A stretch of 64,000 nt of DNA. It comes from Aquabacterium commune (GTDB lineage Bacteria; Pseudomonadota; Gammaproteobacteria; Burkholderiales; Burkholderiaceae_C). The notes under the pieces were generated by a model. That model made no database searches and was not told where the DNA came from. It saw nothing but the letters and a program-made list of their open reading frames with translations. The position numbers were made by a program, and so were the translations under genes. The DNA lies in the NCBI RefSeq assembly GCF_004362855.1, contig NZ_SNXW01000007.1, positions 62,001 to 126,000 on the forward strand, given 5' to 3'. Shown piece after piece: positions 1 to 64,000 of the stretch (positions are counted from its first letter, which is position 1; each line of letters starts with the position of its first letter).

Positions 1-543
1 CGAAGCGGCAGCCTGGGCGTCCACCGTCGGGGACTGCGAACCACGCGCCTCGGCCAGGGCGCGGCAAGGCTGGCGCAAGATGGATTCAAGCCGGTCGATG
101 CACTGGTTGATGCGCAGGTTCAGCCGCGCGTGCTCGAACACCAGCGCGTCGCCGGCCAGCACGCGGCCCATGCCGGGGTTTTTCTCGGCGAACTGCAGCA
201 GGGCCGAGACGATGCGGGCGAGTTGCGCGGCCGGGTCGGGTTCGCGCTCCAGCACCTGGTTGGCCAGGGTGAAGAGGCTTTCTTCGATGAAGGCGATCAG
301 GCCCTCGAACATCTGCGCCTTGCTGGCGAAGTGGCGGTACAGCGCTGCCTCGCTCACGTCCAGGCGGGCGGCCAGGGCGGCGGTGGTGATGCGGTCGGCC
401 TCGGGCGCTTCCAGCATTGCGGCCAGGGCCTGGAGGATCTGCAGGCGGCGCTCGCCGGGCTTGGGGCGGGTGCGCTTGGCCGCAGCGTTGGCCGCGGCAT
501 CAGCCGGTGCATCGACAGGGTCAACAGGGACGTCAGGTGTCAT
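1..543 (-). CDS. slmA: Nucleoid occlusion factor SlmA, TetR family (3' end beyond window)
   Basis: SlmA binds DNA sites around the chromosome and stops FtsZ ring assembly over the nucleoid. The first 181 codons are visible and the reading frame is still open at the left edge. After a Pro/Ala-rich leader of about 23 residues comes a TetR-type helix-turn-helix (TTAALAARLDVSEAALYRHF, about residues 53-72). The following MFEGLIAFIEESLF stretch is typical of SlmA rather than generic TetR repressors. The start ATG overlaps the stop of the upstream nucleotidase gene as ATGA, so the two are probably translationally coupled. The order argB, nucleotidase, slmA is the usual one in Burkholderiales and supports the call. 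Confidence 0.88.
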   Translation of the reverse strand, partial: MTPDVPVDPVDAPADAAANAAAKRTRPKPGERRLQILQALAAMLEAPEADRITTAALAARLDVSEAALYRHFASKAQMFEGLIAFIEESLFTLANQVLEREPDPAAQLARIVSALLQFAEKNPGMGRVLAGDALVFEHARLNLRINQCIDRLESILRQPCRALAEARGSQSPTVDAQAAAS

Positions 544-1232
544 GGCCAAGCGTGCAGCGACCTCAGTGATCTGATTCTGGCACACACCCAGGACGGGCGG
601 CCGTGCAGCGAGATGCCCGCATCCGGCCCATGCGGGTTGCGGCTGCCATGGCTGTGCAGGTAGTGCTGCATCCACACCGTGCGCATCCCCAGGCGGCGTG
701 CGCTTTTCAGGTTGGCCACCGTGTCTTCCACCAGCACGCATTGGTGTGCCGGCAGGCGGTGGCGCGCCAGGATGGCCCGCAGGCTGCGCACATCGGGCTT
801 GGGCCGCAAGGCGCCGAACACGCGCATGTGCTCGATGGCGATGATGCCTTCGAAGCACCCGGCCAAATCGAGCGCCGTGAGCACGCGCTTGGCATACGCG
901 GCCGGGGCGTTGGTGAGCAGGAATTTGCGCCCGGGCAGGCGCTTCAAGGCGGCGCGGTCGGCCGGGGGCATGCGCAGGTTGGCCTCCAGCCCGGGCAGGG
1001 TGTGGGTCTGCGCCAGGAAGTGGGCCGCGCGCACGCCGTGGTGGCGCTCCAGGCCGAGCAGCGTGGCCCCGTAGCGCCGCCAGTAGTGCAGGCGCAGGGC
1101 GTCGGCCTCGGGGCGCGGCAGGCCCAGGTGCTGCTCGATGTAATCCGTCATCGAGCCATTCAGCCTGCCGAACACCGCGTGACTGGCGTCATGCAGGGTG
1201 TTGTCGAGGTCGAACAGCCAGATGGGCGTCAT
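540..1232 (-). CDS. Pyrimidine 5'-nucleotidase, HAD superfamily
   Basis: Cytoplasmic HAD-type phosphatase, predicted to remove the 5' phosphate from pyrimidine nucleotides. The 230-residue protein opens directly into HAD motif I (DLDNTL, residues 8-13, nucleophile and acid/base Asp). Motif II is LTNA, the lysine motif is RPKPD and the metal-binding motif is VLVEDT. A helical cap lies between motifs I and II. Start ATG is followed almost at once by motif I, so no other start fits. It sits between argB and slmA on the same strand; its TGA overlaps the slmA ATG. The substrate preference comes from the family and is not visible in the sequence. Confidence 0.85.
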   Translation of the reverse strand: MTPIWLFDLDNTLHDASHAVFGRLNGSMTDYIEQHLGLPRPEADALRLHYWRRYGATLLGLERHHGVRAAHFLAQTHTLPGLEANLRMPPADRAALKRLPGRKFLLTNAPAAYAKRVLTALDLAGCFEGIIAIEHMRVFGALRPKPDVRSLRAILARHRLPAHQCVLVEDTVANLKSARRLGMRTVWMQHYLHSHGSRNPHGPDAGISLHGRPSWVCARIRSLRSLHAWP

Positions 1233-1238
1233 GCCAGC

Positions 1239-2156
1239 TCAATGGCTGCGGATCATCGTGCCGTAAGCGGCCTCGGTGAGGATCTCCAGCAACATCGCGT
1301 GGGGCACACGGCCGTCCACGATGTGCACGGCATTCACGCCACTCTTGGCCGCGTCCAGTGCACCGGCGATCTTGGGCAGCATGCCGCCGCTGATGGTGCC
1401 ATCGGCGATCAGCTCGTCGATGCGGCGGGCCGTCAGGTCGGTCAGCAGGTTGCCTTCCTTGTCGAGCACGCCCTTGATGTTGGTCAGCAGCATGAGCTTC
1501 TCGGCCTTGAGGATCTCGGCCAGCTTCGAGGCCACCAGATCGGCGTTGATGTTGTAGCTCTCGTTGTGCTCACCGAAGCCGATGGGGCTGATGACGGGGA
1601 TGAACTGGTCGTCCTGCAGGGCCTTGACCACGCTGGGGTCGATGGCCTCGATCTCGCCGACCGAGCCCACGTCGTGCTCCTTGGCCGGGTCTTCCAGGTC
1701 GATCAGCTTGAGCTTGCGGGCACGGATCATGCCGCCATCGCGGCCGGTCAGGCCCACGGCCTTGCCGCCCGCCGCGTTGATCAGGCCGACGATGTCTTGC
1801 TGCACCTCACCGGCCAGCACCCACTCCACCACTTCCATGGTTTCTTCGTCGGTGACGCGCATGCCCTGGATGAACTGGCCCTTCTTGCCGATCTTGTTGA
1901 GCGCAGCGTCGATCTGCGGGCCGCCGCCGTGCACCACCACCGGGTTCAGGCCGACCAGCTTGAGCAGCACCACGTCTTCGGCGAAGTCCGCCTGCAGCTC
2001 CGGGTCGGTCATGGCGTTGCCGCCGTACTTGATGACGATGGTTTTGCCGTGGAACTTGCGGATGTAGGGCAGCGCCTGCGCCAGGATTTCGGCCTTGTCG
2101 CGCGGGGCGATGTGGGCAACGAGGTCGGTGGCGGCCGCGGGGTCGGTGTGGGGCAT
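1239..2156 (-). CDS. argB: Acetylglutamate kinase
   Basis: Phosphorylates N-acetyl-L-glutamate with ATP, the second step of arginine biosynthesis, in the cytoplasm. The 305-residue protein has the amino-acid-kinase fold signatures: [10 protein letters not shown] near the N-terminus (ATP phosphate-binding lysine and glycines), [12 protein letters not shown] (substrate-binding glycine loop), the central [12 protein letters not shown] block and [10 protein letters not shown] near the nucleotide site. Length is normal for the family. It is the first gene of a minus-strand set followed by the HAD nucleotidase (6-nt gap) and slmA. It is divergent from the copper cluster, and about 120 bases between them are left for both promoters. 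Confidence 0.97.
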
Positions 2157-2279
2157 GGCAGTCGGCAGGCTGGGGTGGTCGAAGCCAGCATTCTAAAAGC
2201 CTGCGCGGTGCGTGCCGATGTCATGGCACCGCGCGCGTTTGTCGCCGCATGGTCATGCGGCTTTGGCTACACTGAGGCA

Positions 2280-2708
2280 ATGCGCCATGCTGCACCCGCA
2301 CGCCACATCGCCCGCCCCCGGCAGCCCGCCGGCTGGCGCGCGGCCTTGCTGTGCCTGCTGATCGCGCTGTTGCCGGTGCGCAGCTGGGCCTGGACGTCCA
2401 TGGCCGTGCAGACTGCGGTGACCGCGGCAACAGCGGCAGCAACAGCGGCGGTGGCCGAGGCAGACGCCACACCGCCCTGCCACGCGCATGCCGAGGTGGC
2501 ATCGGCCGAGACGCCATCTTCCGACACCACCCACCCCCCACACCACGGCTGCAGCTTGTGCGACCTCTGCCACGCTGGCGTGCTGCCGCCGCCGATGTGG
2601 CTGTGGTCGGGCACCGCTGTGCCACCCGGCAGCGCCCCCGGCTGGACGCCTGCCACCGACACGGGTCGCCAGGGCACCGACGGCCTGTTCAGGCCCCCCC
2701 GGGGCTGA
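2280..2708 (+). CDS. Small secreted His/Cys-rich protein, DUF2946-like, of copper cluster
   Basis: A 142-residue protein of unknown biochemical role. Residues about 20-37 form a hydrophobic signal segment (ALLCLLIALLPVRSWA). The mature part is Ala/Thr-rich and then carries a His/Cys cluster, HPPHHGCSLCDLCHAG, of the sort seen in DUF2946-type proteins that accompany copper and heavy-metal efflux genes. Metal binding is therefore inferred. The ATG at 2280 is preferred because it places the signal peptide near the N-terminus; an in-frame ATG at 2223 would lengthen it by 19 residues. It is the first gene of a plus-strand group continuing with a TolC-like protein, a multicopper oxidase and a CusF-like protein. 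Confidence 0.65.
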   Translation: MRHAAPARHIARPRQPAGWRAALLCLLIALLPVRSWAWTSMAVQTAVTAATAAATAAVAEADATPPCHAHAEVASAETPSSDTTHPPHHGCSLCDLCHAGVLPPPMWLWSGTAVPPGSAPGWTPATDTGRQGTDGLFRPPRG

Positions 2709-2852
2709 GCCCCCCTGCGACGGCGCCCGGCACATGCCCCGGCGCCATCGCCCCCATGCGCGGGCCCCGTGCTGCGACCGCCCATCGGTCGGGCCCATGC
2801 CGCGCCCCCGCTCCCGCCACGTGATGTCGCCGCCCTGCGCGGCCCACCCGCC

Positions 2853-4331
2853 ATGACCCACCGCTCCTTCCCCCTTCTGTGGGGTGGCGTGCTGCTGGGG
2901 CTGAGCGCCTGCTCCGCCCTCACCCCGCCCGCCCGCCACCCTGCCGAGCAAGCCCTGCGCGATCGCCTGCCTGCCGATGCGACCTCGCCCAGCTCGCAGG
3001 CATTGCCCTCTGCCGCCGCCACGGGCCCGAGCCTGCAACTGCCTTGGCCCACGGCGACGCCATCCCATCGGACGAGCGCCGACCCAGCGCCACCGCCCGC
3101 GCCCGAAGGCCCGCTCTCGCAAGACCAGGCCGTGCGCCTGTCGCTGCAGCGCAGCCCCGCCTTGCGCGCCCTGCTGGCGCAAAGCCAGGCCCAAGAGGCC
3201 CGCACGCGCGCCGCCGCCCGGCCTGGCTTCTTCGGTCTGTCGCTGGAGCGCCTGCGTCAGGGCGACGAGGTCGAGGTCAGCCGCACCGTCACCCTCGGCC
3301 TGCTCGACCTGCTGACCTGGCCGCTGCGCGATGCAGCCGCCACACGGCGCATCGAAGCCGAGCAGCAGCAATTGGCTCGCCAGGTGATGGCCCAGGTGCA
3401 AAACGTGCGCGTGCAGTGGGTCCACGCGGTCGCCGCAGCGCAGCGCGTGCGATACCTCGGCGACGTGCAAAGCGCCGCGGCCACGGCCGGCGAACTGGCC
3501 CGTCGCATGCAGGCCGCTGGCCACTTCAGCCTGGCCCAGGCCAGCGTGCACCAGGCAGCAGAAGTGGAAGCCCGCCTCGCCACCACCCAAGCACGTCGCC
3601 AGGCCCTGGCCCAGCGCGAAGCCCTGGTGCGCCTGCTGGGCCTGCAAGGCGAGGAAGCCCAGCGTCTGACGCTGCCCCCGCGGCTGCCCGAGGTGCCGGC
3701 CGAAGCCAGCGCCTGGACGGCCGACAGCGTCTCCGAGGCCGCCCGCCAGCGCCACCTGGACCTGCGCCTGGCAGAGGCCCGCTGGCAGGCCACACGGCGC
3801 AACGCCACGGCCATCGCCAGCCAGAGCGTCATCGACCTGGAGGCCGGCTGGCAGCGCAACACCGCCAGCGGCCAGCCCGTTCAACGCGGGCCCGAGTTGG
3901 GCATCCGCCTGGTGGCCATCGACTTCGGTGTGGCCCGCCGCCAGGCCGCCGCGCTCGACGAACAAGCCGCCCTGGCCCAGTGGCAGCAGACCACGCTGGC
4001 GGCCGAATCCAGCCTGCGCGAACGCCTGAGCGACCAGCAGGCCACGCTGGACACCGCCCAGCAAGCCGCCCGCGTGCTCGGCCCCGTGCGCCAGCGCCTG
4101 CTGGGCGAACGCCTCAAGCAATACAACGGCATGCTGACCGGGCCCTTCGAGCTGCTCAACGAAGCACGCCTGCACACCGGGGCGGTGCTCACCGCGCTCG
4201 ATGCGCAACGCGACTTCTGGCTGGCCGATGCCGCCCTGCAAGCCGCCATCGACGGCATCGACATGGCCCCTGCCGCCATGCCTGCCGCACCTTCCGGCAA
4301 CGTTGCCACCACCCCGCCAGCGAGCCACTGA
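2853..4331 (+). CDS. TolC-family outer membrane lipoprotein (copper efflux channel type)
   Basis: Predicted outer-membrane channel or periplasmic adaptor of the TolC/CusC family, 492 residues. The N-terminus is a lipoprotein signal ending LLGLSAC (lipobox Cys at about residue 21). The mature protein is dominated by long Ala/Gln/Arg-rich helices, including LSQDQAVRLSLQRSPALRAL, the usual opening of a TolC repeat, and a second similar half from about residue 295. The stop is one base from the ATG of the multicopper oxidase, so the two are surely co-transcribed. No RND pump or membrane fusion protein is encoded beside it, so its partner is either elsewhere or absent. Confidence 0.82.
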   Translation: MTHRSFPLLWGGVLLGLSACSALTPPARHPAEQALRDRLPADATSPSSQALPSAAATGPSLQLPWPTATPSHRTSADPAPPPAPEGPLSQDQAVRLSLQRSPALRALLAQSQAQEARTRAAARPGFFGLSLERLRQGDEVEVSRTVTLGLLDLLTWPLRDAAATRRIEAEQQQLARQVMAQVQNVRVQWVHAVAAAQRVRYLGDVQSAAATAGELARRMQAAGHFSLAQASVHQAAEVEARLATTQARRQALAQREALVRLLGLQGEEAQRLTLPPRLPEVPAEASAWTADSVSEAARQRHLDLRLAEARWQATRRNATAIASQSVIDLEAGWQRNTASGQPVQRGPELGIRLVAIDFGVARRQAAALDEQAALAQWQQTTLAAESSLRERLSDQQATLDTAQQAARVLGPVRQRLLGERLKQYNGMLTGPFELLNEARLHTGAVLTALDAQRDFWLADAALQAAIDGIDMAPAAMPAAPSGNVATTPPASH

Positions 4332-4332
4332 C

Positions 4333-5775
4333 ATGACCTCCCGCCGACACTTCCTCAGCGGCGCCTTCGGTGGCGCTGCACTCACGGCCACCGCCATGGC
4401 CACGGCCGCCAGCGCAGAGCGCGTGCGCCGCACCAGCCTGCTCGGCTTGCCCGAACCCGTCGAACAAAGCCACGCCGACACGCAAGCCCCGCTGACGCCC
4501 CCCACGGGCCGCCCCTACCGCCCCGTGCTCACCCTCAATGGCTGGACCCTGCCCTGGCGCATGAAAGACGGCGTCAAGGAGTTCCACCTGGTGGCCGAGC
4601 CCGTGCTGCGCGAGATCGCCCCCGGCATGACCGCCCGCCTGTGGGGCTACAACGGCCAGAGCCCCGGCCCCACCATCGAGGTGGTCGAAGGCGACCGCGT
4701 GCGCATCTTCGTGAGCAACAAGCTGCCCGAAGTCACCACCGTGCATTGGCACGGCCAGCGCCTGCCCAACGGCATGGACGGCGTCTCCGGCCTGACGCAG
4801 CCGCCCATCCAGCCGGGCGAAACATGGGTGTATGAATTCACCGCGCGCCGCCCCGGCACCTTCATGTACCACCCGCATGCCGACGAGATGGTGCAGATGG
4901 CCATGGGCCTGATGGGCTTTTGGGTCACGCACCCCAAGGCCCATCATCCCCTCATCAGCGAGGTGGACCGCGACATCTGCTTCCTGCTCAATGCCTACGA
5001 CATCGAGCCCGGCGCCAGCAGCCCCAAAGTCAACACCATGCTGGACTTCAACCTCTGGACCTGGAACAGCCGCGCCTTCCCCGGCATCGACAGCATCAAC
5101 GTGCGGCACAACGACCGGGTGCGCATCCGCATCGGCAACCTGACGATGACCAACCACCCCATCCACATCCACGGCCACGAGTTCGAAGTGACCGGCACGG
5201 ACGGCGGCCCTGTCCCGAAAACCGCACGCTGGCCCGAGGTCACCACCGACATCGGCGTGGGGCAGATGCGCCAGATCGAGTTCATCGCCGACGAGTTGGG
5301 CGACTGGGCCTTCCACTGCCACAAGAGCCACCACACCATGAACGCCATGGGCCACAACGTGCCCAACCTGATCGGCGTGAAGCAGGACGACCTGGCCCGC
5401 GAAATCAACCGCCTGGTGCCAGGCTACATGGCCATGGGCGAGACCGGCATGCACGAGATGACCGAGATGGACATGGCACTGCCCGACAACACCCTGCCGA
5501 TGATGACCGGCACCGGGCCGTTCGGCGCCATCGGCATGGGCGGCATGTTCAGCACCGTCAAGGTGCGCAAGGACCAGCCTGCGGCCCACCACCCCGATGG
5601 CCACCGCGACCCAGGCTGGTTCCGTCATCCGCCGAGCAGCGTCGCGCGTTTGTGGCAAGGTGAAGGCACATCAGCACCCACCGCACCGAGCCCATCGCAT
5701 CCGACGGATGCATCCCCGTCGCCGGTCGAGCTGACCGTGCGCAAGCCCGCAGGCCACAGCGGCCACGGACACTGA
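4333..5775 (+). CDS. Multicopper oxidase, Tat-exported (copper resistance)
   Basis: Periplasmic copper oxidase, 480 residues, expected to oxidise Cu(I) to less toxic Cu(II). The N-terminus SRRHFLSGAFGG is a twin-arginine export signal, consistent with export after copper insertion. All four copper-ligand clusters are visible: HWHG at 138-141, HPH at 180-182, HPIHIHGH at 275-282 and HCHKSHHTMNAM at 328-339, the last giving the type 1 Cys329, His334 and Met339. A Met/His-rich stretch follows (about 370-400) and may bind extra copper. It directly follows the TolC-like gene and precedes the CusF-like gene, so the context is copper detoxification. Confidence 0.9.
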   Translation: MTSRRHFLSGAFGGAALTATAMATAASAERVRRTSLLGLPEPVEQSHADTQAPLTPPTGRPYRPVLTLNGWTLPWRMKDGVKEFHLVAEPVLREIAPGMTARLWGYNGQSPGPTIEVVEGDRVRIFVSNKLPEVTTVHWHGQRLPNGMDGVSGLTQPPIQPGETWVYEFTARRPGTFMYHPHADEMVQMAMGLMGFWVTHPKAHHPLISEVDRDICFLLNAYDIEPGASSPKVNTMLDFNLWTWNSRAFPGIDSINVRHNDRVRIRIGNLTMTNHPIHIHGHEFEVTGTDGGPVPKTARWPEVTTDIGVGQMRQIEFIADELGDWAFHCHKSHHTMNAMGHNVPNLIGVKQDDLAREINRLVPGYMAMGETGMHEMTEMDMALPDNTLPMMTGTGPFGAIGMGGMFSTVKVRKDQPAAHHPDGHRDPGWFRHPPSSVARLWQGEGTSAPTAPSPSHPTDASPSPVELTVRKPAGHSGHGH

Positions 5776-5801
5776 CCCCTCACACGCCAAGGAAGCCCAC
5801 C

Positions 5802-6101
5802 ATGTCACGCATCCGCCACATCGCCACCCTGACGGCCACCCTGGTCGCCACCGCCCTGCTCAGCCTGGCTGCGCACGCCCAATCGGTCGATGGCGAGGTC
5901 AAGCGCATCGACCCCGACAGCGGCAAGGTCACGCTCAAGCACGGCGAGATCAAGAACCTCGACATGCCCGCCATGCAGATGTCTTTCCGCGTGGCCGACC
6001 CCGCCTGGCTGAAAACGCTGCAGGTGGGCGACAAGGTCAAGTTCGATGCGGCCAAGGTCAATGGCCAGTTCACCATCACGGCCATCACTGTGGCCAAGTG
6101 A
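5802..6101 (+). CDS. CusF-like periplasmic copper-binding protein
   Basis: A 99-residue small exported protein with a signal peptide ending AHAQ (about residue 27). The rest is a single OB-like CusF domain: KRIDPDSGKVTLKHGEIKN, then the ligand segment DMPAMQMSF. In E. coli CusF, Cu(I) is held by one His, two Met and a Trp cap. Here the His (KHG) and the two Met of MQM are present, but the Trp position is occupied by Met or Asp in DMPAM, a common variant in copper-binding homologues. It is the last gene of the plus-strand copper group and probably ferries Cu(I) to the oxidase or an efflux channel. Confidence 0.85.
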   Translation: MSRIRHIATLTATLVATALLSLAAHAQSVDGEVKRIDPDSGKVTLKHGEIKNLDMPAMQMSFRVADPAWLKTLQVGDKVKFDAAKVNGQFTITAITVAK

Positions 6102-6121
6102 GCCTGAGGTCTGGGGTCGCC

Positions 6122-6628
6122 TCAGACCACCCAGAGCAGGAAGCCCGTCATCGTGAGGTAACGGGCGAACTTGCCCACCGCCATGTAGGCCACGCAGGGC
6201 CAGAAGGGCAGGCGCAACCAGCCGGCCACGGCGCACAGCGGGTCGCCCACCACAGGCAGCCACGAGAGCAGGCAGGCCTTGGGGCCGAAGCGCGCCAGCC
6301 ACTGCATGGCGCGTTGATCGGCACGCGAATGCGGGGCCGGCGGCGGTGCTTCGTGGCGGTGGCGCAAGCGATCGGCCGCACGGCGCGCGCCCTCGCCCAT
6401 CCACCACGTCACGGCGCCGCCCAGGGTGTTGCCCAGCGAGGCCACCAGCACGGCCGGCCAGAACATCTCAGGCTGCAACTTGACCAGACCGAACACCGCG
6501 GGCTCCGAGCCCATGGGCAGCAGGGTTGCCGACACGAAAGCGATCGCGAACACCGCCCCCAACCCCACCTGGGGAATGGCCAACCAAGCCAGGGCCGCGT
6601 GCATCAGGTCTGTCATCCAAGGTTCCAT
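6122..6628 (-). CDS. YqaA-family (DedA-like) inner membrane protein
   Basis: A 168-residue integral membrane protein with about four hydrophobic segments and the YqaA/SNARE-associated pattern: FVSATLLPMGSEPAVFG near the N-terminus, SLGNTLGGAVTWWMGE, then WLPVVGDPLCAVAGWLR. The family is related to DedA proteins, which are implicated in lipid flipping and membrane homeostasis. The exact role here is not known. The start at 6628 (MEPWMTDLM) is chosen over one 10 codons upstream because the residues before it look non-coding. It faces the copper operon, with 20 bases between stops, and is not part of it. Confidence 0.8.
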   Translation of the reverse strand: MEPWMTDLMHAALAWLAIPQVGLGAVFAIAFVSATLLPMGSEPAVFGLVKLQPEMFWPAVLVASLGNTLGGAVTWWMGEGARRAADRLRHRHEAPPPAPHSRADQRAMQWLARFGPKACLLSWLPVVGDPLCAVAGWLRLPFWPCVAYMAVGKFARYLTMTGFLLWVV

Positions 6629-6726
6629 GAAACCATTCTGGTCGTAAAGAATTGTCATTTCGCTGACTTCAAGATTTTTTACCGTGCAGGCCAGTTCGTT
6701 GTCACAACCTTGAAATCTGCAGTCCC

Positions 6727-8217
6727 ATGAAGTACCTCATCGCATCGCTGGCCCTGGCCGCCACCCTCACCCCGGTGGCCCAGGCCGCCACCACCTTCAC
6801 CCAGGCCTGGACCTTCAACCACACCACCGCCGGCACCGGCCAGACCTCCGAAATCGTCAGCCATGACAGCGCGACCAACACGCTGTGGATCGCCGGCCTG
6901 GTCGGCGTGGACGTGCTGAACGCCAGCACCGGTGCCCTGATCGAGCACATCGACACCACCGCCTGGGGTGGCACCAACAGCGTGGCCGTGCACAACGGCA
7001 TGGCCGCCATCGCCATCGAAAACAGCCTGGACCGCAGCCAGCCCGGCGTGATCAAGCTGTTCGACACCACCACCCGCCAGCTCGCCGCCGGCACCCACTC
7101 CATCACCGTGGGCTCCCTGCCTGACATGGTGACGTTCAGCAAGGACGGCAGCCGCCTGCTGGTGGCCAACGAAGGCACACCCAACCTGGTGGGCACCGCT
7201 TACACAGGCACAGACCCCGCTGGCAGCGTCAGCATCATCGACATGGCCACCCGCACGGTGACCGCCACCGCAGGTTTCGCCGGCGTGAGCACGACCGGCA
7301 GCAATGTGCGCGGCCAGTCCCTGATCGGTGTCGATTTCGAGCCCGAGTACATCGCCGTCAACAGCGCGGGCACCAAGGCCTTCGTGACACTGCAGGAAGC
7401 CAACGCCGTCGGCGTGCTGGACCTGCAAACCAACAGCTTCACCAAGGTCATCGGCCTGGGCACGAAGGACTTCGCCCAGCCCGGCAATTACATCGACCCC
7501 AACGACCAGGACAGCGTCAAACAATTGCGCTCGACCAACGTCAAAGGCCTCTACCAGCCCGACGGCATCGCCTTGTACGAGCGCAATGGTCAGGCCTACA
7601 TGGTCATGGCCAACGAGGGCGACACCCTTGAAAGCGAAACCGACAAGAAGCGCGTGTCGGCCGTGACGGCCCTGAAGAACAGCTCGCCGTCCGATGTGCA
7701 GCGCCTGAACATCTCGGTGCCCGACTCCAGCGCCGGCAACCTGGTGACCTTCGGTGCGCGCTCGTTCAGAATCACCGATGAGAACGGCAACGAGGTGTTC
7801 GACAGCGGCAGCCAACTCGACGACGAAGCCATCAAGCGCGGCATCTACGACGACGCCCGCAGCGACGACAAGGGCGTCGAGCCCGAGGGCGTGACCCTGC
7901 TGGAAATCGGTGGCCGCACCTATGCCTTCATCGGCCTGGAGCGCACCACCAAGGGCGCCGTGGCGGTCTATGACATCACCGACCCGGCCCACGCCGCCTT
8001 CATCGACATGATCGTGACGAACGGCGACGTGTCGCCCGAAGGCCTGACGACCTTCTTCGCCAACGGCCAGGCATATTTGGCGATCGCCAACGAGGTGTCG
8101 GGCACGACCACGGCTTACGCCATCCACTCGGCCGTGCCGGAGCCCGAGACCTGCGCCCTGGTGCTGGCCGGCCTGGCCGTGCTGGCTGGCGTGCGCCGCC
8201 GCCAGCGTCAAGGCTGA
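6727..8217 (+). CDS. Choice-of-anchor I / alkaline-phosphatase-like propeller protein with PEP-CTERM tail
   Basis: A 496-residue exported surface or matrix protein. It has a signal peptide (MKYLIASLALAATLTPVAQA) and then beta-propeller-like repeats of the choice-of-anchor I type, with blocks such as LPDMVTFSKDGSRLLVANEG, DFEPEYIAVNSAGTKAFVTL and EPEGVTLLEIGGRTYAFIGL. The tail is a classical PEP-CTERM sorting signal: VPEPE, a hydrophobic helix, then RRRQRQG. Such tails are processed by an exosortase that is not encoded in this window. The upstream intergenic region (6659-6726) is AT-rich for this genome and probably holds the promoter. Catalytic activity is not evident; cell-surface association is inferred from the tail. 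Confidence 0.85.
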   Translation: MKYLIASLALAATLTPVAQAATTFTQAWTFNHTTAGTGQTSEIVSHDSATNTLWIAGLVGVDVLNASTGALIEHIDTTAWGGTNSVAVHNGMAAIAIENSLDRSQPGVIKLFDTTTRQLAAGTHSITVGSLPDMVTFSKDGSRLLVANEGTPNLVGTAYTGTDPAGSVSIIDMATRTVTATAGFAGVSTTGSNVRGQSLIGVDFEPEYIAVNSAGTKAFVTLQEANAVGVLDLQTNSFTKVIGLGTKDFAQPGNYIDPNDQDSVKQLRSTNVKGLYQPDGIALYERNGQAYMVMANEGDTLESETDKKRVSAVTALKNSSPSDVQRLNISVPDSSAGNLVTFGARSFRITDENGNEVFDSGSQLDDEAIKRGIYDDARSDDKGVEPEGVTLLEIGGRTYAFIGLERTTKGAVAVYDITDPAHAAFIDMIVTNGDVSPEGLTTFFANGQAYLAIANEVSGTTTAYAIHSAVPEPETCALVLAGLAVLAGVRRRQRQG

Positions 8218-8237
8218 TCAGGCTTGAGCCAGCCTCC

Positions 8238-9041
8238 TCAGAAGCTGTAGCCCACCGAGGCGGACCACACCGTCGGCGTGAAGCGGAACGACGCTTCCTG
8301 TCGGCTGTGTGCCGTCTCGATGACCAGTTTGTTGTCCACACGGGCGGTCAGCACGCTGGCGTGGAGCGACCAGTGGGCGTCCAGCTTGTAGGACACGCCC
8401 GCCTGGACGGCCGGGCCGTAGGAATCCGACAGGCGGATGTAGGGGTTGCCGTCGTTGTAAACCTTGTCACCCGCCTCGTTCGTGCTGGACTTGAAGCGCG
8501 TGACGTTGAGCCCCACGCCCACGAAGGGGCGCAGGCGCGCCGACGGCTCGAAGAAGCGGTAGTTCACGAAGAAGGTCGGCGCCCATTGGCGCACGGTCGC
8601 CACCACCACGCCGTCGTTGCGGTTGAGTTTTTGGGCCGTCAAGGCCGTGGCCGCGTTGGCCGTGGCCGCCCCCACCGCCTGGGTCAGACCCGCCGAGGGT
8701 GAGAGTTGGGGCGAGCCGGTGCGCAGCTTCACCTCGTGCTTGGGCGGCGCGCCCAGGATGAGTTCCACACCCCAATGGTCACCGAGCGCACGCTCGATGC
8801 TCAGCGTGACCGTGCCCTTGTTCTGCACTTCCAGGCTGGGGCCATGGGCCAGGTTGATGTTGCCCAGGTAGGTCGCGCCGTTCACCGCCGGCAGTTGGCC
8901 CCGCAGCGGTGTGCTGGTGGCGTTGGTGTCGAAATAGGCACCGCCGAGCTTGACGGTGTACTGTGCAGATGCGCTGGTGGCGGACAGGGCACACAGGGTG
9001 CCGAAGGCCGCAGCAGCGGCCCGGGTGGAAACGAACTTCAT
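8238..9041 (-). CDS. OmpW-family outer membrane protein
   Basis: A 267-residue small beta-barrel, expected in the outer membrane with an eight-stranded OmpW fold that may admit small hydrophobic compounds. Supporting segments are the signal peptide ending SASAQ, NINLAHGPSLEVQNKGTVTL, the OmpW-typical LGDHWGVELILGAPPKHEV, a middle block TFFVNYRFFEPSARLRPFVGVGLN and the C-terminal aromatic strand ending VGYSF. The start at 9041 places the signal peptide at the N-terminus; upstream in-frame starts add a basic segment without signal character. It converges on the PEP-CTERM gene, with 20 bases between stops. Confidence 0.9.
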   Translation of the reverse strand: MKFVSTRAAAAAFGTLCALSATSASAQYTVKLGGAYFDTNATSTPLRGQLPAVNGATYLGNINLAHGPSLEVQNKGTVTLSIERALGDHWGVELILGAPPKHEVKLRTGSPQLSPSAGLTQAVGAATANAATALTAQKLNRNDGVVVATVRQWAPTFFVNYRFFEPSARLRPFVGVGLNVTRFKSSTNEAGDKVYNDGNPYIRLSDSYGPAVQAGVSYKLDAHWSLHASVLTARVDNKLVIETAHSRQEASFRFTPTVWSASVGYSF

Positions 9042-9454
9042 GGCAACAGAGAGGGCAGGGGGGGGGACATCTCCGCCACACCGCAGTGAACACGGCCTGG
9101 CGGGGCATTCCAGCGCTGGCGCGCGCACAGCCCGGACGCGCCGAGCCGCGACAGCACCCGTAACGCGCTGTAACATTACATTTTACGTGCAATGGTTTGC
9201 CCGACGTCATGGCGCGCGCTGCCGGACAGCGTGACAAACCGCACGTCACCGCCCCGCCCCCACGCCCCGCCGCGGCTTTTTTTGTGGGGTCCGGGGCTAT
9301 CCAGCCAAGCTGTCGCCCGCTATACTCTGCCTCCTTTTTAAGCAGCCCTGAACGCCCTGTCGCTCGGGGCTGCGGCGTCTTGAAGGCGCCACCTTTTGAA
9401 TGCGCCCTTTTTGAAAGCGCCCCTTCTCGCGGCCACCGCCCAGCCAGCCAGTCC
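9042..9454. promoter_or_regulatory. Divergent intergenic region between ompW-type gene and dusB
   Basis: About 410 bases without a gene. An inverted repeat TGTAACATTACA lies at 9169-9180, closer to the porin gene, and could be a regulator site. A good -10 box, TATACT, lies at 9321-9326, about 130 bases before dusB, without a clear -35 match. This leaves a long leader for the dusB-fis-purH transcript. A C-rich stretch followed by a run of T (9275-9285) is flanked by CCCCAC and GTGGGG but does not form a proper terminator. Confidence 0.35.
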
Positions 9455-10519
9455 ATGTCGCCCACCCTGCCCTCCCTGGTCAGCCCTTTGAAGATCGGTC
9501 CACACACGCTGGCGAACCGACTCTTCGTGGCGCCCATGGCCGGGGTGACGGACCGCCCTTTCCGCATGCTGTGCAAGCGCCTGGGCGCGGGCTATGCGGT
9601 CAGCGAGATGGTGACCTCGCGCAAGGACCTCTGGCACAGCCTGAAGACGTCGCGCCGCGCCGACCACACCGGTGAAAGCGCGCCCATCTCGGTGCAGATC
9701 GCCGGCACCGACGCGGCCATGATGGCCGAGGCCGCCGCCTACAACATCGACCGTGGCGCCCAGATCATCGACATCAACATGGGCTGCCCGGCCAAGAAGG
9801 TCTGCAACAAGTGGGCGGGCTCCGCGCTGATGCAGGACGAACCCCTGGCGCTCGAAATCATCGAAGCCGTGGTGGCCGCCTGCGCGCCCCACGGCGTGCC
9901 CGTGACGCTGAAGATGCGCACCGGCTGGAGCCAGCAGCACAAGAACGCCGAGCGCATCGCGCGGGCCGCCGAGGCCGCCGGCATCGCCATGCTGACCGTG
10001 CACGGCCGCACCCGCGAGCAGGGCTACAAGGGCCAGGCCGAGTACGCCACCATCGCCGCCGTGAAGGCCGCGGTGCAGATCCCGGTGGTGGCCAATGGCG
10101 ACATCACCTCGCCCGAGCAGGCCCTGGCCGTGATGCGGCAGACCGGCGCAGACGCCGTGATGATCGGCCGCGCCGCCCAAGGCCAGCCCTGGATCTTCGG
10201 TGACATCGCGCACTTCGTGGCGCATGGCCAGCACCGCGCCCGCCCGCTGACGCTGGACGTCAGCCAATGGCTGCTGGCGCACCTGCACGACCACCATGGC
10301 CTGTACGGCGAGCATGCCGGCGTGCGCACCGCCCGCAAGCACATCGGCTGGGCCGTGCACGCCCTGCCCGGCGGCGAGGCCTTCCGCCGCCACATGAACA
10401 CGCTGGAGCGGATCGACGAACAGGTCCGCGCCGTGAGCGCATTTTTCGAACAACTGAGCCAGACCCACGACCGTCTCCCGGCGGCACAGGACAACGACGC
10501 CCTGTGCACCGCCCACTGA
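9455..10519 (+). CDS. dusB: tRNA-dihydrouridine synthase B
   Basis: FMN-dependent enzyme that reduces specific uridines in tRNA to dihydrouridine. The 354-residue protein shows the Dus TIM-barrel marks: [15 protein letters not shown] (FMN and substrate loop), [15 protein letters not shown], the active-site loop [20 protein letters not shown] with its catalytic Cys, [21 protein letters not shown] and [12 protein letters not shown]. It begins at [19 protein letters not shown]; an open frame continues upstream but lacks family similarity. The next gene is fis, five bases on, the classical dusB-fis operon conserved across proteobacteria. Confidence 0.95.
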
Positions 10520-10524
10520 ACGCC

Positions 10525-10761
10525 ATGAGCAAGAAAACCATCCAAGACTGCATCCGGGACAACCTCGAAGGCTACTTCCACGACCTGCGCGGCGCCGAAC
10601 CGCATGCCGTGTACGACATGGTCGTCAACGCGGTGGAGCGCCCCATGCTGGAGGTCGTGATGCAGCGCGCCGAGGGCAACCAGTCCAAGGCCGCCGAATG
10701 GCTGGGCATCAACCGCAACACGCTGCGCCGCAAGCTGCTCGAGCACAAGCTCATCAAGTGA
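10525..10761 (+). CDS. fis: Fis family DNA-binding protein
   Basis: A 78-residue nucleoid-associated regulator. The C-terminal half is the Fis helix-turn-helix: [20 protein letters not shown] followed by [11 protein letters not shown]. The N-terminal part ([18 protein letters not shown]) is the dimerisation and inversion-activating region, shorter and diverged from enteric Fis (98 residues), as usual in betaproteobacteria. It follows dusB by five bases and precedes purH by about 20 bases, so it is expected to be co-transcribed with both. Confidence 0.93.
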
Positions 10762-10781
10762 ATTTTTTGGAAGGAAGAACC

Positions 10782-12371
10782 ATGGCCTTGACCGCCCTGC
10801 TGTCCGTGTCCGACAAGACCGGCATCGTTGAATTTGCCCAGGCACTGAACGCCCAGGGCGTGCGCCTGCTGTCCACCGGCGGCACCGCCAAGCTGCTGGC
10901 CGACAAGGGCCTGCCCGTGACCGAGGTGTCGGAGATCACCGGCTTCCCCGAGATGCTCGACGGCCGCGTCAAGACCCTGCACCCGCGCGTGCACGGCGGT
11001 ATCCTGGCCCGCCGCGATGTCCCTGAGCACATGGCCGCGCTCAAGGAACACGGCATCGAGACCATCGACATGCTGGTGGTCAACCTCTACCCCTTCGCGC
11101 AAGCCACGGCCAAGGCCGACTGCACGCTCGAGAACGCCATCGAGAACATCGACATCGGCGGCCCGACCATGCTGCGCGCTGCCGCCAAGAACTGGCAGGA
11201 CGTGGCCGTCATCACCGACCCGGTGGACTACGAACAGGTGCTCTCGGAGATGAAGGCCGAGGGCATCACCCGCTCGACCAAGTTCATGCTGGCCAAGAAG
11301 GTGTTCGCCCACACCGCGGCTTATGACGGCATGATCACCAACTACCTGACCTCGCTGGAAGCCGGCTCGGAGCTCAAGACCGAAGCCGTGCCCGCCAAAG
11401 AGGCCTACCCCACCGTCTTCAACCTGCAGCTGCACAAAGTCCAGGGCATGCGTTACGGCGAGAACCCGCACCAGTCGGCCGCGTTCTATCGCGAGGCCTC
11501 GCCCGCGGTCAGCGTGCTGTCGAACTGGACGCAGATCCAGGGCAAGGAGCTGAGCTTCAACAACATCGCCGACGCCGACGCCGCCTGGGAATGCGTGAAG
11601 GCTTTCGAGGCCACCGCCTGCGTCATCATCAAGCACGCCAACCCCTGCGGCGTGGCCGTGGGCGCGACCCCGCTGGAGGCTTACAGCAAGGCCTTGAAGA
11701 CCGATCCGACCTCGGCCTTTGGCGGCATCATGGCCTTCAACCGCGTGGTGGATGTCGATGTGATCGACGCCATCAGCGCCAACAAGCAGTTCGTGGAAGT
11801 GGTGATCGCGCCGAAGTTCACGGACGCAGCCCGCGCGGCCTATGCGTCGAAGCAGAACGTGCGCCTGCTGGAAGTGCCCCTGACGGACGCCACGCGCGGC
11901 CTGAGCAACGCGCTGGACTTCAAGCGCGTGGGCGGCGGCATGCTGCTGCAATCGGCCGACAACATCGACCTGGTGGGTGACATCAAGGTGGTGAGCAAGC
12001 TGCAACCCACGGCCGAGCAACTCAAGGACATGCTGTTCGCCTGGACCGTGGCCCGCTTCGTCAAGAGCAACGCCATCGTCTTCTGCAAGGACGGCATGAC
12101 CATGGGCGTGGGCGCCGGCCAGATGAGCCGCCTGGACTCGGCCCGCATCGCCAGCATCAAGGCCGGCCACGCTGGCCTGACGCTGCAAGGCACGGCCGTG
12201 GCCTCGGACGCCTTCTTCCCGTTCCGCGACGGCCTGGACGTGGTGGTGGACGCAGGCGCGACCTGCGTGATCCACCCGGGTGGCTCCATGCGCGACGACG
12301 AAGTCATCGCCGCGGCCGACGAGCGTGGCATCGCGATGGTGTTCACCGGCACGCGCCACTTCCGCCACTGA
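10782..12371 (+). CDS. purH: Bifunctional AICAR formyltransferase / IMP cyclohydrolase
   Basis: Catalyses the last two steps of de novo purine synthesis (AICAR to FAICAR to IMP). The protein has 529 residues. The N-terminal IMP cyclohydrolase domain begins [18 protein letters not shown] and contains [21 protein letters not shown]-type (here [12 protein letters not shown]) and NLYPF. The C-terminal formyltransferase domain has [11 protein letters not shown], the catalytic KHANPCG motif and [10 protein letters not shown], ending GTRHFRH. The start is preceded by a strong purine-rich ribosome site (GGAAGGAAG, 10769-10777 region). It is third in the dusB-fis-purH transcription unit. In relatives, ruvC normally follows; here a PEP-CTERM gene on the other strand intervenes. 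Confidence 0.97.
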
Positions 12372-12400
12372 GCCCATGCCTGGGCGCGGGCTCGCTCGCC

Positions 12401-12434
12401 CGAGCTGGCCTGGCGGTCGTGCCAGCCCAGCTCG
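12401..12434. terminator. Possible hairpin between convergent purH and PEP-CTERM gene
   Basis: An imperfect inverted repeat: CGAGCTGG at 12401-12408 pairs with CCAGCTCG at 12427-12434, with a further inner CTGG/CCAG pairing. It lies in the 66-base gap between two convergent stops, so it could end transcription from both sides. There is no T-run, so intrinsic termination is uncertain. Confidence 0.35.
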
Positions 12435-12437
12435 AGG

Positions 12438-13184
12438 TCAGACCAGGCTGCGACGGCGAGTGGCCGCAGCCAGGCCCAGGAGGCCCAGGCCCATCAAGGC
12501 CCAGGTGCCGGGCTCGGGCACAGCCGCCACAGCGGTGCTGAAGTTGCCGCTGAGGGTCAGGCTGGCCAGGTCAGACCGGCCGCCACTCATGGCGCCACGC
12601 ACGTTGAAAGCGCTGGAAGTCGAATATGTATTCAACAGCACGGCGTAACGTCCGGCAGCCAGCTGAAGATCGCCAGACGTGGACAGCGCACTCAGGCTGC
12701 CATCGGCCAGCACACGGCTGAACGAGACACTGGAATACCCAAGGGGCTGAAAGTTGAAGGAACGGGACACCAGCGTGACCGATGTGTCTTGCAACACGTC
12801 AAGATCCCAACGGGCCGTGCCCTGACCCTGCGCCGAAGCCCAGGTGCCGGCGGCCGCGCCACTGTATTCCTGCGTCCAGCTGGCTTCGGCGTTCAGCGAA
12901 AAGGCAGCCGAACCGGCGGCGAGCACCACACCAGACTGCACGGCACTGTGGGTCGTGATCCTGCCGGTGGCTTGAAGGGAGTAGTCACTGTCAGCACGAA
13001 CCTCCAGTGGCGCATCCAGTGCGGTGCCCTCGGGCACAACGAGCACATTGCCATCGGCATTGCCGGTGACGGTTCGGTCGACCAGCACCAATTGGGCGTG
13101 GGCTGTGGTGAATGCGCCGAGCAGCAGCGCGCCCAGGGTCATGCGAAGTGCAATGGGCGTGCAAGCCATCGGTTGATGTGTCAT
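12438..13184 (-). CDS. PEP-CTERM sorting domain protein, function unknown
   Basis: A 248-residue exported protein. After an N-terminal signal segment ending TAHAQ (about residue 31) comes a beta-rich domain with Ser, Thr and Val and no recognised catalytic motif (for example DTSVTLVSRSFNFQPLGYSS). The tail is a textbook PEP-CTERM signal: AVPEPGTWALMGLGLLGLAA followed by TRRRSLV. Such proteins are usually surface or matrix components exported for exosortase processing. The gene lies on the opposite strand between purH and ruvC, genes that are normally neighbours in Burkholderiales, so it appears to be a later insertion. It ends 66 bases from purH and is divergent from ruvC. Confidence 0.8.
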   Translation of the reverse strand: MTHQPMACTPIALRMTLGALLLGAFTTAHAQLVLVDRTVTGNADGNVLVVPEGTALDAPLEVRADSDYSLQATGRITTHSAVQSGVVLAAGSAAFSLNAEASWTQEYSGAAAGTWASAQGQGTARWDLDVLQDTSVTLVSRSFNFQPLGYSSVSFSRVLADGSLSALSTSGDLQLAAGRYAVLLNTYSTSSAFNVRGAMSGGRSDLASLTLSGNFSTAVAAVPEPGTWALMGLGLLGLAAATRRRSLV

Positions 13185-13372
13185 GTGAAGCTCCTTGAGG
13201 TGTTGATCGGCGTGATGCCAGGTCCAGCCCGCTCGGCTGCACCCGCATCAAGAAGTTGCCTGAGCCAAGACACACCGTCAACTTTCCAACGGCCGAGCGT
13301 GTCGTGGCATGACCTGAGGAAAACACCCGGTCGCAGGTTAGAGTCGAGCATCCACGCCCTCCCGCCCCGCCT

Positions 13373-13927
13373 GTGAAAATCCTCGGCATCGACCCCGGCT
13401 TGCAGACCACCGGCTTTGGCATCATCGAGTCCGAAGGGCCGCGCCTGCACTACGTGGTCAGCGGCACCATCAAGACGAAAGAGGCGGCGCAGGGCGACCT
13501 GCCCAACCGCCTGCGCCTCATCTACGAAGGTGTGCGCGAGGTGGTGGAACGCTACGAGCCGCAGCAGGCGTCCGTCGAGATCGTCTTCGTCAACGTCAAC
13601 CCGCAGTCCACCCTGCTGCTGGGCCAGGCGCGGGGTGCGGCCATCGCGGGGCTGATGTCGCTGCCGGCCTCACCGACCGTGGCCGAGTACACCGCGCTGC
13701 AGATGAAGAAAGCGGTGGTGGGCCACGGCCACGCGGCCAAGGCGCAGATCCGGCACATGGTGATGCGCCTGCTCAGCCTGCCGCGCGAGCCGCACAACGA
13801 CGCGGCCGACGCACTCGGCCTGGCCATCTGCCACGCCCACGCCGGTCACGCCATGGCGCAGATGGCGAAAGCCACCGATTTGCAGCGCCGCACCCACGCC
13901 CAGATCAAGGGCGGGCGGGTGTACTGA
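13373..13927 (+). CDS. ruvC: Crossover junction endodeoxyribonuclease RuvC
   Basis: Resolves Holliday junctions during recombination and repair, working with RuvAB. The 184-residue protein has the RNase H-like acidic residues: Asp7 in [14 protein letters not shown], Glu in [10 protein letters not shown], and the pair in [13 protein letters not shown]. It starts with GTG at 13373, directly before KILGIDPG, the standard N-terminus. Length is slightly above the usual 170-180. ruvA and ruvB, which normally follow, are not here; the next gene is a carbonic anhydrase on the other strand. Confidence 0.96.
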
Positions 13928-13933
13928 AGCCAT

Positions 13934-15259
13934 TCATTGGCCGTCCTTGATCAGGCGGCCCGCGGTGGGCTGCACCGGGCGGGCGTTCATGGGGTGGAGG
14001 CGCGCGAAGGTGGCCATCTGCTCGGTGGAGGCCGACACCGGCTGTTTCATCACCATCCACAGCACACCCTCCTGACACGGCGGCGTGGTCTGCGAGCCCA
14101 TGTAGGTCACGTACTGGCGCTGCTCGGGCAGGATCTGGCTCAGGTCGATGCTGGCCAGGCCGGGCTGCTCGGTGAACTTCTCCAGCGGCAGGTTGTTCCA
14201 GACCTGCTGCACCAGCGGGTGGCCCTTGCCTTCGCTGATCAGGATGGCGACGACGGCCAGCTTGCCTTCGATGTCCTTGTGCTCCAGGTGCACGACCATG
14301 TCGAACTGCTTGCCGTTGAGGCGCTCTTCGCTGGGGCGGTGGAAGTGGAACTGCACCAGTTCGTGGCGGCGACCGTTGACGGTGATGCGGTTGCCCGGCG
14401 CCATGTTGACCTGCACGGTGTGGCCGGTGTCGATGACGCGGAAGGCCGTGGGTCGGTAGTCGAAAGCGATGGGGTCGAGCTCGACCGGGATGCCGTCGTG
14501 GATGTCGATGGGGCTTTGGCGCTGGCCCTTGCCGCACTGGGCGAACTCGGGCTTGAGGGAGGCCCAGTGCGCGGGGCCGGTGTCGCCGCTGTAGGACCAC
14601 TCACCGCGGGCTTTGGCCGCGCTGGCAACACCTTCGGTCGATGCCGCGGCGCGCCCAGCCGCAGAGGCCGCTGCGGGGGCACCCCTGCCACCGCGGGCGC
14701 GCACCTTGACGGCCGGCGCGGCGCTCTGCTTGGTGCGCACCTCGGCGATCTTCTGGTCCAGCACATCGCGCAGCTCGGCCATGGACATCGGGCCCTTGGT
14801 GTCGGGTTTGGCGTCAGATCGGGTGTCGGTTTTCGGCTCGGGCTTGTCTTTCGGCTCCGCCTTCTTCTCCGCCGCCTTGGCATCTGGCTTGGGCTCGGAC
14901 TTCACCTCGCCGCGCACGGCTTTGCCCTCGGTGCGGGCTTCGCTGCCACGCGCACCGGCCTTCAGGTCCGGCTTCAGGTTGGGGCGGATGCTGGGCTCGG
15001 CCGCGGACGTGGCAGCCTGAGTGGGCGCGGCATCGCTGGCATGCGTCTCGGCGGCCCACACGGCCAGCGGCGCTGCGGCTGACAAGGCCAGCAAGCCGGA
15101 CAGCAGCACCTGGACCCACGCCCTCGGCTGCCCGGGATGGCCCGAAGCCTCACGGTCGTCGCGCGGCAAAGCAAGGGGGTCAGGAGCCTGGAAACGAGCT
15201 TGGAAACGGTGGGACATGGCCGGGACACATCGAGCGCCCAAGGCGGGCGATGCCGGCAT
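13934..15259 (-). CDS. Alpha-class carbonic anhydrase with long charged linker
   Basis: Periplasmic zinc enzyme interconverting CO2 and bicarbonate. The 441 residues consist of an N-terminal export signal (hydrophobic core VLLSGLLALSAAAPLAVWA, about residues 50-68), a low-complexity Lys/Glu/Asp/Pro/Ala linker (about 85-195) and a catalytic domain from about residue 212 (SYSGDTGPAHWASL). Zinc ligands are His305 and His307 in QFHFHRPSEE and His324 in VVHLEH, with the 2- and 17-residue spacing of bacterial alpha-CAs. QSPIDIHDG and MGSQTTPPCQEGVLW are also characteristic. The start is uncertain: ATG at 15217 would give a shorter cytoplasmic tail. The linker is far longer than in typical secreted enzymes. 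Confidence 0.9.
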   Translation of the reverse strand: MPASPALGARCVPAMSHRFQARFQAPDPLALPRDDREASGHPGQPRAWVQVLLSGLLALSAAAPLAVWAAETHASDAAPTQAATSAAEPSIRPNLKPDLKAGARGSEARTEGKAVRGEVKSEPKPDAKAAEKKAEPKDKPEPKTDTRSDAKPDTKGPMSMAELRDVLDQKIAEVRTKQSAAPAVKVRARGGRGAPAAASAAGRAAASTEGVASAAKARGEWSYSGDTGPAHWASLKPEFAQCGKGQRQSPIDIHDGIPVELDPIAFDYRPTAFRVIDTGHTVQVNMAPGNRITVNGRRHELVQFHFHRPSEERLNGKQFDMVVHLEHKDIEGKLAVVAILISEGKGHPLVQQVWNNLPLEKFTEQPGLASIDLSQILPEQRQYVTYMGSQTTPPCQEGVLWMVMKQPVSASTEQMATFARLHPMNARPVQPTAGRLIKDGQ

Positions 15260-15291
15260 ATCGACCAGATGGTGAAAAACTTGAAAAGTGT

Positions 15292-15614
15292 GAAGTCAGC
15301 CGATAGGCCGGATTCTGTGCAGCCCCGCGCCTTGCGACGCGGTGCCGTGACCGCCATTCCTCTGGGCCGCCTGTCGCCAGAGCGGCTCGGTGCCACCTAC
15401 CCGCACACTCCCCGGGACAGGTCAACGTGTGCCTATTTGGTGTTGCTGCGCGCAGAGATTGCCCGTTTCACCCGGACCTAACCGGCTCGTCTCTGTTGCT
15501 CTGATCCTCACCTCGCGGTGGAGAGGTGTTACCTCCTGCGCTACCCTGTGCAGTCCGGACCTTCCTCCAGTGCGCCCTTTCGGGCCTTGCACCAGCGGCG
15601 GTCTGGCTGACTTC
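15292..15614 (-). ncRNA. rnpB: RNase P RNA, bacterial type A
   Basis: Catalytic RNA that trims 5' leaders from tRNA precursors. On the minus strand the gene starts near the AAGTCAGCCAGACCGCC segment. It carries the conserved 5' P4/CR-I sequence GAGGAAGGTCCGGACT (complement of 15552-15567) and the conserved 3' partner ACAGAATCCGGCCTA (complement of 15304-15318). It ends GGCTGACTTC, which pairs with the 5' end. The length of about 323 bases is right for betaproteobacteria. The gene lies between carbonic anhydrase and a PEP-CTERM-like gene. Ends are placed by eye and may be off by a few bases. Confidence 0.93.
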
Positions 15615-15622
15615 ACCCGCGC

Positions 15623-15651
15623 ATTATCCCGCACCCGCGGCCTCAGGTCCA
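15623..15651 (-). promoter_or_regulatory. rnpB promoter (sigma-70 type)
   Basis: On the minus strand a -10 box GATAAT (15628-15623) lies 17 bases from a -35 box TGGACC (15651-15646; four of six consensus matches). Transcription starting about seven bases downstream would begin at the predicted 5' end of RNase P RNA. Confidence 0.7.
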
Positions 15652-15730
15652 TGCAGCAGGGCCACGTTGACGCGAGGTCGTCATCCGCCGTCTTTAAATT
15701 CAGCGGAAACAAACTCCGGGAAGTACCTCC

Positions 15731-16438
15731 ATGACACGCACCCACCACTTGACGGTCAGGGGCCTGATGGGCCTGCTGAGCCTGTCGTCCTGGCTGGCGC
15801 TGGGCACCCCCGCAGCCCACGCCGCCGACTACAGCTTCAACTGCATCTCCGGCAACAACGCACAGAGCTGCGCCGACGGCCAGAGCCGCCTGAGCCTGCA
15901 GGTCACCCAGGCAGTCGGCAACCAGGTGGATTTCACCTTCCGCAACCTGTCCGTGCTGGGCTCGTCGATCACCGAAATCTATTTCGACGATGGCACCTTG
16001 CTGGGCATCGCCTCCGTGATCGATTCGGGCGACGGCGTGACCTTCTCCCAGGTCGGCTCGGCCAACCCCGCCAACTTGCCCAGCGGTGGCAACCTGTCGC
16101 CTGCCTTCGTGGCCACCCAGGGCTTCGTGGTGGACACCGGCAATGGCGGCCCCGGCAAGGGTGTGGAAAACAAGCTGGACGGCGGCACCCAGGAGTTCGT
16201 GACGATCCGCTTCAACCTGATCAATGGCAAGAACTTTGCCGACACCCTGGCCGCCCTCAACGGCCCTCTGGGCGATGGCAATGACCTGCGCGTGGGCGTG
16301 CATGCACGCTCCTTCAGCAACGGCACCTCCGAAAGCTTCGTCACGGCCACCGCCGTGGCCGAACCCGACAGCGGCCTGCTGGCCATCGCGGCGCTCGGCG
16401 TGACGGGCCTGCTCGGTGCACGCCGCCGCCCACGCTGA
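15731..16438 (+). CDS. Exported PEP-CTERM-like protein, function unknown
   Basis: A 235-residue exported protein with a signal peptide ending AAHA (about residue 32) and a beta-rich domain (DYSFNCISGNNAQSC, VDFTFRNLSVLGSSITEIYF) of the kind often found in PEP-CTERM proteins. The C-terminus is AVAEPDSGLLAIAALGVTGL then LGARRRPR. The layout of hydrophobic helix plus Arg cluster is that of a PEP-CTERM signal, but the motif reads EPDSG instead of PEP, so processing by an exosortase is uncertain. Two Cys are present near the start of the mature protein. It is divergent from rnpB; no operon partner. Confidence 0.75.
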   Translation: MTRTHHLTVRGLMGLLSLSSWLALGTPAAHAADYSFNCISGNNAQSCADGQSRLSLQVTQAVGNQVDFTFRNLSVLGSSITEIYFDDGTLLGIASVIDSGDGVTFSQVGSANPANLPSGGNLSPAFVATQGFVVDTGNGGPGKGVENKLDGGTQEFVTIRFNLINGKNFADTLAALNGPLGDGNDLRVGVHARSFSNGTSESFVTATAVAEPDSGLLAIAALGVTGLLGARRRPR

Positions 16439-16496
16439 TCACCCACGCTGATCAAGCCCTGCCTCCGGGCAGGCTCAGTGCAAGTTCAGCACAGCC

Positions 16497-17717
16497 TCAG
16501 TGCATGGCCGAGGGGGCCGTGCTGCGTTGCAGCCAGCCCCAGGCGAACAAGCCCACCCACATCATCAGCAAACAGGCCACGGCCAGGCTGACGGCGTTGT
16601 GCATCACCAGCGGCGAAATGACGCCCGCCACGAAGCCGTTGGAGGCCGCGCCGATGAAGGCCTGCATGGACGCCGCCATGCCGCGCCGCTCGGGGTAGAG
16701 GTCCAGCACCATCAGCGTGACGACCGGCGTCATCAGGGCCCAACCCAAGGCATACAGGCCGATGGGAAACAGCGCCCAGCCCACGTGCGGCACGAACAGC
16801 AGGTTGGCGATGAGGTTGAGCACCGACACCACCAGCATCACCGCAAAACCCAGGCGGATCTGCCGCTCGGCCGCGATGCGTCCCGCCAGGCGGCCGCTGA
16901 TGAACGCGCCGCCCATGATGCCGCTGATGGTGCACACGAAGAACCAGAAAAACTGCGTGGGCGCCAGGTGCAGGTGCTCGCCCAGGAAGGTCGGCGCCGA
17001 CAGCACATACAGGAACATGCCATTGAAGGGCACGCCACTGGCCAGCGCGAGCAAGAGGAAGCGGCCGCTGCTGCCCATGCGCACATAGCCCCTGAGCAGG
17101 GGTTTGAACGCGAAGGGCTGGCGCTGCGAGGCGTGCAGCGTCTCGGGCAGCAAGAACCAGTTGGACAGGCCCAGCACCACGCCCACACCGGCCAGGAACC
17201 AGAACACCGCGTGCCAGCCGATGTGGACGAAGAGGAAGCCGCCGACGATGGGCGCGATGGCCGGTGCCACGCCGAAAAACAGCGTGACCTGCGACATCAC
17301 GCGCTGCGCGTCGGCCGGCGGGTAGATGTCGCGGATGACGGCGCGCGAGACCACGATGCCCGCCCCCGTGGACAGCCCTTGCAGCGCGCGGAAAAACACC
17401 AGCTGCCCGATGCTCGTGGACACGGCGCAGCCCACCGAGGCCAGCGTGAACACCGCGATGCCCGTGAGCACCACCGGCCGGCGGCCCAGGCTGTCAGACA
17501 AGGAGCCGTGGAACAGGCTCATGAAAGCGAAGGCGAACAGGTAGGCCGACAGCGTCTGCTGGATCTGCAGCGGCGTGGCGTTCAGGTCGGCCGCGATGCC
17601 CGCGAAGGCCGGCAGGTAGGTGTCGATGGCAAACGGCCCGAGCATGCCGAGCGCGGCGAGCAGCACCGACAACGTCCAGCGCGGCCCCTGCCAGAGCTGA
17701 TCAGCTTGCGGGTGCAC
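16497..17717 (-). CDS. Bcr/CflA-type MFS drug efflux transporter
   Basis: A 406-residue inner-membrane major facilitator protein with about 12 predicted transmembrane helices. Family marks are FAIDTYLPAFAGIAADL in helix 1, the motif A region HGSLSDSLGRRPVVL and the Bcr/CflA-type ALQGLSTGAGIVVSRAVIRD in helix 4. It probably extrudes drugs or small metabolites using the proton gradient; the substrate cannot be read from the sequence. It begins three bases after the dsbD stop on the same strand, so the two form an operon, although no functional link is obvious. Confidence 0.9.
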   Translation of the reverse strand: MHPQADQLWQGPRWTLSVLLAALGMLGPFAIDTYLPAFAGIAADLNATPLQIQQTLSAYLFAFAFMSLFHGSLSDSLGRRPVVLTGIAVFTLASVGCAVSTSIGQLVFFRALQGLSTGAGIVVSRAVIRDIYPPADAQRVMSQVTLFFGVAPAIAPIVGGFLFVHIGWHAVFWFLAGVGVVLGLSNWFLLPETLHASQRQPFAFKPLLRGYVRMGSSGRFLLLALASGVPFNGMFLYVLSAPTFLGEHLHLAPTQFFWFFVCTISGIMGGAFISGRLAGRIAAERQIRLGFAVMLVVSVLNLIANLLFVPHVGWALFPIGLYALGWALMTPVVTLMVLDLYPERRGMAASMQAFIGAASNGFVAGVISPLVMHNAVSLAVACLLMMWVGLFAWGWLQRSTAPSAMH

Positions 17718-17720
17718 GGC

Positions 17721-19445
17721 TCACAGCCCCGCTTTCTGCAGGCTCTGGACGAAGTCGTCGGCCTTCTGGAAACCGATGACGCGGGCACCCGTGCGCTCGG
17801 CACCCTGGGCGTCGTAGAAGACGATGCCGGGCGGGCCGAACAGGCGGAAGCGCTCCAGCAGGGCGCGGTCCTCGGCCGAATTCAGCGTGACGTCGGCCTG
17901 CAGCAGCACGGCCCCCTTCAAGCGCGATTGCACGATGGCGTCGGTGAAGGTGCCGTGCTCCATTTCGAGGCAGGCGGTGCACCAGTCGGCGTAGAAGTCG
18001 AGCATCACGGGCCGGCCGTCGGCTTTCGCCTGCGCCAGGGCGGCGTCCAGCTCGGCCACGGTGCGCACGCGCTGGAAGGGCAGCACGCTGCGGTGCTCGG
18101 CGCCCGATGCGGGCTGCATGCCCAGCACCTGCGTCTGCAGGTAAGGCCAGGCCGGGCGGCTCACCCACAGCGCCATGCCCAGCATGAGGATGCCGAACAG
18201 CGTCTTGACGGCCGTCATCCAGGGGCCGGTGCGCGGCAGCAGGCTGCCCGCCGACAGGCCCACCAGCAGCAGCGGCAGGCTCATGCCCCAGGCCAGGGCG
18301 TAGAGCGCGCCTGCGCCCAACCACACGTCGCGCGTCTGGCTGATGTAGAGCAGCGCCCCGGCCAGCGGTGCCGACACACAGGGGCTGACCACCAGGGCCG
18401 ACACCACGCCCATGGCGAACACGCTGACGAACTTGCCACCGGGCAACCGGTTGCTGCCCCGGCCCAACCAGCTCTGCACCGAGGCCGGCAATTGCAGCTC
18501 ATAGAGCCCGAACATGGACAGCGCCAGCAGCACCATCAAAAAGCCGAAACCCAGCACCACCCAGGGGTGCTGCAGGTAGGCGGCCAGGCCCTGGCCCAGC
18601 AGCCCCGCGGCCACGCCCAGGGCCGTATAGACCAGCGCCATGCCTTGCGAATACGCCAGCGCCAGGGCGAAGCCGCGGCCCCGGCTGACGCGCTCGCGCT
18701 GCCCGACGATGATGGACGAGAGGATGGGCACCATGGGCAACACGCAAGGCGTGAGCGACAGCAACATGCCCGCCAGCAGGAAGACGGGCAGCACCGTCCA
18801 CCACTGGCCCGAGGCCAGGGCGCGCTGGATGCGGTCGTCCGCCCCGGTGTCAAGCGCCGCACCGGCAGGCGAAGTGGCATCACCGTTCGCTGCAGCGGCG
18901 CCACCGAGCCCGCCAGCGGCCGCGCCCTTGCGCTCAGGCTGCACCGACAGGATCTGGCCCTGGGCGTCGAGGCTGACCAGGAAGCGGCGCTTTTGCGGCG
19001 GGTAGCACAGGCCCGCATCGGCACAGCCCTGGTAGCCCACGGTCAGGATGGCCTCGCCCGGCACACCCGGCATGCCCGAGGGCAGGCCCAGGCTGCCGCT
19101 GACATCGCCGTGATAGACCTCCAGGTCCTTGCCGAAGTTGGGGTCGTGCTTGGTCACGCCGGGCGGCAGGTCCCAGCTCAGGGGCAGGGGCTGTTGCCCG
19201 GCCGTCTGCAGCATGGCCTCGAAGCGCTCGCGGTAGAGGTAAACCGCCGGCGCCAGGGTGAAGCTCACCTGCAGGGCGCGCGGGCCCGAGGCGCTGACCG
19301 CCACGCGGAAGGCCTGGTCCACGGGCAGGAAGTCCTGGGCGCGGGCAGGACCTGCGCAGAGCATGAGCAGCATCAGGCCCAGGCGCCAGGCCAGGGCGAA
19401 AATGAACGTGGGATGGAAACGGGGATGGGGCACGGGCGCTTGCAT
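17721..19445 (-). CDS. dsbD: Thiol:disulfide interchange protein DsbD
   Basis: Inner-membrane reductase carrying electrons from cytoplasmic thioredoxin to periplasmic DsbC, cytochrome c maturation and other thiol acceptors. The 574-residue protein has a signal peptide ending ARAQ, an N-terminal periplasmic DsbD-alpha domain with redox pair Cys141 and Cys147 (GCADAGLCYPP), and an eight-helix domain with the two key cysteines in LTPCVLPMVPI and VSPCVSAPLAG. A C-terminal thioredoxin-like domain follows, with Cys489-Thr-Ala-Cys492 in FYADWCTACLEME. All six catalytic cysteines are present. It is co-directional with the Bcr/CflA gene and divergent from cysK, with about 80 bases between. Confidence 0.95.
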   Translation of the reverse strand: MQAPVPHPRFHPTFIFALAWRLGLMLLMLCAGPARAQDFLPVDQAFRVAVSASGPRALQVSFTLAPAVYLYRERFEAMLQTAGQQPLPLSWDLPPGVTKHDPNFGKDLEVYHGDVSGSLGLPSGMPGVPGEAILTVGYQGCADAGLCYPPQKRRFLVSLDAQGQILSVQPERKGAAAGGLGGAAAANGDATSPAGAALDTGADDRIQRALASGQWWTVLPVFLLAGMLLSLTPCVLPMVPILSSIIVGQRERVSRGRGFALALAYSQGMALVYTALGVAAGLLGQGLAAYLQHPWVVLGFGFLMVLLALSMFGLYELQLPASVQSWLGRGSNRLPGGKFVSVFAMGVVSALVVSPCVSAPLAGALLYISQTRDVWLGAGALYALAWGMSLPLLLVGLSAGSLLPRTGPWMTAVKTLFGILMLGMALWVSRPAWPYLQTQVLGMQPASGAEHRSVLPFQRVRTVAELDAALAQAKADGRPVMLDFYADWCTACLEMEHGTFTDAIVQSRLKGAVLLQADVTLNSAEDRALLERFRLFGPPGIVFYDAQGAERTGARVIGFQKADDFVQSLQKAGL

Positions 19446-19527
19446 CCGCACATTCTGACCCGGCCCGGCGTATCCTGTGCGCCGTCGGTCCAATCCCCCG
19501 GAAATCCCATCGCAGGAGCCTCGTCCC

Positions 19528-20463
19528 ATGAAAGCCCGCCACATCCTCGAGACCATCGGCCAGACGCCGCACATCCGCATCAACCGCCTGTTCGGGAACG
19601 CCTCCGGCGCCGAGGTGTGGATCAAGTCGGAGCGCAGCAACCCGGGTGGCTCCGTCAAGGACCGCATCGCCCTGGCCATGGTGGAAGCGGCAGAAGCCAG
19701 CGGCGCCCTGCAGCCTGGCGGCACCATCGTCGAGCCCACCTCGGGCAACACCGGCGTCGGCCTGGCCATGGTGGCCGCCGTCAAGGGCTACAAACTCGTG
19801 CTGGTGATGCCCGACAGCATGTCCATCGAACGCCGCCGCCTGATGCTGGCCTATGGTGCCTCCTTCGATTTGACCCCGCGCGAAAAAGGCATGAAGGGCG
19901 CCATCGCCCGCGCGCAAGAACTGGCCGCAGCCACGCCCGGCGCCTGGATCCCGCAACAGTTCGAGAACCCCGCCAACATCGCCGTGCACGCGCGCACCAC
20001 CGCCCAGGAAATCCTGGCCGACTTCCCCGAGGGCCTGGACGCGCTGATCACCGGCGTGGGCACCGGTGGCCACCTGACGGGCTGCGCCCAGGTGCTCAAG
20101 GCCGCCTGGCCCCAGCTGAAGGTGTTCGCGGTCGAGCCCAAGGCCTCGCCCGTCATCTCGGGTGGCCAGCCCTCGCCCCACCCCATCCAGGGCATTGGCG
20201 CAGGCTTCGTCCCCGCCAACCTGGACACCACCTTGCTCGACGGCGTGATCCAGGTGGACGCCGAAGACGCCCGCGAGTACGGCCGCCGCGCCGCCCGCGA
20301 GGAAGGCATGCTGGTGGGCATTTCCTCCGGCGCCACGCTGGCCGCCATCGCGCAAAAGCTGCCTGAGCTGAACGCCGCACTGGGTGGCAAAGCCCGGGTG
20401 CTGGGCTTCAACTACGACACCGGCGAACGCTACCTGTCGGTCGAGGGCTACCTGCCGGCCTGA
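19528..20463 (+). CDS. cysK: Cysteine synthase A (O-acetylserine sulfhydrylase)
   Basis: PLP enzyme making L-cysteine from O-acetylserine and sulfide. The 311-residue protein has the PLP lysine in [12 protein letters not shown], the substrate loop [21 protein letters not shown], the PLP phosphate-binding loop [11 protein letters not shown] and [10 protein letters not shown]. The [12 protein letters not shown] form and the length point to CysK rather than CysM; substrate choice between sulfide and thiosulfate is not certain. The ATG at 19528 follows CAGGAG and matches the family N-terminus. Divergent from dsbD. Confidence 0.93.
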
Positions 20464-20501
20464 ACCGGCGCCCACGCCCACGCCCGCCCCCGACACCACC
20501 G

Positions 20502-21290
20502 ATGCCCACCCGCCGCCACCGCTTCCACCGCTCGCCCTGGGCCATGCTGATCGCGCTGATCGCCAGCGTGCCGGCCTTCTACGACTCGATGATGCCCACG
20601 CCCGCCACCTGGGCGACGTGGATGTACGTGGTCAGCGGCTTCGTGGTGCTGGGCTGGGCCTGGTCGGCGCGGCGGGCGGCGCGGCGCGGCGACAACAGCC
20701 ACACCTGGGGCATGCGCCCGTCGGAAGAGCGGCTGGACTGGTTCCTGGGCGCCTCGCTGCTGCTGAGCGCGGTGCTGCCGCAAAGCAACGAGTCGGAGCC
20801 TGCGCTGGCCTGGCGGCTCGTCATCTCGGTGCTGATGCTCTACCGCCTGCTCAAGATCAGCATGCCGCTGCTGACCGAAACCGGCCTGGCCCGCCTGCTG
20901 GTGCTCGGGGCGGCGGTGCTGGGCCTGTGCGGCATCGGTTTCTACTGGCTGGACCCGGGCATCAAGTCGGTCAACGAAGGCCTGTGGCTGGCGTTTTCCA
21001 CCGCGGCCACCGTGGGCTATGGCGACGTGGTGCCCAGCAGCACGGCCTCGCGCGTGTTCTCGGTCTTCGTGGTGCTGCTGGGCTACGGCGTGCTGTCGCT
21101 GGTGACGGCCAGCATCGCGGCCATGTTCGTGGGCACGCAGGAGCGCAAGGTCGAGCGCGAGATCCTGCGTGACATGCACGAACAGCTGAAAACCGTGCAC
21201 GAGGAGATTGCCGAACTGAGGGAAGAACTGCGCGCTGAGTTGCGCGCCGCCCGACACACATCCCAGGAAGATCAGCGTAAGCGCCAGTGA
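20502..21290 (+). CDS. Voltage-gated-type potassium channel subunit
   Basis: A 262-residue inner-membrane ion channel. About four hydrophobic helices precede the pore loop, whose selectivity filter is TVGYGD at 170-175. The inner helix [20 protein letters not shown] follows. From about residue 212 a charged coiled coil ([20 protein letters not shown] and beyond) forms a cytoplasmic tail that probably tetramerises. There is no RCK domain. Regulation and gating are unknown. The last 19 bases overlap the 3' end of pyrC on the other strand. It follows cysK by 38 bases. Confidence 0.88.
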
Positions 21291-22312
21291 AGCGTCTCGC
21301 CGCCACGCAGCGGCTTGATCTCGGCCTCGCCGAAGGGCAGTGACTCGGGCACCACCCAATCCTCGCGGACCAGGGTGATGCGGTCGGTGTTGCGCGGCAG
21401 CTGGTAGAAATCGGGCCCGTGGAAGCTGGCGAAGGCTTCGAGCTTGTCGAGCGCACCCATGGCCTCGAAGGCCTCGGCGTAGAGCTCGATGGCGCAAGGC
21501 GCCGTGTAGCAACCGGCACAGCCCGAGGCGTGCTCTTTGAGGTGGGATGCGTGCGGCGCGCTGTCCGTGCCCAGGAAGAACTTGGGGTTGCCGCTGGTGG
21601 CGGCCTGCACCAGGGCCAGGCGGTGCTCCTCGCGCTTCAAGATGGGCAGGCAGTAATAGTGCGGGCGGATGCCGCCGGTGAAGATGGCGTTGCGGTTGTA
21701 GAGCAGGTGCTGCGGCGTGACGGTCGCGCCCACGAAGCGGTCGGCCTCGGTGACGTACTGCGCGGCCTCCTTGGTGGTGATGTGCTCGAACACGATCTTC
21801 AGCTCGGGGAAGTCGCGGCGCAGCGGGATGAGCTTGTCGTCGATGAAGGCCTTCTCGCGGTCGAACACATCGACCTCGCTGTCGGTGACCTCGCCGTGCA
21901 CGCAGAACACCAGGCCCTCGCGCTGCATGGCTTCGAGCACCTTGTGCGTCTTGCGCAGGTCGGTCACGCCGGCGTCGGAATTGGTGGTGGCGCCGGCCGG
22001 GTAGAGCTTGAAGGCCACCGCGCCCATGGCCTTGGCGCGGGCCACTTCCTCGGCCGGGGTGTTGTCGGTCAGGTAGAGCACCATCAGGGGCTCGAAACTC
22101 AGGCCAGCCGGCACGGCAGCGCGGATGCGGTCGCGGTAGGCGATGGCCTGCTCGGCCGTGGTCACCGGCGGGCGCAGGTTGGGCATGACGATGGCGCGTG
22201 CGAACTGCCGCGCCGTGTCCGGCACCACCGCCGCCATGGCCGCGCCGTCGCGCACGTGCAGGTGCCAGTCGTCGGGGCGGGTGAGGGTCAGGGTGCTGGG
22301 CGTGGAAGTCAT
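21272..22312 (-). CDS. pyrC: Dihydroorotase, PyrC type
   Basis: Zinc metalloenzyme that closes carbamoyl-aspartate to dihydroorotate in pyrimidine synthesis. The 346-residue protein shows the class II dihydroorotase marks: [13 protein letters not shown] (HxH zinc ligands), [22 protein letters not shown] (carboxylated lysine region), [30 protein letters not shown] and GTDSAPH (catalytic Asp). Length and motif order fit E. coli PyrC. The start at 22312 gives the family N-terminus. It converges with the potassium channel gene, overlapping by 19 bases. Confidence 0.96.
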
Positions 22313-22450
22313 GGCGTGGGTGCGTGGGTGCCTGGGGGTGGGCGTTCGTCGCGGAAGAAGACCGGCATTTTCGCACTTTGCCGGCTGACACCGGCCCACG
22401 CGCTGCCTTAGCATGTCCCCCACCAACGCGATGCATTGCACGGAGGACCC

Positions 22451-23293
22451 ATGGCCGATTTCCCCTCGCCCAGCACCCGCTCTGGCGCGCCCAAGCTCAT
22501 CAAAGCGATCTTCATCGGCGCGGCGGTGCTGATCGCGCTGTCTGCGCTCAACCCCATCACCGTCATCTCGGCGGGCGAGCGCGGCGTCAAGGCCACCTTC
22601 GGCAAGACGGACGACATGGTCTATGGACCGGGCATCCACTTCAAGGTGCCCATGGCGCAGACCATGCACCTGATGGACGTGCGCATCCAGAAGGGCGAGG
22701 GCGAAGGCGATGCCGCTTCGCGCGACCTGCAGTCCGTGCACACCCGCATCGCCATCAACTACCACCTGGACCCGGTCCGCGTGGTCGATGTCTTTCGCAA
22801 CATCGGGCCCAGCACCGAGATGGCGGCCGACCGCATCATCATCCCGGCCGCGCAGGAAGCGGTGAAGGCCATCACCGCCAAGTTCACGGCGGAAGAGCTC
22901 ATCACGCGCCGCACCGAGGTGCGCGACGCCATCAGCGCCCTGCTGCGCGAGAAGATGCAGCGCCACGGCCTGTTGCTGGACGAATTCGCCATCGTCAACT
23001 TCGCGTTTTCGCGCTCGTTCGCCGAGGCCATCGAGGCCAAGGTCAAGGCCGAGCAAGAGAAGCTCAAGGCCGAGCGCGACCTGCAGCGCATCGAGGTCGA
23101 GGCCAAGCAGAAGGTGGCCAGCGCCCGCGCCGAAGCCGACGCCCTGGCCCTGCAGCGCCAGCAGATCACCACCGACCTGCTGGCCCTGCGCCGCATCGAG
23201 AACGAACGCGACGCCATCCGCAAGTGGGACGGCAAGATGCCCAGCGTGACGGGCGGCAGCGTGCCGTTCATCAACGTCGAAGGCAAGCGTTGA
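22451..23293 (+). CDS. SPFH/prohibitin-family membrane protein
   Basis: A 280-residue inner-membrane scaffold protein. One N-terminal transmembrane helix (about residues 14-36, [20 protein letters not shown]) anchors an SPFH domain that starts [15 protein letters not shown] and includes [16 protein letters not shown] and [16 protein letters not shown] long coiled coil follows (about 195-250), rich in Lys, Glu and Ala. Such proteins oligomerise in rings and modulate proteases such as FtsH or organise membrane domains. It resembles prohibitins more than HflC, and no hflK neighbour is present. ATG at 22451 follows GGAGG. A short hairpin follows the stop. Confidence 0.87.
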
Positions 23294-23305
23294 TCAGGTG
23301 TGCTG

Positions 23306-23323
23306 GCGGAGCAGTTGCTCCGC
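23306..23323. terminator. Hairpin between SPFH gene and RHS-associated small gene
   Basis: A perfect inverted repeat, GCGGAGCA then TGCTCCGC, separated by two bases, lies between two convergent stops (23293 and 23329). It could end transcription from both directions. No T-run follows on either strand, so the call is tentative. Confidence 0.35.
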
Positions 23324-23328
23324 AGCCG

Positions 23329-23526
23329 TCACTGCTCCGATCTTCCTGATGCGTCTTTATCTTCTACCGTAGCGATCAATCCATTAATCAGCACACCAAA
23401 GACAAGTATCGATGCAAGGATCCAGAAATTTAGCCCGGTTACCCATGCAGCAACACCTGCCACTGCTGCACACACCACGAGCATCACTGCAAGAACCTTA
23501 AGGTTCACTCTCTCTGACAGTTTCAT
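23329..23526 (-). CDS. Small two-helix membrane protein coupled to orphan RHS tip (candidate immunity or partner)
   Basis: A 65-residue protein of no recognised family: a basic N-terminus ([10 protein letters not shown]), two hydrophobic helices (about residues 11-29 and 32-52) and a charged tail ending GRSEQ. The chosen ATG at 23526 overlaps the TGA of the RHS tip as ATGA, the same arrangement as the main RHS gene and its downstream gene, which favours this start over one nine bases upstream. By position it should be the immunity protein for the displaced tip, and its membrane location would fit a tip acting on the membrane. That function is inference from gene order only. Confidence 0.55.
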
Positions 23527-24154
23527 TTGGGACATCCACATTGCGCAGCTCCTGCGCCCCCGACAGCACCGACACCAGTACCATAAGCATTCACACCAAA
23601 GTTGGTCTTGCCAGCAGAGGCTCGCAACTGGGCATCTGTTTTGTTTGCCAAATTTGCGGGCCGCCAATGACGACCAACTCCCCCACGGAAAAACGTTTTC
23701 AGTCCCGCTCTGAAAGCGCTTGCCTCTGCTCCTGACGAGGCCAACAAGGATCCTGCCTTGGCCAGCCCTGCATATGCAAGGCGTCCGCCGCCTGCAGCAA
23801 GCGCGCCCACGCTACCGTAGCGATATGCATCGCTGCAAGGATCGAGTCCGCCATCGATTCCAGCAAGTTCGCGCAAATATCCCCCCGACCCAAGCAGCAG
23901 AGCATCACCAAAACCTGCGGAGGCATCGACCAATTCTTGCGGTAGCGGATCGCCCAAAGCCCACAAGCCCATGGGATCTGTGTACATCAGAGGATTACCC
24001 CCCACATATGCATACGGATTGACACCCCCCTCCACCCCAATCGGATCCGGCTGCGTGTACCGCCCCACCTGCGGATCGTAGTAGCGATGCCAGTTGTAGT
24101 GCAAGCCGCTCTCGGCGTCGAAGTACTGGCCGGGGAAGCGCAGGTTGATGGTGG
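23523..24154 (-). pseudogene. Displaced RHS C-terminal tip with a piece of core, no start
   Basis: On the minus strand the frame begins inside the RHS core sequence [20 protein letters not shown], runs through the core end ([23 protein letters not shown]) and continues into a tip of about 150 residues quite unlike that of the intact RHS gene, ending AAQCGCPK. Upstream the frame meets a TGA inside the hairpin at 24161-24182, and no ATG precedes the core, so it lacks a plausible start. The first 151 bases are almost identical to the matching part of the intact RHS gene. This is the usual form of an orphan RHS tip left by an earlier tip exchange. It can be expressed only if recombined with the intact gene. 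Confidence 0.8.
24004..24154. repeat. Direct repeat copy A (RHS core end, in orphan tip)
   Basis: Nearly identical (about three mismatches seen) to 25158-25308, spaced 1154 bases apart, same orientation. It encodes the RHS core end just before the variable tip. Recombination between the copies would delete the present tip and its downstream gene and join the orphan tip to the RHS gene. Confidence 0.85.
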
Positions 24155-24160
24155 AGCAAC

Positions 24161-24182
24161 GGGGGCTGCATCAGCAGCCCCC
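24161..24182 (-). terminator. Hairpin after RHS immunity candidate
   Basis: A perfect nine-base stem (GGGGGCTGC / GCAGCCCCC, loop ATCA) lies three bases after the stop of the gene at 24186-24629. It fits a transcription end for the RHS operon. No long T-run follows on the minus strand. The hairpin also marks the junction where the orphan core fragment begins. Confidence 0.5.
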
Positions 24183-24185
24183 GCG

Positions 24186-24629
24186 TCATTGCTCAATGGA
24201 TGGATCACAAAGCAACTGGCAGGTAACCTCCATCTCGACTGGAGGATCGGCGCCCAAGATCTCTTCAAAGTACTTGCTGCCAGCACCGTACTCGATGGAG
24301 AACACAAAGCCACCAACCACCCAAACGCTCGCCTCAAGTTGTTGCCCTGCGCCATCAACCCGCAGGCGAACCTTTGCAAGCAAGAGTTCTTCCGTTTTGT
24401 TGGGAAATGAGATGGCGGGATCAAAGGTCGCCTTGCCCTTCTCCATCCTGTAGAAATTGACCTCAACACCATCCGGTAACCGTTGGATTTTGTTCACCGC
24501 CTGGAGCTGCTTGTCCCAAACAGGTACCGCACCAGGACTGAGGCACTTCCTCACAGCAGTGAGGATCACACGTTCCAACTCTGACGGCTCGGAGCCTGAA
24601 CCAAACAACTTTGCAATCAAATTTTTCAT
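24186..24629 (-). CDS. Candidate immunity protein of the RHS tip
   Basis: A 147-residue soluble-looking protein with no motif I can name. It starts MKNLIAKLFGSGSEPSELER and has a mixed alpha/beta pattern with INKIQRLPDGVEVNFYRME-like (here VNKIQRLPDGVEVNFYRMEK), ASVWVVGGFVFSIEYGAGSK and a C-terminus holding one CQLLCD pair. The ATG at 24629 overlaps the TGA of the RHS gene as ATGA, so it is translated with the RHS protein, the normal arrangement for an immunity gene. Its codon and base composition is AT-richer than the surrounding chromosome, like the tip itself. An immunity role is inferred from position; a structural or chaperone role cannot be excluded. Confidence 0.6.
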   Translation of the reverse strand: MKNLIAKLFGSGSEPSELERVILTAVRKCLSPGAVPVWDKQLQAVNKIQRLPDGVEVNFYRMEKGKATFDPAISFPNKTEELLLAKVRLRVDGAGQQLEASVWVVGGFVFSIEYGAGSKYFEEILGADPPVEMEVTCQLLCDPSIEQ

Positions 24630-27600
24630 TGCGAGCACGTGCAATCGTTCATTGCCATACCAGCAGCACCGTATGCACTGCCAGCTCCTGCGCCTTTATA
24701 CACATTTGGAAGGCGCGTCCATTGCTGAGAAAGTCTGTTTGGCATTGGATTGGCAGCCTTCCACGTCCTGGGCATGAATCGATACCGATATGGATCAGAC
24801 AATGCATGCACTTCCTTGGTAACGTAGTTGCCATTCCAAAGAGCGCGCGGCCCACCCATTCGATTCGGGATCCAGTGCGAGAACTCCTTACCTGCACCTC
24901 GTGTACCAGCCGCACGGAGACCTCCGGCGACCCCTGTTGCAGCCGCAACGCCAGCACCGGCCCACTGTCCCGCACCGTAAGACCCGGAACACTTGTTCAC
25001 TCCCCCATTGGTCCCCATTTGATCACGCACCCAGTCGGTTAACCCCAGAGATAGCGCGTCCCCCATCCCCGCAGAAAAATCAACCAAGTCATCTGGCAAC
25101 GGATCACCCCAAGCCCACAAACCATACGGGTCGTAGTAGCTGTTTGGGTTCCCCTCGACATATGCATACGGATTGACACCCCCCTCCACCCCAATCGGAT
25201 CAGGCTGCGTGTACCGCCCCACCTGCGGATCGTAGTAGCGATGCCAGTTGTAGTGCAAGCCGCTCTCTGCGTCGAAGTACTGGCCGGGGAAGCGCAGGTT
25301 GATCGTGGTCTTGATGCCGTCGCCGTCGGGGTCTTCGTTGGGCGCGGTGTTGCCGAAGGCATCGCTGGTCCACGTCCACACCACCTTGCCCGTGCTGTCG
25401 GTGCCTCGGCGCGGGGTGTTGAGTTGGTCCACTTCCAGATAAACGATGTGCTGGCTGCTGGCCGTGTCATGGAAGATGACGGCGGCTGGCGTGTCGTCTT
25501 TCCAGGCATAGGTCACCAGGGCCTGGCCTGCGCGCGGGCCTGAGCCTGCAATTTCCTGGAACAGGTGGCCGTTGGGGTCGTGGATGTACAGGGTGATGGC
25601 GGGGGTTCCGGCGGGCGGGTTGGCCAGGGTTTTCTGGCCACGCAAGCCCAGGTGGTCGTAGAGATAGCTGGCGACCTGCACTCCGTTGATGCTGACCTTG
25701 GCAAGCTGGTTGTCGTCGTTGTAGGCCTGCGTGCGGGTCACCAGGCTGCCATTGAGGCGCACGCGTTCGCGGGTGACGTTGCCTGCGGCATCGTGGATCA
25801 CGTTCTGGCCATTGCGCGTGGCCAGGCGGTTGCTGTTGGCCACCACCGTGTAGCTGCCGCTGGCATCGCCCGTGCGGTTGCCGTTGGCGTCGTAGGTGAT
25901 GTTTTGGGTGCTGGGGCCGGTTTCTGCCTTGAGGCGGTCCAGCACGTCGTACTGGTAGGTGGCGGCTTGGCCGTCGCGGGTGATGCCTGAGACGTTGCCG
26001 CGCTCGTCGTGGGTGATGGTTTCGGTGGATGTTGTGGATGTGGTCTGTGCGTGGGCAGCCTCGGGCTGGGTCAGCGCCCCGATCGTCACAAGCAGTGCCA
26101 GCAGCATCGACATCAACCTGGCTGGTCGCGTGTGTTGGGCTTTGGCGTGTTTGCGCAGGGTTGCCATCAGGCCCGCACCCAGGCTCAACAGCGCCCAGGC
26201 CGGGATGGGCACGTCGCCATCTTGCACGCTGCCGCTGCCGCCTGCTGGCGCGCTGCGGCTGCCACTGCTCAGGCCCGACCCCATGTCGAAGTCCCGGTCA
26301 AAAACACGCTGGTTGCCATAGGTGCTGCGGTCGGCTTCGCCTGTGGCCTGGTAGGTGGTTTCGCTCACCACCACGGCCGCTTGCCCATTGAGCAGGCCCA
26401 GCACTTGGCTGGCACGGCCTTCGGCATCGCGCCCCAGGGCCACGCTTTGGTTGCCCGCGCCCACGCTGGCGCTCAGACGGTCCTCACCGTCGTAGCCCCA
26501 TTGACTGGCCACCTGCTGCGCACTGTTGCTGCCCAGGGCCGCAAAGCGCTGCGCCTGGCCGGTGATGTTGCCGAAGGCGTCGTAAGACAGATAGCGTGTG
26601 CCCAAGGCTGTGCTGATCTGGCACAGGCGGCCCTGGCCGTTGCCGCATGCCAAAGGGGCACCCGAGGGGCTGCTGTCCCAGCGCCAGCTTTGGTCCAGGC
26701 TGGTGTCAGCACCTGTGCCGGTGTGCTGAACAGCAGTCAGGCGGTTGAGGGCATCGAATTGCTGGGCCATGGTGAGTCCCCGCGCATCCACCCGGCTCAC
26801 GAGGTTGCCTGCGGCATCGAAGGTTTGCTTGACCGCGCCCGGCGTGCCGGGTGTGCTGCCGCTCGTCTCTGTGCTGGTTTCTTGCAGCACCTGACCGAAG
26901 CCGTCGCGCTGGTACGTCCAGCCACCGCCATTGGGGGCGCTGAGCGCTTGCAGTTCGTCGTTGGCCTTCGGTGCAAGCGTGGTGGGCTTGGCTGCGCCAT
27001 TGATCGCATCTTCGATGGTGGTGAGTTGGTCCAGCGCGTTGTAGCGACGCGCTTCCTTGGGCGGGCTGCTTTCGACATAAGCCGCCACCTGTGGGCGCTG
27101 GGTGGTGGTGGGGTTGCCCTGGGCGTCGTAGCCCAGTTCTGTGGCGGCATCTTGCCCATTGATCTGGCGGATGTGGCTGGACAGACGGTTGAGCGCATCG
27201 AACTCACGGCGGATGAGTTTGGCGCTGCTGCCGTCGGCGTTCTTCCACTCTTCACGGGTGACGTTGCCTGCGTTGTCCAGGGTGTAGCTGACGGTTTCAC
27301 CGCTGGCGCTGCGCATACCGATGAGGCGGTGGGCGTCGTCGTACTGGAAGGTGTAGCGGCGGCCCGTGGCGGCCCCTGCTTGGCCCGCGCGGGTGCTGAC
27401 CACGCCGCCGGGCAGGCCGACTTCATCGAGCAGGCCACGCGGGTCGTAGTGGTAGGTGGTGGTGCGGGTGGCCGCGCCACTGGCGCTGAGGCTGCGGCTG
27501 CGGCTGGTGAGGAAACCGCGGGGTGAGTAGGTGTAGGTGGTGCTCAGGCCGTTGGCGTCGCTCATGGCCAGCAGGCGCCCAGCCTTGTCGTACTGGGTGT

Positions 27601-29773
27601 AGTTGGTGACTTGGCCCAAGGCGTTGGTGACCTGCTTGAGGTCGCCCATGGTGTGGCCCACGGCTTGGGGGTCGGCACCGGTGAAGCTGGTGGCATCCCA
27701 GTACTCGTAGGTGGTGGTGTCGGCCACGTCGGTGCGCGGGCCATCTTCGCTGAGCACCTGGCCGTATTGGTTGTAGGTGTAGGTCCAGGTGCGGGTGTCC
27801 GGCGTGGTGTTGCCACTCACGCCGTGGCCCACGGTGGCCGCGAAGCCTTGCGCACCCGTGGCGTCGGTGGTGGACTGCTCCACCCGCTTGCACAGCACCA
27901 CGATCGGTTTGCCATCGGGCAGGTTGGCCACGCTGGTGGCGCCGTACTTGGGGCTGGTGCAGCTGGCCGGTGTGCCGCCGTTGAAGGGGTCGGGCTGGCC
28001 GTTGTAGACCCAGGTGGTGAGTTTGTTCGGCTCGGCTTGCTTGGTCTTCAAGGCCCAGTCGGGGTGCCATTGGGTGCTGATTTTGCGGCTTTGGGTGCCG
28101 TCTGCGGCCTTGGGCAGGGTTGAGCCCTCGGGCGTGACGCTGGCGCAGTTGGTGCCGCCGCTGCCGCCAGTCAGGCCTTCCACGCGGACCTTCTCCAGGT
28201 TGGCTACACCGTCGGCCGTGGTGGTGCTGAGGTAGCAGGCGCGGTGGCCGTTGAAATCAGTTATGGAAGCAATGTTGTTGCGCGTGTCATAGGTGTACGT
28301 CTTAGTGGCTGGTAGCGCCCCGGCATCACTGGCAGGCAGATCGACACTGGTGGGCAAAGTTACCCCAAGACTCGTTGAGAAATTGTACTTCCAAGCAGAC
28401 TGCAATGGATCGGTTATCACCGCCTTCGATATTAACCCAAAGCCATAGCCGCCATTCAACTCATATGAAATCGCAAAACTGTTAACTGGCTGCGATGCGG
28501 AACCTGACGGCGCCAAGGCAAATCTCTTCGTATTGATCGCCCTGTTATTTTTATCATAACCAAACGAAGACAGCCTCCAATTATTTTCATCCACCACACC
28601 AGTAAGAAGATTTGCCGCACCCGACGAGCGATCCTGAACATAGGAGTACTCGTTGTAATAATACAATAACGCAGCACCATCCGAATACCCCACAGAAGTC
28701 AAGTTATTACTTGGCGCAGCACCCGCCTGCACGACAGAACTGGGACCATCATAGCCATACCTAATGACTTCCCCGTTGACGCTGGAAACAGCCTGAATTC
28801 GTGATTGCCTGTCATACACAAACGACAGGCTTCGATCAAATGAATCAGACACACCGATCATCAACCCTGGCGCTGGAGCAATAAAAACAGAGGTACCTGA
28901 AGTGGAATAATTCAAACGCCGAAACCTACCATCAAACGATGTGATCGATTGGAGATTGCCAGCCAAGTCATACACCTCAATCTCACCACCAAGCAAATCG
29001 GTGAACCGATAGCCAACAATGGCACCAGACGTTTTCGCGAGGACCAAACTCCCCTTCACATCAACATCCGAAACATAACCGAGTGCATTTGGCGAAAATT
29101 GATATACCTTGCCGTCGTGACGCCAAACATTCAACACCCCCGCCCCAGATCGGCTTGATGTTATCTGTCGATTATAGGTATGCGACCAACCTGCACCCAG
29201 ATCCCTCTTGTTTCCCGCCATCAGACTCAACCCCGGAACCAAATTGATAGAGTTATAAAACCTTTCAAAAGGGAGGGTGACCGTTGAGACATCAATCACC
29301 TCTTCATGTTTGTTGGCAGAGTTAAAGCTAATGGGGTTGCCACACTGCGTACAGGATGGCCCAGCCAATTTTGATGCGGGCAAAGCAGGTGCGTTAAGGC
29401 AGTTACCCTTTCCATCATCAGCGCCACCACTGGGGCAGCCTGACCATGCATCCGCACCATAATTGGGATCGACAAAGCCATTACTGATCCAGCGCACCGT
29501 GAAATGACACACCCAACCAGCGTATCCGTTGTGTGGAGTGGCGCCATCATAAGAGACATAAGTTCTGTATATATCCTTTTGGTTTCTGTAATTCATTGCA
29601 GCAACGCATGCGTCATCTACAGAACGATAGTAAAAAAGATTTGGCTGGCCATCAGCAAACCAGTAAACAGCCGGATAATCAAATGCCCAACTTGAATTTG
29701 TTGAAAAAATAACTGCAATAGCTGCAATCAACCTCCACCAATGACACCACCCAGCTACAAAATATATTTTCAT
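24626..29773 (-). CDS. RHS/YD-repeat polymorphic toxin-type protein
   Basis: A 1715-residue protein. An N-terminal signal segment (LIAAIAVIFSTNSSWA) is followed by a Cys/Trp-rich region and a DUF6531-like block (HEEVIDVSTVTLPFERFYNS). Many RHS/YD repeats follow (for example YDANGNRT, YQYDVLDRLK), and the hyperconserved core end is [10 protein letters not shown] ... DPYGL at about 1548-1552. Residues about 1553-1715 are the variable tip, with KEFSHWIPNRMGG and a C-terminal CTCSQ; I do not recognise its activity. RHS cores form a shell that encloses a toxic tip. Odd features are a CTERM-like and a signal-like hydrophobic segment at 1188-1243, and an AT-rich 5' third joined to a GC-rich middle. 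Secretion route is unknown; no VgrG, PAAR or T6SS gene is nearby. Confidence 0.88.
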   Translation of the reverse strand: MKIYFVAGWCHWWRLIAAIAVIFSTNSSWAFDYPAVYWFADGQPNLFYYRSVDDACVAAMNYRNQKDIYRTYVSYDGATPHNGYAGWVCHFTVRWISNGFVDPNYGADAWSGCPSGGADDGKGNCLNAPALPASKLAGPSCTQCGNPISFNSANKHEEVIDVSTVTLPFERFYNSINLVPGLSLMAGNKRDLGAGWSHTYNRQITSSRSGAGVLNVWRHDGKVYQFSPNALGYVSDVDVKGSLVLAKTSGAIVGYRFTDLLGGEIEVYDLAGNLQSITSFDGRFRRLNYSTSGTSVFIAPAPGLMIGVSDSFDRSLSFVYDRQSRIQAVSSVNGEVIRYGYDGPSSVVQAGAAPSNNLTSVGYSDGAALLYYYNEYSYVQDRSSGAANLLTGVVDENNWRLSSFGYDKNNRAINTKRFALAPSGSASQPVNSFAISYELNGGYGFGLISKAVITDPLQSAWKYNFSTSLGVTLPTSVDLPASDAGALPATKTYTYDTRNNIASITDFNGHRACYLSTTTADGVANLEKVRVEGLTGGSGGTNCASVTPEGSTLPKAADGTQSRKISTQWHPDWALKTKQAEPNKLTTWVYNGQPDPFNGGTPASCTSPKYGATSVANLPDGKPIVVLCKRVEQSTTDATGAQGFAATVGHGVSGNTTPDTRTWTYTYNQYGQVLSEDGPRTDVADTTTYEYWDATSFTGADPQAVGHTMGDLKQVTNALGQVTNYTQYDKAGRLLAMSDANGLSTTYTYSPRGFLTSRSRSLSASGAATRTTTYHYDPRGLLDEVGLPGGVVSTRAGQAGAATGRRYTFQYDDAHRLIGMRSASGETVSYTLDNAGNVTREEWKNADGSSAKLIRREFDALNRLSSHIRQINGQDAATELGYDAQGNPTTTQRPQVAAYVESSPPKEARRYNALDQLTTIEDAINGAAKPTTLAPKANDELQALSAPNGGGWTYQRDGFGQVLQETSTETSGSTPGTPGAVKQTFDAAGNLVSRVDARGLTMAQQFDALNRLTAVQHTGTGADTSLDQSWRWDSSPSGAPLACGNGQGRLCQISTALGTRYLSYDAFGNITGQAQRFAALGSNSAQQVASQWGYDGEDRLSASVGAGNQSVALGRDAEGRASQVLGLLNGQAAVVVSETTYQATGEADRSTYGNQRVFDRDFDMGSGLSSGSRSAPAGGSGSVQDGDVPIPAWALLSLGAGLMATLRKHAKAQHTRPARLMSMLLALLVTIGALTQPEAAHAQTTSTTSTETITHDERGNVSGITRDGQAATYQYDVLDRLKAETGPSTQNITYDANGNRTGDASGSYTVVANSNRLATRNGQNVIHDAAGNVTRERVRLNGSLVTRTQAYNDDNQLAKVSINGVQVASYLYDHLGLRGQKTLANPPAGTPAITLYIHDPNGHLFQEIAGSGPRAGQALVTYAWKDDTPAAVIFHDTASSQHIVYLEVDQLNTPRRGTDSTGKVVWTWTSDAFGNTAPNEDPDGDGIKTTINLRFPGQYFDAESGLHYNWHRYYDPQVGRYTQPDPIGVEGGVNPYAYVEGNPNSYYDPYGLWAWGDPLPDDLVDFSAGMGDALSLGLTDWVRDQMGTNGGVNKCSGSYGAGQWAGAGVAAATGVAGGLRAAGTRGAGKEFSHWIPNRMGGPRALWNGNYVTKEVHALSDPYRYRFMPRTWKAANPMPNRLSQQWTRLPNVYKGAGAGSAYGAAGMAMNDCTCSQ
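25158..25308. repeat. Direct repeat copy B (RHS core end, in intact RHS gene)
   Basis: Partner of the repeat at 24004-24154. The mismatches noted by eye lie at the CGGATC(C/A)GG, CTC(G/T)GCG and GAT(G/C)GTGG positions. Similarity stops sharply at 25308 on one side and, on the other, shortly after the NPYAYV codons where the tips diverge. Confidence 0.85.
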
Positions 29774-30116
29774 GATTACCCACCCTCATTATTTATTTAT
29801 GAAAACCCAACCGCGCACTGAAAACACAAAAAGGTAGACAACAAGTGAACCCATGTTTTTAGCACACTTGGTTATATATTCTCTTACACCTGCACGCATA
29901 CATTATGACCACACACATCACGTTCGTATGTCAAGACCAGCCTGGTAGCGATCTACTTGGCTCAGGCGTGAGTGGCCGAAGCATATTTCGTGCAGCAACA
30001 CATGAAATTCTTGTCCAAGAAACCATGCTTGGCGCGTATCTTCCGCCTCGTCTCACGACAATTTTGTGACTCAAACACGGCTGACGCAAACGCTGCAGGC
30101 ATGAACACTCGCGGCG
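29774..30116. promoter_or_regulatory. AT-rich divergent region between RHS and XRE genes
   Basis: About 340 bases with no credible gene. The half next to the RHS gene (29774-29930) is strongly AT-rich for this genome. On the minus strand it holds GAGGG about nine bases before the RHS ATG and several TATA-like runs (29870-29885), so it probably contains the RHS promoter. The other half is of ordinary composition. No clear -35/-10 pair could be assigned. Confidence 0.4.
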
Positions 30117-30359
30117 ATGTCCGCGCCAGCCATGTCTCCCCCGTCCGAAGCGCGCAGCGCTCGCGCGGTGCTGGCCACAAACCTGATCCGATTGCGCGCC
30201 ACGCGCGGCTGGTCGCAAGAAGCGTTGGCCTTCGAAGCAGGCTTGCACCGCACTTTCGTGGCGCATGTGGAGCGCCAAGCGCGCAACATCTCGCTGGACA
30301 ACCTGGAGCGCCTGGCCACGGCGCTCGGCGTGCCGACTCACCAGTTGCTCCAGCCCTGA
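30117..30359 (+). CDS. XRE-family helix-turn-helix regulator
   Basis: An 80-residue single-domain DNA-binding protein: NLIRLRATRGWSQEALAFEA begins the helix-turn-helix, followed by GLHRTFVAHVERQARNISLD and NLERLATALGVPTHQLLQ. This is the standard Cro/CI-like fold, ending shortly after helix 5. ATG codons at 30117 and 30132 are both possible; neither has a strong ribosome site. It is divergent from the RHS gene and may regulate it or be the relic of a restriction or toxin-antitoxin module, but no partner gene is visible next to it. Confidence 0.82.
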   Translation: MSAPAMSPPSEARSARAVLATNLIRLRATRGWSQEALAFEAGLHRTFVAHVERQARNISLDNLERLATALGVPTHQLLQP

Positions 30360-30989
30360 GCTTCACCTGCCGGCCTCACGGCCCCGGTCTTGGCCGGTTG
30401 AGCCCCGCCGTTCAGCAGAACCCTGCGGCCCGCCGCACGGCATGCCCCGCACGCCGCCTGGGCCAAGCCAGGTGCCGCGTCACCGCGCCGGGCGGCGGCC
30501 CATTCCCAGCGGCCCGCCGCCCATCCCGAGCGGCATCTCGCCTGTTTTGCCTTGCCGGCAAGCCTGGGTGAATGATCCGCCGCTCACTGAGCCTTGCGCA
30601 CCGCCCCCAACGCCTCGCGCGCCGCACTTCCAGCTTGGAACGGTCACAGCTTTGCGTCTTGCGCCCCGCACAAAAAGCCCGGCGCGCGAAGCTCTCTGGG
30701 TTGCAGCTGGCACAAAGTGGCTTGCGCCCGAGGCTCTCTCACGTTGCGCGCGAGGCGAAACAGGCGGCAAGCCGCTCGGCACCCGCGACACGCGACTCAC
30801 ATCGGGCGGCGCGCCAGTGAAAACAGCTTGCGCGCCACGGTGCTTGGCGCGCGGCCCGCAGGCGGAGGCTGGCGTGCGAGCCCAAGCGCCTCGCGCGCAA
30901 GCTCACACGCCTTGCGAGCCAGACGCCATGGGCGACCAGCCGCCCCGTTTTCCCACTGGGCCTCGTCAAACACAAGAAAAGATCCACCC
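30360..30989. other. Geneless GC-rich stretch
   Basis: About 630 bases after the XRE gene. Open frames here are arginine-, alanine- and serine-rich and look like chance frames of GC-rich DNA. I see no ribosome site with a credible protein, no RNA gene, and only short imperfect internal repeats (for example around 30690-30710 and 30730-30750, both containing GGCTCTCT or AGCTCTCT). It may be the remnant of lost genes. Confidence 0.4.
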
Positions 30990-31012
30990 AAAATACCAAT
31001 GCATGGTATTTT
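30990..31012. promoter_or_regulatory. Palindromic operator before parD
   Basis: A perfect inverted repeat, AAAATACCA and TGGTATTTT, separated by ATGCA. A further TGGTA half-site follows directly. It lies 28 bases before the antitoxin ATG, where ParD/CopG-type antitoxins autorepress their operon. Confidence 0.7.
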
Positions 31013-31039
31013 TTGGTACCGCAGTCACAGGAGCGCAGC

Positions 31040-31288
31040 ATGGCAAAAAACACCAGCATCGTTTTGGGCGATCACTTTGAGGGCTTCATTGCCCAGCAAG
31101 TCAGCGCAGGGCGCTATGGTTCGGCCAGTGAGGTGGTGCGCGCCAGCCTCAGGCTGCTGGAAGAGCATGAGCAAAAGGTTCAAGCGCTCCGTCAGGCCTT
31201 GATTGAAGGTGAGAACAGCGGCGAGGCTGGCGCGCTCGACATGAAAGACATCATGCGTGCAGCACGAGACGACGCTGCGGGACATTGA
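31040..31288 (+). CDS. ParD-like antitoxin (CopG/ribbon-helix-helix)
   Basis: An 82-residue antitoxin of a type II toxin-antitoxin module. The N-terminus [20 protein letters not shown] is the ribbon-helix-helix DNA-binding domain, followed by [20 protein letters not shown]-like sequence (here [20 protein letters not shown]). The charged C-terminal part ([12 protein letters not shown]) normally wraps the ParE toxin. The ATG at 31040 follows AGGAG with seven bases spacing. Its TGA overlaps the toxin ATG by one base. The antitoxin looks intact while the toxin gene is broken, so it may now act as an orphan repressor of its palindromic operator. Confidence 0.88.
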
Positions 31289-31441
31289 TGCTGGATGTCC
31301 TCTACCTCCATCGCGCAAGAGCTGATTTGATCGGCATCTGGCGCAAGACACGAGAGACGTGGGGCGAAGCCCAGGCGGACAGCTACCTGCATCGTGCGCA
31401 TCCTGCACGAGCGCATGGATGTTGCAGGCACCCTTGCCTGA
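31288..31441 (+). pseudogene. ParE-like toxin gene with internal deletion
   Basis: The frame starts properly (ATG overlapping the parD stop) and encodes the usual ParE N-terminus, RARADLIGIWRKTRETWGEA then QADSYL. Directly afterwards, in a different frame, lies the usual ParE C-terminus IVRILHERMDVAGTLA followed by TGA at 31439-31441. The 45-50 residues normally between these parts are missing, and the join changes frame. The original frame runs on with unrelated sequence. The toxin is therefore inactive. Confidence 0.85.
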
Positions 31442-31456
31442 AACAGAGCCGCAAGC

Positions 31457-33328
31457 TCAACCTTGCGGCCCAAGCTGACCCTGCCCATGCTCCCCCGCCT
31501 GCTGCAACCTCCACATCTGCGCATAGCGCCCGTTGGCGCCCAGCAGCAGCGGGTGGGTGCCGCGCTCGATGATGCGGCCATGCTCCATCACCAAAATCTC
31601 GTGTGCGTTGACGATGGTGGACAGCCGGTGCGCGATCACCAGCACCGTCTTGCCCTGCGCCACGGCGGCGAGTTCGGCCTGGATGGCGCGTTCGTTGGCC
31701 GAGTCGAGGGCCGAGGTGGCCTCGTCGAACACCAGGATGGGCGGGTTCTTCAGCAGCGTGCGCGCGATGGCCACGCGCTGTTTTTCACCGCCTGAGAGCT
31801 TCAGCCCCCGCTCGCCGACCATGGTGCCGTAGCCGCCGGGTGTGCTGGTGATGAAGTCGTGGATGCGCGCCGCACGTGCGGCCTGCTCGACCTCTTCGCG
31901 CGTGGCCTCGGGCCGGCCGTAGGCGATGTTGTAGGCCACGGTGTCGTTGAAGAGCACGGTGTCCTGCGGCACGATGCCGATGGCGCGGCGCAGGCTGTCT
32001 TGCGTCAGGCCCTGCACGTCGTGGCCATGCACGGTGATGCGGCCCTGCTGCACGTCGTAGAAGCGGTAGAGCAGGCGCGCCAGCGTGCTCTTGCCCGAAC
32101 CCGAAGGGCCGACCACGGCCACGGTTTGCCCGGCCGGGATCTCGAAGCTCACGTCGTGCAGGATGGGCCGCGCCGGGTCGTAGGCGAAGTGCACGTGGTC
32201 GAAGCGCACCGAGGGGGCGGCCTGCACGCCGTGGCCTTTGAGCAGCAGCGGGCGCGCATCGGGCGCATCGGCCACCTCGCGCTCGCGCAGCATCAGCGTG
32301 AACATCTTGTCGAGGTCGGTCAGCGACTGCTTGATCTCGCGGTAGATGACGCCCAGGAAGTTCAGCGGGATGTAGAGCTGGATCATGAAGGCGTTGACCA
32401 TGACCAGGTCGCCCACCGTCATGCGCCCAGCCACCACGCCTTCGGTGGCGCGCCACAGCATGGCGATCAAACCCACGGCGATGATGGTCTGCTGGCCCGC
32501 GTTGAGCAGCGACAGCGTCTGCTGCGACTTCACGCCGGCACGGCGCAAACGCTCCAGGGCCTCGTCGTAGCGGTGCGACTCGAAGGCCTCGTTGTTGAAG
32601 TACTTGACGGTTTCGTAGTTCAGCAGCGAGTCGATGGCGCGGGTGTGGGCTTTGGAGTCGAGCTCGTTCATCTCACGCCGATAGCGCGTGCGCCAGGTCG
32701 TGACCGTCACCGTGAAGGCGATGTACACGACGAGCGCGCTCAGCGTGATCCAGGCAAAGGCCATGTCGAACTTGACGGCCAGCAGCGACAGCACCAGCGT
32801 GACCTCGATGAGCGTGGGCACGATGCTGTAGAGCGAGTAGGAAATCAGCGAGTGCACGGCGCGGGTGCCGCGCTCGATGTCGCGCGTCATGCCGCCGGTC
32901 TGGCGCTCCAGGTGGAAGCGCAGGCTCAGGGCGTGGAGGTGCGAGAACACCTGCAGCGAGATGCTGCGCGCCGCGCCTTCGGTGGCCTTGGCGAACACCA
33001 GCTCGCGCAGCTCGGTGAACACCGAGGTGGACAGGCGCAGCAGGCCGTAGGCCACCAGCAAGCCCACCGGCACCACCAGCAGGGCCTGCGGGCTGCTGGC
33101 GTTGGGCGCCAGGCGGTCCACCAGGTTCTTGAGCAGCAGGGGCACGCCCACGTTGGCCAGCTTGGCGCAGATCATGAAGCTCAAAGCCGCCACCACGCGC
33201 CACTTGTAGGTCCACAGGTAGGGCCACAGGCGCGCCAGGGTGTCGCGGTCGCTGCGCCGCTGGGTGGCGCCTTCTGGAACAATGGGGAGGTTTTTTCGCA
33301 CCCTTCGATTGTCGATCGCTTTGACCAT
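31457..33328 (-). CDS. ABC transporter, ATM1/HMT1-type permease-ATPase
   Basis: A 623-residue half-transporter that dimerises in the inner membrane. The N-terminal six-helix domain has the ATM1-family segment FHLERQTGGMTRDIERGTRA and NYETVKYFNNEAFE. The ATPase domain has Walker A GPSGSGKST (about 407-415), signature LSGGEKQR, Walker B ILVFDEATSALD and an H-loop (IAHRLST). Mitochondrial and bacterial ATM1 proteins export glutathione conjugates or metal-thiol complexes, and this is the likely substrate class. The start at 33328 overlaps head-to-head by two bases with the thioesterase start, so at least one start may be wrong or the promoters lie inside the opposing genes. Confidence 0.9.
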   Translation of the reverse strand: MVKAIDNRRVRKNLPIVPEGATQRRSDRDTLARLWPYLWTYKWRVVAALSFMICAKLANVGVPLLLKNLVDRLAPNASSPQALLVVPVGLLVAYGLLRLSTSVFTELRELVFAKATEGAARSISLQVFSHLHALSLRFHLERQTGGMTRDIERGTRAVHSLISYSLYSIVPTLIEVTLVLSLLAVKFDMAFAWITLSALVVYIAFTVTVTTWRTRYRREMNELDSKAHTRAIDSLLNYETVKYFNNEAFESHRYDEALERLRRAGVKSQQTLSLLNAGQQTIIAVGLIAMLWRATEGVVAGRMTVGDLVMVNAFMIQLYIPLNFLGVIYREIKQSLTDLDKMFTLMLREREVADAPDARPLLLKGHGVQAAPSVRFDHVHFAYDPARPILHDVSFEIPAGQTVAVVGPSGSGKSTLARLLYRFYDVQQGRITVHGHDVQGLTQDSLRRAIGIVPQDTVLFNDTVAYNIAYGRPEATREEVEQAARAARIHDFITSTPGGYGTMVGERGLKLSGGEKQRVAIARTLLKNPPILVFDEATSALDSANERAIQAELAAVAQGKTVLVIAHRLSTIVNAHEILVMEHGRIIERGTHPLLLGANGRYAQMWRLQQAGEHGQGQLGPQG

Positions 33329-33749
33329 GCCCGTCTCCCCTCGCCCCCAGACCCTCCTGACCCCGCCCGAGCTGCACCCCGACATGGAGCTCGTCATGCG
33401 CGTCATGCCCATGCCCAAGGACGCCAACGGCAATGGCGACATCTTTGGCGGCTGGATCATGTCGCAGGTGGACCTCGCCGGCTGCGTGCTGCCTGGGCGC
33501 GTTTCGCGCGGCCGCGTGACCACGGTGGCCGTCAACGAGTTCATCTTCCGCAATGCGGTGTCGGTGGGCGACCTGCTGTCGTTTTACGCCCGCGTGGAGC
33601 GCATCGGCAACACCTCGGTGACGGTGCACGTCGAGGTCTGGGCCGAGCGCCAACCCGCCGATCCCATCCTGGTGAAGGTGACCGAGGCCAAGGCCACCTA
33701 CGTCGCCATCGACCGCGATGGGCGCCCGCGCCCGGTGCTGTCGGTCTGA
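33327..33749 (+). CDS. YciA-like acyl-CoA thioesterase (hotdog fold)
   Basis: A 140-residue thioesterase that hydrolyses acyl-CoA to free acid and CoA. The key YciA segment is ANGNGDIFGGWIMSQVDLAG, containing the catalytic Asp of the hotdog active site, followed by GRVTTVAVNEFIFRNAVSVG and DLLSFYARVERIGNTS. Length is normal. Family members act on a wide range of chain lengths in the cytoplasm. The start at 33327 is the best visible, although it overlaps the divergent ABC gene; a longer frame begins at 33240 but has no similarity to the family there. Confidence 0.9.
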   Translation: MPVSPRPQTLLTPPELHPDMELVMRVMPMPKDANGNGDIFGGWIMSQVDLAGCVLPGRVSRGRVTTVAVNEFIFRNAVSVGDLLSFYARVERIGNTSVTVHVEVWAERQPADPILVKVTEAKATYVAIDRDGRPRPVLSV

Positions 33750-33776
33750 CATCTCACCATTTTCCAGGAGCACCCC

Positions 33777-34265
33777 ATGCGCACCCACCTCCCCCCTGCC
33801 ACCCACCCCACCTCGCGCCTGTCCGCCCTGCTGGGCTGCGCCCTCGTGGCCGCGGCCCTGAACGCCCCGCTGCAGGCGCAGGCGGCCGCCACGTCCGCTG
33901 CGACACCGGCCTCCGGCAAGGCGTCTGGCGCCACGGCGCCGCGCAAAGGCACCGTCACCGACGTGCGCGAAGTGCAGGTCAAGGGCGAGGGCTCGGGCGT
34001 GGGCGTGGTGGCTGGCGCGGTGGTCGGCGGCCTGCTGGGCAACCAGATCGGTCGCGGCTCGGGCAACACCATCGCCACGGTAGGCGGTGCCGTGGCGGGC
34101 GGTTATGCCGGCAACGAGGTCGAGAAGAACGTCAAGAAGAGCACCCTCTTCAAAACCACCGTCCAGTTCGAAGACGGCAGCGTGCACAGCTACACCCTGG
34201 GCCAGCGCTACGCCGTGGGCGCCCGCGTGCAGATGAACGGCAAGAAGGTGACGCTGGCGCCTTGA
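33777..34265 (+). CDS. Glycine-zipper 2TM domain protein
   Basis: A 162-residue exported protein. The signal peptide ends near LQAQAAA. The core is a glycine zipper of two short helices (GSGVGVVAGAVVGGLLGNQI and GSGNTIATVGGAVAGGYAGN), as in SlyB and rickettsial 17-kDa antigen proteins, followed by a small beta domain (TVQFEDGSVHSYTLGQRYAV). No lipobox is evident, so it is probably periplasmic or inserted rather than a lipoprotein. The family is associated with envelope integrity. CAGGAG precedes the ATG. Confidence 0.85.
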   Translation: MRTHLPPATHPTSRLSALLGCALVAAALNAPLQAQAAATSAATPASGKASGATAPRKGTVTDVREVQVKGEGSGVGVVAGAVVGGLLGNQIGRGSGNTIATVGGAVAGGYAGNEVEKNVKKSTLFKTTVQFEDGSVHSYTLGQRYAVGARVQMNGKKVTLAP

Positions 34266-34308
34266 GCGGCCCCTGGGTCAACCCGTTCAGCGGGTGGGCG
34301 GCTTATGA

Positions 34309-34321
34309 TCAGGTGTCCTGA
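34309..34321. promoter_or_regulatory. Inverted repeat before MarR-type gene
   Basis: TCAGG and CCTGA separated by TGT, about 30 bases before the regulator ATG and directly after a -10-like TATGAT (34304-34309). It could be an autoregulatory site; no convincing -35 box is seen. Confidence 0.3.
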
Positions 34322-34351
34322 CCATCCTGCCGCCAGCGGCAGGCCCCGTCC

Positions 34352-34999
34352 ATGCCCTCCACGCCCCCGTCCGTGACGCCACCTGTGACGCCACCTGCCC
34401 CCTGGCAGGACACCCCGCCGGTCAGCGCCCGCGTGATCGACGCCATCACCCGCATCGGCACGGTGATGCGCGCAGGCGTCTGGCAAGCCGCTGCCGCCGA
34501 GCACCTGCCGCCGGCACAGGCCGACATCCTCGACCTGCTGGCCGCCCGGCCCGAGGGCGTGCGCCTGTCCTGGCTGGCCGAGCAGCTTTCGGTCAGCGCC
34601 GCCAGCGCCAGCGATTCGGTCTCCTCGCTGGTCGGCAAGGGCCTGGTCGTCAAGGTCAAGGCGCCCGACGACGGTCGCGCCGTGGCGCTGCGCCTGACCC
34701 CGGCGGGCCGCAAGGTGCACCGCAAGTTGTCGCAGGCCCTGTCCTTCGGGGAAGATGCCGTGGCCCGCCTGCCCGCCGCCGACCAGGCCGCCCTGTTCGA
34801 GCACCTGCTGGGCCTCATCCGCCATTTGCAGCACACCGAGCACTTCCCCACTTTGCGCAGCTGCACCAGCTGCCAGCACTTCCGGCCCGGCAAGGGCAAC
34901 AAGCCCCACCGCTGCCAGCTGGTCGATGCGCCCCTGCCCACGGCCTGGATCCGCCTGGACTGCCCCGAGCACCTGGGCACCGAGGTGACACCGCCTTGA
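34352..34999 (+). CDS. MarR-family regulator with C-terminal Cys cluster
   Basis: A 215-residue regulator. The winged helix is visible as ADILDLLAARPEGVRLSWLA, EQLSVSAASASDSVSSLVGK (recognition helix) and APDDGRAVALRLTPAGRKVH (wing). After the dimerisation helix comes a 45-residue tail with four cysteines, Cys171-x2-Cys174-x13-Cys188-x15-Cys204 (LRSCTSCQHF ... HRCQLV ... LDCPEH), which looks like a metal or redox site. This tail is not part of the basic MarR fold. Signal and targets are unknown. A glutamine amidotransferase gene follows 53 bases downstream on the same strand. Confidence 0.85.
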   Translation: MPSTPPSVTPPVTPPAPWQDTPPVSARVIDAITRIGTVMRAGVWQAAAAEHLPPAQADILDLLAARPEGVRLSWLAEQLSVSAASASDSVSSLVGKGLVVKVKAPDDGRAVALRLTPAGRKVHRKLSQALSFGEDAVARLPAADQAALFEHLLGLIRHLQHTEHFPTLRSCTSCQHFRPGKGNKPHRCQLVDAPLPTAWIRLDCPEHLGTEVTPP

Positions 35000-35052
35000 A
35001 CCACGGCTCCCGGCCCTGAAGACCCCACCCCGCACACCCAGGAGGTTTCGCC

Positions 35053-35751
35053 ATGCCCACACCCCGCCACGCCGTCGTCGTCCAGCACCTGGCTTTCGAA
35101 GACCTGGGCAGCTTCGCGCCCGTCTTGCGCGGACTGGGCTGGACGTGGTCCTGCCTGCAAGCCGGGGTGGACGACCTGGCCCCTGCGCGCGAGGCCGAGC
35201 TGCTGGTCGTGCTGGGCGGCCCCATCGGTGTCTATGAAACCGACACCTACCCCTTCCTGAACGATGAGCTCGCCCTGCTGCGCGAGCGCCTGGCGGCCCA
35301 GCGCCCCACCCTGGGCATCTGCCTGGGCGCCCAGTTGATGGCCGCCGCCCTGGGCGCACGCGTGCACCCCGGCGGCACGAAGGAGATCGGCTGGTCTGCC
35401 CTGCAACTGACGCCGCAGGGCGAAGCGTCCTGCCTGCGCCACCTGGCCGGCGTGCCCGTGCTGCACTGGCATGGCGACACCTTCACGCTGCCCGACGGCA
35501 GCACCCACCTGGCCAGCAGCGCGGTCTATCCGCACCAGGCCTTCGCGGTAGGCACCCATGCGCTGGGCCTGCAATGCCACGTGGAAGCGCAGGGGGCCGA
35601 CTTCGAGCGCTGGCTCATCGGCCACGCGTGTGAGCTGGCCTCGACCGGGCTGGACGTGCCCGCCTTGCGTGCCGCGGCGCACCACCACGCGCCCGCGCTG
35701 GAAGCCGCCGCTGCCTGTGTGCTGCGCGACTGGCTGGGCGCCTTGCCCTGA
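35053..35751 (+). CDS. Class I glutamine amidotransferase-like protein
   Basis: A 232-residue cytoplasmic enzyme with the GuaA-type glutaminase fold. The catalytic triad is present: Cys90 in GICLGAQLMA, and His176 with Glu178 in QCHVEAQ. The segment LLVVLGGPIGVYETDTYPF is typical of stand-alone family members. No synthetase domain or dedicated partner is seen, so the ammonia acceptor is unknown; some homologues act in gamma-glutamyl compound breakdown. An AGGAGG ribosome site precedes the ATG. Confidence 0.85.
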   Translation: MPTPRHAVVVQHLAFEDLGSFAPVLRGLGWTWSCLQAGVDDLAPAREAELLVVLGGPIGVYETDTYPFLNDELALLRERLAAQRPTLGICLGAQLMAAALGARVHPGGTKEIGWSALQLTPQGEASCLRHLAGVPVLHWHGDTFTLPDGSTHLASSAVYPHQAFAVGTHALGLQCHVEAQGADFERWLIGHACELASTGLDVPALRAAAHHHAPALEAAAACVLRDWLGALP

Positions 35752-35819
35752 TCCGCTTGAAGCGCTGACCGGCACACGCGGATACCCCTGAGATTTGTCA
35801 GGTTGATGCGCACGAGGGC

Positions 35820-35848
35820 TTGCGTTAATTGATTAGGATTCCTACATT
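35820..35848 (+). promoter_or_regulatory. Possible promoter for thioredoxin-fold gene
   Basis: TTGCGT (35820-35825), 17 bases, TACATT (35843-35848), in a locally AT-rich patch 65 bases before the ATG at 35913. The -35 match is weak (three of six), but the location and composition fit. Confidence 0.35.
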
Positions 35849-35912
35849 AATGAGGCCTTGTGAACCAACGCAAGGTGCCTTCATCCACCCCCATCCCCCA
35901 GAGAGGATTCCC

Positions 35913-36149
35913 ATGAAAGAAACCGCCACCTTCTATCACGCAGGCTGCCCTGTGTGCATCGAAGCCGAACGCCAAGTGGCCGCCGCGCTCGACCCCCAAC
36001 GCTTTGACGTCCAGGTCGTGCACCTCGGCGAGCAACGCGGCCTGCTGGCCCAGGCGCGCGCAGCGGGCGTGAAGTCTGTGCCCGCGCTGGTGCTGGGGGG
36101 CTTGCCCTTCCACATCAACCACGGCGCCGACCTGAGCGCACTCGGCTGA
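35913..36149 (+). CDS. Small thioredoxin/glutaredoxin-fold protein
   Basis: A 78-residue thioredoxin-fold protein with the redox motif CPVC (residues 11-14 in YHAGCPVCIEAE) and the cis-proline region KSVPALVLGG. It is too short for a full thioredoxin and matches the small glutaredoxin-like group. A cytoplasmic thiol-disulfide or sensing role is likely, the partner unknown. The ATG at 35913 is about nine bases from GAGAGG. Confidence 0.8.
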   Translation: MKETATFYHAGCPVCIEAERQVAAALDPQRFDVQVVHLGEQRGLLAQARAAGVKSVPALVLGGLPFHINHGADLSALG

Positions 36150-36154
36150 CCTTG

Positions 36155-36171
36155 CCCTGCCTCAGGCAGGG
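36155..36171 (+). terminator. Short hairpin after thioredoxin-fold gene
   Basis: CCCTGCC and GGCAGGG around a three-base loop, six bases after the stop at 36149. No T-run follows, so termination is only possible, not shown. Confidence 0.3.
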
Positions 36172-36199
36172 GGCCGTGTCTTCATGTCATAGTTCTGAC

Positions 36200-36946
36200 A
36201 TGCGCTCCCTGTCTAACCCCGCCCAGCTTGACGACGTTGGCGCCGCGCTGCGTCACGATGGCTGGGCCCTCATGCCCCGCGACATGCTCCTGCACTGGCT
36301 GCCTGCCCAGGCCGCCGATGCCGACACGCTGCACGCCAGCTGGTCCGACCTGCCGCCCGACACCCACCTGCGCGACGGCGGCCACTACCGCTTCCGCCGC
36401 CACAGCTGCTTCGTGCTGGACCACGCCAACGATGCGGCCCGCGCCACGCTGACGCAAACGCCGCACCGCGCGCACTGGCAGCCGGTGACTTACAACGCCC
36501 TGCACGGCGGCTTTGAGCGCTGGTTCGAACCCATGCACGCAGGCACCACCGCCCACCCGATGTGGCAGGCCCTGCTGACCCGACTGGGCAGCCTGCTGGC
36601 CGAGGTCAAACCGGTGAGCACCTGGTTCATCGAGGCCCACCAGTTCCGCGTGGACACCGCTGGCGGCATCGGCCGCCCCACGCCCGAAGGCGCCCACCGC
36701 GATGGCGTGGACTTCGTGGCCGTGCTCATGCTGGAGCGCCAAGGCATCAAGGGTGGCGAGACCCGCGTCTTCGAGGCCGACGGCCCCAACGGCGTGCGCT
36801 TCACCCTCACCGAGCCCTGGAGCATGATGCTGCTGGACGACGAACGCGTCATCCACGAATCCACCCCCATCCAGCCACTCGGCGACCACGGCTGGCGCGA
36901 CACCCTGGTGCTCACCTTCCGGCAAGGCGGCTTCCAGGGGCCGTGA
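36200..36946 (+). CDS. 2-oxoglutarate/Fe(II) dioxygenase family protein
   Basis: A 248-residue protein with the core of the 2OG-Fe dioxygenase family (PF10014-type): an HxD motif at His166-Arg-Asp168 in PEGAHRDGVDFVAVLML, a distal His219 in VIHEST and the RDTLVLTF strand after it, which would supply the 2OG-binding Arg. The substrate is unknown; relatives hydroxylate free amino acids, so an amino acid is a reasonable guess. The ATG at 36200 begins a sequence matching the family; upstream in-frame codons do not. No operon partner is obvious. Confidence 0.78.
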   Translation: MRSLSNPAQLDDVGAALRHDGWALMPRDMLLHWLPAQAADADTLHASWSDLPPDTHLRDGGHYRFRRHSCFVLDHANDAARATLTQTPHRAHWQPVTYNALHGGFERWFEPMHAGTTAHPMWQALLTRLGSLLAEVKPVSTWFIEAHQFRVDTAGGIGRPTPEGAHRDGVDFVAVLMLERQGIKGGETRVFEADGPNGVRFTLTEPWSMMLLDDERVIHESTPIQPLGDHGWRDTLVLTFRQGGFQGP

Positions 36947-36970
36947 AAACCGAGGCGGGACGGTAGCAGG

Positions 36971-38176
36971 TCAGCGGCAGCCGCTGTCGCGCTGGACCGA
37001 GGCGGCGCGCACTTGGCTGGCGCTGACCGCTTCACCTTTGACCTTGAGACAAGGCTCGTTGAACGTCACATTGGCGCCCACAGCCGCGGTGCGGTAATCA
37101 ATGGTCAGACCGCGCAAGGTGAAGGTCTTGTTGCCGGGATTGTGGAGGCTCGGCGCACCGTACAACTCGGTCTCCCTCGTCCGGGCTTCGTCTTCTTCTT
37201 CCAGCTCGGTCGCCACGAGCACGCCGTTCTGGAACCGCCCCTTCACTTCCAGCAAGCCCGTCTGGTTGGACAAGGTCGCGGCCCCCGGGATGGCGCTGAG
37301 GTCCACCAGCGTGGTGCCCAGGTAAGCGCGCACCGTGGTGCCCGTCACGCTGTAGCCCGACAGCCGCCCCTCCAGGCGCACTTCGCGCTCACCGGTGAAG
37401 AAACTCTGACGCACGTCCAGCTGCGTGGCCCGGAGGTTCTGCAGGTCCACGGAAGGCTGCAAACGGACCCTGAGCAAGCTGCCAGGCTGCACACCCGCCG
37501 GCAAGGTCAGCGGCAACAGGTAGCGCACCCTCACATTGCCGGGTCGCAAGGTGATGATGCGGTTGGCCGTGTCGATCGCATCCACCACGCCAGAGAGTTT
37601 GTAGAACACCGGTGAGCTCACCACGTCCACCCGCGTGGCCGTGACGCCTGCGCCGCCCTGCACTGGCAAGCCGTGAACCACCACATCGGCGCCATCGCTC
37701 AAACCTGCGTCTGGCAGCACGGTGCTGGCATTGACCGTGACCGTCTGCCCCAGGACCACGAAAGACGCCGGCCGGCTCGCCCCCTGCACCAGCGAACCGA
37801 CCCGCCCGATGAGCTCCGAGGCGTACCGCACCTGGGCCGCTGTGGCTGTGCCTGGGCCGCTGGCCGTGGCAGTGACCGCCGACCCTTCGACCTCGACCGT
37901 CACGCCCACCAGCAGGTCATCGGCGGAAGGCAGATCGCCGGTGTCCTTGTCTTCGCCGAGCAGGGTGGCGCTGCCCACGTCGTAGCGCACGCCATTGACG
38001 ATGATGGAGCCCAGGCCCGAGATGGGCCCGTTGGTGTAGGAGCCCGTGCCGCCGCTGCCGACACCCCCGGTGTTGTTGGAGGCCGTCTGGCCGCCCCCGC
38101 CACAGCCGTGCAGCACCCCCGCCAGGGCGATGGCCCACAGCGGTGCGGCCCACACCAGTTTGAGGTGTCGCAACAT
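36971..38176 (-). CDS. DUF5666 repeat lipoprotein
   Basis: A 401-residue exported protein with a lipoprotein signal (ALAGVLHGCGGGG, lipobox Cys near residue 25). A Gly/Ser-rich spacer is followed by repeated small beta domains of the DUF5666 type, for example GPISGLGSIIVNGVRYDVGS, VTVEVEGSAV and the later EVRLEGRLSGYSVTGTTVRA. These are probably OB-like beta barrels on the periplasmic side of the outer membrane; function unknown. The ATG at 38176 shares its A with the stop of the DUF6502 gene (TGATG), so the two are coupled. A GTG one codon earlier is also possible. Confidence 0.82.
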   Translation of the reverse strand: MLRHLKLVWAAPLWAIALAGVLHGCGGGGQTASNNTGGVGSGGTGSYTNGPISGLGSIIVNGVRYDVGSATLLGEDKDTGDLPSADDLLVGVTVEVEGSAVTATASGPGTATAAQVRYASELIGRVGSLVQGASRPASFVVLGQTVTVNASTVLPDAGLSDGADVVVHGLPVQGGAGVTATRVDVVSSPVFYKLSGVVDAIDTANRIITLRPGNVRVRYLLPLTLPAGVQPGSLLRVRLQPSVDLQNLRATQLDVRQSFFTGEREVRLEGRLSGYSVTGTTVRAYLGTTLVDLSAIPGAATLSNQTGLLEVKGRFQNGVLVATELEEEDEARTRETELYGAPSLHNPGNKTFTLRGLTIDYRTAAVGANVTFNEPCLKVKGEAVSASQVRAASVQRDSGCR

Positions 38177-39066
38177 CACGTTTCCTTCGGCTTGGACGTG
38201 GCCTTGGCCGCGCCATCGGCACCCGCGGCCTCATGAGCGGCGGTGTCCTCGTGGTAGGTGAACAGCCCGAGCCTGACGCGGCGGCGAGCCGGCTTGCCGG
38301 CCAGCGCGTCTTCCTCGATGCGGTTTTCGAGCAAAGGCACGGCCTCGCTCAACAAGGTCTTCCAGTGGCGGCGGGCCAGGGCGCGCAGCATCTCCACGGA
38401 CTCGGGCGACAGACCATCGGCGAACACGGCCTGCTCGAAGTGGGTGGACTCTTCGGCCAGCACGTTCTGCACGGCGGCCTGCATGTGGTCGCCCACGTTG
38501 GTGCCCAGGAAGCCCAGCATGCGCTGCCAGTCGCCGCGCGGCGTGAAGCCATCCTGGATGAGGGTGACGGTGTCGGCGTCCACATCCCAGCGCGCCAACT
38601 GCAGGCGGCAGAGTTCGTCGAGCAGGCTGCGGGGGTGGACGTCTTGGGTGACCGAGCGGGCCAGCGCCTCGAAGCTGGGCGCATCGCCGTGCCGAGGCAA
38701 GGGCCGTGGCCTGCCGCGCACGCGCAGGCTGCGATCCGACAACCAACGGGTGAACACCTGGGAAGCCAGCGAGGCCTCGGGCACGGGCGGACCGGCATCG
38801 ACTGCCTCCACCAGGCGCGTGACTTCGCGGCGGTTGATGCCCGTGACCGTGCTGATGCGGCTGACCAAGCGGTGTGGTGCCTGACCCAGCGCGATCTGTT
38901 CGTCGCGGGCGGCGTGCACGAAGGCCTGCTTGAGCGTCTCTTCGGCGCTGGCATAGGTCAGACCGCGGGCCACCGCCAGGCGCGCCAGCGGTGCCATGAC
39001 CGAGCGCAGGGCGTCGATCAGGACCTCATGGTCGGTGGGCGGTTGAGGGGCGTCGGAAGAGGGCAT
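38176..39066 (-). CDS. DUF6502 family protein
   Basis: A 296-residue soluble protein of unknown function. The N-terminal half has a winged-helix look: LARLAVARGLTYASAEETLK, FVHAARDEQ and RISTVTGINRREVTRLVEAV, the last resembling a helix-turn-helix. The second half is helical (MLGFLGTNVGDHMQAAVQNV, LRALARRHWKTLLSEAVPLL). The Ala/Lys tail is low complexity. It is translated with the DUF5666 lipoprotein gene; the pairing of a possible DNA-binding protein and a lipoprotein recurs in betaproteobacteria, but the biological role is not known to me. Confidence 0.8.
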   Translation of the reverse strand: MPSSDAPQPPTDHEVLIDALRSVMAPLARLAVARGLTYASAEETLKQAFVHAARDEQIALGQAPHRLVSRISTVTGINRREVTRLVEAVDAGPPVPEASLASQVFTRWLSDRSLRVRGRPRPLPRHGDAPSFEALARSVTQDVHPRSLLDELCRLQLARWDVDADTVTLIQDGFTPRGDWQRMLGFLGTNVGDHMQAAVQNVLAEESTHFEQAVFADGLSPESVEMLRALARRHWKTLLSEAVPLLENRIEEDALAGKPARRRVRLGLFTYHEDTAAHEAAGADGAAKATSKPKET

Positions 39067-39169
39067 GGGCGCGGCCGCGACGCCAAAATGGGCGTAGTGC
39101 CCATTTTAGCGGGGAAGCGTGTCCCTGTCGGTTGGGCGCCCCTTCAAACGCAGGGCATGGGACGCCCGC

Positions 39170-39946
39170 TCAGCACTGCGAGAAGTCTGGCTTGCGCTTT
39201 TCCATCACGGCGCTGATGGCTTCCTTGGCCGCGGGGCCGCGCAGCAAGGCGCCGAAGAGCTTGAGCTCGTCGCCCATGATCTGCTGCAGGCCGACCTGGC
39301 CCTTCTTCATCAAGGCCTTGGTGGCGGCCAGCGAAGCCATGGGCTTGGCGGCCAGCTTGGCGGCTTGCGCCTGCGTGTAGGCATTGACTTCGCCCGGGGG
39401 CAGCAGGCGGCTGACCAGGCCCATCTCCACGGCCTCCTCGGCGTAGAAGGGCTCGCCCAGCATCAGCTTTTCGGCGGCGCGCGGGTAGCCCACCAGGGCG
39501 GGCAGCAGCAGGCTGGCGCCGGCTTCGGGGCACAGGCCCAGGTTCACGAAGGGCAGGCTGAAGGCGGCGTTGTCGGCGGCATAGACCAGGTCGCAGTGCA
39601 GCAGCAAGGTCGTGCCGATGCCCACGGCCGGACCGGCCACCGATGCCAGCAGCGGCTTGGGGAAGGTGCGCAGGGCTTCGAGGAAGCGCACGACCGGCGC
39701 GGGTTCGGCGTCTGGCTTGGACGTGTCGGGCGGGTTCTTCAGAAAGTCGGCGAGGTCGTTGCCGGCGGTGAACACCTGCTCGTGGCCTTGCAGCACGACC
39801 ACGCGCACGGCAGCGTCTTCTGCGGCGGCGAACATGGCATCGGCCAGCGCGTTGTACATGACCGTGGTGATGGCGTTTTTCTTGTCCAGACGGTTGAAGG
39901 TCAGGGTCAGGATGCCGTCTTCGCGGTGCTGCAGGATGTCGCTCAT
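39170..39946 (-). CDS. Enoyl-CoA hydratase/isomerase family protein
   Basis: A 258-residue crotonase-fold enzyme. The oxyanion-hole and active-site segments are visible: FNRLDKKNAITTVMYNAL, VFTAGNDLADFL and VAGPAVGIGTTLLLHCDLVY. The usual catalytic Glu pair is altered (NLGLCPEAGASLLLP has one Glu), resembling isomerase-like members rather than classical hydratases. The likely role is in fatty-acid or aromatic acyl-CoA breakdown. The ATG at 39946 follows GGAG. It is separated from the upstream hydrolase gene by a strong terminator, so it is transcribed alone. Confidence 0.88.
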   Translation of the reverse strand: MSDILQHREDGILTLTFNRLDKKNAITTVMYNALADAMFAAAEDAAVRVVVLQGHEQVFTAGNDLADFLKNPPDTSKPDAEPAPVVRFLEALRTFPKPLLASVAGPAVGIGTTLLLHCDLVYAADNAAFSLPFVNLGLCPEAGASLLLPALVGYPRAAEKLMLGEPFYAEEAVEMGLVSRLLPPGEVNAYTQAQAAKLAAKPMASLAATKALMKKGQVGLQQIMGDELKLFGALLRGPAAKEAISAVMEKRKPDFSQC

Positions 39947-39981
39947 GGGGTGTCTCCGTGTCGGTGAACCCGCATTAGAAA

Positions 39982-40008
39982 ACAAAAATCCCGCGCCAGG
40001 CGCGGGAT
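39982..40008 (-). terminator. Rho-independent terminator after secreted hydrolase gene
   Basis: On the minus strand a ten-base perfect stem (ATCCCGCGCC / GGCGCGGGAT, 39988-39997 with 39999-40008) is followed by TTTTTGTTTT. It lies 25 bases after the hydrolase stop and before the enoyl-CoA hydratase start. Confidence 0.88.
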
Positions 40009-40032
40009 CCCCCTGCTCGGCGGCCGAGTCGC

Positions 40033-41919
40033 TCAGGGCGCACGCAAATCGATGCCCAGGCGCGGCATCCAGGCCGTGCCGCTGACCGTCACGGGCATGA
40101 CGGTGGCTTGGCGCACATTCAGGCTCAGCGAACCTGTGATGGCGTACTGTTCGTGCGCGCCATAGACGAGCAAAACAAGCTGCGAGCCCGCCGGCAAACG
40201 CTTGCCCACGCCGGGCAAGGGCACGTCGTGCGTGCCCAAGCCGCGCAGGGGCTGCAGCTGGTTGTCCACCAGTTCGATCAGGCCGCTGGTGTGGACCACG
40301 CCCGTGCCCACGAAGACGATGGGGTCGCCGCCCACCAGGGCACTCAGCGGGTTGGCGGACAGGGTCAGGGCCACGTGCGGCACGCCCGCCACCACGTCGC
40401 CACGGCCACCGGTGCGCTCGCCCAGCTTGACGATGGTGGGCACCGCCTGCGCCCCCGCCACCACCTTCGTGGCCGGCACGGTGTAGGCCGTGCCCGAGCG
40501 CCCGGTCGTGACCTGGTCCACCAGCACGGCGTCATCGCCCGACAGCGACAGGCAGGTCTGGCGTGGCACCACGTCGGCCGCACCGGCGATGCCCTTGAGG
40601 TGCTGGTCGAAGAAGGCGCGACGCGCCACCATGGTCTGCACACGGCCGCACTGGTCCTTGAGCTGGTCCTGCGGGTTCTGGAACAGGTAGGCACCGGGGT
40701 CGGGCACCACCTGCAAGGTGTTGTGGCCGGTTTGCGTGGTCATCAGGCGCACGTCGCCGCCCGAGCGCGCCAGGCACTGCTGGTTAGCCAGGCCCGCGTT
40801 GAAGTTGAACAGCGTGTCGCGCATGCCCTGGATGAACAGCGCGTGCGTGCGTGGCGCCTGGCGCGGCATCAGCTCGGGGCGGGTGCCAGGGCCACCGTTC
40901 GTCAGCACCGGCTTGCCGCTGCACCAGTAGCTGGTGCTGTGGTAAGCGAAGAAGTCGCGCAGGCCGGGCGTGAGCTGGTTTTGCGCGAACGAGATCGCGA
41001 ACTGCTGCACCAGGAAGGGGTCGGAGGTCGAACCGGTCTTGACGCCGGCGCGGCTGCCCAGCAGCAGCAAGGCCGGGTCCCACAAGGCCTTGGGCACCGA
41101 GCCCGGCGCCAGGCTGTAGGGCAGGTCGTGCGGCGCGATTTCGGGGACGATGGCGTCCAGGCGGCGCTTGGGGTCGATGTGGGTCAGCAGCAGCTGGTAC
41201 ATGCCGCCGTAGGAGCCACCCATCGAGCCCAGCACCAGGTTGTGCGGATCGCGCCCGTCGTTGCTGGGACCGTAGCGCAACCAGCCCAGGTTGGCCTCCA
41301 GCCAGTCGAGGATCGCCAGCAGGTCCTTGCCCTCGAAGTCCGGGTCCATGACGCGCACATTGCCGCTGCTGTCGCCATGGCCGCGTTGGTCGATGCTGAC
41401 CACGCCATAGCCGTTGGCGCGCAGGTCGGCGATGGCGGCATCGCCCGTGAGGTCGGGTGCACCCGCGGGCGTGGGCACCGGCACGGGAGAGCCGCTCGCC
41501 GTGGCGCGGGAACCGCCGTAACCGTGTCCGTGCAGCACCAGCGGGTAGGTCTGGCCAGGCGTGAACACGGCGGGCTCGAAGATGGTGAAGGCAGCGGTGT
41601 CACCCGTGGCCGCGACCTTGATCTTGACGTCGATGGCGCGGCCCGCGCGGCTGTCGCCGGGCGAACCTGTGCCGCCAGCACCCACCGGCAGCGCGGGCAG
41701 GTCCAGCGACGCCGACACCGACACGGTGACCGCCGCCTGCAGGGTCGCAGCCTGGGCACGTGGCATCACCGCGAAGGCGGCGCCGACCAGCAGGGTGAAA
41801 GCGGCCATCGCCAGCGCCGGTCGCCGAGCCTGGGTGGCGCTCAGCGCTCGGGGGGCAAAGTGAGGCGAGTGGGGGCGGCGGGTGCCGGGGATGCTGCGGG
41901 TACTGCGGGCCAGGGCCAT
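40033..41919 (-). CDS. Secreted alpha/beta hydrolase, CocE/X-Pro dipeptidyl-peptidase-like
   Basis: A 628-residue exported hydrolase. The signal segment (AMAAFTLLVGAAFAVMPRAQA) lies at about residues 36-57. The catalytic domain has the His-Gly oxyanion segment LVLHGHGYGG, SIDQRGHGDS, the nucleophile elbow GSMGGSYGGMYQ with catalytic Ser, and a late TGHNTL that would supply the His. The C-terminal third is a beta-sandwich like that of X-Pro dipeptidyl peptidases (FVGTGVVHTSG, VYGAHEQYAI). The substrate is unknown; peptides or esters fit. ATG at 41919 follows GGAG; an ATG four codons earlier lacks one. A strong terminator follows. Confidence 0.83.
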   Translation of the reverse strand: MALARSTRSIPGTRRPHSPHFAPRALSATQARRPALAMAAFTLLVGAAFAVMPRAQAATLQAAVTVSVSASLDLPALPVGAGGTGSPGDSRAGRAIDVKIKVAATGDTAAFTIFEPAVFTPGQTYPLVLHGHGYGGSRATASGSPVPVPTPAGAPDLTGDAAIADLRANGYGVVSIDQRGHGDSSGNVRVMDPDFEGKDLLAILDWLEANLGWLRYGPSNDGRDPHNLVLGSMGGSYGGMYQLLLTHIDPKRRLDAIVPEIAPHDLPYSLAPGSVPKALWDPALLLLGSRAGVKTGSTSDPFLVQQFAISFAQNQLTPGLRDFFAYHSTSYWCSGKPVLTNGGPGTRPELMPRQAPRTHALFIQGMRDTLFNFNAGLANQQCLARSGGDVRLMTTQTGHNTLQVVPDPGAYLFQNPQDQLKDQCGRVQTMVARRAFFDQHLKGIAGAADVVPRQTCLSLSGDDAVLVDQVTTGRSGTAYTVPATKVVAGAQAVPTIVKLGERTGGRGDVVAGVPHVALTLSANPLSALVGGDPIVFVGTGVVHTSGLIELVDNQLQPLRGLGTHDVPLPGVGKRLPAGSQLVLLVYGAHEQYAITGSLSLNVRQATVMPVTVSGTAWMPRLGIDLRAP

Positions 41920-42033
41920 GAAACACTCCATCCAAATACAACCAATGGGTTATGCCATGGGCGAAGGATGCAGGAAGTGCGTGAACCAGCCTTGCGAGAA
42001 AACCCTTTGAATCGGGCCTGACCCACCCCCCGT

Positions 42034-42888
42034 TCAGGTTGCCTTGCCCGTCAACCATGCCAGGGCCTGGGGCCACAGCGGCTTGCCGCAGGAGGCGCGG
42101 AAAAAGTCGAAATGCCCCACGCGCCGCACGCCATGGTCACGGGGGCGCAGCCTCACGTGCGTCTGCGGGGCCTGGGTGTAATGCGCGTGGTGCTGGCGCA
42201 CACCGTCGTTGGTGGCCAGCGTGTCGTCGGTGAGCATCACCACCGTCATCGGCGTGCGCACCTGGGCATAGGCCTGGCGCACGGCCGGGCTGTGGCTCAC
42301 CACGAAATCCGGGTGCAGGGCCCAGCGGCGCCACTGCAAGGCCACGCCGGCCGGCATGTCGCCCACCGCGCCCAGGCGGCGGCCCGCGAAATAGCCATGG
42401 CGGCGGATGCTCCAGGGCATGGCCAGGTGCCACAGCAGGCCCACGTAATAACGCAGCGGCCGCGCCAGCCAGTCGCGGTGGCCGTGGCCAGCGGCGATCG
42501 TCACGGCGCGGTCGATGGCCGGGTGCGGCGGGATCGCACCGAACAGGATCCCGCCCATGCTGTGGCCGAACCAACTGATGGGCACACCGGGAAAGCGACG
42601 CACGGCCTCGTCCACCGCGGCCGGCGCGTCACGCTCGGCCCAATCCAGCAGGTCCGCCCGGTAGCCACGCAACACCTTGGGCGCGGACAGGCCCATGCCG
42701 CGCCAATCGAAGGTGATGACGGCACAGCCCTGCTTGGCCAGCCAGCGCGCGTGGTCCCAGTAAAACATCTGCGGCACGCCCAGCGCGGTCGCGATCACCA
42801 CCACCCGCCGCACCTCGCCAGAGGGTGGCGTGAAGCAACGGGCGGCCAACTTCTGGCCATCGGCGGTGTGCAGGGTCAGGGTGTCCAT
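42034..42888 (-). CDS. Alpha/beta hydrolase
   Basis: A 284-residue cytoplasmic hydrolase of the alpha/beta fold. Visible are VVVIATALGVPQMFY (oxyanion strand), ITFDWRGMGLS, the nucleophile elbow SWFGHSMGGILFG (Ser in GHSMGG) and a C-terminal HFDFFR likely carrying the catalytic His. It resembles predicted hydrolases of the YheT/KANL3-like group encoded near lipid genes. Substrate unknown. The gene follows the thiolase on the same strand, but a terminator lies between them, so it has its own promoter or depends on read-through. Confidence 0.83.
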   Translation of the reverse strand: MDTLTLHTADGQKLAARCFTPPSGEVRRVVVIATALGVPQMFYWDHARWLAKQGCAVITFDWRGMGLSAPKVLRGYRADLLDWAERDAPAAVDEAVRRFPGVPISWFGHSMGGILFGAIPPHPAIDRAVTIAAGHGHRDWLARPLRYYVGLLWHLAMPWSIRRHGYFAGRRLGAVGDMPAGVALQWRRWALHPDFVVSHSPAVRQAYAQVRTPMTVVMLTDDTLATNDGVRQHHAHYTQAPQTHVRLRPRDHGVRRVGHFDFFRASCGKPLWPQALAWLTGKAT

Positions 42889-42917
42889 GCGGGAGGCAAC
42901 AAGGTGGGGAACATGGA

Positions 42918-42952
42918 AAAGCCCGCGTCGAGCGGCACTCGATGCGGGCTTT
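42918..42952 (-). terminator. Terminator after thiolase gene
   Basis: A 15-base stem with one mismatch (AAAGCCCGCGTCGAG with CTCGATGCGGGCTTT) and a five-base loop, ending in TTTTCC on the minus strand. It lies 66 bases after the thiolase stop and ends the fatty-acid operon. Confidence 0.82.
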
Positions 42953-43017
42953 GGGAGGGCCTGTCCAGGGCCTGCGGCAGGCAGGCCCCGAGCTTCAGGC
43001 CAGGATCACGAACGGGG

Positions 43018-44241
43018 TCACAGGCTGTCCACGCGCTCGAAGATGCCAGCAGCGCCTTGGCCCGTGCCGATGCACATCGTCACCATGCCGTACTTGCCGC
43101 CGGTGCGGCGCAGGCCGTGCACCACGGTGGCGGCGCGGATGGCACCGGTCGCACCCAGGGGGTGGCCCAGGGCGATGGCGCCGCCCATCGGGTTGACCTT
43201 GGCGCGGTCCAGCACGTGGCCCTTGCTGTCGAGGTCCTTGAGCACAGCCAGCGACTGCGCAGCGAAGGCTTCGTTGAGCTCGACCCAGTCCATGTCCGAT
43301 GCCTTCAGGCCGGCGTACTCCAGGGCCTTGGGGATGGCCTCGATCGGGCCGATGCCCATGATCTCGGGCGGCACGCCCTTGACCGCGAAGGCCACGAACT
43401 TGGCCAGCGGCTTCAGACCGTACTTCTCGCAAGCTTCCTTGGAAGCCAGGATCAGGCAGCCAGCGCCGTCGGAGGTCTGCGAGGAGTTGCCGGCCGTGAC
43501 CGAACCCTTGGCAGCGAACACCGGACGCAGCTTGGCCAGGCCTTCCACCGAGGTGTCAGGGCGGGCGCCTTCGTCGCGGCTGATGACCTTCTTGGAGATG
43601 GTCACTTCGCCGGTTTCGAGGTTGGGCGTGCGCACTTCGACCTCGACCGGGGTGGTCTCGGCATCGAAGAAGCCAGCTTGTTGGGCGGCGATGGCGCGGC
43701 GGTGCGATTCGGTGGCGAAAGCGTCCTGCTCTTCGCGGGTCACGCCCCACTGCTCGGCCACCTTCTCAGCGGTCATGCCCATGCCGTAGGCGATGCCGAC
43801 GTTCTCGTCGAGGTTGACCACGGCGGGGTTGAACGAAGGCTTGGAGCCGCCCATGGGGACCATGGACATCGATTCCACGCCGCCAGCGATCATGACCTCG
43901 GCTTCACCGACGCGGATGCGGTCAGCGGCCATGGACACGGCGGTGATGCCAGCCGCGCAGAAGCGGTTGACGGTGGCGCCGGCCACGGTCTTGGGCAGGC
44001 CCGACAGCAGCGCGGCGATCTTGGCCACGTTCATGCCTTGTTCGCCCTCGGGCATCGCGCAGCCCACGATGGCGTCTTCGATGGCAGCCGGGTCCAGCGT
44101 CGGAACCTGCTTGAGGGCGTTCTTGATCGTGGCAACCAGCAGGTCGTCAGGACGGGTGTTCTTGAAGACGCCACGACCAGACTTGCCGATCGGGGTGCGG
44201 GTGGCAGCGACGACGTAAACGTCGCGGAGTTGCTTGGACAT
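43018..44241 (-). CDS. Acetyl-CoA C-acyltransferase (3-ketoacyl-CoA thiolase)
   Basis: Last step of beta-oxidation: cleaves 3-ketoacyl-CoA with CoA to acetyl-CoA and a shortened acyl-CoA. The 407-residue protein has the acyl-enzyme Cys95 in VNRFCAAGIT, the His in NPMGGAIALGHPLGATGAIR and the second Cys in MCIGTGQGAA. It is 19 bases downstream of the two-domain dehydrogenase/hydratase gene, with GGAG before its ATG, and belongs to the same operon. It would act as the thiolase partner of that enzyme. Confidence 0.93.
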   Translation of the reverse strand: MSKQLRDVYVVAATRTPIGKSGRGVFKNTRPDDLLVATIKNALKQVPTLDPAAIEDAIVGCAMPEGEQGMNVAKIAALLSGLPKTVAGATVNRFCAAGITAVSMAADRIRVGEAEVMIAGGVESMSMVPMGGSKPSFNPAVVNLDENVGIAYGMGMTAEKVAEQWGVTREEQDAFATESHRRAIAAQQAGFFDAETTPVEVEVRTPNLETGEVTISKKVISRDEGARPDTSVEGLAKLRPVFAAKGSVTAGNSSQTSDGAGCLILASKEACEKYGLKPLAKFVAFAVKGVPPEIMGIGPIEAIPKALEYAGLKASDMDWVELNEAFAAQSLAVLKDLDSKGHVLDRAKVNPMGGAIALGHPLGATGAIRAATVVHGLRRTGGKYGMVTMCIGTGQGAAGIFERVDSL

Positions 44242-44259
44242 GTGTGTGTCTCCGATCGA

Positions 44260-46659
44260 TCAGTTGCGGACGGGCTTGCCGGTGGACAGCATGCCCATGA
44301 TGCGCTCTTGCGTCTTGGGGTTGTCCAGCAGCGCGCAGAAGTGCTTGCGCTCCAGGGCGTGCAGGTACTCCTCGCTCACCAGGGTGCCGGCATCGACATC
44401 GCCACCGGTCAGCACGTCGGCGATGCACGAGCTGATGTGGTAGTCGTGGGCCGAGATGAAGCCACCGTCACGCATGTTGATGAGCGACGACTGCAGCGTG
44501 GCCTTGACGTTGCGGCCGGCCACGGCGAACAGCTTCTTGGCCGGGGCGCGGTAGCCCGACTCGTACATGGCCTTGGCCTGTGCGATGGCCACGTGCAGGA
44601 CCTCGTCCTTGTGCGGCACGATGACGTCGCTGTCCAGCAGGTAGCCGAACTTGCGCGTTTCGATGGCGGAGGTGCCGACCTTGGCCATGGCCGCGGCCTG
44701 GAAGCCTTCCTTGACAAAGCCCATCAGCTCGGCGCCAACCATGCCGGAGACGCCCTTGGACGCTTCGACTTGCTCGGCAGCACGGCGGGCCAGGTAAGCC
44801 AGGCCACCGCCGCCGGGGATCAGGCCCACGCCGACTTCGACCAGACCGACGTAGCTCTCGATGGCGGCCACGCGCTTGGCGGCGTGCACGGCCAGCTCAC
44901 AACCACCGCCCAGGGCCAGACCGTGCATGGCAGCGACGGTCGGCACGTTGGCGTAGCGCAGCGACAGCATGAAGTCCTGCAGCTGCTTCTCGAACGGGGC
45001 GATGGCCTTGCCACCACCGCTCATGAAGGCGGGCATCATGGACTGCAGGTCGGCACCGGCGGAGAACGGGCCGTCTTGCGACCAGATCACCAGGCCCTTG
45101 TAGCCAGCTTCGGCGATTTCCAGGCCCTTGGCCAGACCGGCGGTGACCTCACCGCTGATGGTGTGCATCTTGGACTTGATCGAAGCGATGACCACCTCGT
45201 CGTCCAGCGTCCACAGGCGGATGGCGGCGTCTTCGAACAGGGTCTTGCCCGCGGTGGCGGCGTTCGGGGCGTTCGAGCCCAGCACGTCTTCGCGGAAATA
45301 CTGGCGCTGATAGACGGGCAGGTTGCGCAGAGGCACGTACTTGCCGGCCTTGGGCGACCACGAACCTTCAGGCGTGTGCACGCCATCGCGACCGTCGAAC
45401 ACCCAGGCAGGCAGCGGCACGGACGACAGCGCCTTGCCGGCGTCGATGTCGGCCTTCACCCATTCAGCCACCTGCTTCCAGCCGGCTTCCTGCCAGATCT
45501 CGAAGGGGCCTTGCTTCATGCCGAAGCCCCAGCGCATGGCGAAGTCGATGTCGCGGGCGCACTCGGCGATCGACTCCAGCGTCACGGCCGAGTAGTGGAA
45601 GGCGTTGCGCAGGATGGACCACACGAACTGGGCTTGCGGGTGAGCGGACTCACGCAGGGCCTTCAGGCGCTCGGCGGCGGGCTTGCGCAGGATGTCGGTG
45701 ACTTCCTTGTCGGCCTTGCCGCCAGCAGCCACGTACTCGCCGGTCTCGGCGTTGAACTGCAGGATGGCCTTGCCGTCCTTCTTGAAGAAGCCCGCCTTGG
45801 TCTTCTGACCGAAGTGGCCCTTCTCCAGCAGCTTGTCGAGTGCCACCGGGTTGTTGAAGCAGGCGTTGAAGGGGTCGTCCTTGGCACCGTTCTGCAGGGT
45901 CTTGATGACGTGCGCCATCGTGTCCAGGCCCACCACGTCGGCGGTGCGGAAGGTGGCCGACGAAGCGCGGCCCATCTTCTTGCCGGTCAGGTCGTCAACG
46001 ATGTCGTAGCCCAGGCCCGAACGCTCGACTTCGCGGAAGGTCAGCATCATGCCGGCCACGCCCACGCGGTTGGCGATGAAGTTCGGGGTGTCGTAGGCGC
46101 GGATGACGCTCTTGCCGACGGCGGTCGTCGAGAAGGCTTCCAGCTGGTCCACGACTTCCGGCAGGGTGTATTCGGTGGGGATCAGCTCCAGCAGCGCCAT
46201 GTAGCGCGGCGGGTTGAAGAAGTGGATGCCCAGGAAGCGCGAGCGCAGCTGTTCGGGCAGCACATTGGCCATGGCCGTGATGGACAGGCCCGACGTGTTG
46301 GTCGCCAGGATGGCACGGTCGTTCACGAAGGGAGCGATCTTCTTGTACAGATCTTCCTTCCAGTCCAGGCGCTCGGCGATGGCTTCGATGATCAGGTCGC
46401 AGCCACGCAGCTCTTCGAGGTGCTCTTCGTAGTTGGCTTGCTGGATCAGCGCCGCGTCTTCGACGATGCCCAGGGGCGCCGGCTTGAGCTTCTTCAGGTT
46501 CTCGACGGCCTTCGTGACGATGCCGTTCTTGGGGCCTTCCTTGGCAGGCAGGTCGAACAGCACGACCGGCACCTTGCAGTTGACCAGGTGGGCGGCGATC
46601 TGCGCACCCATCACGCCGGCGCCGAGCACGGCAACCTTGCGGACATTGAATCGACTCAT
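44260..46659 (-). CDS. 3-hydroxyacyl-CoA dehydrogenase / enoyl-CoA hydratase, FadN-type
   Basis: A 799-residue two-domain beta-oxidation enzyme with the dehydrogenase first, the reverse of E. coli FadB. The N-terminal Rossmann motif is VAVLGAGVMGAQIAAHLVN, with the dehydrogenase segment HFFNPPRYMALLELIP and RAYDTPNFIANRVGVAGMML. The C-terminal crotonase domain (from about residue 500) has SQDGPFSAGADLQSM and AAMHGLALGGGCELAVHA. It hydrates enoyl-CoA and oxidises the 3-hydroxy product with NAD. AAGGAGAG precedes the ATG. It lies between the acyl-CoA dehydrogenase and the thiolase in one operon. Confidence 0.93.
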   Translation of the reverse strand: MSRFNVRKVAVLGAGVMGAQIAAHLVNCKVPVVLFDLPAKEGPKNGIVTKAVENLKKLKPAPLGIVEDAALIQQANYEEHLEELRGCDLIIEAIAERLDWKEDLYKKIAPFVNDRAILATNTSGLSITAMANVLPEQLRSRFLGIHFFNPPRYMALLELIPTEYTLPEVVDQLEAFSTTAVGKSVIRAYDTPNFIANRVGVAGMMLTFREVERSGLGYDIVDDLTGKKMGRASSATFRTADVVGLDTMAHVIKTLQNGAKDDPFNACFNNPVALDKLLEKGHFGQKTKAGFFKKDGKAILQFNAETGEYVAAGGKADKEVTDILRKPAAERLKALRESAHPQAQFVWSILRNAFHYSAVTLESIAECARDIDFAMRWGFGMKQGPFEIWQEAGWKQVAEWVKADIDAGKALSSVPLPAWVFDGRDGVHTPEGSWSPKAGKYVPLRNLPVYQRQYFREDVLGSNAPNAATAGKTLFEDAAIRLWTLDDEVVIASIKSKMHTISGEVTAGLAKGLEIAEAGYKGLVIWSQDGPFSAGADLQSMMPAFMSGGGKAIAPFEKQLQDFMLSLRYANVPTVAAMHGLALGGGCELAVHAAKRVAAIESYVGLVEVGVGLIPGGGGLAYLARRAAEQVEASKGVSGMVGAELMGFVKEGFQAAAMAKVGTSAIETRKFGYLLDSDVIVPHKDEVLHVAIAQAKAMYESGYRAPAKKLFAVAGRNVKATLQSSLINMRDGGFISAHDYHISSCIADVLTGGDVDAGTLVSEEYLHALERKHFCALLDNPKTQERIMGMLSTGKPVRN

Positions 46660-46746
46660 GTTCTCTCCTTGAGGAACTCGTTGGATTGGGGCAATGGAAA
46701 CAGGGAGGTGACCCTCATGGTGCACCTCCCTTGAACAGCCTGTCGA

Positions 46747-48537
46747 TCAGAACAGGGCTTCGTCCATTTCCATCAGGGGCTTCAGGCCGGCCTTGGCCGT
46801 GATCATCGCGGTTTCGACTTCAGGCACCAGCTTGGCGAAGTAGAAGCGGGCGGTGGCCAGCTTGGCAACGTAGAACTTGTCGCCCGAAGCCTGGTTGTCC
46901 AGGGCGATCTTGGCCATGCGGGCGAACAGGTAGGCATAGACCATGTGGCCCACGACGCGCAGGTAGTCAACGGCAGCGGCACCGACTTCGTCGGGGTTCT
47001 GCATGCCCTTCATGCCGATTTCCATCGTGAAGGCCTGCACCTTCTGGCCCAGATCGGCCAGGGGCTTGGTGAACTCCTGCATGGCTTCGTTGTCGGCGTT
47101 TTCCTTGACGAAGCGCGCGATCTTCTTGCCGAAGGCGGTCAGCTTGGCGCCACCGTCACCCAGCACCTTGCGGCCCAGCAGGTCCAGCGACTGCACGGTG
47201 TTCGTGCCTTCGTAGATCATGTTGATGCGGGCGTCGCGCACGAACTGCTCCATGCCCCACTCGTGGATGAAGCCATGGCCGCCATACACCTGCTGGCAGT
47301 GGCGCGTGGCTTCCCAGGCGTTGTCGGTGATGAAGGCCTTGACGATCGGGGTCAGCAGCGCCACGGTGTCGGAGGATTCCTTGCGGACGGCCTCGTCGGG
47401 GTGGTTGTGCTCCTTGTCCAGCTCAACGGCCACGTAGTACACCAGGGCGCGGGCGCCTTCGGCGTAGGCACGGGCGATCAGCAGCATCTTGCGCACGTCG
47501 GGGTGCACGATGATCGGGTCGGCCGGCAGGTCAGCGCGCTTGGTGCCGGACAGGGAACGCATCTGCACACGGTCCTTGGCGTAGTTCACGGCGTTCTCAT
47601 AAGCCACTTGGGTCAGGCCCAGGGACTGGTTGCCCACGCCCAGGCGGGCGCCGTTCATCATCACGAACATGGCAGGCAGGCCGCGGTGGGGCTGGCCCAC
47701 CAGGGTGCCGACGGCGCCGTCCAGCACCATCTGTGCGGTGGCGTTGCCGTGGATGCCCATCTTGTGCTCAAGGCCGCCACAGTAGATGCCGTTGCGCGAA
47801 CCCAGCGAACCATCGGCGTTCACGTTGAACTTCGGAACAGCGAACAGGGAGATGCCCTTGGAGCCAGCGGGCGCGTCCGGCAGGCGAGCCAGCACGAGGT
47901 GGACGATGTTGTCGGCCATGTCGTGTTCACCGGCCGAGATGAAGATCTTGGCGCCGGTCAGCTTGTAGGTGCCGTCGCCCACGGGCTCGGCCTTGGTGCG
48001 CAGCAGGCCCAGGTCGGTGCCGCAGTGCGGCTCGGTCAGGCACATGGTGCCGGTCCACTCGCCGGAGGTCAGCTTGGGCAGGTACATGGCCTTCTGCTCG
48101 GGCGAGCCGTGCTCTTCCAGGCAGGCGTGGGCGCCGTGGCTCAGGCCGGGGTACATGGTCCAGGCCTGGTTGGCCGAGTTCATCATTTCGTAGATGGCCT
48201 GGTTGACCAGCTGGGGCATGCCCTGGCCACCCCACTGCGGATCGGCCGACAGGGCCGACCAGCCGTTTTCGGTGTACTGCTTGTAGGCGTCCTTGAAGCC
48301 GTCCGGGGTCTTGACTTCGTGGGTTTCCTTGTTCAGGACGCAGCCCTGCACGTCACCGACCAGGTTCAGCGGGGCCAGGACCTTGGAGGCGAACTTGCCG
48401 CCCTCTTCCAGCACGGCGTTGACGGTGTCGGCGTCCAGATCGGCGTAGGCCGGGATCTGCTTGAGGTCATCGACAGCGCCGAGCAGCTCGTGGATCACGA
48501 ATTGCATGTCGCGCAGCGGGGGGGTATAGGAAGGCAT
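46747..48537 (-). CDS. Acyl-CoA dehydrogenase, long-type with C-terminal extension
   Basis: First step of beta-oxidation: FAD-dependent formation of trans-2-enoyl-CoA. The 596-residue protein begins MPSYTPPLRDMQFVIHELLG, the mark of the long acyl-CoA dehydrogenase group of pseudomonads and burkholderias. It has GEWTGTMCLTEPHCGTDLGL (flavin and substrate loop), KIFISAGEHDMADN, MGIHGNATAQMVLDG and QVYGGHGFIHEWGMEQFVRD near the active site. GAGGAG precedes the ATG. It follows the TetR gene by 50 bases and precedes the FadN-type gene by about 90 bases. A paralogue lies at 59685-61508. Confidence 0.93.
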   Translation of the reverse strand: MPSYTPPLRDMQFVIHELLGAVDDLKQIPAYADLDADTVNAVLEEGGKFASKVLAPLNLVGDVQGCVLNKETHEVKTPDGFKDAYKQYTENGWSALSADPQWGGQGMPQLVNQAIYEMMNSANQAWTMYPGLSHGAHACLEEHGSPEQKAMYLPKLTSGEWTGTMCLTEPHCGTDLGLLRTKAEPVGDGTYKLTGAKIFISAGEHDMADNIVHLVLARLPDAPAGSKGISLFAVPKFNVNADGSLGSRNGIYCGGLEHKMGIHGNATAQMVLDGAVGTLVGQPHRGLPAMFVMMNGARLGVGNQSLGLTQVAYENAVNYAKDRVQMRSLSGTKRADLPADPIIVHPDVRKMLLIARAYAEGARALVYYVAVELDKEHNHPDEAVRKESSDTVALLTPIVKAFITDNAWEATRHCQQVYGGHGFIHEWGMEQFVRDARINMIYEGTNTVQSLDLLGRKVLGDGGAKLTAFGKKIARFVKENADNEAMQEFTKPLADLGQKVQAFTMEIGMKGMQNPDEVGAAAVDYLRVVGHMVYAYLFARMAKIALDNQASGDKFYVAKLATARFYFAKLVPEVETAMITAKAGLKPLMEMDEALF

Positions 48538-48587
48538 CGTGAAGCTCCTCGGTCAAAAAGGCTTGTGAAGAAACAAGGGGGAAGGGG

Positions 48588-49325
48588 TCAAACAGGTGCC
48601 AAGGGTGCTTTCGCACTCCCGGCGGCAGCCACACCCGAAGGCGAGGCTTGTCCAGACGGCGCCACGGCCGTGCCCAGCGTGTAGTGCTGGATCAGGCGCT
48701 CGAAGGCCGTGCGGGCCCGATCCACCGCCCCCACCGAGCGCAGGAAACGCGCGTCGTGGTGGAGGGCCAGGATCAGGCCATGGATTTCAAACTGCATCTG
48801 CATCGGGTCGGTGTCCGGGCGCAGGTGGCCCATCGCCATGGCCATGCGGATGGCGCGCACCAGCGAGCCATGCCAGGTCACGACCATGCCGGCCAGGGCG
48901 TCGCGCACAGGACCAGGCCGGTCGTCGAATTCCACCGCACCGCTGATGTAGATGCAACCCGAGTCGATTTCCGTGGCCACTTTCGCCACCCAGTTTTCGA
49001 ACAGGGCGCGCAGGCGCGGCAGCCCGCGGGGCTGGCGGATGGCGGGGACGAACACCTCTTCCTCGAAGCGCTCGTGGTATTCACGGATGACGGAGATCTG
49101 GAGCTCCTCGCGCGAGCCGAAGTGGGCGAACACGCCCGACTTGCTCATGCCGGTGACCTCGGCCAGCGCACCGATCGACAGGCCCTCGATGCCCATCTGC
49201 GAGGCCAGGCTCAAGGCGGCGTCGAGGATGGCGGCGCGCGTCTGCTGGCCTTTGTGTGCGCCACGGCCACGCTCACGCGCCACATCGGCGGCGGGCTTGG
49301 CTTCTTGGGGCAGCGCATGGGACAC
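48588..49325 (-). CDS. TetR/AcrR family regulator of fatty-acid operon
   Basis: A 245-residue repressor. The N-terminal helix-turn-helix reads RAAILDAALSLASQMGIEGL then SIGALAEVTGMSKSGVFAHF, followed by a TetR C-terminal ligand-binding domain. The C-terminus is Pro/Ala/Ser-rich. It is the first gene of the fatty-acid operon, with a palindrome (49347-49358) 22 bases upstream, so it probably represses its own operon and releases it on binding an acyl-CoA or related ligand. The ligand is inferred from context. Confidence 0.87.
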   Translation of the reverse strand: MSHALPQEAKPAADVARERGRGAHKGQQTRAAILDAALSLASQMGIEGLSIGALAEVTGMSKSGVFAHFGSREELQISVIREYHERFEEEVFVPAIRQPRGLPRLRALFENWVAKVATEIDSGCIYISGAVEFDDRPGPVRDALAGMVVTWHGSLVRAIRMAMAMGHLRPDTDPMQMQFEIHGLILALHHDARFLRSVGAVDRARTAFERLIQHYTLGTAVAPSGQASPSGVAAAGSAKAPLAPV

Positions 49326-49346
49326 GGGGACACCTCGGAATAAAAC

Positions 49347-49358
49347 GAACGGTCGTGC
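49347..49358. promoter_or_regulatory. Operator-like palindrome before TetR gene
   Basis: GAACGGTCGTGC is an imperfect palindrome that matches ten of twelve positions of the perfect palindrome GAACGATCGTTC at 59610-59621. Its place directly upstream of the TetR gene suggests autoregulation. Confidence 0.55.
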
Positions 49359-49567
49359 TATTTTGCAGAAATCCAGACGTTTGTGTAGAGGGTGAACGTA
49401 AATTTTTTGCGCTTTCCTGTCGCGACGGTGTCATCCAGACGCGTCAAAGCCGTTTCGTCAGGTGTTTCACGCCCGCGGCAGCTGCGTCAAGCGCTGAGGG
49501 CGGGCTGGATCAGGCGCCACGTTCGCAGAAAGAAATGCGGATCTCGCGTGCATTGCACCGCAAATGG

Positions 49568-49597
49568 TTGAGAAAGTCACACAAGCTGCACTATCCT
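49568..49597 (+). promoter_or_regulatory. Promoter for HNH endonuclease gene
   Basis: TTGAGA (49568-49573), 18 bases, TATCCT (49592-49597), 30 bases before the ATG at 49627. The rest of the 300-base gap back to the TetR gene holds the TetR-side operator and, as far as I can see, nothing else. Confidence 0.55.
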
Positions 49598-49626
49598 TGA
49601 GCGGTCATTGTCCTCATGGAGGCCGG

Positions 49627-50205
49627 ATGGACGTGCTGCAACTCGACGTGTCGGGTCGCCCGCAAGCTTGGCTGTCGGCCAAGGAGGCGGCGGGGCTCTA
49701 CGCCAACGACGGCGTCGCATGGACGCTGGGGGACCCGTTTTTGGTGCTGCGTGGCGGCATCCAGCGCAAGACGGGGCTGCAATCTCGCCTGGAGCTGCAC
49801 CCCATCATCGCGGTGCACGGGGCCATGCCCAGCCGCGCTTGGCGCCAGGCGCCGGCCATCTCCAACCACAAGCTGTTCGCCCGCGACCGCCAGGTCTGCG
49901 CCTATTGCGGCCACCGCTTCCACGCCGATGCGCTCACGCGCGAGCACATCGTGCCGACCTCGCGCGGCGGCCACGACACCTGGACGAACTGCATCACGGC
50001 CTGCCGCAACTGCAACGGGCGCAAGGGCAACCGCACGCTCAACGAGCTGGGCTGGTCTCTCTATTACCTGCCCTACGTGCCCAGCCTGCACGAGGACATG
50101 ATCCTGCGCGGGCGGCGCATCGTGGCCGACCAGATGGAGTTCCTGCTGGCCAGCGTGCCCGCCCACAGCCGGCTGCGCCAGGAGCTGGACCTCGCCTGCG
50201 CTTGA
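49627..50205 (+). CDS. HNH endonuclease, McrA-like
   Basis: A 192-residue protein with a C-terminal HNH nuclease domain: zinc cysteines Cys91 and Cys94 in VCAYCGHRF, the catalytic segment LTREHIVPTSRGG with His107, and Cys126 and Cys129 in ACRNCNGRKGN. The N-terminal 80 residues have no assigned fold (LQLDVSGRPQAWLSAKEAA). This architecture is widespread in proteobacteria as a chromosomal gene without phage context; its target is unknown. It stands alone behind its own promoter. Confidence 0.9.
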   Translation: MDVLQLDVSGRPQAWLSAKEAAGLYANDGVAWTLGDPFLVLRGGIQRKTGLQSRLELHPIIAVHGAMPSRAWRQAPAISNHKLFARDRQVCAYCGHRFHADALTREHIVPTSRGGHDTWTNCITACRNCNGRKGNRTLNELGWSLYYLPYVPSLHEDMILRGRRIVADQMEFLLASVPAHSRLRQELDLACA

Positions 50206-50235
50206 GCTTGAGCTTGAGGCCGCGGACGGCGCCGG

Positions 50236-51834
50236 TCAGACCTTGCGCACGCCCGGCACGCCGCGCTCGATGAGGCAGCGCGCCTGGGTGCGGAACTTCG
50301 CCTGCGCCCGCACCGGGTGCAGGGTGCCGCGGAACTCGCACTGGACCTGCTGCGGCGAGACGTCGATGAGCACGTAGCCGCGCTCGTCGCTGCGCATGTG
50401 GACGATGTCGGGGTTGCTCGACTTGATCCAGGCATTGGCCAACTCGCTCAGGCCCTTGCTGGTGATGGAACTCGCGACGATTTCGCTGGCCACGATGGGC
50501 GAGCTGCGGTCACGCGGGTCCAGGCGCAGGTTGGCGGCCACGTGGCGGTGGACGTCCCCGCCCAGCACGACCACGTCCTGCACGCGCGGCTGGGCGATGG
50601 CCTCCATCAGGCGCGCGCGGGCCGCGGGGAACGCGTCCCAGCCCTCTGCATAGACCAGGTCACCGGCCACCGGCACGTGCAGCAAGCCTGGCGACATCTG
50701 CGTGGTCTGCACGATGAACTTCCAGCTGGCCATGCTGCCCGCCAGCCCTTCGGCCAACCCATCTTCCTGACCCTGGCCGAGCAGGGTGCGGTTGCCCTCC
50801 TCGGCAGCCTTGCAGCGCCAAAGCACCTTGCCGCCCATGGGCGCGTGCAGCACAGAGCCCTGGCAGACACTGGCGTCGCGGTACTGGCGGGTGTCGAGCA
50901 GCCACAGGTCGGCCAACTGCCCCCACTGGAAACGCCCCTGCATGGGCATGTCGGCACGGGCCGGCACGCGGTGCGGCGACACGGGCATGTGCTCGAAATA
51001 GGCCTTGTAGGCCGCAGCACGCACGGCCAGGAAGGCCTGGGCGTCGTCGAGGTAGGGGTCGTGGTCGCCGGCGTAGTCGGCCAGCACCTCGTGATCGTCC
51101 CAGACCATCAACCAGGGGTGCGCCGCATGGGCCGCGCGCAAATCGGCATCGAGTTTGTAGCTGGCGTGGTGGACGCGGTAGTCGGCCAGGGTGCGCGCGG
51201 CCAGGTCCTTGGCGAAAGCGTGGGCGTGCTTGCGCACTTGCGCGTGCCTTGGCGCTTCGGTCGTGTAGATGTAGTCACCCACGAACACGACGAGATCGAC
51301 ATCGGCGTCGGAGATCTCGCGGTGCGCCGTGAAGAAGCCGTGCTCGTAGTGCTGGCAGGAGGCCAGGGCCATGCGCAGGTTGCGCACCTTGGCGTCCTTC
51401 GCAGGCGCCGTGCGGGTGCGCCCCACCGGGCTGTGCTGCCCACCGGCGCTGAAGCGGTAGAAATAGGCGCGCCCAGGCTGCAGGCCATGGGCCACCACGT
51501 GCACGCTGTGCGCCACGGCCGGGTCGGCCACGGCCACGCCCTGGCGCACCACCTGCGTGAAGCGCGCGTCCAGCGCCACCTCCCAGGGCACGGGAATGGC
51601 GCGCGCCGGCATGCCGCCGTCGGCCTGCAGCGGACGGGGCGCCAGGCGCGTCCACAGCACCACCGAATCAGGCTGAGGCTCGCCGCTGGCCACGCCCAGC
51701 GTGAAAACGTCGGCAGGCTCGCTCCAGGCGCTGGCATCGTCGGGCTGCACGCGCCCGGAAGCTGCAAACACCTGTTGCCAGGCCAGGGCGGCCGCGGCGC
51801 GGCTGAGTTGTCGGAAAAGGTCGCGGCGTTGCAT
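50236..51834 (-). CDS. PhoD-type alkaline phosphatase
   Basis: A 532-residue exported phosphodiesterase/phosphatase. The N-terminus RRDLFRQLSRAAAALAW resembles a twin-arginine signal, usual for PhoD. An N-terminal PhoD domain follows (FTLGVASGEPQPDSVVLWTR), then the metallophosphatase core with MALASCQHYEHGFF, DLVVFVGDYIY, VWDDHEVLADYAGD and VVVLGGDVHRHVAA, which carry the metal-binding Asp, His and Asn. Catalysis probably uses Fe/Ca as in Bacillus PhoD. Start at 51834 chosen for the signal. Convergent with the HNH gene and divergent from phaM. Confidence 0.9.
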   Translation of the reverse strand: MQRRDLFRQLSRAAAALAWQQVFAASGRVQPDDASAWSEPADVFTLGVASGEPQPDSVVLWTRLAPRPLQADGGMPARAIPVPWEVALDARFTQVVRQGVAVADPAVAHSVHVVAHGLQPGRAYFYRFSAGGQHSPVGRTRTAPAKDAKVRNLRMALASCQHYEHGFFTAHREISDADVDLVVFVGDYIYTTEAPRHAQVRKHAHAFAKDLAARTLADYRVHHASYKLDADLRAAHAAHPWLMVWDDHEVLADYAGDHDPYLDDAQAFLAVRAAAYKAYFEHMPVSPHRVPARADMPMQGRFQWGQLADLWLLDTRQYRDASVCQGSVLHAPMGGKVLWRCKAAEEGNRTLLGQGQEDGLAEGLAGSMASWKFIVQTTQMSPGLLHVPVAGDLVYAEGWDAFPAARARLMEAIAQPRVQDVVVLGGDVHRHVAANLRLDPRDRSSPIVASEIVASSITSKGLSELANAWIKSSNPDIVHMRSDERGYVLIDVSPQQVQCEFRGTLHPVRAQAKFRTQARCLIERGVPGVRKV

Positions 51835-51927
51835 GAAGGCGCAGATTATGCGGTGCTGTGACGCGACGCCATGCGCAGCCAGGCCGCCACGGGGCACAAT
51901 GGGCCGCACGCCTTGCAGGAGATGGCC

Positions 51928-52770
51928 ATGCCGACACGCCCCCCCAGCCCCGACCCCAGCGGTGACACGCCCCGCGCCAGTGCCTTCAGCGGTCTCGGCG
52001 CAGGCCTGGATTTTTTCCAGGACTGGCTGAAAGCCGCCGGCAGCGCCCTGCCCAACATGCCCGGCCACGCATCGAACCCGGGCCTGAGCAGCTGGGCCAT
52101 GCCCACGCTGGACCCGGAGGAGCTCGACAAGCGCATCCAGGACCTCAAGACCGTGCAGTTCTGGCTGGAGCAGAACTCCCGCATGGTCGCCATGACCATC
52201 CAGGGCCTGGAAGTCCAGAAGATGACGCTGAGCACGCTCAAGGGCATGAACGTCTCCATGGACAGCCTGCGCGATGCGCTGAAAGCCCGCAACGTGGCGT
52301 CCGACATGGCCGCGGCTTTTGCGGCAACAACTGCGCCCCCTGCATCACCCTTTGCATCACCCTTTGCCTCGCGGCCGTCCGCCCCGCCAGCCCCCGAACC
52401 AGAAGCCACGGGCAGCGATGACCCGCCCGCAGACACGGCTTCGGCAGCCTCAAGCGGCGATGCCAGCGCGGGTGCGGGTGCTGGCGCCGAGCTCATCAAC
52501 CCGATGCGCTGGTGGGACACCCTGACCGAGCAATTCACGCACCTGGCATCGCAAGCGTCGCAAACGGCCCAGACGGTCGGCACCTCGATGAGCGACCTGC
52601 TCGCCCAAACCGCCCAAACCACCCAGGCGCACCAACCCGCCAACGCCTCCGCGACCGCAGCCACCGAGGCGGCCGCCCCGAAAGCATCGGCGCGCAAAGC
52701 TGCTGCGGGCAAGTCGCCTGCGCGCAAGGCTCCCGCCAAGGCACCTGCCAAGCCGGCGGCCAAGCGTTGA
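51928..52770 (+). CDS. phaM: PhaM-family polyhydroxyalkanoate granule regulator
   Basis: A 280-residue protein that links PHA granules to the nucleoid and activates PHA synthase. The N-terminal part has LDFFQDWLKAAGSALPNMPG, and the PhaM core is LDPEELDKRIQDLKTVQFWL then EQNSRMVAMTIQGLEVQKMT. A long Ala/Pro/Ser/Thr-rich middle follows. The C-terminal tail is a histone-H1-like Ala/Lys/Pro repeat (KSPARKAPAKAPAKPAAKR) that binds DNA. ATG 51928 has AGGAG six bases upstream; ATG 51922 lacks spacing. The FIST gene follows closely. Confidence 0.88.
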   Translation: MPTRPPSPDPSGDTPRASAFSGLGAGLDFFQDWLKAAGSALPNMPGHASNPGLSSWAMPTLDPEELDKRIQDLKTVQFWLEQNSRMVAMTIQGLEVQKMTLSTLKGMNVSMDSLRDALKARNVASDMAAAFAATTAPPASPFASPFASRPSAPPAPEPEATGSDDPPADTASAASSGDASAGAGAGAELINPMRWWDTLTEQFTHLASQASQTAQTVGTSMSDLLAQTAQTTQAHQPANASATAATEAAAPKASARKAAAGKSPARKAPAKAPAKPAAKR

Positions 52771-52784
52771 AAGTGGCCCCGGCG

Positions 52785-54080
52785 ATGCTGCGCTTCCTCC
52801 AGGCCCACGCCACCCACCCCGCGCCCGAGCTGGCACTGGAGATGGTCTGGGCGCAGCTGGCCTCGCAGATGGCCACACTCAGTGGCACGCCAGGCGACGG
52901 GCCGCCTGCGGGTGTGCTCGGCCGCGACGCCCCCACCCTGGGCTGGTGCTACATCAGCGATGGCCTGGCCCATGGCGCGCAAGCCGTGCTGGACGGGCTG
53001 CGCCAGCGCATGCCGCAGGTGGCCTGGGTCGGCGCCGTGGGTGCCGGCGTGCTGGCCACCCACGTCGAGTACATGGACGAGCCGGCCCTGGTCGTGATGC
53101 TGTGCAACCTGCCGCGCGAAGACTTCCGCATCTTCCACGGTCGCCAACCCCTGCACGCGCCGCCACGCGGTCGCCGCCACCTGCCAGACGCCAGCCTCGG
53201 TGGCAACCCCGGCTGGCGCGCCCACACCGCGCTGGTGCACGCCGATGCCCGCACCCCCGACCTGCCCGAACTGATCGCAGAGCTGGCATCGCGCACCGAC
53301 ACCGGCTACCTCTTCGGCGGCCTGAGCGCCAGCCAGCACCACCCGCTGCACATGGCCCTGGCCCCGGAAGATGCCAACGCCACCACACAGCGCACCGCAG
53401 GCGTCTGGCATGGCGGCCTGTCGGGCGTGGCCTTTGGCGAACGCGTGCGGCTGGTCTCGCGCGTCAGCCAGGGCTGCTCACCCGTGGGCCCGCGCCGCGA
53501 GATCACCTTGGCCGAGCGCAACGTCATCTACGAACTCGACGGCGAACCCGCCCTGGCCTGCCTGCTGCGCGACCTGGGCGTCACCGCCACGGTCAGCGGC
53601 TCGGGCTGGCAACGCGAAGCGCTGCCCAAGGTGCGCGCCACCCTGGCAGGACTGACCGACGCCGCCAGCGACCTGCTCAGCCACGGCCGCCACTTTGGCG
53701 CCGACACCCGCGTGCGCCACATCATCGGACTGGACCCCGGCCGACAGGGCGTGGCCCTGGCCGAGGAGGTCGAGGTCGGCATGCAGATGGCGTTTTGCCA
53801 ACGCAATGCCCAGGCCGCGCGCCAGGACCTGGTGCGCATCTGCGCCGAAATCCGCGAAGAATTCGACCCGCAAGAGCACCCCGGCAGCCAGGCCGCCGGC
53901 GCCATCTACATCAGCTGTGCCGGGCGCGGTGGGGAGCACTTCGGCGCGCCCAATGCCGAGATGGAGATCCTGGCCCACGCCCTCGGCGACATCCCCGTCG
54001 TCGGCTTCTTCGCGGGCGGCGAAATCGCGCGCCACCACCTCTACGGCTACACCGGCGTGCTGACCGTGTTCGGGGCCTGA
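52785..54080 (+). CDS. FIST N- and C-domain protein
   Basis: A 431-residue protein composed of FIST_N and FIST_C domains, proposed sensory modules for small ligands such as amino acids. FIST_N marks include GWCYISDGLAHGAQAVLDGL and WVGAVGAGVLATHVEYMDEP, FIST_C marks IYELDGEPALACLL, AEEVEVGMQMAFCQRN and YISCAGRGGEHFGAPNAEME. No output domain (kinase, methyl-accepting or cyclase) is attached, so it must act with a separate partner. It follows phaM by 14 bases, so it is probably co-transcribed. GTG at 52773 is an alternative start. Confidence 0.87.
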   Translation: MLRFLQAHATHPAPELALEMVWAQLASQMATLSGTPGDGPPAGVLGRDAPTLGWCYISDGLAHGAQAVLDGLRQRMPQVAWVGAVGAGVLATHVEYMDEPALVVMLCNLPREDFRIFHGRQPLHAPPRGRRHLPDASLGGNPGWRAHTALVHADARTPDLPELIAELASRTDTGYLFGGLSASQHHPLHMALAPEDANATTQRTAGVWHGGLSGVAFGERVRLVSRVSQGCSPVGPRREITLAERNVIYELDGEPALACLLRDLGVTATVSGSGWQREALPKVRATLAGLTDAASDLLSHGRHFGADTRVRHIIGLDPGRQGVALAEEVEVGMQMAFCQRNAQAARQDLVRICAEIREEFDPQEHPGSQAAGAIYISCAGRGGEHFGAPNAEMEILAHALGDIPVVGFFAGGEIARHHLYGYTGVLTVFGA

Positions 54081-54227
54081 AGCCAAGCACACACTCGGCA
54101 TGCCCCGCAAGCCCTCAGACACCCTCTGAAGAGGGCCCCACCGAAGGGGATTTTCACATCGCGGACACCCCCCCACACTGCCAGACACCCGATCGCCTTT
54201 GATCGCTGTTCTTTGCAGGAGTCCGCC

Positions 54228-54614
54228 ATGATCGCCCGCCCCTTCCCTCGCCCTGGCCCCATCCCGTTCGCCGATGCCGCCCTGCAGGCGCTGATGCCAT
54301 CTGTCGGCCTGACTCCGGCGTGGATGGCATCACAAGGTCGCGGCCACGGCGGCAACAGCGGCGGCGGCCACGGTGGCGCCAAGGGCCAGGCACCCCACGG
54401 GGGCCGTCACCCGGCCCACGCCCACCGACAGGAAAGCGCTTCGCCCCAACGGGGCCGCGACATGCACGCCACCTTCCACGGCCACGGCGTGCTGAGCGTG
54501 CGCTCCTCGGCCACAGGCGCGCTTTACCGCTTCGAGGGTCACGGCGCCCGCCTCGCCATCGACCCACGCGATGCCCTGCTGCTCGGCCGACTTTCCGACG
54601 TGCACGTGGGCTGA
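54228..54614 (+). CDS. Conserved-looking small protein, function unknown
   Basis: A 128-residue protein I do not recognise. It has a Pro/Ala N-terminus, a Gly/His/Gln-rich low-complexity middle (GRGHGGNSGGGHGG and HRQESASPQRGRD, about residues 36-80) and a compact beta-like C-terminus (ATFHGHGVLSVRSSATGALY then RFEGHGARLAIDPRDALLLG). AGGAG precedes the ATG at good spacing, which supports it being real. It ends 18 bases before the GlcD-type gene and is probably co-transcribed with it. The His/Gly-rich middle could bind metal. Confidence 0.6.
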   Translation: MIARPFPRPGPIPFADAALQALMPSVGLTPAWMASQGRGHGGNSGGGHGGAKGQAPHGGRHPAHAHRQESASPQRGRDMHATFHGHGVLSVRSSATGALYRFEGHGARLAIDPRDALLLGRLSDVHVG

Positions 54615-54632
54615 AAACGCTACAGTCGTGCC

Positions 54633-56213
54633 ATGCACGCAGCGACCGCCCCCACACTGCCACCTGCCACCAGCCCCAGCAGGGACGACGCAACCCACCT
54701 GCCCGCAGGGCCTGAGCCTCTGACACCCGCGGCCGTGGCCGCACGTCAGCAGGCCGTGGTCGCAGCACTGTTGCGCGTGCTGCCGGCCCAGGCGGTGCTG
54801 TGGCACACCGAGGCTGTTGCCCCCTTCGAGTGCGATGGCCTCAGCGCCTACCGCCAGCGCCCCCTCGCGGTGGCCCTGCCCGAAACCCATGCCCAGGTCG
54901 GCCAGGTGCTCGCGGCCTGCCATGCGCTCGGCGTGCCCGTGGTGGCGCGGGGCGGTGGCACCGGGCTGTCGGGCGGTGCCCTGCCGGATGCCGCGGGCGT
55001 GACGCTGTCGCTGGCCCGCCTCAACCGCATCCAGCACATCGACCCGCTGGCGCGCACGGCCGTGGTCGATTGCGGCGTGCGCAACCTCGCCATCAGCGAA
55101 GCCGCTGCGGTCCATGGCCTGTACTACGCGCCCGACCCGAGCAGCCAGATCGCCTGCACCATCGGCGGCAACGTGGCCGAGAACGCCGGGGGCGTGCACT
55201 GCCTGAAGTACGGCCTGACCGTGCACAACGTGCTGCGCGTGCGCGGTTTCACCGTCGAGGGGGACGCCTTCGCGCTGGGCAGCGAAGCCCTGGACGCCGC
55301 GGGCCTGGACCTGCTGTCCGCCTTCATCGGCAGCGAAGGCCTGCTGGGCGTGGTCACCGAGGTCACCGTGCGCCTGCTGCCCAAGCCCCAGGTGGCGCGC
55401 TGCCTGCTGGCCAGCTTCGACGACGTCGGCCTGGCCGGCGATGCCGTCGCGGCCATCATCGCCGCCGGCCTCATCCCGGCGGGGCTGGAGATGATGGACC
55501 AGCCCATGACCCGCGCCGTCGAGGACTTCGTGCACGCCGGCTACGACCTGAGCGCCGCCGCCATCCTGCTGGTCGAGAGCGACGGCACGCCGGAAGAGGT
55601 GGAAGAGGAAATCGAGCGCCTGACGGCCGTGCTGCAAGCGGCCGGCGCCACGCGCATCGAACTCAGCCAGGACGAGGCCCAGCGCCTGCGCTTCTGGAGC
55701 GGTCGCAAGAACGCCTTCCCCGCCACCGGCCGCATCAGCCCGGACTACCTCTGCATGGACGCGTCCATCCCGCGCAAGGCGCTGGCCACGATGCTCGCCG
55801 CCATCGCCCGGATGGAAGGCGAATTCGGCCTGCGCTGCTGCAACGTCTTCCACGCGGGCGACGGCAACATGCACCCGCTCATCCTCTTCGATGCCAACGA
55901 CCCTGACGAGCTGCACCGCGCCGAGGCCTTTGGCAACGCCATCCTGACGGCGGCCGTGGGCCTGGGCGGCAGCATCACAGGTGAGCACGGCGTGGGCGTG
56001 GAAAAGCTCGACGCGATGTGCGTGCAGTTCACCGACACCGAGCGCGCCCAGATGCTGGCCTTCAAAGCCGCCTTCGACCCCGAGGGCCGCCTCAACCCGG
56101 GCAAGGCCATCCCGATGCTGGCACGCTGCGGCGAGTTGCGCACGCCCCCGGCCCAGGCGATGGGCCAGACACCGGCGCTGCGCGAGGCACTGGCCACGCT
56201 GCCACGCTTCTGA
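54633..56213 (+). CDS. FAD-linked oxidase, GlcD-like (2-hydroxyacid oxidase subunit)
   Basis: A 526-residue FAD-dependent oxidoreductase of the VAO/PCMH fold. FAD-binding motifs are VARGGGTGLSGGALPDAAGV, CTIGGNVAENAGGVHCLKYG and FIGSEGLLGVVTEVTVRLLP. The C-terminal FAD-oxidase domain has VFHAGDGNMHPLI and GGSITGEHGVGVEKLDAM. It fits the GlcD subunit of glycolate oxidase or a D-lactate dehydrogenase. glcE and glcF, normally adjacent, are absent; the next gene is a PEP-CTERM protein. It may therefore work with distant partners or be a stand-alone D-2-hydroxyacid dehydrogenase. Confidence 0.87.
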   Translation: MHAATAPTLPPATSPSRDDATHLPAGPEPLTPAAVAARQQAVVAALLRVLPAQAVLWHTEAVAPFECDGLSAYRQRPLAVALPETHAQVGQVLAACHALGVPVVARGGGTGLSGGALPDAAGVTLSLARLNRIQHIDPLARTAVVDCGVRNLAISEAAAVHGLYYAPDPSSQIACTIGGNVAENAGGVHCLKYGLTVHNVLRVRGFTVEGDAFALGSEALDAAGLDLLSAFIGSEGLLGVVTEVTVRLLPKPQVARCLLASFDDVGLAGDAVAAIIAAGLIPAGLEMMDQPMTRAVEDFVHAGYDLSAAAILLVESDGTPEEVEEEIERLTAVLQAAGATRIELSQDEAQRLRFWSGRKNAFPATGRISPDYLCMDASIPRKALATMLAAIARMEGEFGLRCCNVFHAGDGNMHPLILFDANDPDELHRAEAFGNAILTAAVGLGGSITGEHGVGVEKLDAMCVQFTDTERAQMLAFKAAFDPEGRLNPGKAIPMLARCGELRTPPAQAMGQTPALREALATLPRF

Positions 56214-56473
56214 CCACACGACATGGACCGAACGCCTCACGGTCCACGCGCCCCATCACCTCAGCGGTGACACGCAAGCTGCTTAAGCTGGTCGCGTGTC
56301 AGTGATGGCCCGTGGCCGTGTGCCTCGGCTTGATCTGACCAGCGTCCTGGCAGTTTCTGGCCCCCTCCAGCGGACCGACCGCGGCATGTGCCGCGATTCG
56401 TTCATGAGAAGACGCTCCAAGCAGTACCCCGCCGAACACATCGACAACGCTATTGCCCTTTGGGAGTTCCCTC

Positions 56474-57190
56474 ATGACCCGCACCCGCATCGCCCTGGCC
56501 GCCTGGGCCATCGCCATCGTCTCCGCCACCGTCAGCACGCAGGCTTCGGCCAACGTGATCAACGTGGTCCAGGCCGACTTCGGCGTGATCTCGCCGCTGC
56601 CTTATTCGCGCTCCTTCGGTGACACCTTCACCAGCATCGCTGGCACCGCGGGCTACACCACATCGGCAGCGTCCAGCCGCGACGGCTCGACGATCACCAA
56701 CACCGGCAGCATCGATGGCAGCGTGATCACCCGCAGCCTGGGCCCGCAGTTCCCTGGCGCCACGGCCAACTTCAACTTCTACGACGACTACGTCTTCACG
56801 ATGCCTGGCGAAGACGCGCACCTGACCGCCTCGGCCGTGAGCGTGAACTTCAACAACCTGCTGGGCATCAACAACCTGCAGGCGCGCTTCTACGCCGTCA
56901 CCGACGCACTGACGACGGGCACCCCGAACACCACCCTGGCGTATGCCTGGACCACGGTCACGCCCCTGAATGGCGTGACGCTGAATGTGACGGCCTTCGA
57001 CACCCCGCTGCCGCTGACCGCCGGCGTGCAGTACGCACTGGAAATCCGTGGCCTGGTCTATGGCCCCACCGCCAGCTACGGTGGCAACGTGAACATCACC
57101 CCCGTGCCGGAGGCCGACGGCCTCGCGCTGGCACTGGCCGGTCTGACGGTGGCCGGTTGGGTGGCTTCGCGCCGCCGCAGCCTCGCCTGA
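56474..57190 (+). CDS. FxDxF-type PEP-CTERM protein
   Basis: A 238-residue exported protein: signal peptide ending QASA (about residue 25), a beta-sandwich domain with the NFNFYDDYVFTM block (FxDxF-like), and a C-terminal sorting signal VPEADGLALALAGLTVAGWV then ASRRRSLA. The conserved motif reads VPEA rather than VPEP. Family members are extracellular, matrix-associated proteins of unknown function. The ATG at 56474 is seven codons into the longer frame and follows GGGAG. About 260 bases upstream hold no gene. Confidence 0.8.
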   Translation: MTRTRIALAAWAIAIVSATVSTQASANVINVVQADFGVISPLPYSRSFGDTFTSIAGTAGYTTSAASSRDGSTITNTGSIDGSVITRSLGPQFPGATANFNFYDDYVFTMPGEDAHLTASAVSVNFNNLLGINNLQARFYAVTDALTTGTPNTTLAYAWTTVTPLNGVTLNVTAFDTPLPLTAGVQYALEIRGLVYGPTASYGGNVNITPVPEADGLALALAGLTVAGWVASRRRSLA

Positions 57191-57243
57191 GATCGACCTG
57201 AGCGCCCTGACCGCCAGCGAACCGCCCTGACAGGCGATCAAGC

Positions 57244-58140
57244 TCAGGCGGTGAGCGCCTCATCGGTCACCGCCTCGGCCAGCACGCCCTCGTCCACCCA
57301 GCGTCGCAGGCATTGCGCGGCCAGGGTGGTCGCATCCTGGTCAGGCCAAGCCTGGACCAGGCCCTCGCACAGCGCGGCCCAGGTCTGACCTGCCAACAGC
57401 TGCCGCACGGCCCAGGCCTCGGGCGCGGCCATGCTGCGGAAGTGTGGACGGTCGTCGCGCCGCCACACCAGCACCCAGCCAGGCTCGGGCAAAGGCTCGG
57501 CATCGGGCACAGGGCGCTCGTCGTCCAGTGCATGCCAGCGCTGCAGCGTGTTGTGGCGCATGCTCAGGCAACGCACGGTGGCATGGGGTCGCAAGCGCAC
57601 CACGGCCCACACCTCGGGTGCCAGTTGTTGCAGATCGCGCAGGCCCAGCACGGCATCGTCTGGGCCGTCGAAGGCCTCGCGCAAGGCCCAGTCCAGGCGG
57701 GCCAGTTCGGCAATGGCCGGGTGCGGTGCAAAGGCACCACCTGAATCAACGGCATCACCGGCATCGATCACGCTGCGGGTGTCTGCACCGGTGTCCGCCA
57801 GGAAGTCAGGCCAGGTTTCCCCATACCAGCGCAGGTTGTGGCACGTGGACGGCGACTGCGCGATGTAGGCCAGGGCCAACGCGTCGAAGGCGTGGTCGCC
57901 CAGCAAGCGCAAGGTGTGTCCGTAGGTGTCGCGCAGTGTCTCCAGCAGGCGGGCGCGGTAGGCGCCGTGATAGACGCCCAGGCGGCGCAAGGCCACCGAT
58001 GGGCCGACCTCGGCAGGCCCGCTGCCCGCCACATCGGGCACCGCCGTCTGCACTCCGGCATCCGACTGCAGCAGGTAGGCGGTCATGCGCGTCTGCAGAG
58101 CGAGCAGGCCACCAGCGCGGGGCTCGGCGGCGGCGTTCAT
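57244..58140 (-). CDS. BufC/HvfC-family protein (DUF2063), bufferin maturation partner
   Basis: A 298-residue partner of the DUF692 enzyme. The N-terminal DUF2063 domain reads [36 protein letters not shown] and [20 protein letters not shown]. The C-terminal part is a helical domain resembling a peptide-recognition element ([20 protein letters not shown]). In MNIO systems this subunit binds the precursor leader and presents its cysteines to the DUF692 enzyme. The ATG overlaps the bufB stop as ATGA, so it is translated with it. It ends the operon and converges with the PEP-CTERM gene. Confidence 0.83.
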
Positions 58141-59057
58141 GCGGCCACCTTGTCTGGCAGGGGCCAGGCGGGTGGCGCCAGCGCCCCCTCGGCCGTGCGG
58201 CGCGCCGTGTCCAGCTCGGCCAGCAGCTCGGCCAATGGCGGGATGCGGTCGTCGCGCTCGATCATGGTGGCCACCTGGCCCGTCGGTGCGGCAGCGGCGA
58301 ACAGGCGGCAGGCTTCGGCGTACAGGGCCCACACCGGGTCGGGCACGGGCTGGTCGTGGGTGTCGATGAGCACATCGCCGTGGTCGGTGTGGCCGGCCAG
58401 GTGGATCTGCTGGACGCGGTGCGCAGGCATGGCGCGCAGGTAGGTCAAGGCGTCGAAGCCATGGTTGACGCTGCTGACGTGGACGTTGTTGACATCGACC
58501 AGCAAGAGGCAGTCTGCGCGTTCGGCGACCTCGCGCAGGAAATCCCACTCGGTCAACTGTGACTCGGCGAACTGCACATAACTGGAGACGTTCTCCAGCA
58601 CCAGGCGACGGCCCAGCGCGTCTTGCACCTGGCCGATGTTGCGCACGACCACGTCGAGCGCCTCTTCGGTGTAGGGCAAGGGCAGCAGGTCGTGCAGGTG
58701 GCGGCCGTGCACGCCCGTCCAGCACAGGTGGTCGGACACCCAAAGCGGCTCGATGCGTCCGGCCAGCGCGCGCAGTTGCGCCAGGTAGGCGACGTCGGGC
58801 CCACCGACCGAACCGATCGACAGGGCCACGCCGTGCAGCGCGATCGGGTAGGCCGTGCGGATGGCGTCCAGCACGTGCATGGGCTTGCCGCCCGGCACCA
58901 TGTGGTTGTCGGAGATGACCTCCAGCCAGTCCACCGGCTGAGGCGCATTCAGGAAATCGTTGTAATGGGCTGTGCGCAGCCCCAACCCGAAACCGGGCGA
59001 GGGCTGGGCCAGGCCACGCACGTCGGCAGTGACGTCGGACGTGACCATGGTGGGCAT
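58137..59057 (-). CDS. BufB: DUF692 multinuclear non-heme iron oxidase (MNIO)
   Basis: A 306-residue TIM-barrel iron enzyme that modifies cysteine residues of the bufferin peptide into copper-binding heterocycles. DUF692 marks: [42 protein letters not shown], the ligand-bearing [32 protein letters not shown] and [40 protein letters not shown]. The His, Asp, Asn and Glu needed for the iron site are present. The start ATG at 59057 overlaps the bufA stop (TGATG) and its own stop overlaps bufC, so all three genes are tightly coupled. Confidence 0.9.
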
Positions 59058-59341
59058 CACTTGGCGTTGATGTCGCCGATGGTGCCGCCCTTGCTCAGGC
59101 AAGACTTGGCGTCCATGGCCTTGAAGCCGTGACCGCCACAGGCGTTCTGGCCCTTGCAGCTGTGTTCTGCGGTCTTGCAGTCGCTGTTGCCCTTGCAGCT
59201 GTGCACGCCGTAGCAGTGCACCTTGTCGCTGGCAGCAACGGCGCCACCCATGCTGCCCTTGGGGGCTTCGGCGGCGAAGGCGGCGCTGCTCAGGGCCATC
59301 AGGGCGGCGGCGGCGGCGAGGGAGGCGGTACGTTGGGTCAT
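59057..59341 (-). CDS. BufA1-type bufferin precursor (copper-binding RiPP)
   Basis: A 94-residue exported precursor peptide. A signal peptide (residues 1-23, ending AFAA) is followed by the bufferin core with six cysteines at 43, 49, 55, 62, 68 and 81, in [30 protein letters not shown] and KSCLSKGG. Bufferins are ribosomal peptides whose cysteines are converted by BufB into copper-chelating groups, protecting the periplasm from copper. The ATG at 59341 fits the signal; upstream codons are unlike the family. It is the first gene of the bufA-bufB-bufC operon. A DoxX-type fourth gene seen in some loci is not present. Confidence 0.9.
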
Positions 59342-59590
59342 GGCAATTCTCCGGTGTAGATGGAAGTGACGTGGGGAAGCTTGGTGGCAGGCACATCGTT
59401 TTGGCGTCTGCCCCATGCAGTGGTCGGCCCAGGTGGGGCTTCCTTACAGCCCGGCTCACATTTCTGTCGATTCAGGGCGACGGCCCCCTTGTTCCGGGGG
59501 AGTTGGGGGGGCTGGCATGCCAAAACCCACACGCCCTGCCGGAGACCCTCGACACAAGCCGCGGACTCTGGGGTATAAACGCGCCTGAAC

Positions 59591-59621
59591 TCAAACGACC
59601 GTTTGAAATGAACGATCGTTC
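59591..59621. promoter_or_regulatory. Tandem palindromic operators before acyl-CoA dehydrogenase
   Basis: Two adjacent palindromes: TCAAACGACCGTTTGA (59591-59606, perfect 7-2-7) and GAACGATCGTTC (59610-59621, perfect), with centres 17 bases apart, 64-94 bases before the ATG at 59685. The second matches the site before the TetR gene at 49347-49358. The remaining part of the 343-base gap toward bufA shows no gene. Confidence 0.75.
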
Positions 59622-59684
59622 GATGCCCTGATTTGCCCCACCGCCCCACAGATGGCGGGCCACACACACGGACCGAGGTGACCT

Positions 59685-61508
59685 ATGCCGCAGTACAAAG
59701 CCCCTTTGCGCGACATGCGCTTCCAGCTGAACGAAGTGTTTGACTACGCTGGCCACTACGCCAGTTTGTCCAACGGTGGCGACGCCACGCCCGACATGGT
59801 TGACGCCATCCTGGAAGGCTGCGCCACGTTTTGCGAAGAGGTGCTGGCCCCGCTGTACGCCACTGGCGACAGCGAAGGCTGCTCGATCACCGACGGCGTG
59901 GTGACCACGCCCAAGGGCTACAAGGAAGCTTACAAAGAGTACGTGGCCGGCGGCTGGCAAGGCCTGTCGCACCCGCAGGAATACGGCGGCCAGGGCCTGC
60001 CGATGTCGCTGAACCTGCTGAAGTCGGAAATGATGGGCACGGCCAACTGGCCCTTCACCATGTACCCGGGCCTGAGCCTGGGCTGCATGAACACCGTTTT
60101 CCAGTTCGGCAACACCGAGCAGAAGAACCTCTACATGCCCCCGCTGGTCAGCGGCGAGTGGACCGGCACCATGTGCCTGACCGAGCCCCAGTGCGGCACC
60201 GACCTGGCGCAGATCCGCACCAAGGCCGAACCCCAGCCCGACGGCACCTACAAGCTCTACGGCACCAAGATCTACATCTCGTCGGGTGAACACGACCTGG
60301 CCGACAACATCATCCACATCGTGCTGGCCCGCCTGCCCGACGCCCCCAAGGGCACCCGCGGCATCTCGCTGTTCATCGTGCCCAAGTTCATGGTCAATGC
60401 CGACCGCAGCCTGGGCGAGCGCAACAGCGTCAAGGCCGGTGCACTCGAGCACAAGATGGGCATCCGCGCCTCGGCGACCTGCGTGATGAACTTCGACGGC
60501 GCCACCGGCTTCATGATCAGCGAGAAGAACAAGGGCCTGGAAGCCATGTTCACCTTCATGAACACGGCCCGCATCGGCACCGCGCTGCAAGGCGTGGCCC
60601 ACGCCGAGCTGTCCTACCAGGGCGCCGTGCCCTACGCCAAGGACCGCCGCTCCATGCGCGCCCTGACCGGCAAGAAGGACGCCGATCACCCGAACGACGC
60701 CCTGATCTGGCACGCCGACGTGCGCCGCATGCTGCTGACGCAACGTGCCGTGGCCGAGGGTGGCCGCGCCATGATTTACCACGCCGCCAAACTGGCCGAC
60801 CACATGGTGGCGGGCGTGGCCGAAGGCAACAAGGCCAAGTACGACGACTACGACGACCGCCTGGGCTTCTACACCCCCATCCTCAAAGGCTTCCTGACAG
60901 AGTTGGGCCTGGAGTGCGCCAACCTGGGCATGCAGGTCTTCGGTGGCCACGGCTACGTCAAGGACTACGGCATGGAACAGATCGCCCGCGACGCGCGCAT
61001 CTCCACGCTGTACGAGGGCACCACCGGCATCCAGGCGCTGGACCTGCTGGGCCGCAAGGTGCTGCTGCAGTCGCGTGGCAAGGTGGTCTTTGGCTTCACC
61101 AGCGAGATGATCGACCAGGCCAAGCCCCACCTGCTGGACGGCGGCCCGATCGGCACCATGGCGCGCACCGCTTTCAAGCGCGCCATCCAGTGGAAGGTGC
61201 TGACCCTGCGCCTGATGCTGCGCGCCAACAAGGACCGCGACGTCGTCAGCGCCGCCTGCTACGACTTCCTGATGTACTCCGGCTACGTGATGATGAGCCA
61301 CTTCTGGCTCAAGCAGGCCCTGGTCGCCCACAAGGCGCTGGCATCGGGCAAGGGCAGCGAGTCCAAGGAGTTCTACGCCGCCAAGGTGCAGACCGCCGAG
61401 TTCTACTTCGAGCGCCTGCTGCCCCGCGCCGACGGCCACAAGAAGTCGATGCTCTCGCCGACCAGCGCCATCATGCAGATGGACAACGAGCACTTCAGCT
61501 TCAACTGA
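59685..61508 (+). CDS. Acyl-CoA dehydrogenase, paralogue of the 46.7 kb gene
   Basis: A 607-residue FAD-dependent acyl-CoA dehydrogenase starting MPQYKAPLRDMRFQLNEVFD, the same type as the gene at 46747-48537. Conserved blocks are GEWTGTMCLTEPQCGTDLAQ, KIYISSGEHDLADN, MGIRASATCVMNFDG and QVFGGHGYVKDYGMEQIARD. It introduces the 2,3 double bond in acyl-CoA; chain-length preference cannot be told. GAGGTGAC precedes the ATG. Tandem palindromes lie upstream, and a TetR gene follows 13 bases downstream, so the pair forms a regulated operon. Confidence 0.93.
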   Translation: MPQYKAPLRDMRFQLNEVFDYAGHYASLSNGGDATPDMVDAILEGCATFCEEVLAPLYATGDSEGCSITDGVVTTPKGYKEAYKEYVAGGWQGLSHPQEYGGQGLPMSLNLLKSEMMGTANWPFTMYPGLSLGCMNTVFQFGNTEQKNLYMPPLVSGEWTGTMCLTEPQCGTDLAQIRTKAEPQPDGTYKLYGTKIYISSGEHDLADNIIHIVLARLPDAPKGTRGISLFIVPKFMVNADRSLGERNSVKAGALEHKMGIRASATCVMNFDGATGFMISEKNKGLEAMFTFMNTARIGTALQGVAHAELSYQGAVPYAKDRRSMRALTGKKDADHPNDALIWHADVRRMLLTQRAVAEGGRAMIYHAAKLADHMVAGVAEGNKAKYDDYDDRLGFYTPILKGFLTELGLECANLGMQVFGGHGYVKDYGMEQIARDARISTLYEGTTGIQALDLLGRKVLLQSRGKVVFGFTSEMIDQAKPHLLDGGPIGTMARTAFKRAIQWKVLTLRLMLRANKDRDVVSAACYDFLMYSGYVMMSHFWLKQALVAHKALASGKGSESKEFYAAKVQTAEFYFERLLPRADGHKKSMLSPTSAIMQMDNEHFSFN

Positions 61509-61520
61509 CCCACACGGCCG

Positions 61521-62189
61521 ATGGTCGCCGCCCACGCCCCTCTCGTGGCAGCACGCCGTTACGGCGGGGCCTCCGCAGAGGAGCGTGCGCAAGCGCGGCG
61601 CCAGCGCCTGATGGCCGCCGCCTTCGAGGTGTTCGGCCAGCACGGTTACCGTCAGACGACGATGCGCCTGATCTGCGCCCAGGCACGCCTGGCGGATCGT
61701 TACTTTTACGAGCACTTCGAGAGCACGCACGACTGCTATGTCGCGGTGCACAGCCAAGCCTGCGCAGAAGCGGCGCTGGTCGTGGAGCAGGCCATCCGAC
61801 GCTTGCCCGGCGACCTCCTGCTTCGGGCGCGCGGCGGGCTGAGCGCGTTCTTCGAGCACATCCGCGCCGACCCGTGCCGAGCGCGCATCCTCATCCTCGA
61901 CTCATCGGCCAGCGGACTGAGCGCACAGCAGCGCATCGACCAGCAATATGCCTTCGTCATCGAACTGCTGAAATCCAGGTTCAGGCAGCGTTACCCCAAC
62001 GCATTCCAAAAACCCAATATTGAATATGTGATCCTGGGGTGCATGGGCATGATCACGAGCACCGCCATGCGGTGGATCGAGCGCGGCTTTTCCGACCCGA
62101 TCGACACCGTGGTGGACCACACCCATTACGCGTGGATGGGATTGGATGATTGGATGACGCAAATGAATGCCACGTCAGCACCAGGCTGA
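61521..62189 (+). CDS. TetR/AcrR family regulator
   Basis: A 222-residue regulator. The helix-turn-helix is LMAAAFEVFGQHGYRQTTMR then LICAQARLADRYFYEHFEST. The C-terminal ligand domain (LLLRARGGLSAFFEHIRADP, IEYVILGCMGMITSTAMRWI) is unlike that of the TetR protein at 48588. It starts 13 bases after the acyl-CoA dehydrogenase and probably controls it, although the perfect palindromes upstream could equally be bound by the other TetR protein. Confidence 0.85.
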   Translation: MVAAHAPLVAARRYGGASAEERAQARRQRLMAAAFEVFGQHGYRQTTMRLICAQARLADRYFYEHFESTHDCYVAVHSQACAEAALVVEQAIRRLPGDLLLRARGGLSAFFEHIRADPCRARILILDSSASGLSAQQRIDQQYAFVIELLKSRFRQRYPNAFQKPNIEYVILGCMGMITSTAMRWIERGFSDPIDTVVDHTHYAWMGLDDWMTQMNATSAPG

Positions 62190-62210
62190 TGTGCTGGGCT
62201 GGAAAACCAT

Positions 62211-62248
62211 GAAAAGGCCGTCGCCTGTTGCCAGGAGACGGCCTTTTC
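62211..62248. terminator. Bidirectional terminator between TetR and small peptide gene
   Basis: A perfect 12-base stem (GAAAAGGCCGTC with GACGGCCTTTTC) around a 14-base loop. The A and T runs at the arms would give T-runs on both strands, so it can end both the TetR transcript and the convergent peptide transcript. Confidence 0.85.
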
Positions 62249-62301
62249 ACATGTGACCGTGGTCGGCCGTGGCTGACGGGCAGCCTGGGCCGACAGACCG
62301 G

Positions 62302-62487
62302 TCAGGGCGCCTTGGGGAAGCCCAGCAACACGGCGAACGTGTTGTACAGGGGGCGACCGTAGGTGTTCCACTCGTTCTTGTGGATGGCGTCGATCAGGGC
62401 GATGCCGGTGGGCTTGAACAGACCCAGTTCGGGGTCCAGGGCGCCGCCGCTGACTTGCTTGATTTCTTGCGTGTTCAGAATTTTCAT
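62302..62487 (-). CDS. Small peptide with double-glycine leader (bacteriocin/microcin-like)
   Basis: A 61-residue peptide that starts MKILNTQEIKQVSGG. This matches double-glycine leaders (QEI..VSGG) recognised and cut after GG by peptidase-containing ABC exporters. The core (residues 16-61) would be ALDPELGLFKPTGIALIDAI and beyond, ending LLGFPKAP; it has no Cys and resembles no peptide I know. The longer frame upstream has no coding character. The gene is divergent from a TolC-family gene 250 bases away, which would provide the outer-membrane part of a type I secretion route. Ribosome site is weak. Function as a bacteriocin is inferred from the leader. Confidence 0.7.
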   Translation of the reverse strand: MKILNTQEIKQVSGGALDPELGLFKPTGIALIDAIHKNEWNTYGRPLYNTFAVLLGFPKAP

Positions 62488-62739
62488 GGTTTTGATCCAG
62501 TGACAGGTTGATGCGCGGGTTTTGATTAACCCACCATTGAATTTTATTATCGCGCGCCGTTCATCGAAACGGGAATAACCCACAGAATTCAAATCATCAT
62601 TCATCTCAGAATGACAGATAGAACAAAACCCCCTGAAAAGGTTAACCAACGGGTTATCACCCCATTTGAATGCGGGGCTCCAAACCCAAATCGTCGCCAT
62701 TACCTCCCCGCACAAGCAAGCAAACGAAGCCAGGCTCTC
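62488..62739. promoter_or_regulatory. AT-rich divergent region between GG-leader peptide and TolC genes
   Basis: About 250 bases, markedly AT-rich between 62510 and 62650 compared with the surrounding chromosome, in which promoters for both divergent genes are expected. No confident -35/-10 pair or operator was found, and no further small peptide gene with a double-glycine leader is visible here. Confidence 0.35.
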
Positions 62740-64000
62740 ATGCACCGCGAAACAAATGGCGACAATGAGGGCAGATATTCCGCGACCGCCCCAACCGCCC
62801 CTGGCCGACGTCTTGTGCCCCTCGCGCCCCACCCCAGCAGCATCGGCTTGCAGCTTCACGTGTGTGCCGCCGTGATCGTCACCGCGGCGTGCTGGCACAG
62901 CGCGCATGCCCTGACCCTGAGCCAGCACCTGAGCTGGCCATCGGCGCCCACCCGCACCTCGCCCGCCACGGCTGAGGTCATGGCGTCCATCGGAGTCCCC
63001 AGCACCCCGCCCACCGCAGCGTCATCACAAGCGGCCACGACATGGGCGGCCCTGCTCGGCGGGCTGGACCAGGCGCCGGGCGTCAAGGAAGCCAAAGCCC
63101 GCGCCGAGGCCAGCCAGGCGATCAGCGAACAAAGCCAGGCCCGGGCGTGGCTGCCCCGGGTGGACGCCAGCGTGCGCACCGACGAGCAACGCCAGCGCTA
63201 CAACGGCCTGGCCACCCGCACCCCCAGTTCGGCCAGCACGCTGCAGGCCACCTTGCCGCTGTGGCGACCGGCAGACCGCGCCAACGCGCGCGCCGATGAC
63301 GCCGTCGCCGAGCAGGCGCAATGGCAAGCCAGCCTGCGCAGGCAATCGCTGGCGCGGGAACTGAGCCAGAGCTACCTGTCGGCTGTGGAAGCCGCCGAGC
63401 AAACCCGCCTGACCCGCGCATACCTGGCCGCCCTGGAGCAGCAAGCGCGCGCACACCAGAAAAGGCTGCAGGCCGGCCTGGGCACGGTGCTGGACGCCCT
63501 GGAGACGCGCGCGCGCCAGGAGCAGGCGCTGGCCCAATCAGAGCAGCTGTTGTCCCGCCTGTGCTCCCTGACGCTGACCTTGAACCGCCTCAGCGGCATG
63601 CCCGCGGCCCCGCCCGATGGCCTGAACCCGCACAGCCCTGAGGACCCCGACGTGACGTTGCCGCCTTTGCAGGACGCCACCGCGCAAGCGCTGTCCAGCC
63701 ATCCCGAGGTTCTGGACGCCCGAGCCGGCGTGCGCGGCAGCCTGGAAACCATCCGCGCGCGCGATGCCGAGCGCTGGCAACCCACGCTGGATGCCACTGC
63801 CGGACACAGCCGCACCCGCCAGACGCAACGCTTCGAGGGGCAGAGCGACCGCCAGGACATCCGCACCGAGGCCGTCGGGCTGGTGCTGAACTGGCCCCTG
63901 TTCAGCTCGGGGTTTCAACAAGCGCGCCAGCGCGAGGCCGCCGCTTTGCTCAGTGCCGCGCAGGCCCGTCTTGACGATGCCGAAGCGCGCGTGGCCACCG
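62740..64000 (+). CDS. TolC-family outer membrane protein, type I secretion (3' end beyond window)
   Basis: Outer-membrane channel of a type I secretion or efflux system; about 420 residues are visible and the frame is open at the right edge. A hydrophobic export segment (VCAAVIVTAACWHSAHA, about residues 41-57) leads into the TolC-like mature part: LGGLDQAPGVKEAKARAEAS, SYLSAVEAAEQTRLTRAYLA, HQKRLQAGLGTVLDALETRA and a second half with VGLVLNWPLFSSGFQQARQR. The QAGLGT..D.LE pattern matches the TolC/AprF/PrtF type I group. The start is uncertain: ATG 62740 gives a long N-region, GTG 62815 a shorter one. Transporter and adaptor genes would be expected beyond the edge. Confidence 0.8.
   Translation, partial: MHRETNGDNEGRYSATAPTAPGRRLVPLAPHPSSIGLQLHVCAAVIVTAACWHSAHALTLSQHLSWPSAPTRTSPATAEVMASIGVPSTPPTAASSQAATTWAALLGGLDQAPGVKEAKARAEASQAISEQSQARAWLPRVDASVRTDEQRQRYNGLATRTPSSASTLQATLPLWRPADRANARADDAVAEQAQWQASLRRQSLARELSQSYLSAVEAAEQTRLTRAYLAALEQQARAHQKRLQAGLGTVLDALETRARQEQALAQSEQLLSRLCSLTLTLNRLSGMPAAPPDGLNPHSPEDPDVTLPPLQDATAQALSSHPEVLDARAGVRGSLETIRARDAERWQPTLDATAGHSRTRQTQRFEGQSDRQDIRTEAVGLVLNWPLFSSGFQQARQREAAALLSAAQARLDDAEARVAT

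What the first reader, a model, noticed from the sequence alone, without database searches (positions are those of the whole stretch)
23329..29773. RHS locus with an intact tip and a displaced second tip joined by a 151-bp repeat
The intact RHS gene ends in one tip; 500 bases downstream lies a start-less second tip preceded by a core fragment that is nearly identical over 151 bases (24004-24154 versus 25158-25308, three mismatches by eye). Recombination between the copies would replace tip and immunity gene in one step. Seen directly: the repeat, the missing start, and the two different tips. The swapping role follows from known RHS orphan modules; that it happens here is inference.
Basis: partly seen in the sequence, partly recalled or inferred. 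Interest (0 to 1): 0.7.

Follow-up and report, generated by a model that had tools for sequence, protein, structure and literature searches.

The report
Rhs toxin gene with spare tip
A bacterium carries a large Rhs toxin gene followed by a silent spare toxin ending joined by a near-identical repeat, a well-known arrangement for swapping toxin tips, in a carrier gene that itself looks like two secreted proteins fused into one.

Summary
The two copies differ at 3 of 151 bases, all synonymous, and weaker similarity runs on into a shared pretoxin. The second tip has no convincing start and a small gene of its own. The 7.1-kb locus is an insertion missing from the same site in the 6 relatives fetched. 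Two sister species carry the same Rhs core elsewhere, with other tips and no such repeat. The two copies differ by 3 bases from each other but by 12-15 from either sister, so the repeat is recent or kept alike. A relative of the resident tip, followed by a relative of its immunity gene, lies among short Rhs fragments in Shewanella.

This is the known C-terminal displacement of rhs loci (PMC2935791; recombination shown in Salmonella, PMC3967940): a new member of a known kind. Recombination here was not seen. Beyond the finding: the Rhs protein carries in mid-chain an anchor-like motif followed by a signal-peptide-like stretch. Near this seam, in one weakly supported clade, 4 relatives are split into two genes and 5 genomes are fused. 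My searches showed no description of it.

The parts
24626..29773 (-). Intact RHS gene, 1715 aa: signal-peptide-like N-terminus (by eye), DUF6531, RHS repeats, RHS-associated core, pretoxin, tip 1
   Evidence: ORF; Pfam RHS_repeat 2.1e-44 and DUF6531 1.6e-6; NCBIfam Rhs_assc_core 2.6e-24
26153..26221 (-). Mid-chain C-terminal-anchor-like motif DGDVPIPAWALLSLGAGLMATLR (aa 1185-1207)
   Evidence: no sorting-motif profile hit on this protein
26048..26116 (-). Signal-peptide-like stretch LMSMLLALLVTIGALTQPEAAHA (aa 1220-1242), just after the anchor motif
   Evidence: no signal-peptide predictor was available
25158..25308 (-). Core copy of the 151-bp repeat in the intact RHS gene
24905..25099 (-). 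Pretoxin 1, 44% identical to pretoxin 2
24629..24904 (-). Tip 1, predicted toxin (SHWIPxR...NGNxV...H...DxYRY)
   Evidence: relatives in Shewanella profunda L058 and Alcanivorax nanhaiticus L049; weaker matches in G071 (5.7e-6) and G219 (8.5e-4)
24186..24629 (-). Predicted immunity gene 1, 147 aa; start overlaps the RHS stop
   Evidence: relative directly after the tip-1 relative in L058 (tblastn 4e-5); alignment; model pLDDT 87
24159..24184 (-). Perfect 11-bp hairpin between immunity gene 1 and the orphan, no T run
   Evidence: -25.7 kcal/mol; not reported by the terminator scan
24004..24154 (-). Core copy of the 151-bp repeat at the head of the orphan
23523..24155 (-). Orphan tip module: core fragment, pretoxin 2 and tip 2, open frame without a plausible start
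   Evidence: (Rhs_assc_core 4e-26)
23329..23535 (-). Small membrane protein gene (two hydrophobic helices by eye), candidate immunity protein for tip 2; start overlaps the orphan's end
   Evidence: weak matches in 3 of 269 other family genomes, none beside a recognisable RHS in the stretch fetched; none in plasmids; role inferred from position
23294..30376 (.). Whole inserted segment (right end uncertain, 30376-30504)
   Evidence: absent between the same neighbours in G036 and G026
30117..30359 (+). Small XRE-type helix-turn-helix gene, divergent from RHS, inside the inserted segment
   Evidence: ORF; HTH family recognised by eye, no profile run

Best explanation
This is an rhs locus that has gone through C-terminal displacement. 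An incoming module (3' core fragment, tip 1, immunity 1, hairpin) recombined into the core of the resident rhs gene and pushed the former ending (core fragment, tip 2, immunity 2) downstream, where it has no convincing start and no secretion signal. The orphan tip is silent but its frame is intact. A crossover between the two 151-bp core copies could load it back onto the gene in frame, at the cost of tip 1 and its immunity gene. Shown: the repeat, the shared frame, the open start-poor orphan, the absence of such a repeat in the two closest relatives, the insertion, and tip-1 relatives among short Rhs fragments elsewhere. Inferred: that displacement produced it, that the tips are antibacterial toxins, that the two small genes are immunity genes, and that recombination can occur.
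For: Repeat: 3 of 151 mismatches, all synonymous, against 12-15 of 151 to the same stretch in sister species G026 and G036. G026 and G036 have the core (DNA identity 89% and 82%) with unrelated tips and no core repeat downstream. Tip-1 and immunity-1 relatives lie together among short Rhs fragments behind a full-length Rhs gene in Shewanella profunda. GC is 47-58% in tips and small genes against 63-67% in the C-half and middle of the core, a pattern described for rhs (PMC2935791, passages). 14 of 43 surveyed RHS loci with at least 1.5 kb downstream carry a repeat of the gene's 3' part (not each checked to be a start-less tip, and a few loci are near-duplicates). Mechanism published: PMC2935791, PMC3967940, and for CDI PMC3150448.
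Against: No strain of the species with the other arrangement was available. The repeat is short (151 bp) beside the 522 bp of the Salmonella case. The one good relative of tip 2, a Rhodanobacter plasmid Rhs, has a downstream gene that does not resemble the small membrane gene here. An immunity-1 relative in G115 (7e-11) lies without a recognisable tip-1 relative in the stretch fetched. No toxin family was recognised for either tip.
Confidence: 0.88

Rival explanations
1. The orphan is a standing reserve used by regular switching, with the repeat kept alike by repeated recombination or gene conversion.
For: Copies are 98% alike while both are 90-92% to sister species; the orphan frame is intact to its end; recombination shown in Salmonella (PMC3967940).
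Against: A single recent displacement explains the same identity; no recombinant observed; a simple switch deletes immunity gene 1.
Confidence: 0.2
2. The orphan is kept for its immunity gene alone; the tip is a passenger.
For: The small gene has AGGAG upstream and overlaps the orphan's end. In CDI, orphan immunity is made while the orphan toxin appears not to be (PMC3150448, passages). Orphan Rhs immunity protects in Serratia (PMC10539506, passages). Weak relatives of the small gene occur away from recognisable RHS genes.
Against: The tip frame is intact and aligns to the C-terminus of its Rhodanobacter relative. A strong hairpin lies upstream of the orphan.
Confidence: 0.25
3. Decaying remnant without function.
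For: No convincing start codon; Jackson et al. describe degraded tips in Serratia.
Against: Open frame of about 210 codons, no frameshift against the Rhodanobacter relative; repeat nearly identical.
Confidence: 0.15
4. The orphan tip is translated independently from an internal start.
For: In-frame TTG at 24104 and ATGs at 23987 and 23972 exist, and several codons have 4 of 6 matches to AGGAGG; the accepted gene at 24629 has only 3.
Against: Starts inside the core or later would lack any secretion signal; no promoter-like site on that strand in the scan, though the scan also found none for RHS itself.
Confidence: 0.05

Closest known systems
rhs dissociated tips / C-terminal displacement in Enterobacteriaceae (Jackson et al. 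2009, PMC2935791)
   Same: Intact rhs followed by core fragment plus different tip, GC-poor; core copies nearly identical within the locus
   Different: Aquabacterium (inferred); one orphan only; signal-peptide-like N-terminus; carrier with a mid-chain seam
Salmonella Typhimurium LT2 rhs-main / rhs-CT-orphan (Koskiniemi et al. 2014, PMC3967940)
   Same: Main and orphan tips each followed by a small gene, joined by a direct repeat
   Different: Repeat 522 bp at 95% there, 151 bp at 98% here; recombination and toxicity shown there, not here
Orphan cdiA-CT/cdiI modules (Poole et al. 2011, PMC3150448)
   Same: Toxin-immunity modules, generally without translation start, behind a full-length toxin gene
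   Different: CdiA instead of an Rhs shell
Two-gene RHS of Methyloversatilis, Zoogloea and Azoarcus (L059, L040, L043, L133)
   Same: Nearest RHS relatives outside the fused ones; split near the seam; second gene with a leader-like hydrophobic start
   Different: Two ORFs instead of one; only L059's first gene ends in the anchor motif, the other three end otherwise

Membership tests
Rhs polymorphic toxin | RHS/YD repeats and RHS-associated core domain | tested here: met
Rhs polymorphic toxin | Variable C-terminal tip after a conserved core | tested here: met
   Same core, unrelated tips in G026 and G036
Rhs polymorphic toxin | Cognate immunity gene directly downstream | tested here: inconclusive
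   Of 4 tip-1 relatives (L058, L049, G071, G219) only L058 has an immunity-1 tblastn hit behind it; L049 and G071 have a gene there that aligns at 19-25%; G219 gave no hit and was not read further; no neutralisation test
Rhs orphan tip module | Fragment without start, with core homology to the upstream gene | tested here: met
   start judged by codon and ribosome-site match only
Rhs orphan tip module | Own immunity gene | tested here: inconclusive
   Small membrane gene 23329-23535; only weak relatives, not beside recognisable RHS in the stretches fetched; the tip-2 relative has a different neighbour
Rhs orphan tip module | Recombination onto the main gene | not testable with these tools
   One genome of the species; no reads
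T6SS Rhs effector | N-terminal PAAR and a VgrG neighbour | tested here: not met
   N-terminus is signal-like followed by DUF6531, no PAAR hit; no VgrG recognised among nearby ORFs (by eye). The genome does have a TssC/VipB gene

The most novel reading that the evidence does not exclude
The carrier belongs to a clade of Sec-exported Rhs proteins made of two separately targeted parts. The N-terminal shell ends in an IPTL/PEP-CTERM-like anchor, and the C-terminal part, carrying the tip, starts with its own signal peptide. In Burkholderiales the two genes are fused in frame with both signals kept inside, so the chain would cross the inner membrane twice and be cut by signal peptidase after AHA, giving an anchored shell and a free C-terminal core with toxin. 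That would be a two-part Rhs comparable to TcB/TcC (comparison recalled), made by processing of one chain, and the orphan tip would reload only the second part.
Probability: 0.33. Interest if true: 0.7.

Novelty: new member of a known kind. Interest (0 to 1): 0.4.

Why it matters
The orphan module is ordinary for rhs loci; it adds a clear case with a known insertion site, two sister species lacking the repeat, and a tip family whose relatives sit among short Rhs fragments in Shewanella and Alcanivorax. The mid-chain seam, if real, bears on how Sec-exported Rhs toxins without PAAR are built and delivered, which the papers I saw do not explain.

Tried and rejected
Independent translation of the orphan: no start with more than 4 of 6 ribosome-site matches, but the measure is weak. 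Repeat as a transposon end: no dedicated search; the repeat finder reported no inverted pair of 30 bases or more near it. A 10-mer CAGTTGCTCC at both ends of the insertion (23312 and 30342, the only two in the window, 0.2 expected) was picked after the fact and one copy lies in coding sequence, so I do not claim a target duplication. T6SS delivery: TssC/VipB is in the genome, but the protein lacks PAAR. Toxin identity: no Pfam or NCBIfam toxin family; tip-1 model too poor to use (pLDDT 47); immunity-1 model good (87) but best PDB match E 0.16, no meaningful fold match. Immunity-1 sequence gave no PDB match. Plasmid search found no tip-1 match and no match to the small gene 23329-23535. Matches in family genomes, own genome included each time: tip 1 in 3 of 399, tip 2 in 1 of 399, immunity 1 in 2 of 399, small gene in 4 of 270. 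HTH gene as a conserved partner of RHS: only a 78-base match in G036, covering the gene's 3' end, so not claimed.

Against the seam reading: of the 4 split relatives only L059's first gene ends in the anchor motif; no sorting-motif profile hits the window protein; IPTL-CTERM scored in 1 of the 4 proteins, below its cutoff; the clade has SH-aLRT 86 only.
Full report
WHAT IS THERE. The window lies in a genome of 4,204,494 bases in 39 contigs. I therefore take the genus as Aquabacterium; this is inferred. On the minus strand, in transcription order: RHS gene 29773-24626 (1715 aa), a 147-aa gene (24629-24186), a hairpin, a fragment without a convincing start 24155-23523, and a 68-aa membrane protein gene 23535-23329.

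THE REPEAT. 3 of 151 bases differ, all at synonymous positions. Beyond it, similarity falls but continues through a related pretoxin (267 bases at 82%; 44% amino-acid identity), and then the tips are unrelated. Against G026 and G036 the main copy differs at 15 and 15 bases and the orphan copy at 12 and 14. The two copies thus share a much more recent common ancestor, or are kept alike.

THE ORPHAN. None of its 16 in-frame ATG/GTG/TTG codons has more than 4 of 6 matches to AGGAGG upstream; RHS has 5, the small gene 23535 has 5, and the gene 24629 only 3. The frame is open to the end and aligns without a frameshift to the C-terminus of a Rhodanobacter plasmid Rhs protein. The small gene behind it starts inside the orphan's last codons, with AGGAG upstream. 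It has weak matches (E 3e-4 to 5e-4) in 3 of 269 other family genomes; the roughly 3-kb stretches around them show no RHS match at E 0.01.

THE LOCUS AS AN INSERTION. The left neighbour gene (SPFH/Band 7, 22436-23293) matched in 21 of 42 genus genomes, own included. I fetched that site from 6 of the 20 others. In all 6 the left flank and the region from about 31.5 kb onward are present, and no part of the RHS matched between them. In G036 and G026 only 54 and 80 bases separate the matched flanks, placing the insertion at 23294 to about 30376 (30504 at most). The other four have 1.0-1.1 kb of other sequence there. In G036 and G026 the RHS lies on a different contig from the Band 7 gene; in G026 it starts at a contig edge.

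THE SISTER LOCI. G026 and G036 keep the core (DNA 89% and 82%), end in unrelated tips, and have no repeat of the core downstream in the stretches searched. 7 of 42 genus genomes, own included, match the RHS protein at 1e-30 or better; 4 of these 7 do so only at 47% identity or lower.

TIPS AS CASSETTES. Tip 1 has relatives in Shewanella profunda (40%) and Alcanivorax nanhaiticus (38%), both in short frames that begin with a piece of core and lie behind a full-length Rhs gene; the Shewanella frame begins with an ATG, so I do not call it start-less. The three sequences share SHWIP, NGN and D-x-YRY. In Shewanella the next gene is a relative of immunity 1 (tblastn 4e-5). In Alcanivorax and in G071 the next gene aligns to it only weakly (19% and 25%) and is not a tblastn hit, so there the pairing rests on position. 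G219's match (8.5e-4) was not seen again by tblastn and not read further. G115 has an immunity-1 relative (7e-11) without a recognisable tip-1 relative in the stretch fetched. Survey: I gave 81 loci to the script (two of them second copies of G026 and G036 records); 50 had an RHS ORF of 600 aa or more on the searched strand, 43 of these had at least 1.5 kb downstream, and 14 of 43 showed a repeat of 80 bases or more of the RHS 3' part (identity 67-97%). L047 and L060 are near-duplicates. I did not check that each is a start-less tip.

COMPARISON. Jackson et al. 2009 (PMC2935791; abstract excerpt and passages) describe this: intact rhs, GC-poor downstream region, near-identical core fragments and dissimilar tips, explained by displacement through recombination with circular intermediates. 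Koskiniemi et al. 2014 (PMC3967940; passages) show recombination between main and orphan over 522 bp at 95%. Poole et al. 2011 (PMC3150448; passages) show functional orphan modules in CDI. Hagan et al. 2023 (PMC10539506; passages) show exchange of tips and orphan immunity in Serratia. A search for Aquabacterium with rhs gave 4 papers, none on this subject by its listing.

THE SEAM. The RHS protein contains, in mid-chain, DGDVPIPAWALLSLGAGLMATLRKHAK followed by LMSMLLALLVTIGALTQPEAAHA-QTT (aa 1185-1245). The first part is nearly unchanged in G026 and G036; the second differs in G036 but stays hydrophobic and ends in AQA. NG86 dN and dS over aa 1186-1245 are 0.08 and 0.38 (window-G026) and 0.29 and 1.04 (window-G036). 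A DNA pattern for GDVPxPxWA occurs at 6 places in 4 of 42 genus genomes, the reversed control pattern at none: 3 are these RHS genes, and the 3 others, all in G011, start 28-29 residues before the end of an open frame. In Methyloversatilis L059 the RHS is two genes; the first ends PDGDVPLPLWALVALGGALCGAVSRRSR, and an ATG of the second overlaps the stop of the first by one base, with a hydrophobic leader about 40 residues later (true start unknown). Methyloversatilis universalis L040, Zoogloea L043 and Azoarcus L133 are also split near there, but their first genes end otherwise, and in L133 a further small gene lies between. Of 91 distinct C-half matches examined, 9 have a 15-residue hydropathy peak of 1.7 or more just before the C-half: window, G026, G036, G376, G383 (fused) and L040, L043, L059, L133 (split); all others are at 1.46 or less, though 8 of the 91 show 25 or fewer residues before the match. 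A quick tree of 45 of these (the best 45 by BLAST rank covering at least 200 residues) puts the 9 together with SH-aLRT 86, below the 95 mark, and the 4 split ones together with 98. The fused frame of G376 starts at a contig edge; Pfam's IPTL-CTERM motif scores 17.1 bits in it (cutoff 20.8, E 0.005) at the expected place, but not in the other three proteins of that call nor in the window protein. NCBIfam gave no sorting-motif hit on the window's stretch or on the five other proteins. Other RHS of the genus (G003, G038) and Caldimonas L044 are split at a different place, near aa 868 of the window protein. Three literature searches (listings only, plus passages of PMC13018210) showed no description of this seam. 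The two-part, processed-chain reading is inference.

VERDICT. The finding is real and correctly read as a known kind of rhs locus. What is unusual is the carrier, not the orphan.

Noticed in passing
26048-26221: RHS protein carries a C-terminal-anchor-like motif followed by a signal-peptide-like stretch in mid-chain; four relatives are split into two genes near there, five genomes are fused.
   Followed up: partly
L135 and L136; L044: In Aquabacterium G038 and G003 and in Caldimonas, RHS is split into two ORFs at another place (near aa 868 of the window protein); in G038 the second ORF again has a leader-like stretch near its start, and there are two such pairs in tandem.
   Followed up: partly
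31013-31572: ParD-type antitoxin gene (Pfam 3.1e-33) followed by a ParE-like frame (by eye) that loses similarity after EAQADSYL; the G036 counterpart runs on and has about 136 more bases there.
   Followed up: partly
L175, 1036-1476 and 1453-2586: A weak relative of the small gene 23329-23535 in G272 lies next to, and opposite to, a frame that looks by eye like an integron integrase; possibly a stray immunity gene on a cassette.
   Followed up: no
23312-23321 and 30342-30351: CAGTTGCTCC occurs only twice in the window, at the two ends of the inserted segment; picked after the fact, may be chance.
   Followed up: no
28261-29773: The N-terminal part of the RHS gene is 47.5% GC against 67% in the middle, and gave no DNA match in G026 or G036 (G026's gene is cut by a contig edge), so the gene is probably a mosaic at its 5' end too.
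   Followed up: no
24186-24629: Predicted immunity protein 1 folds confidently (pLDDT 87) but has no good match among solved structures.
   Followed up: partly
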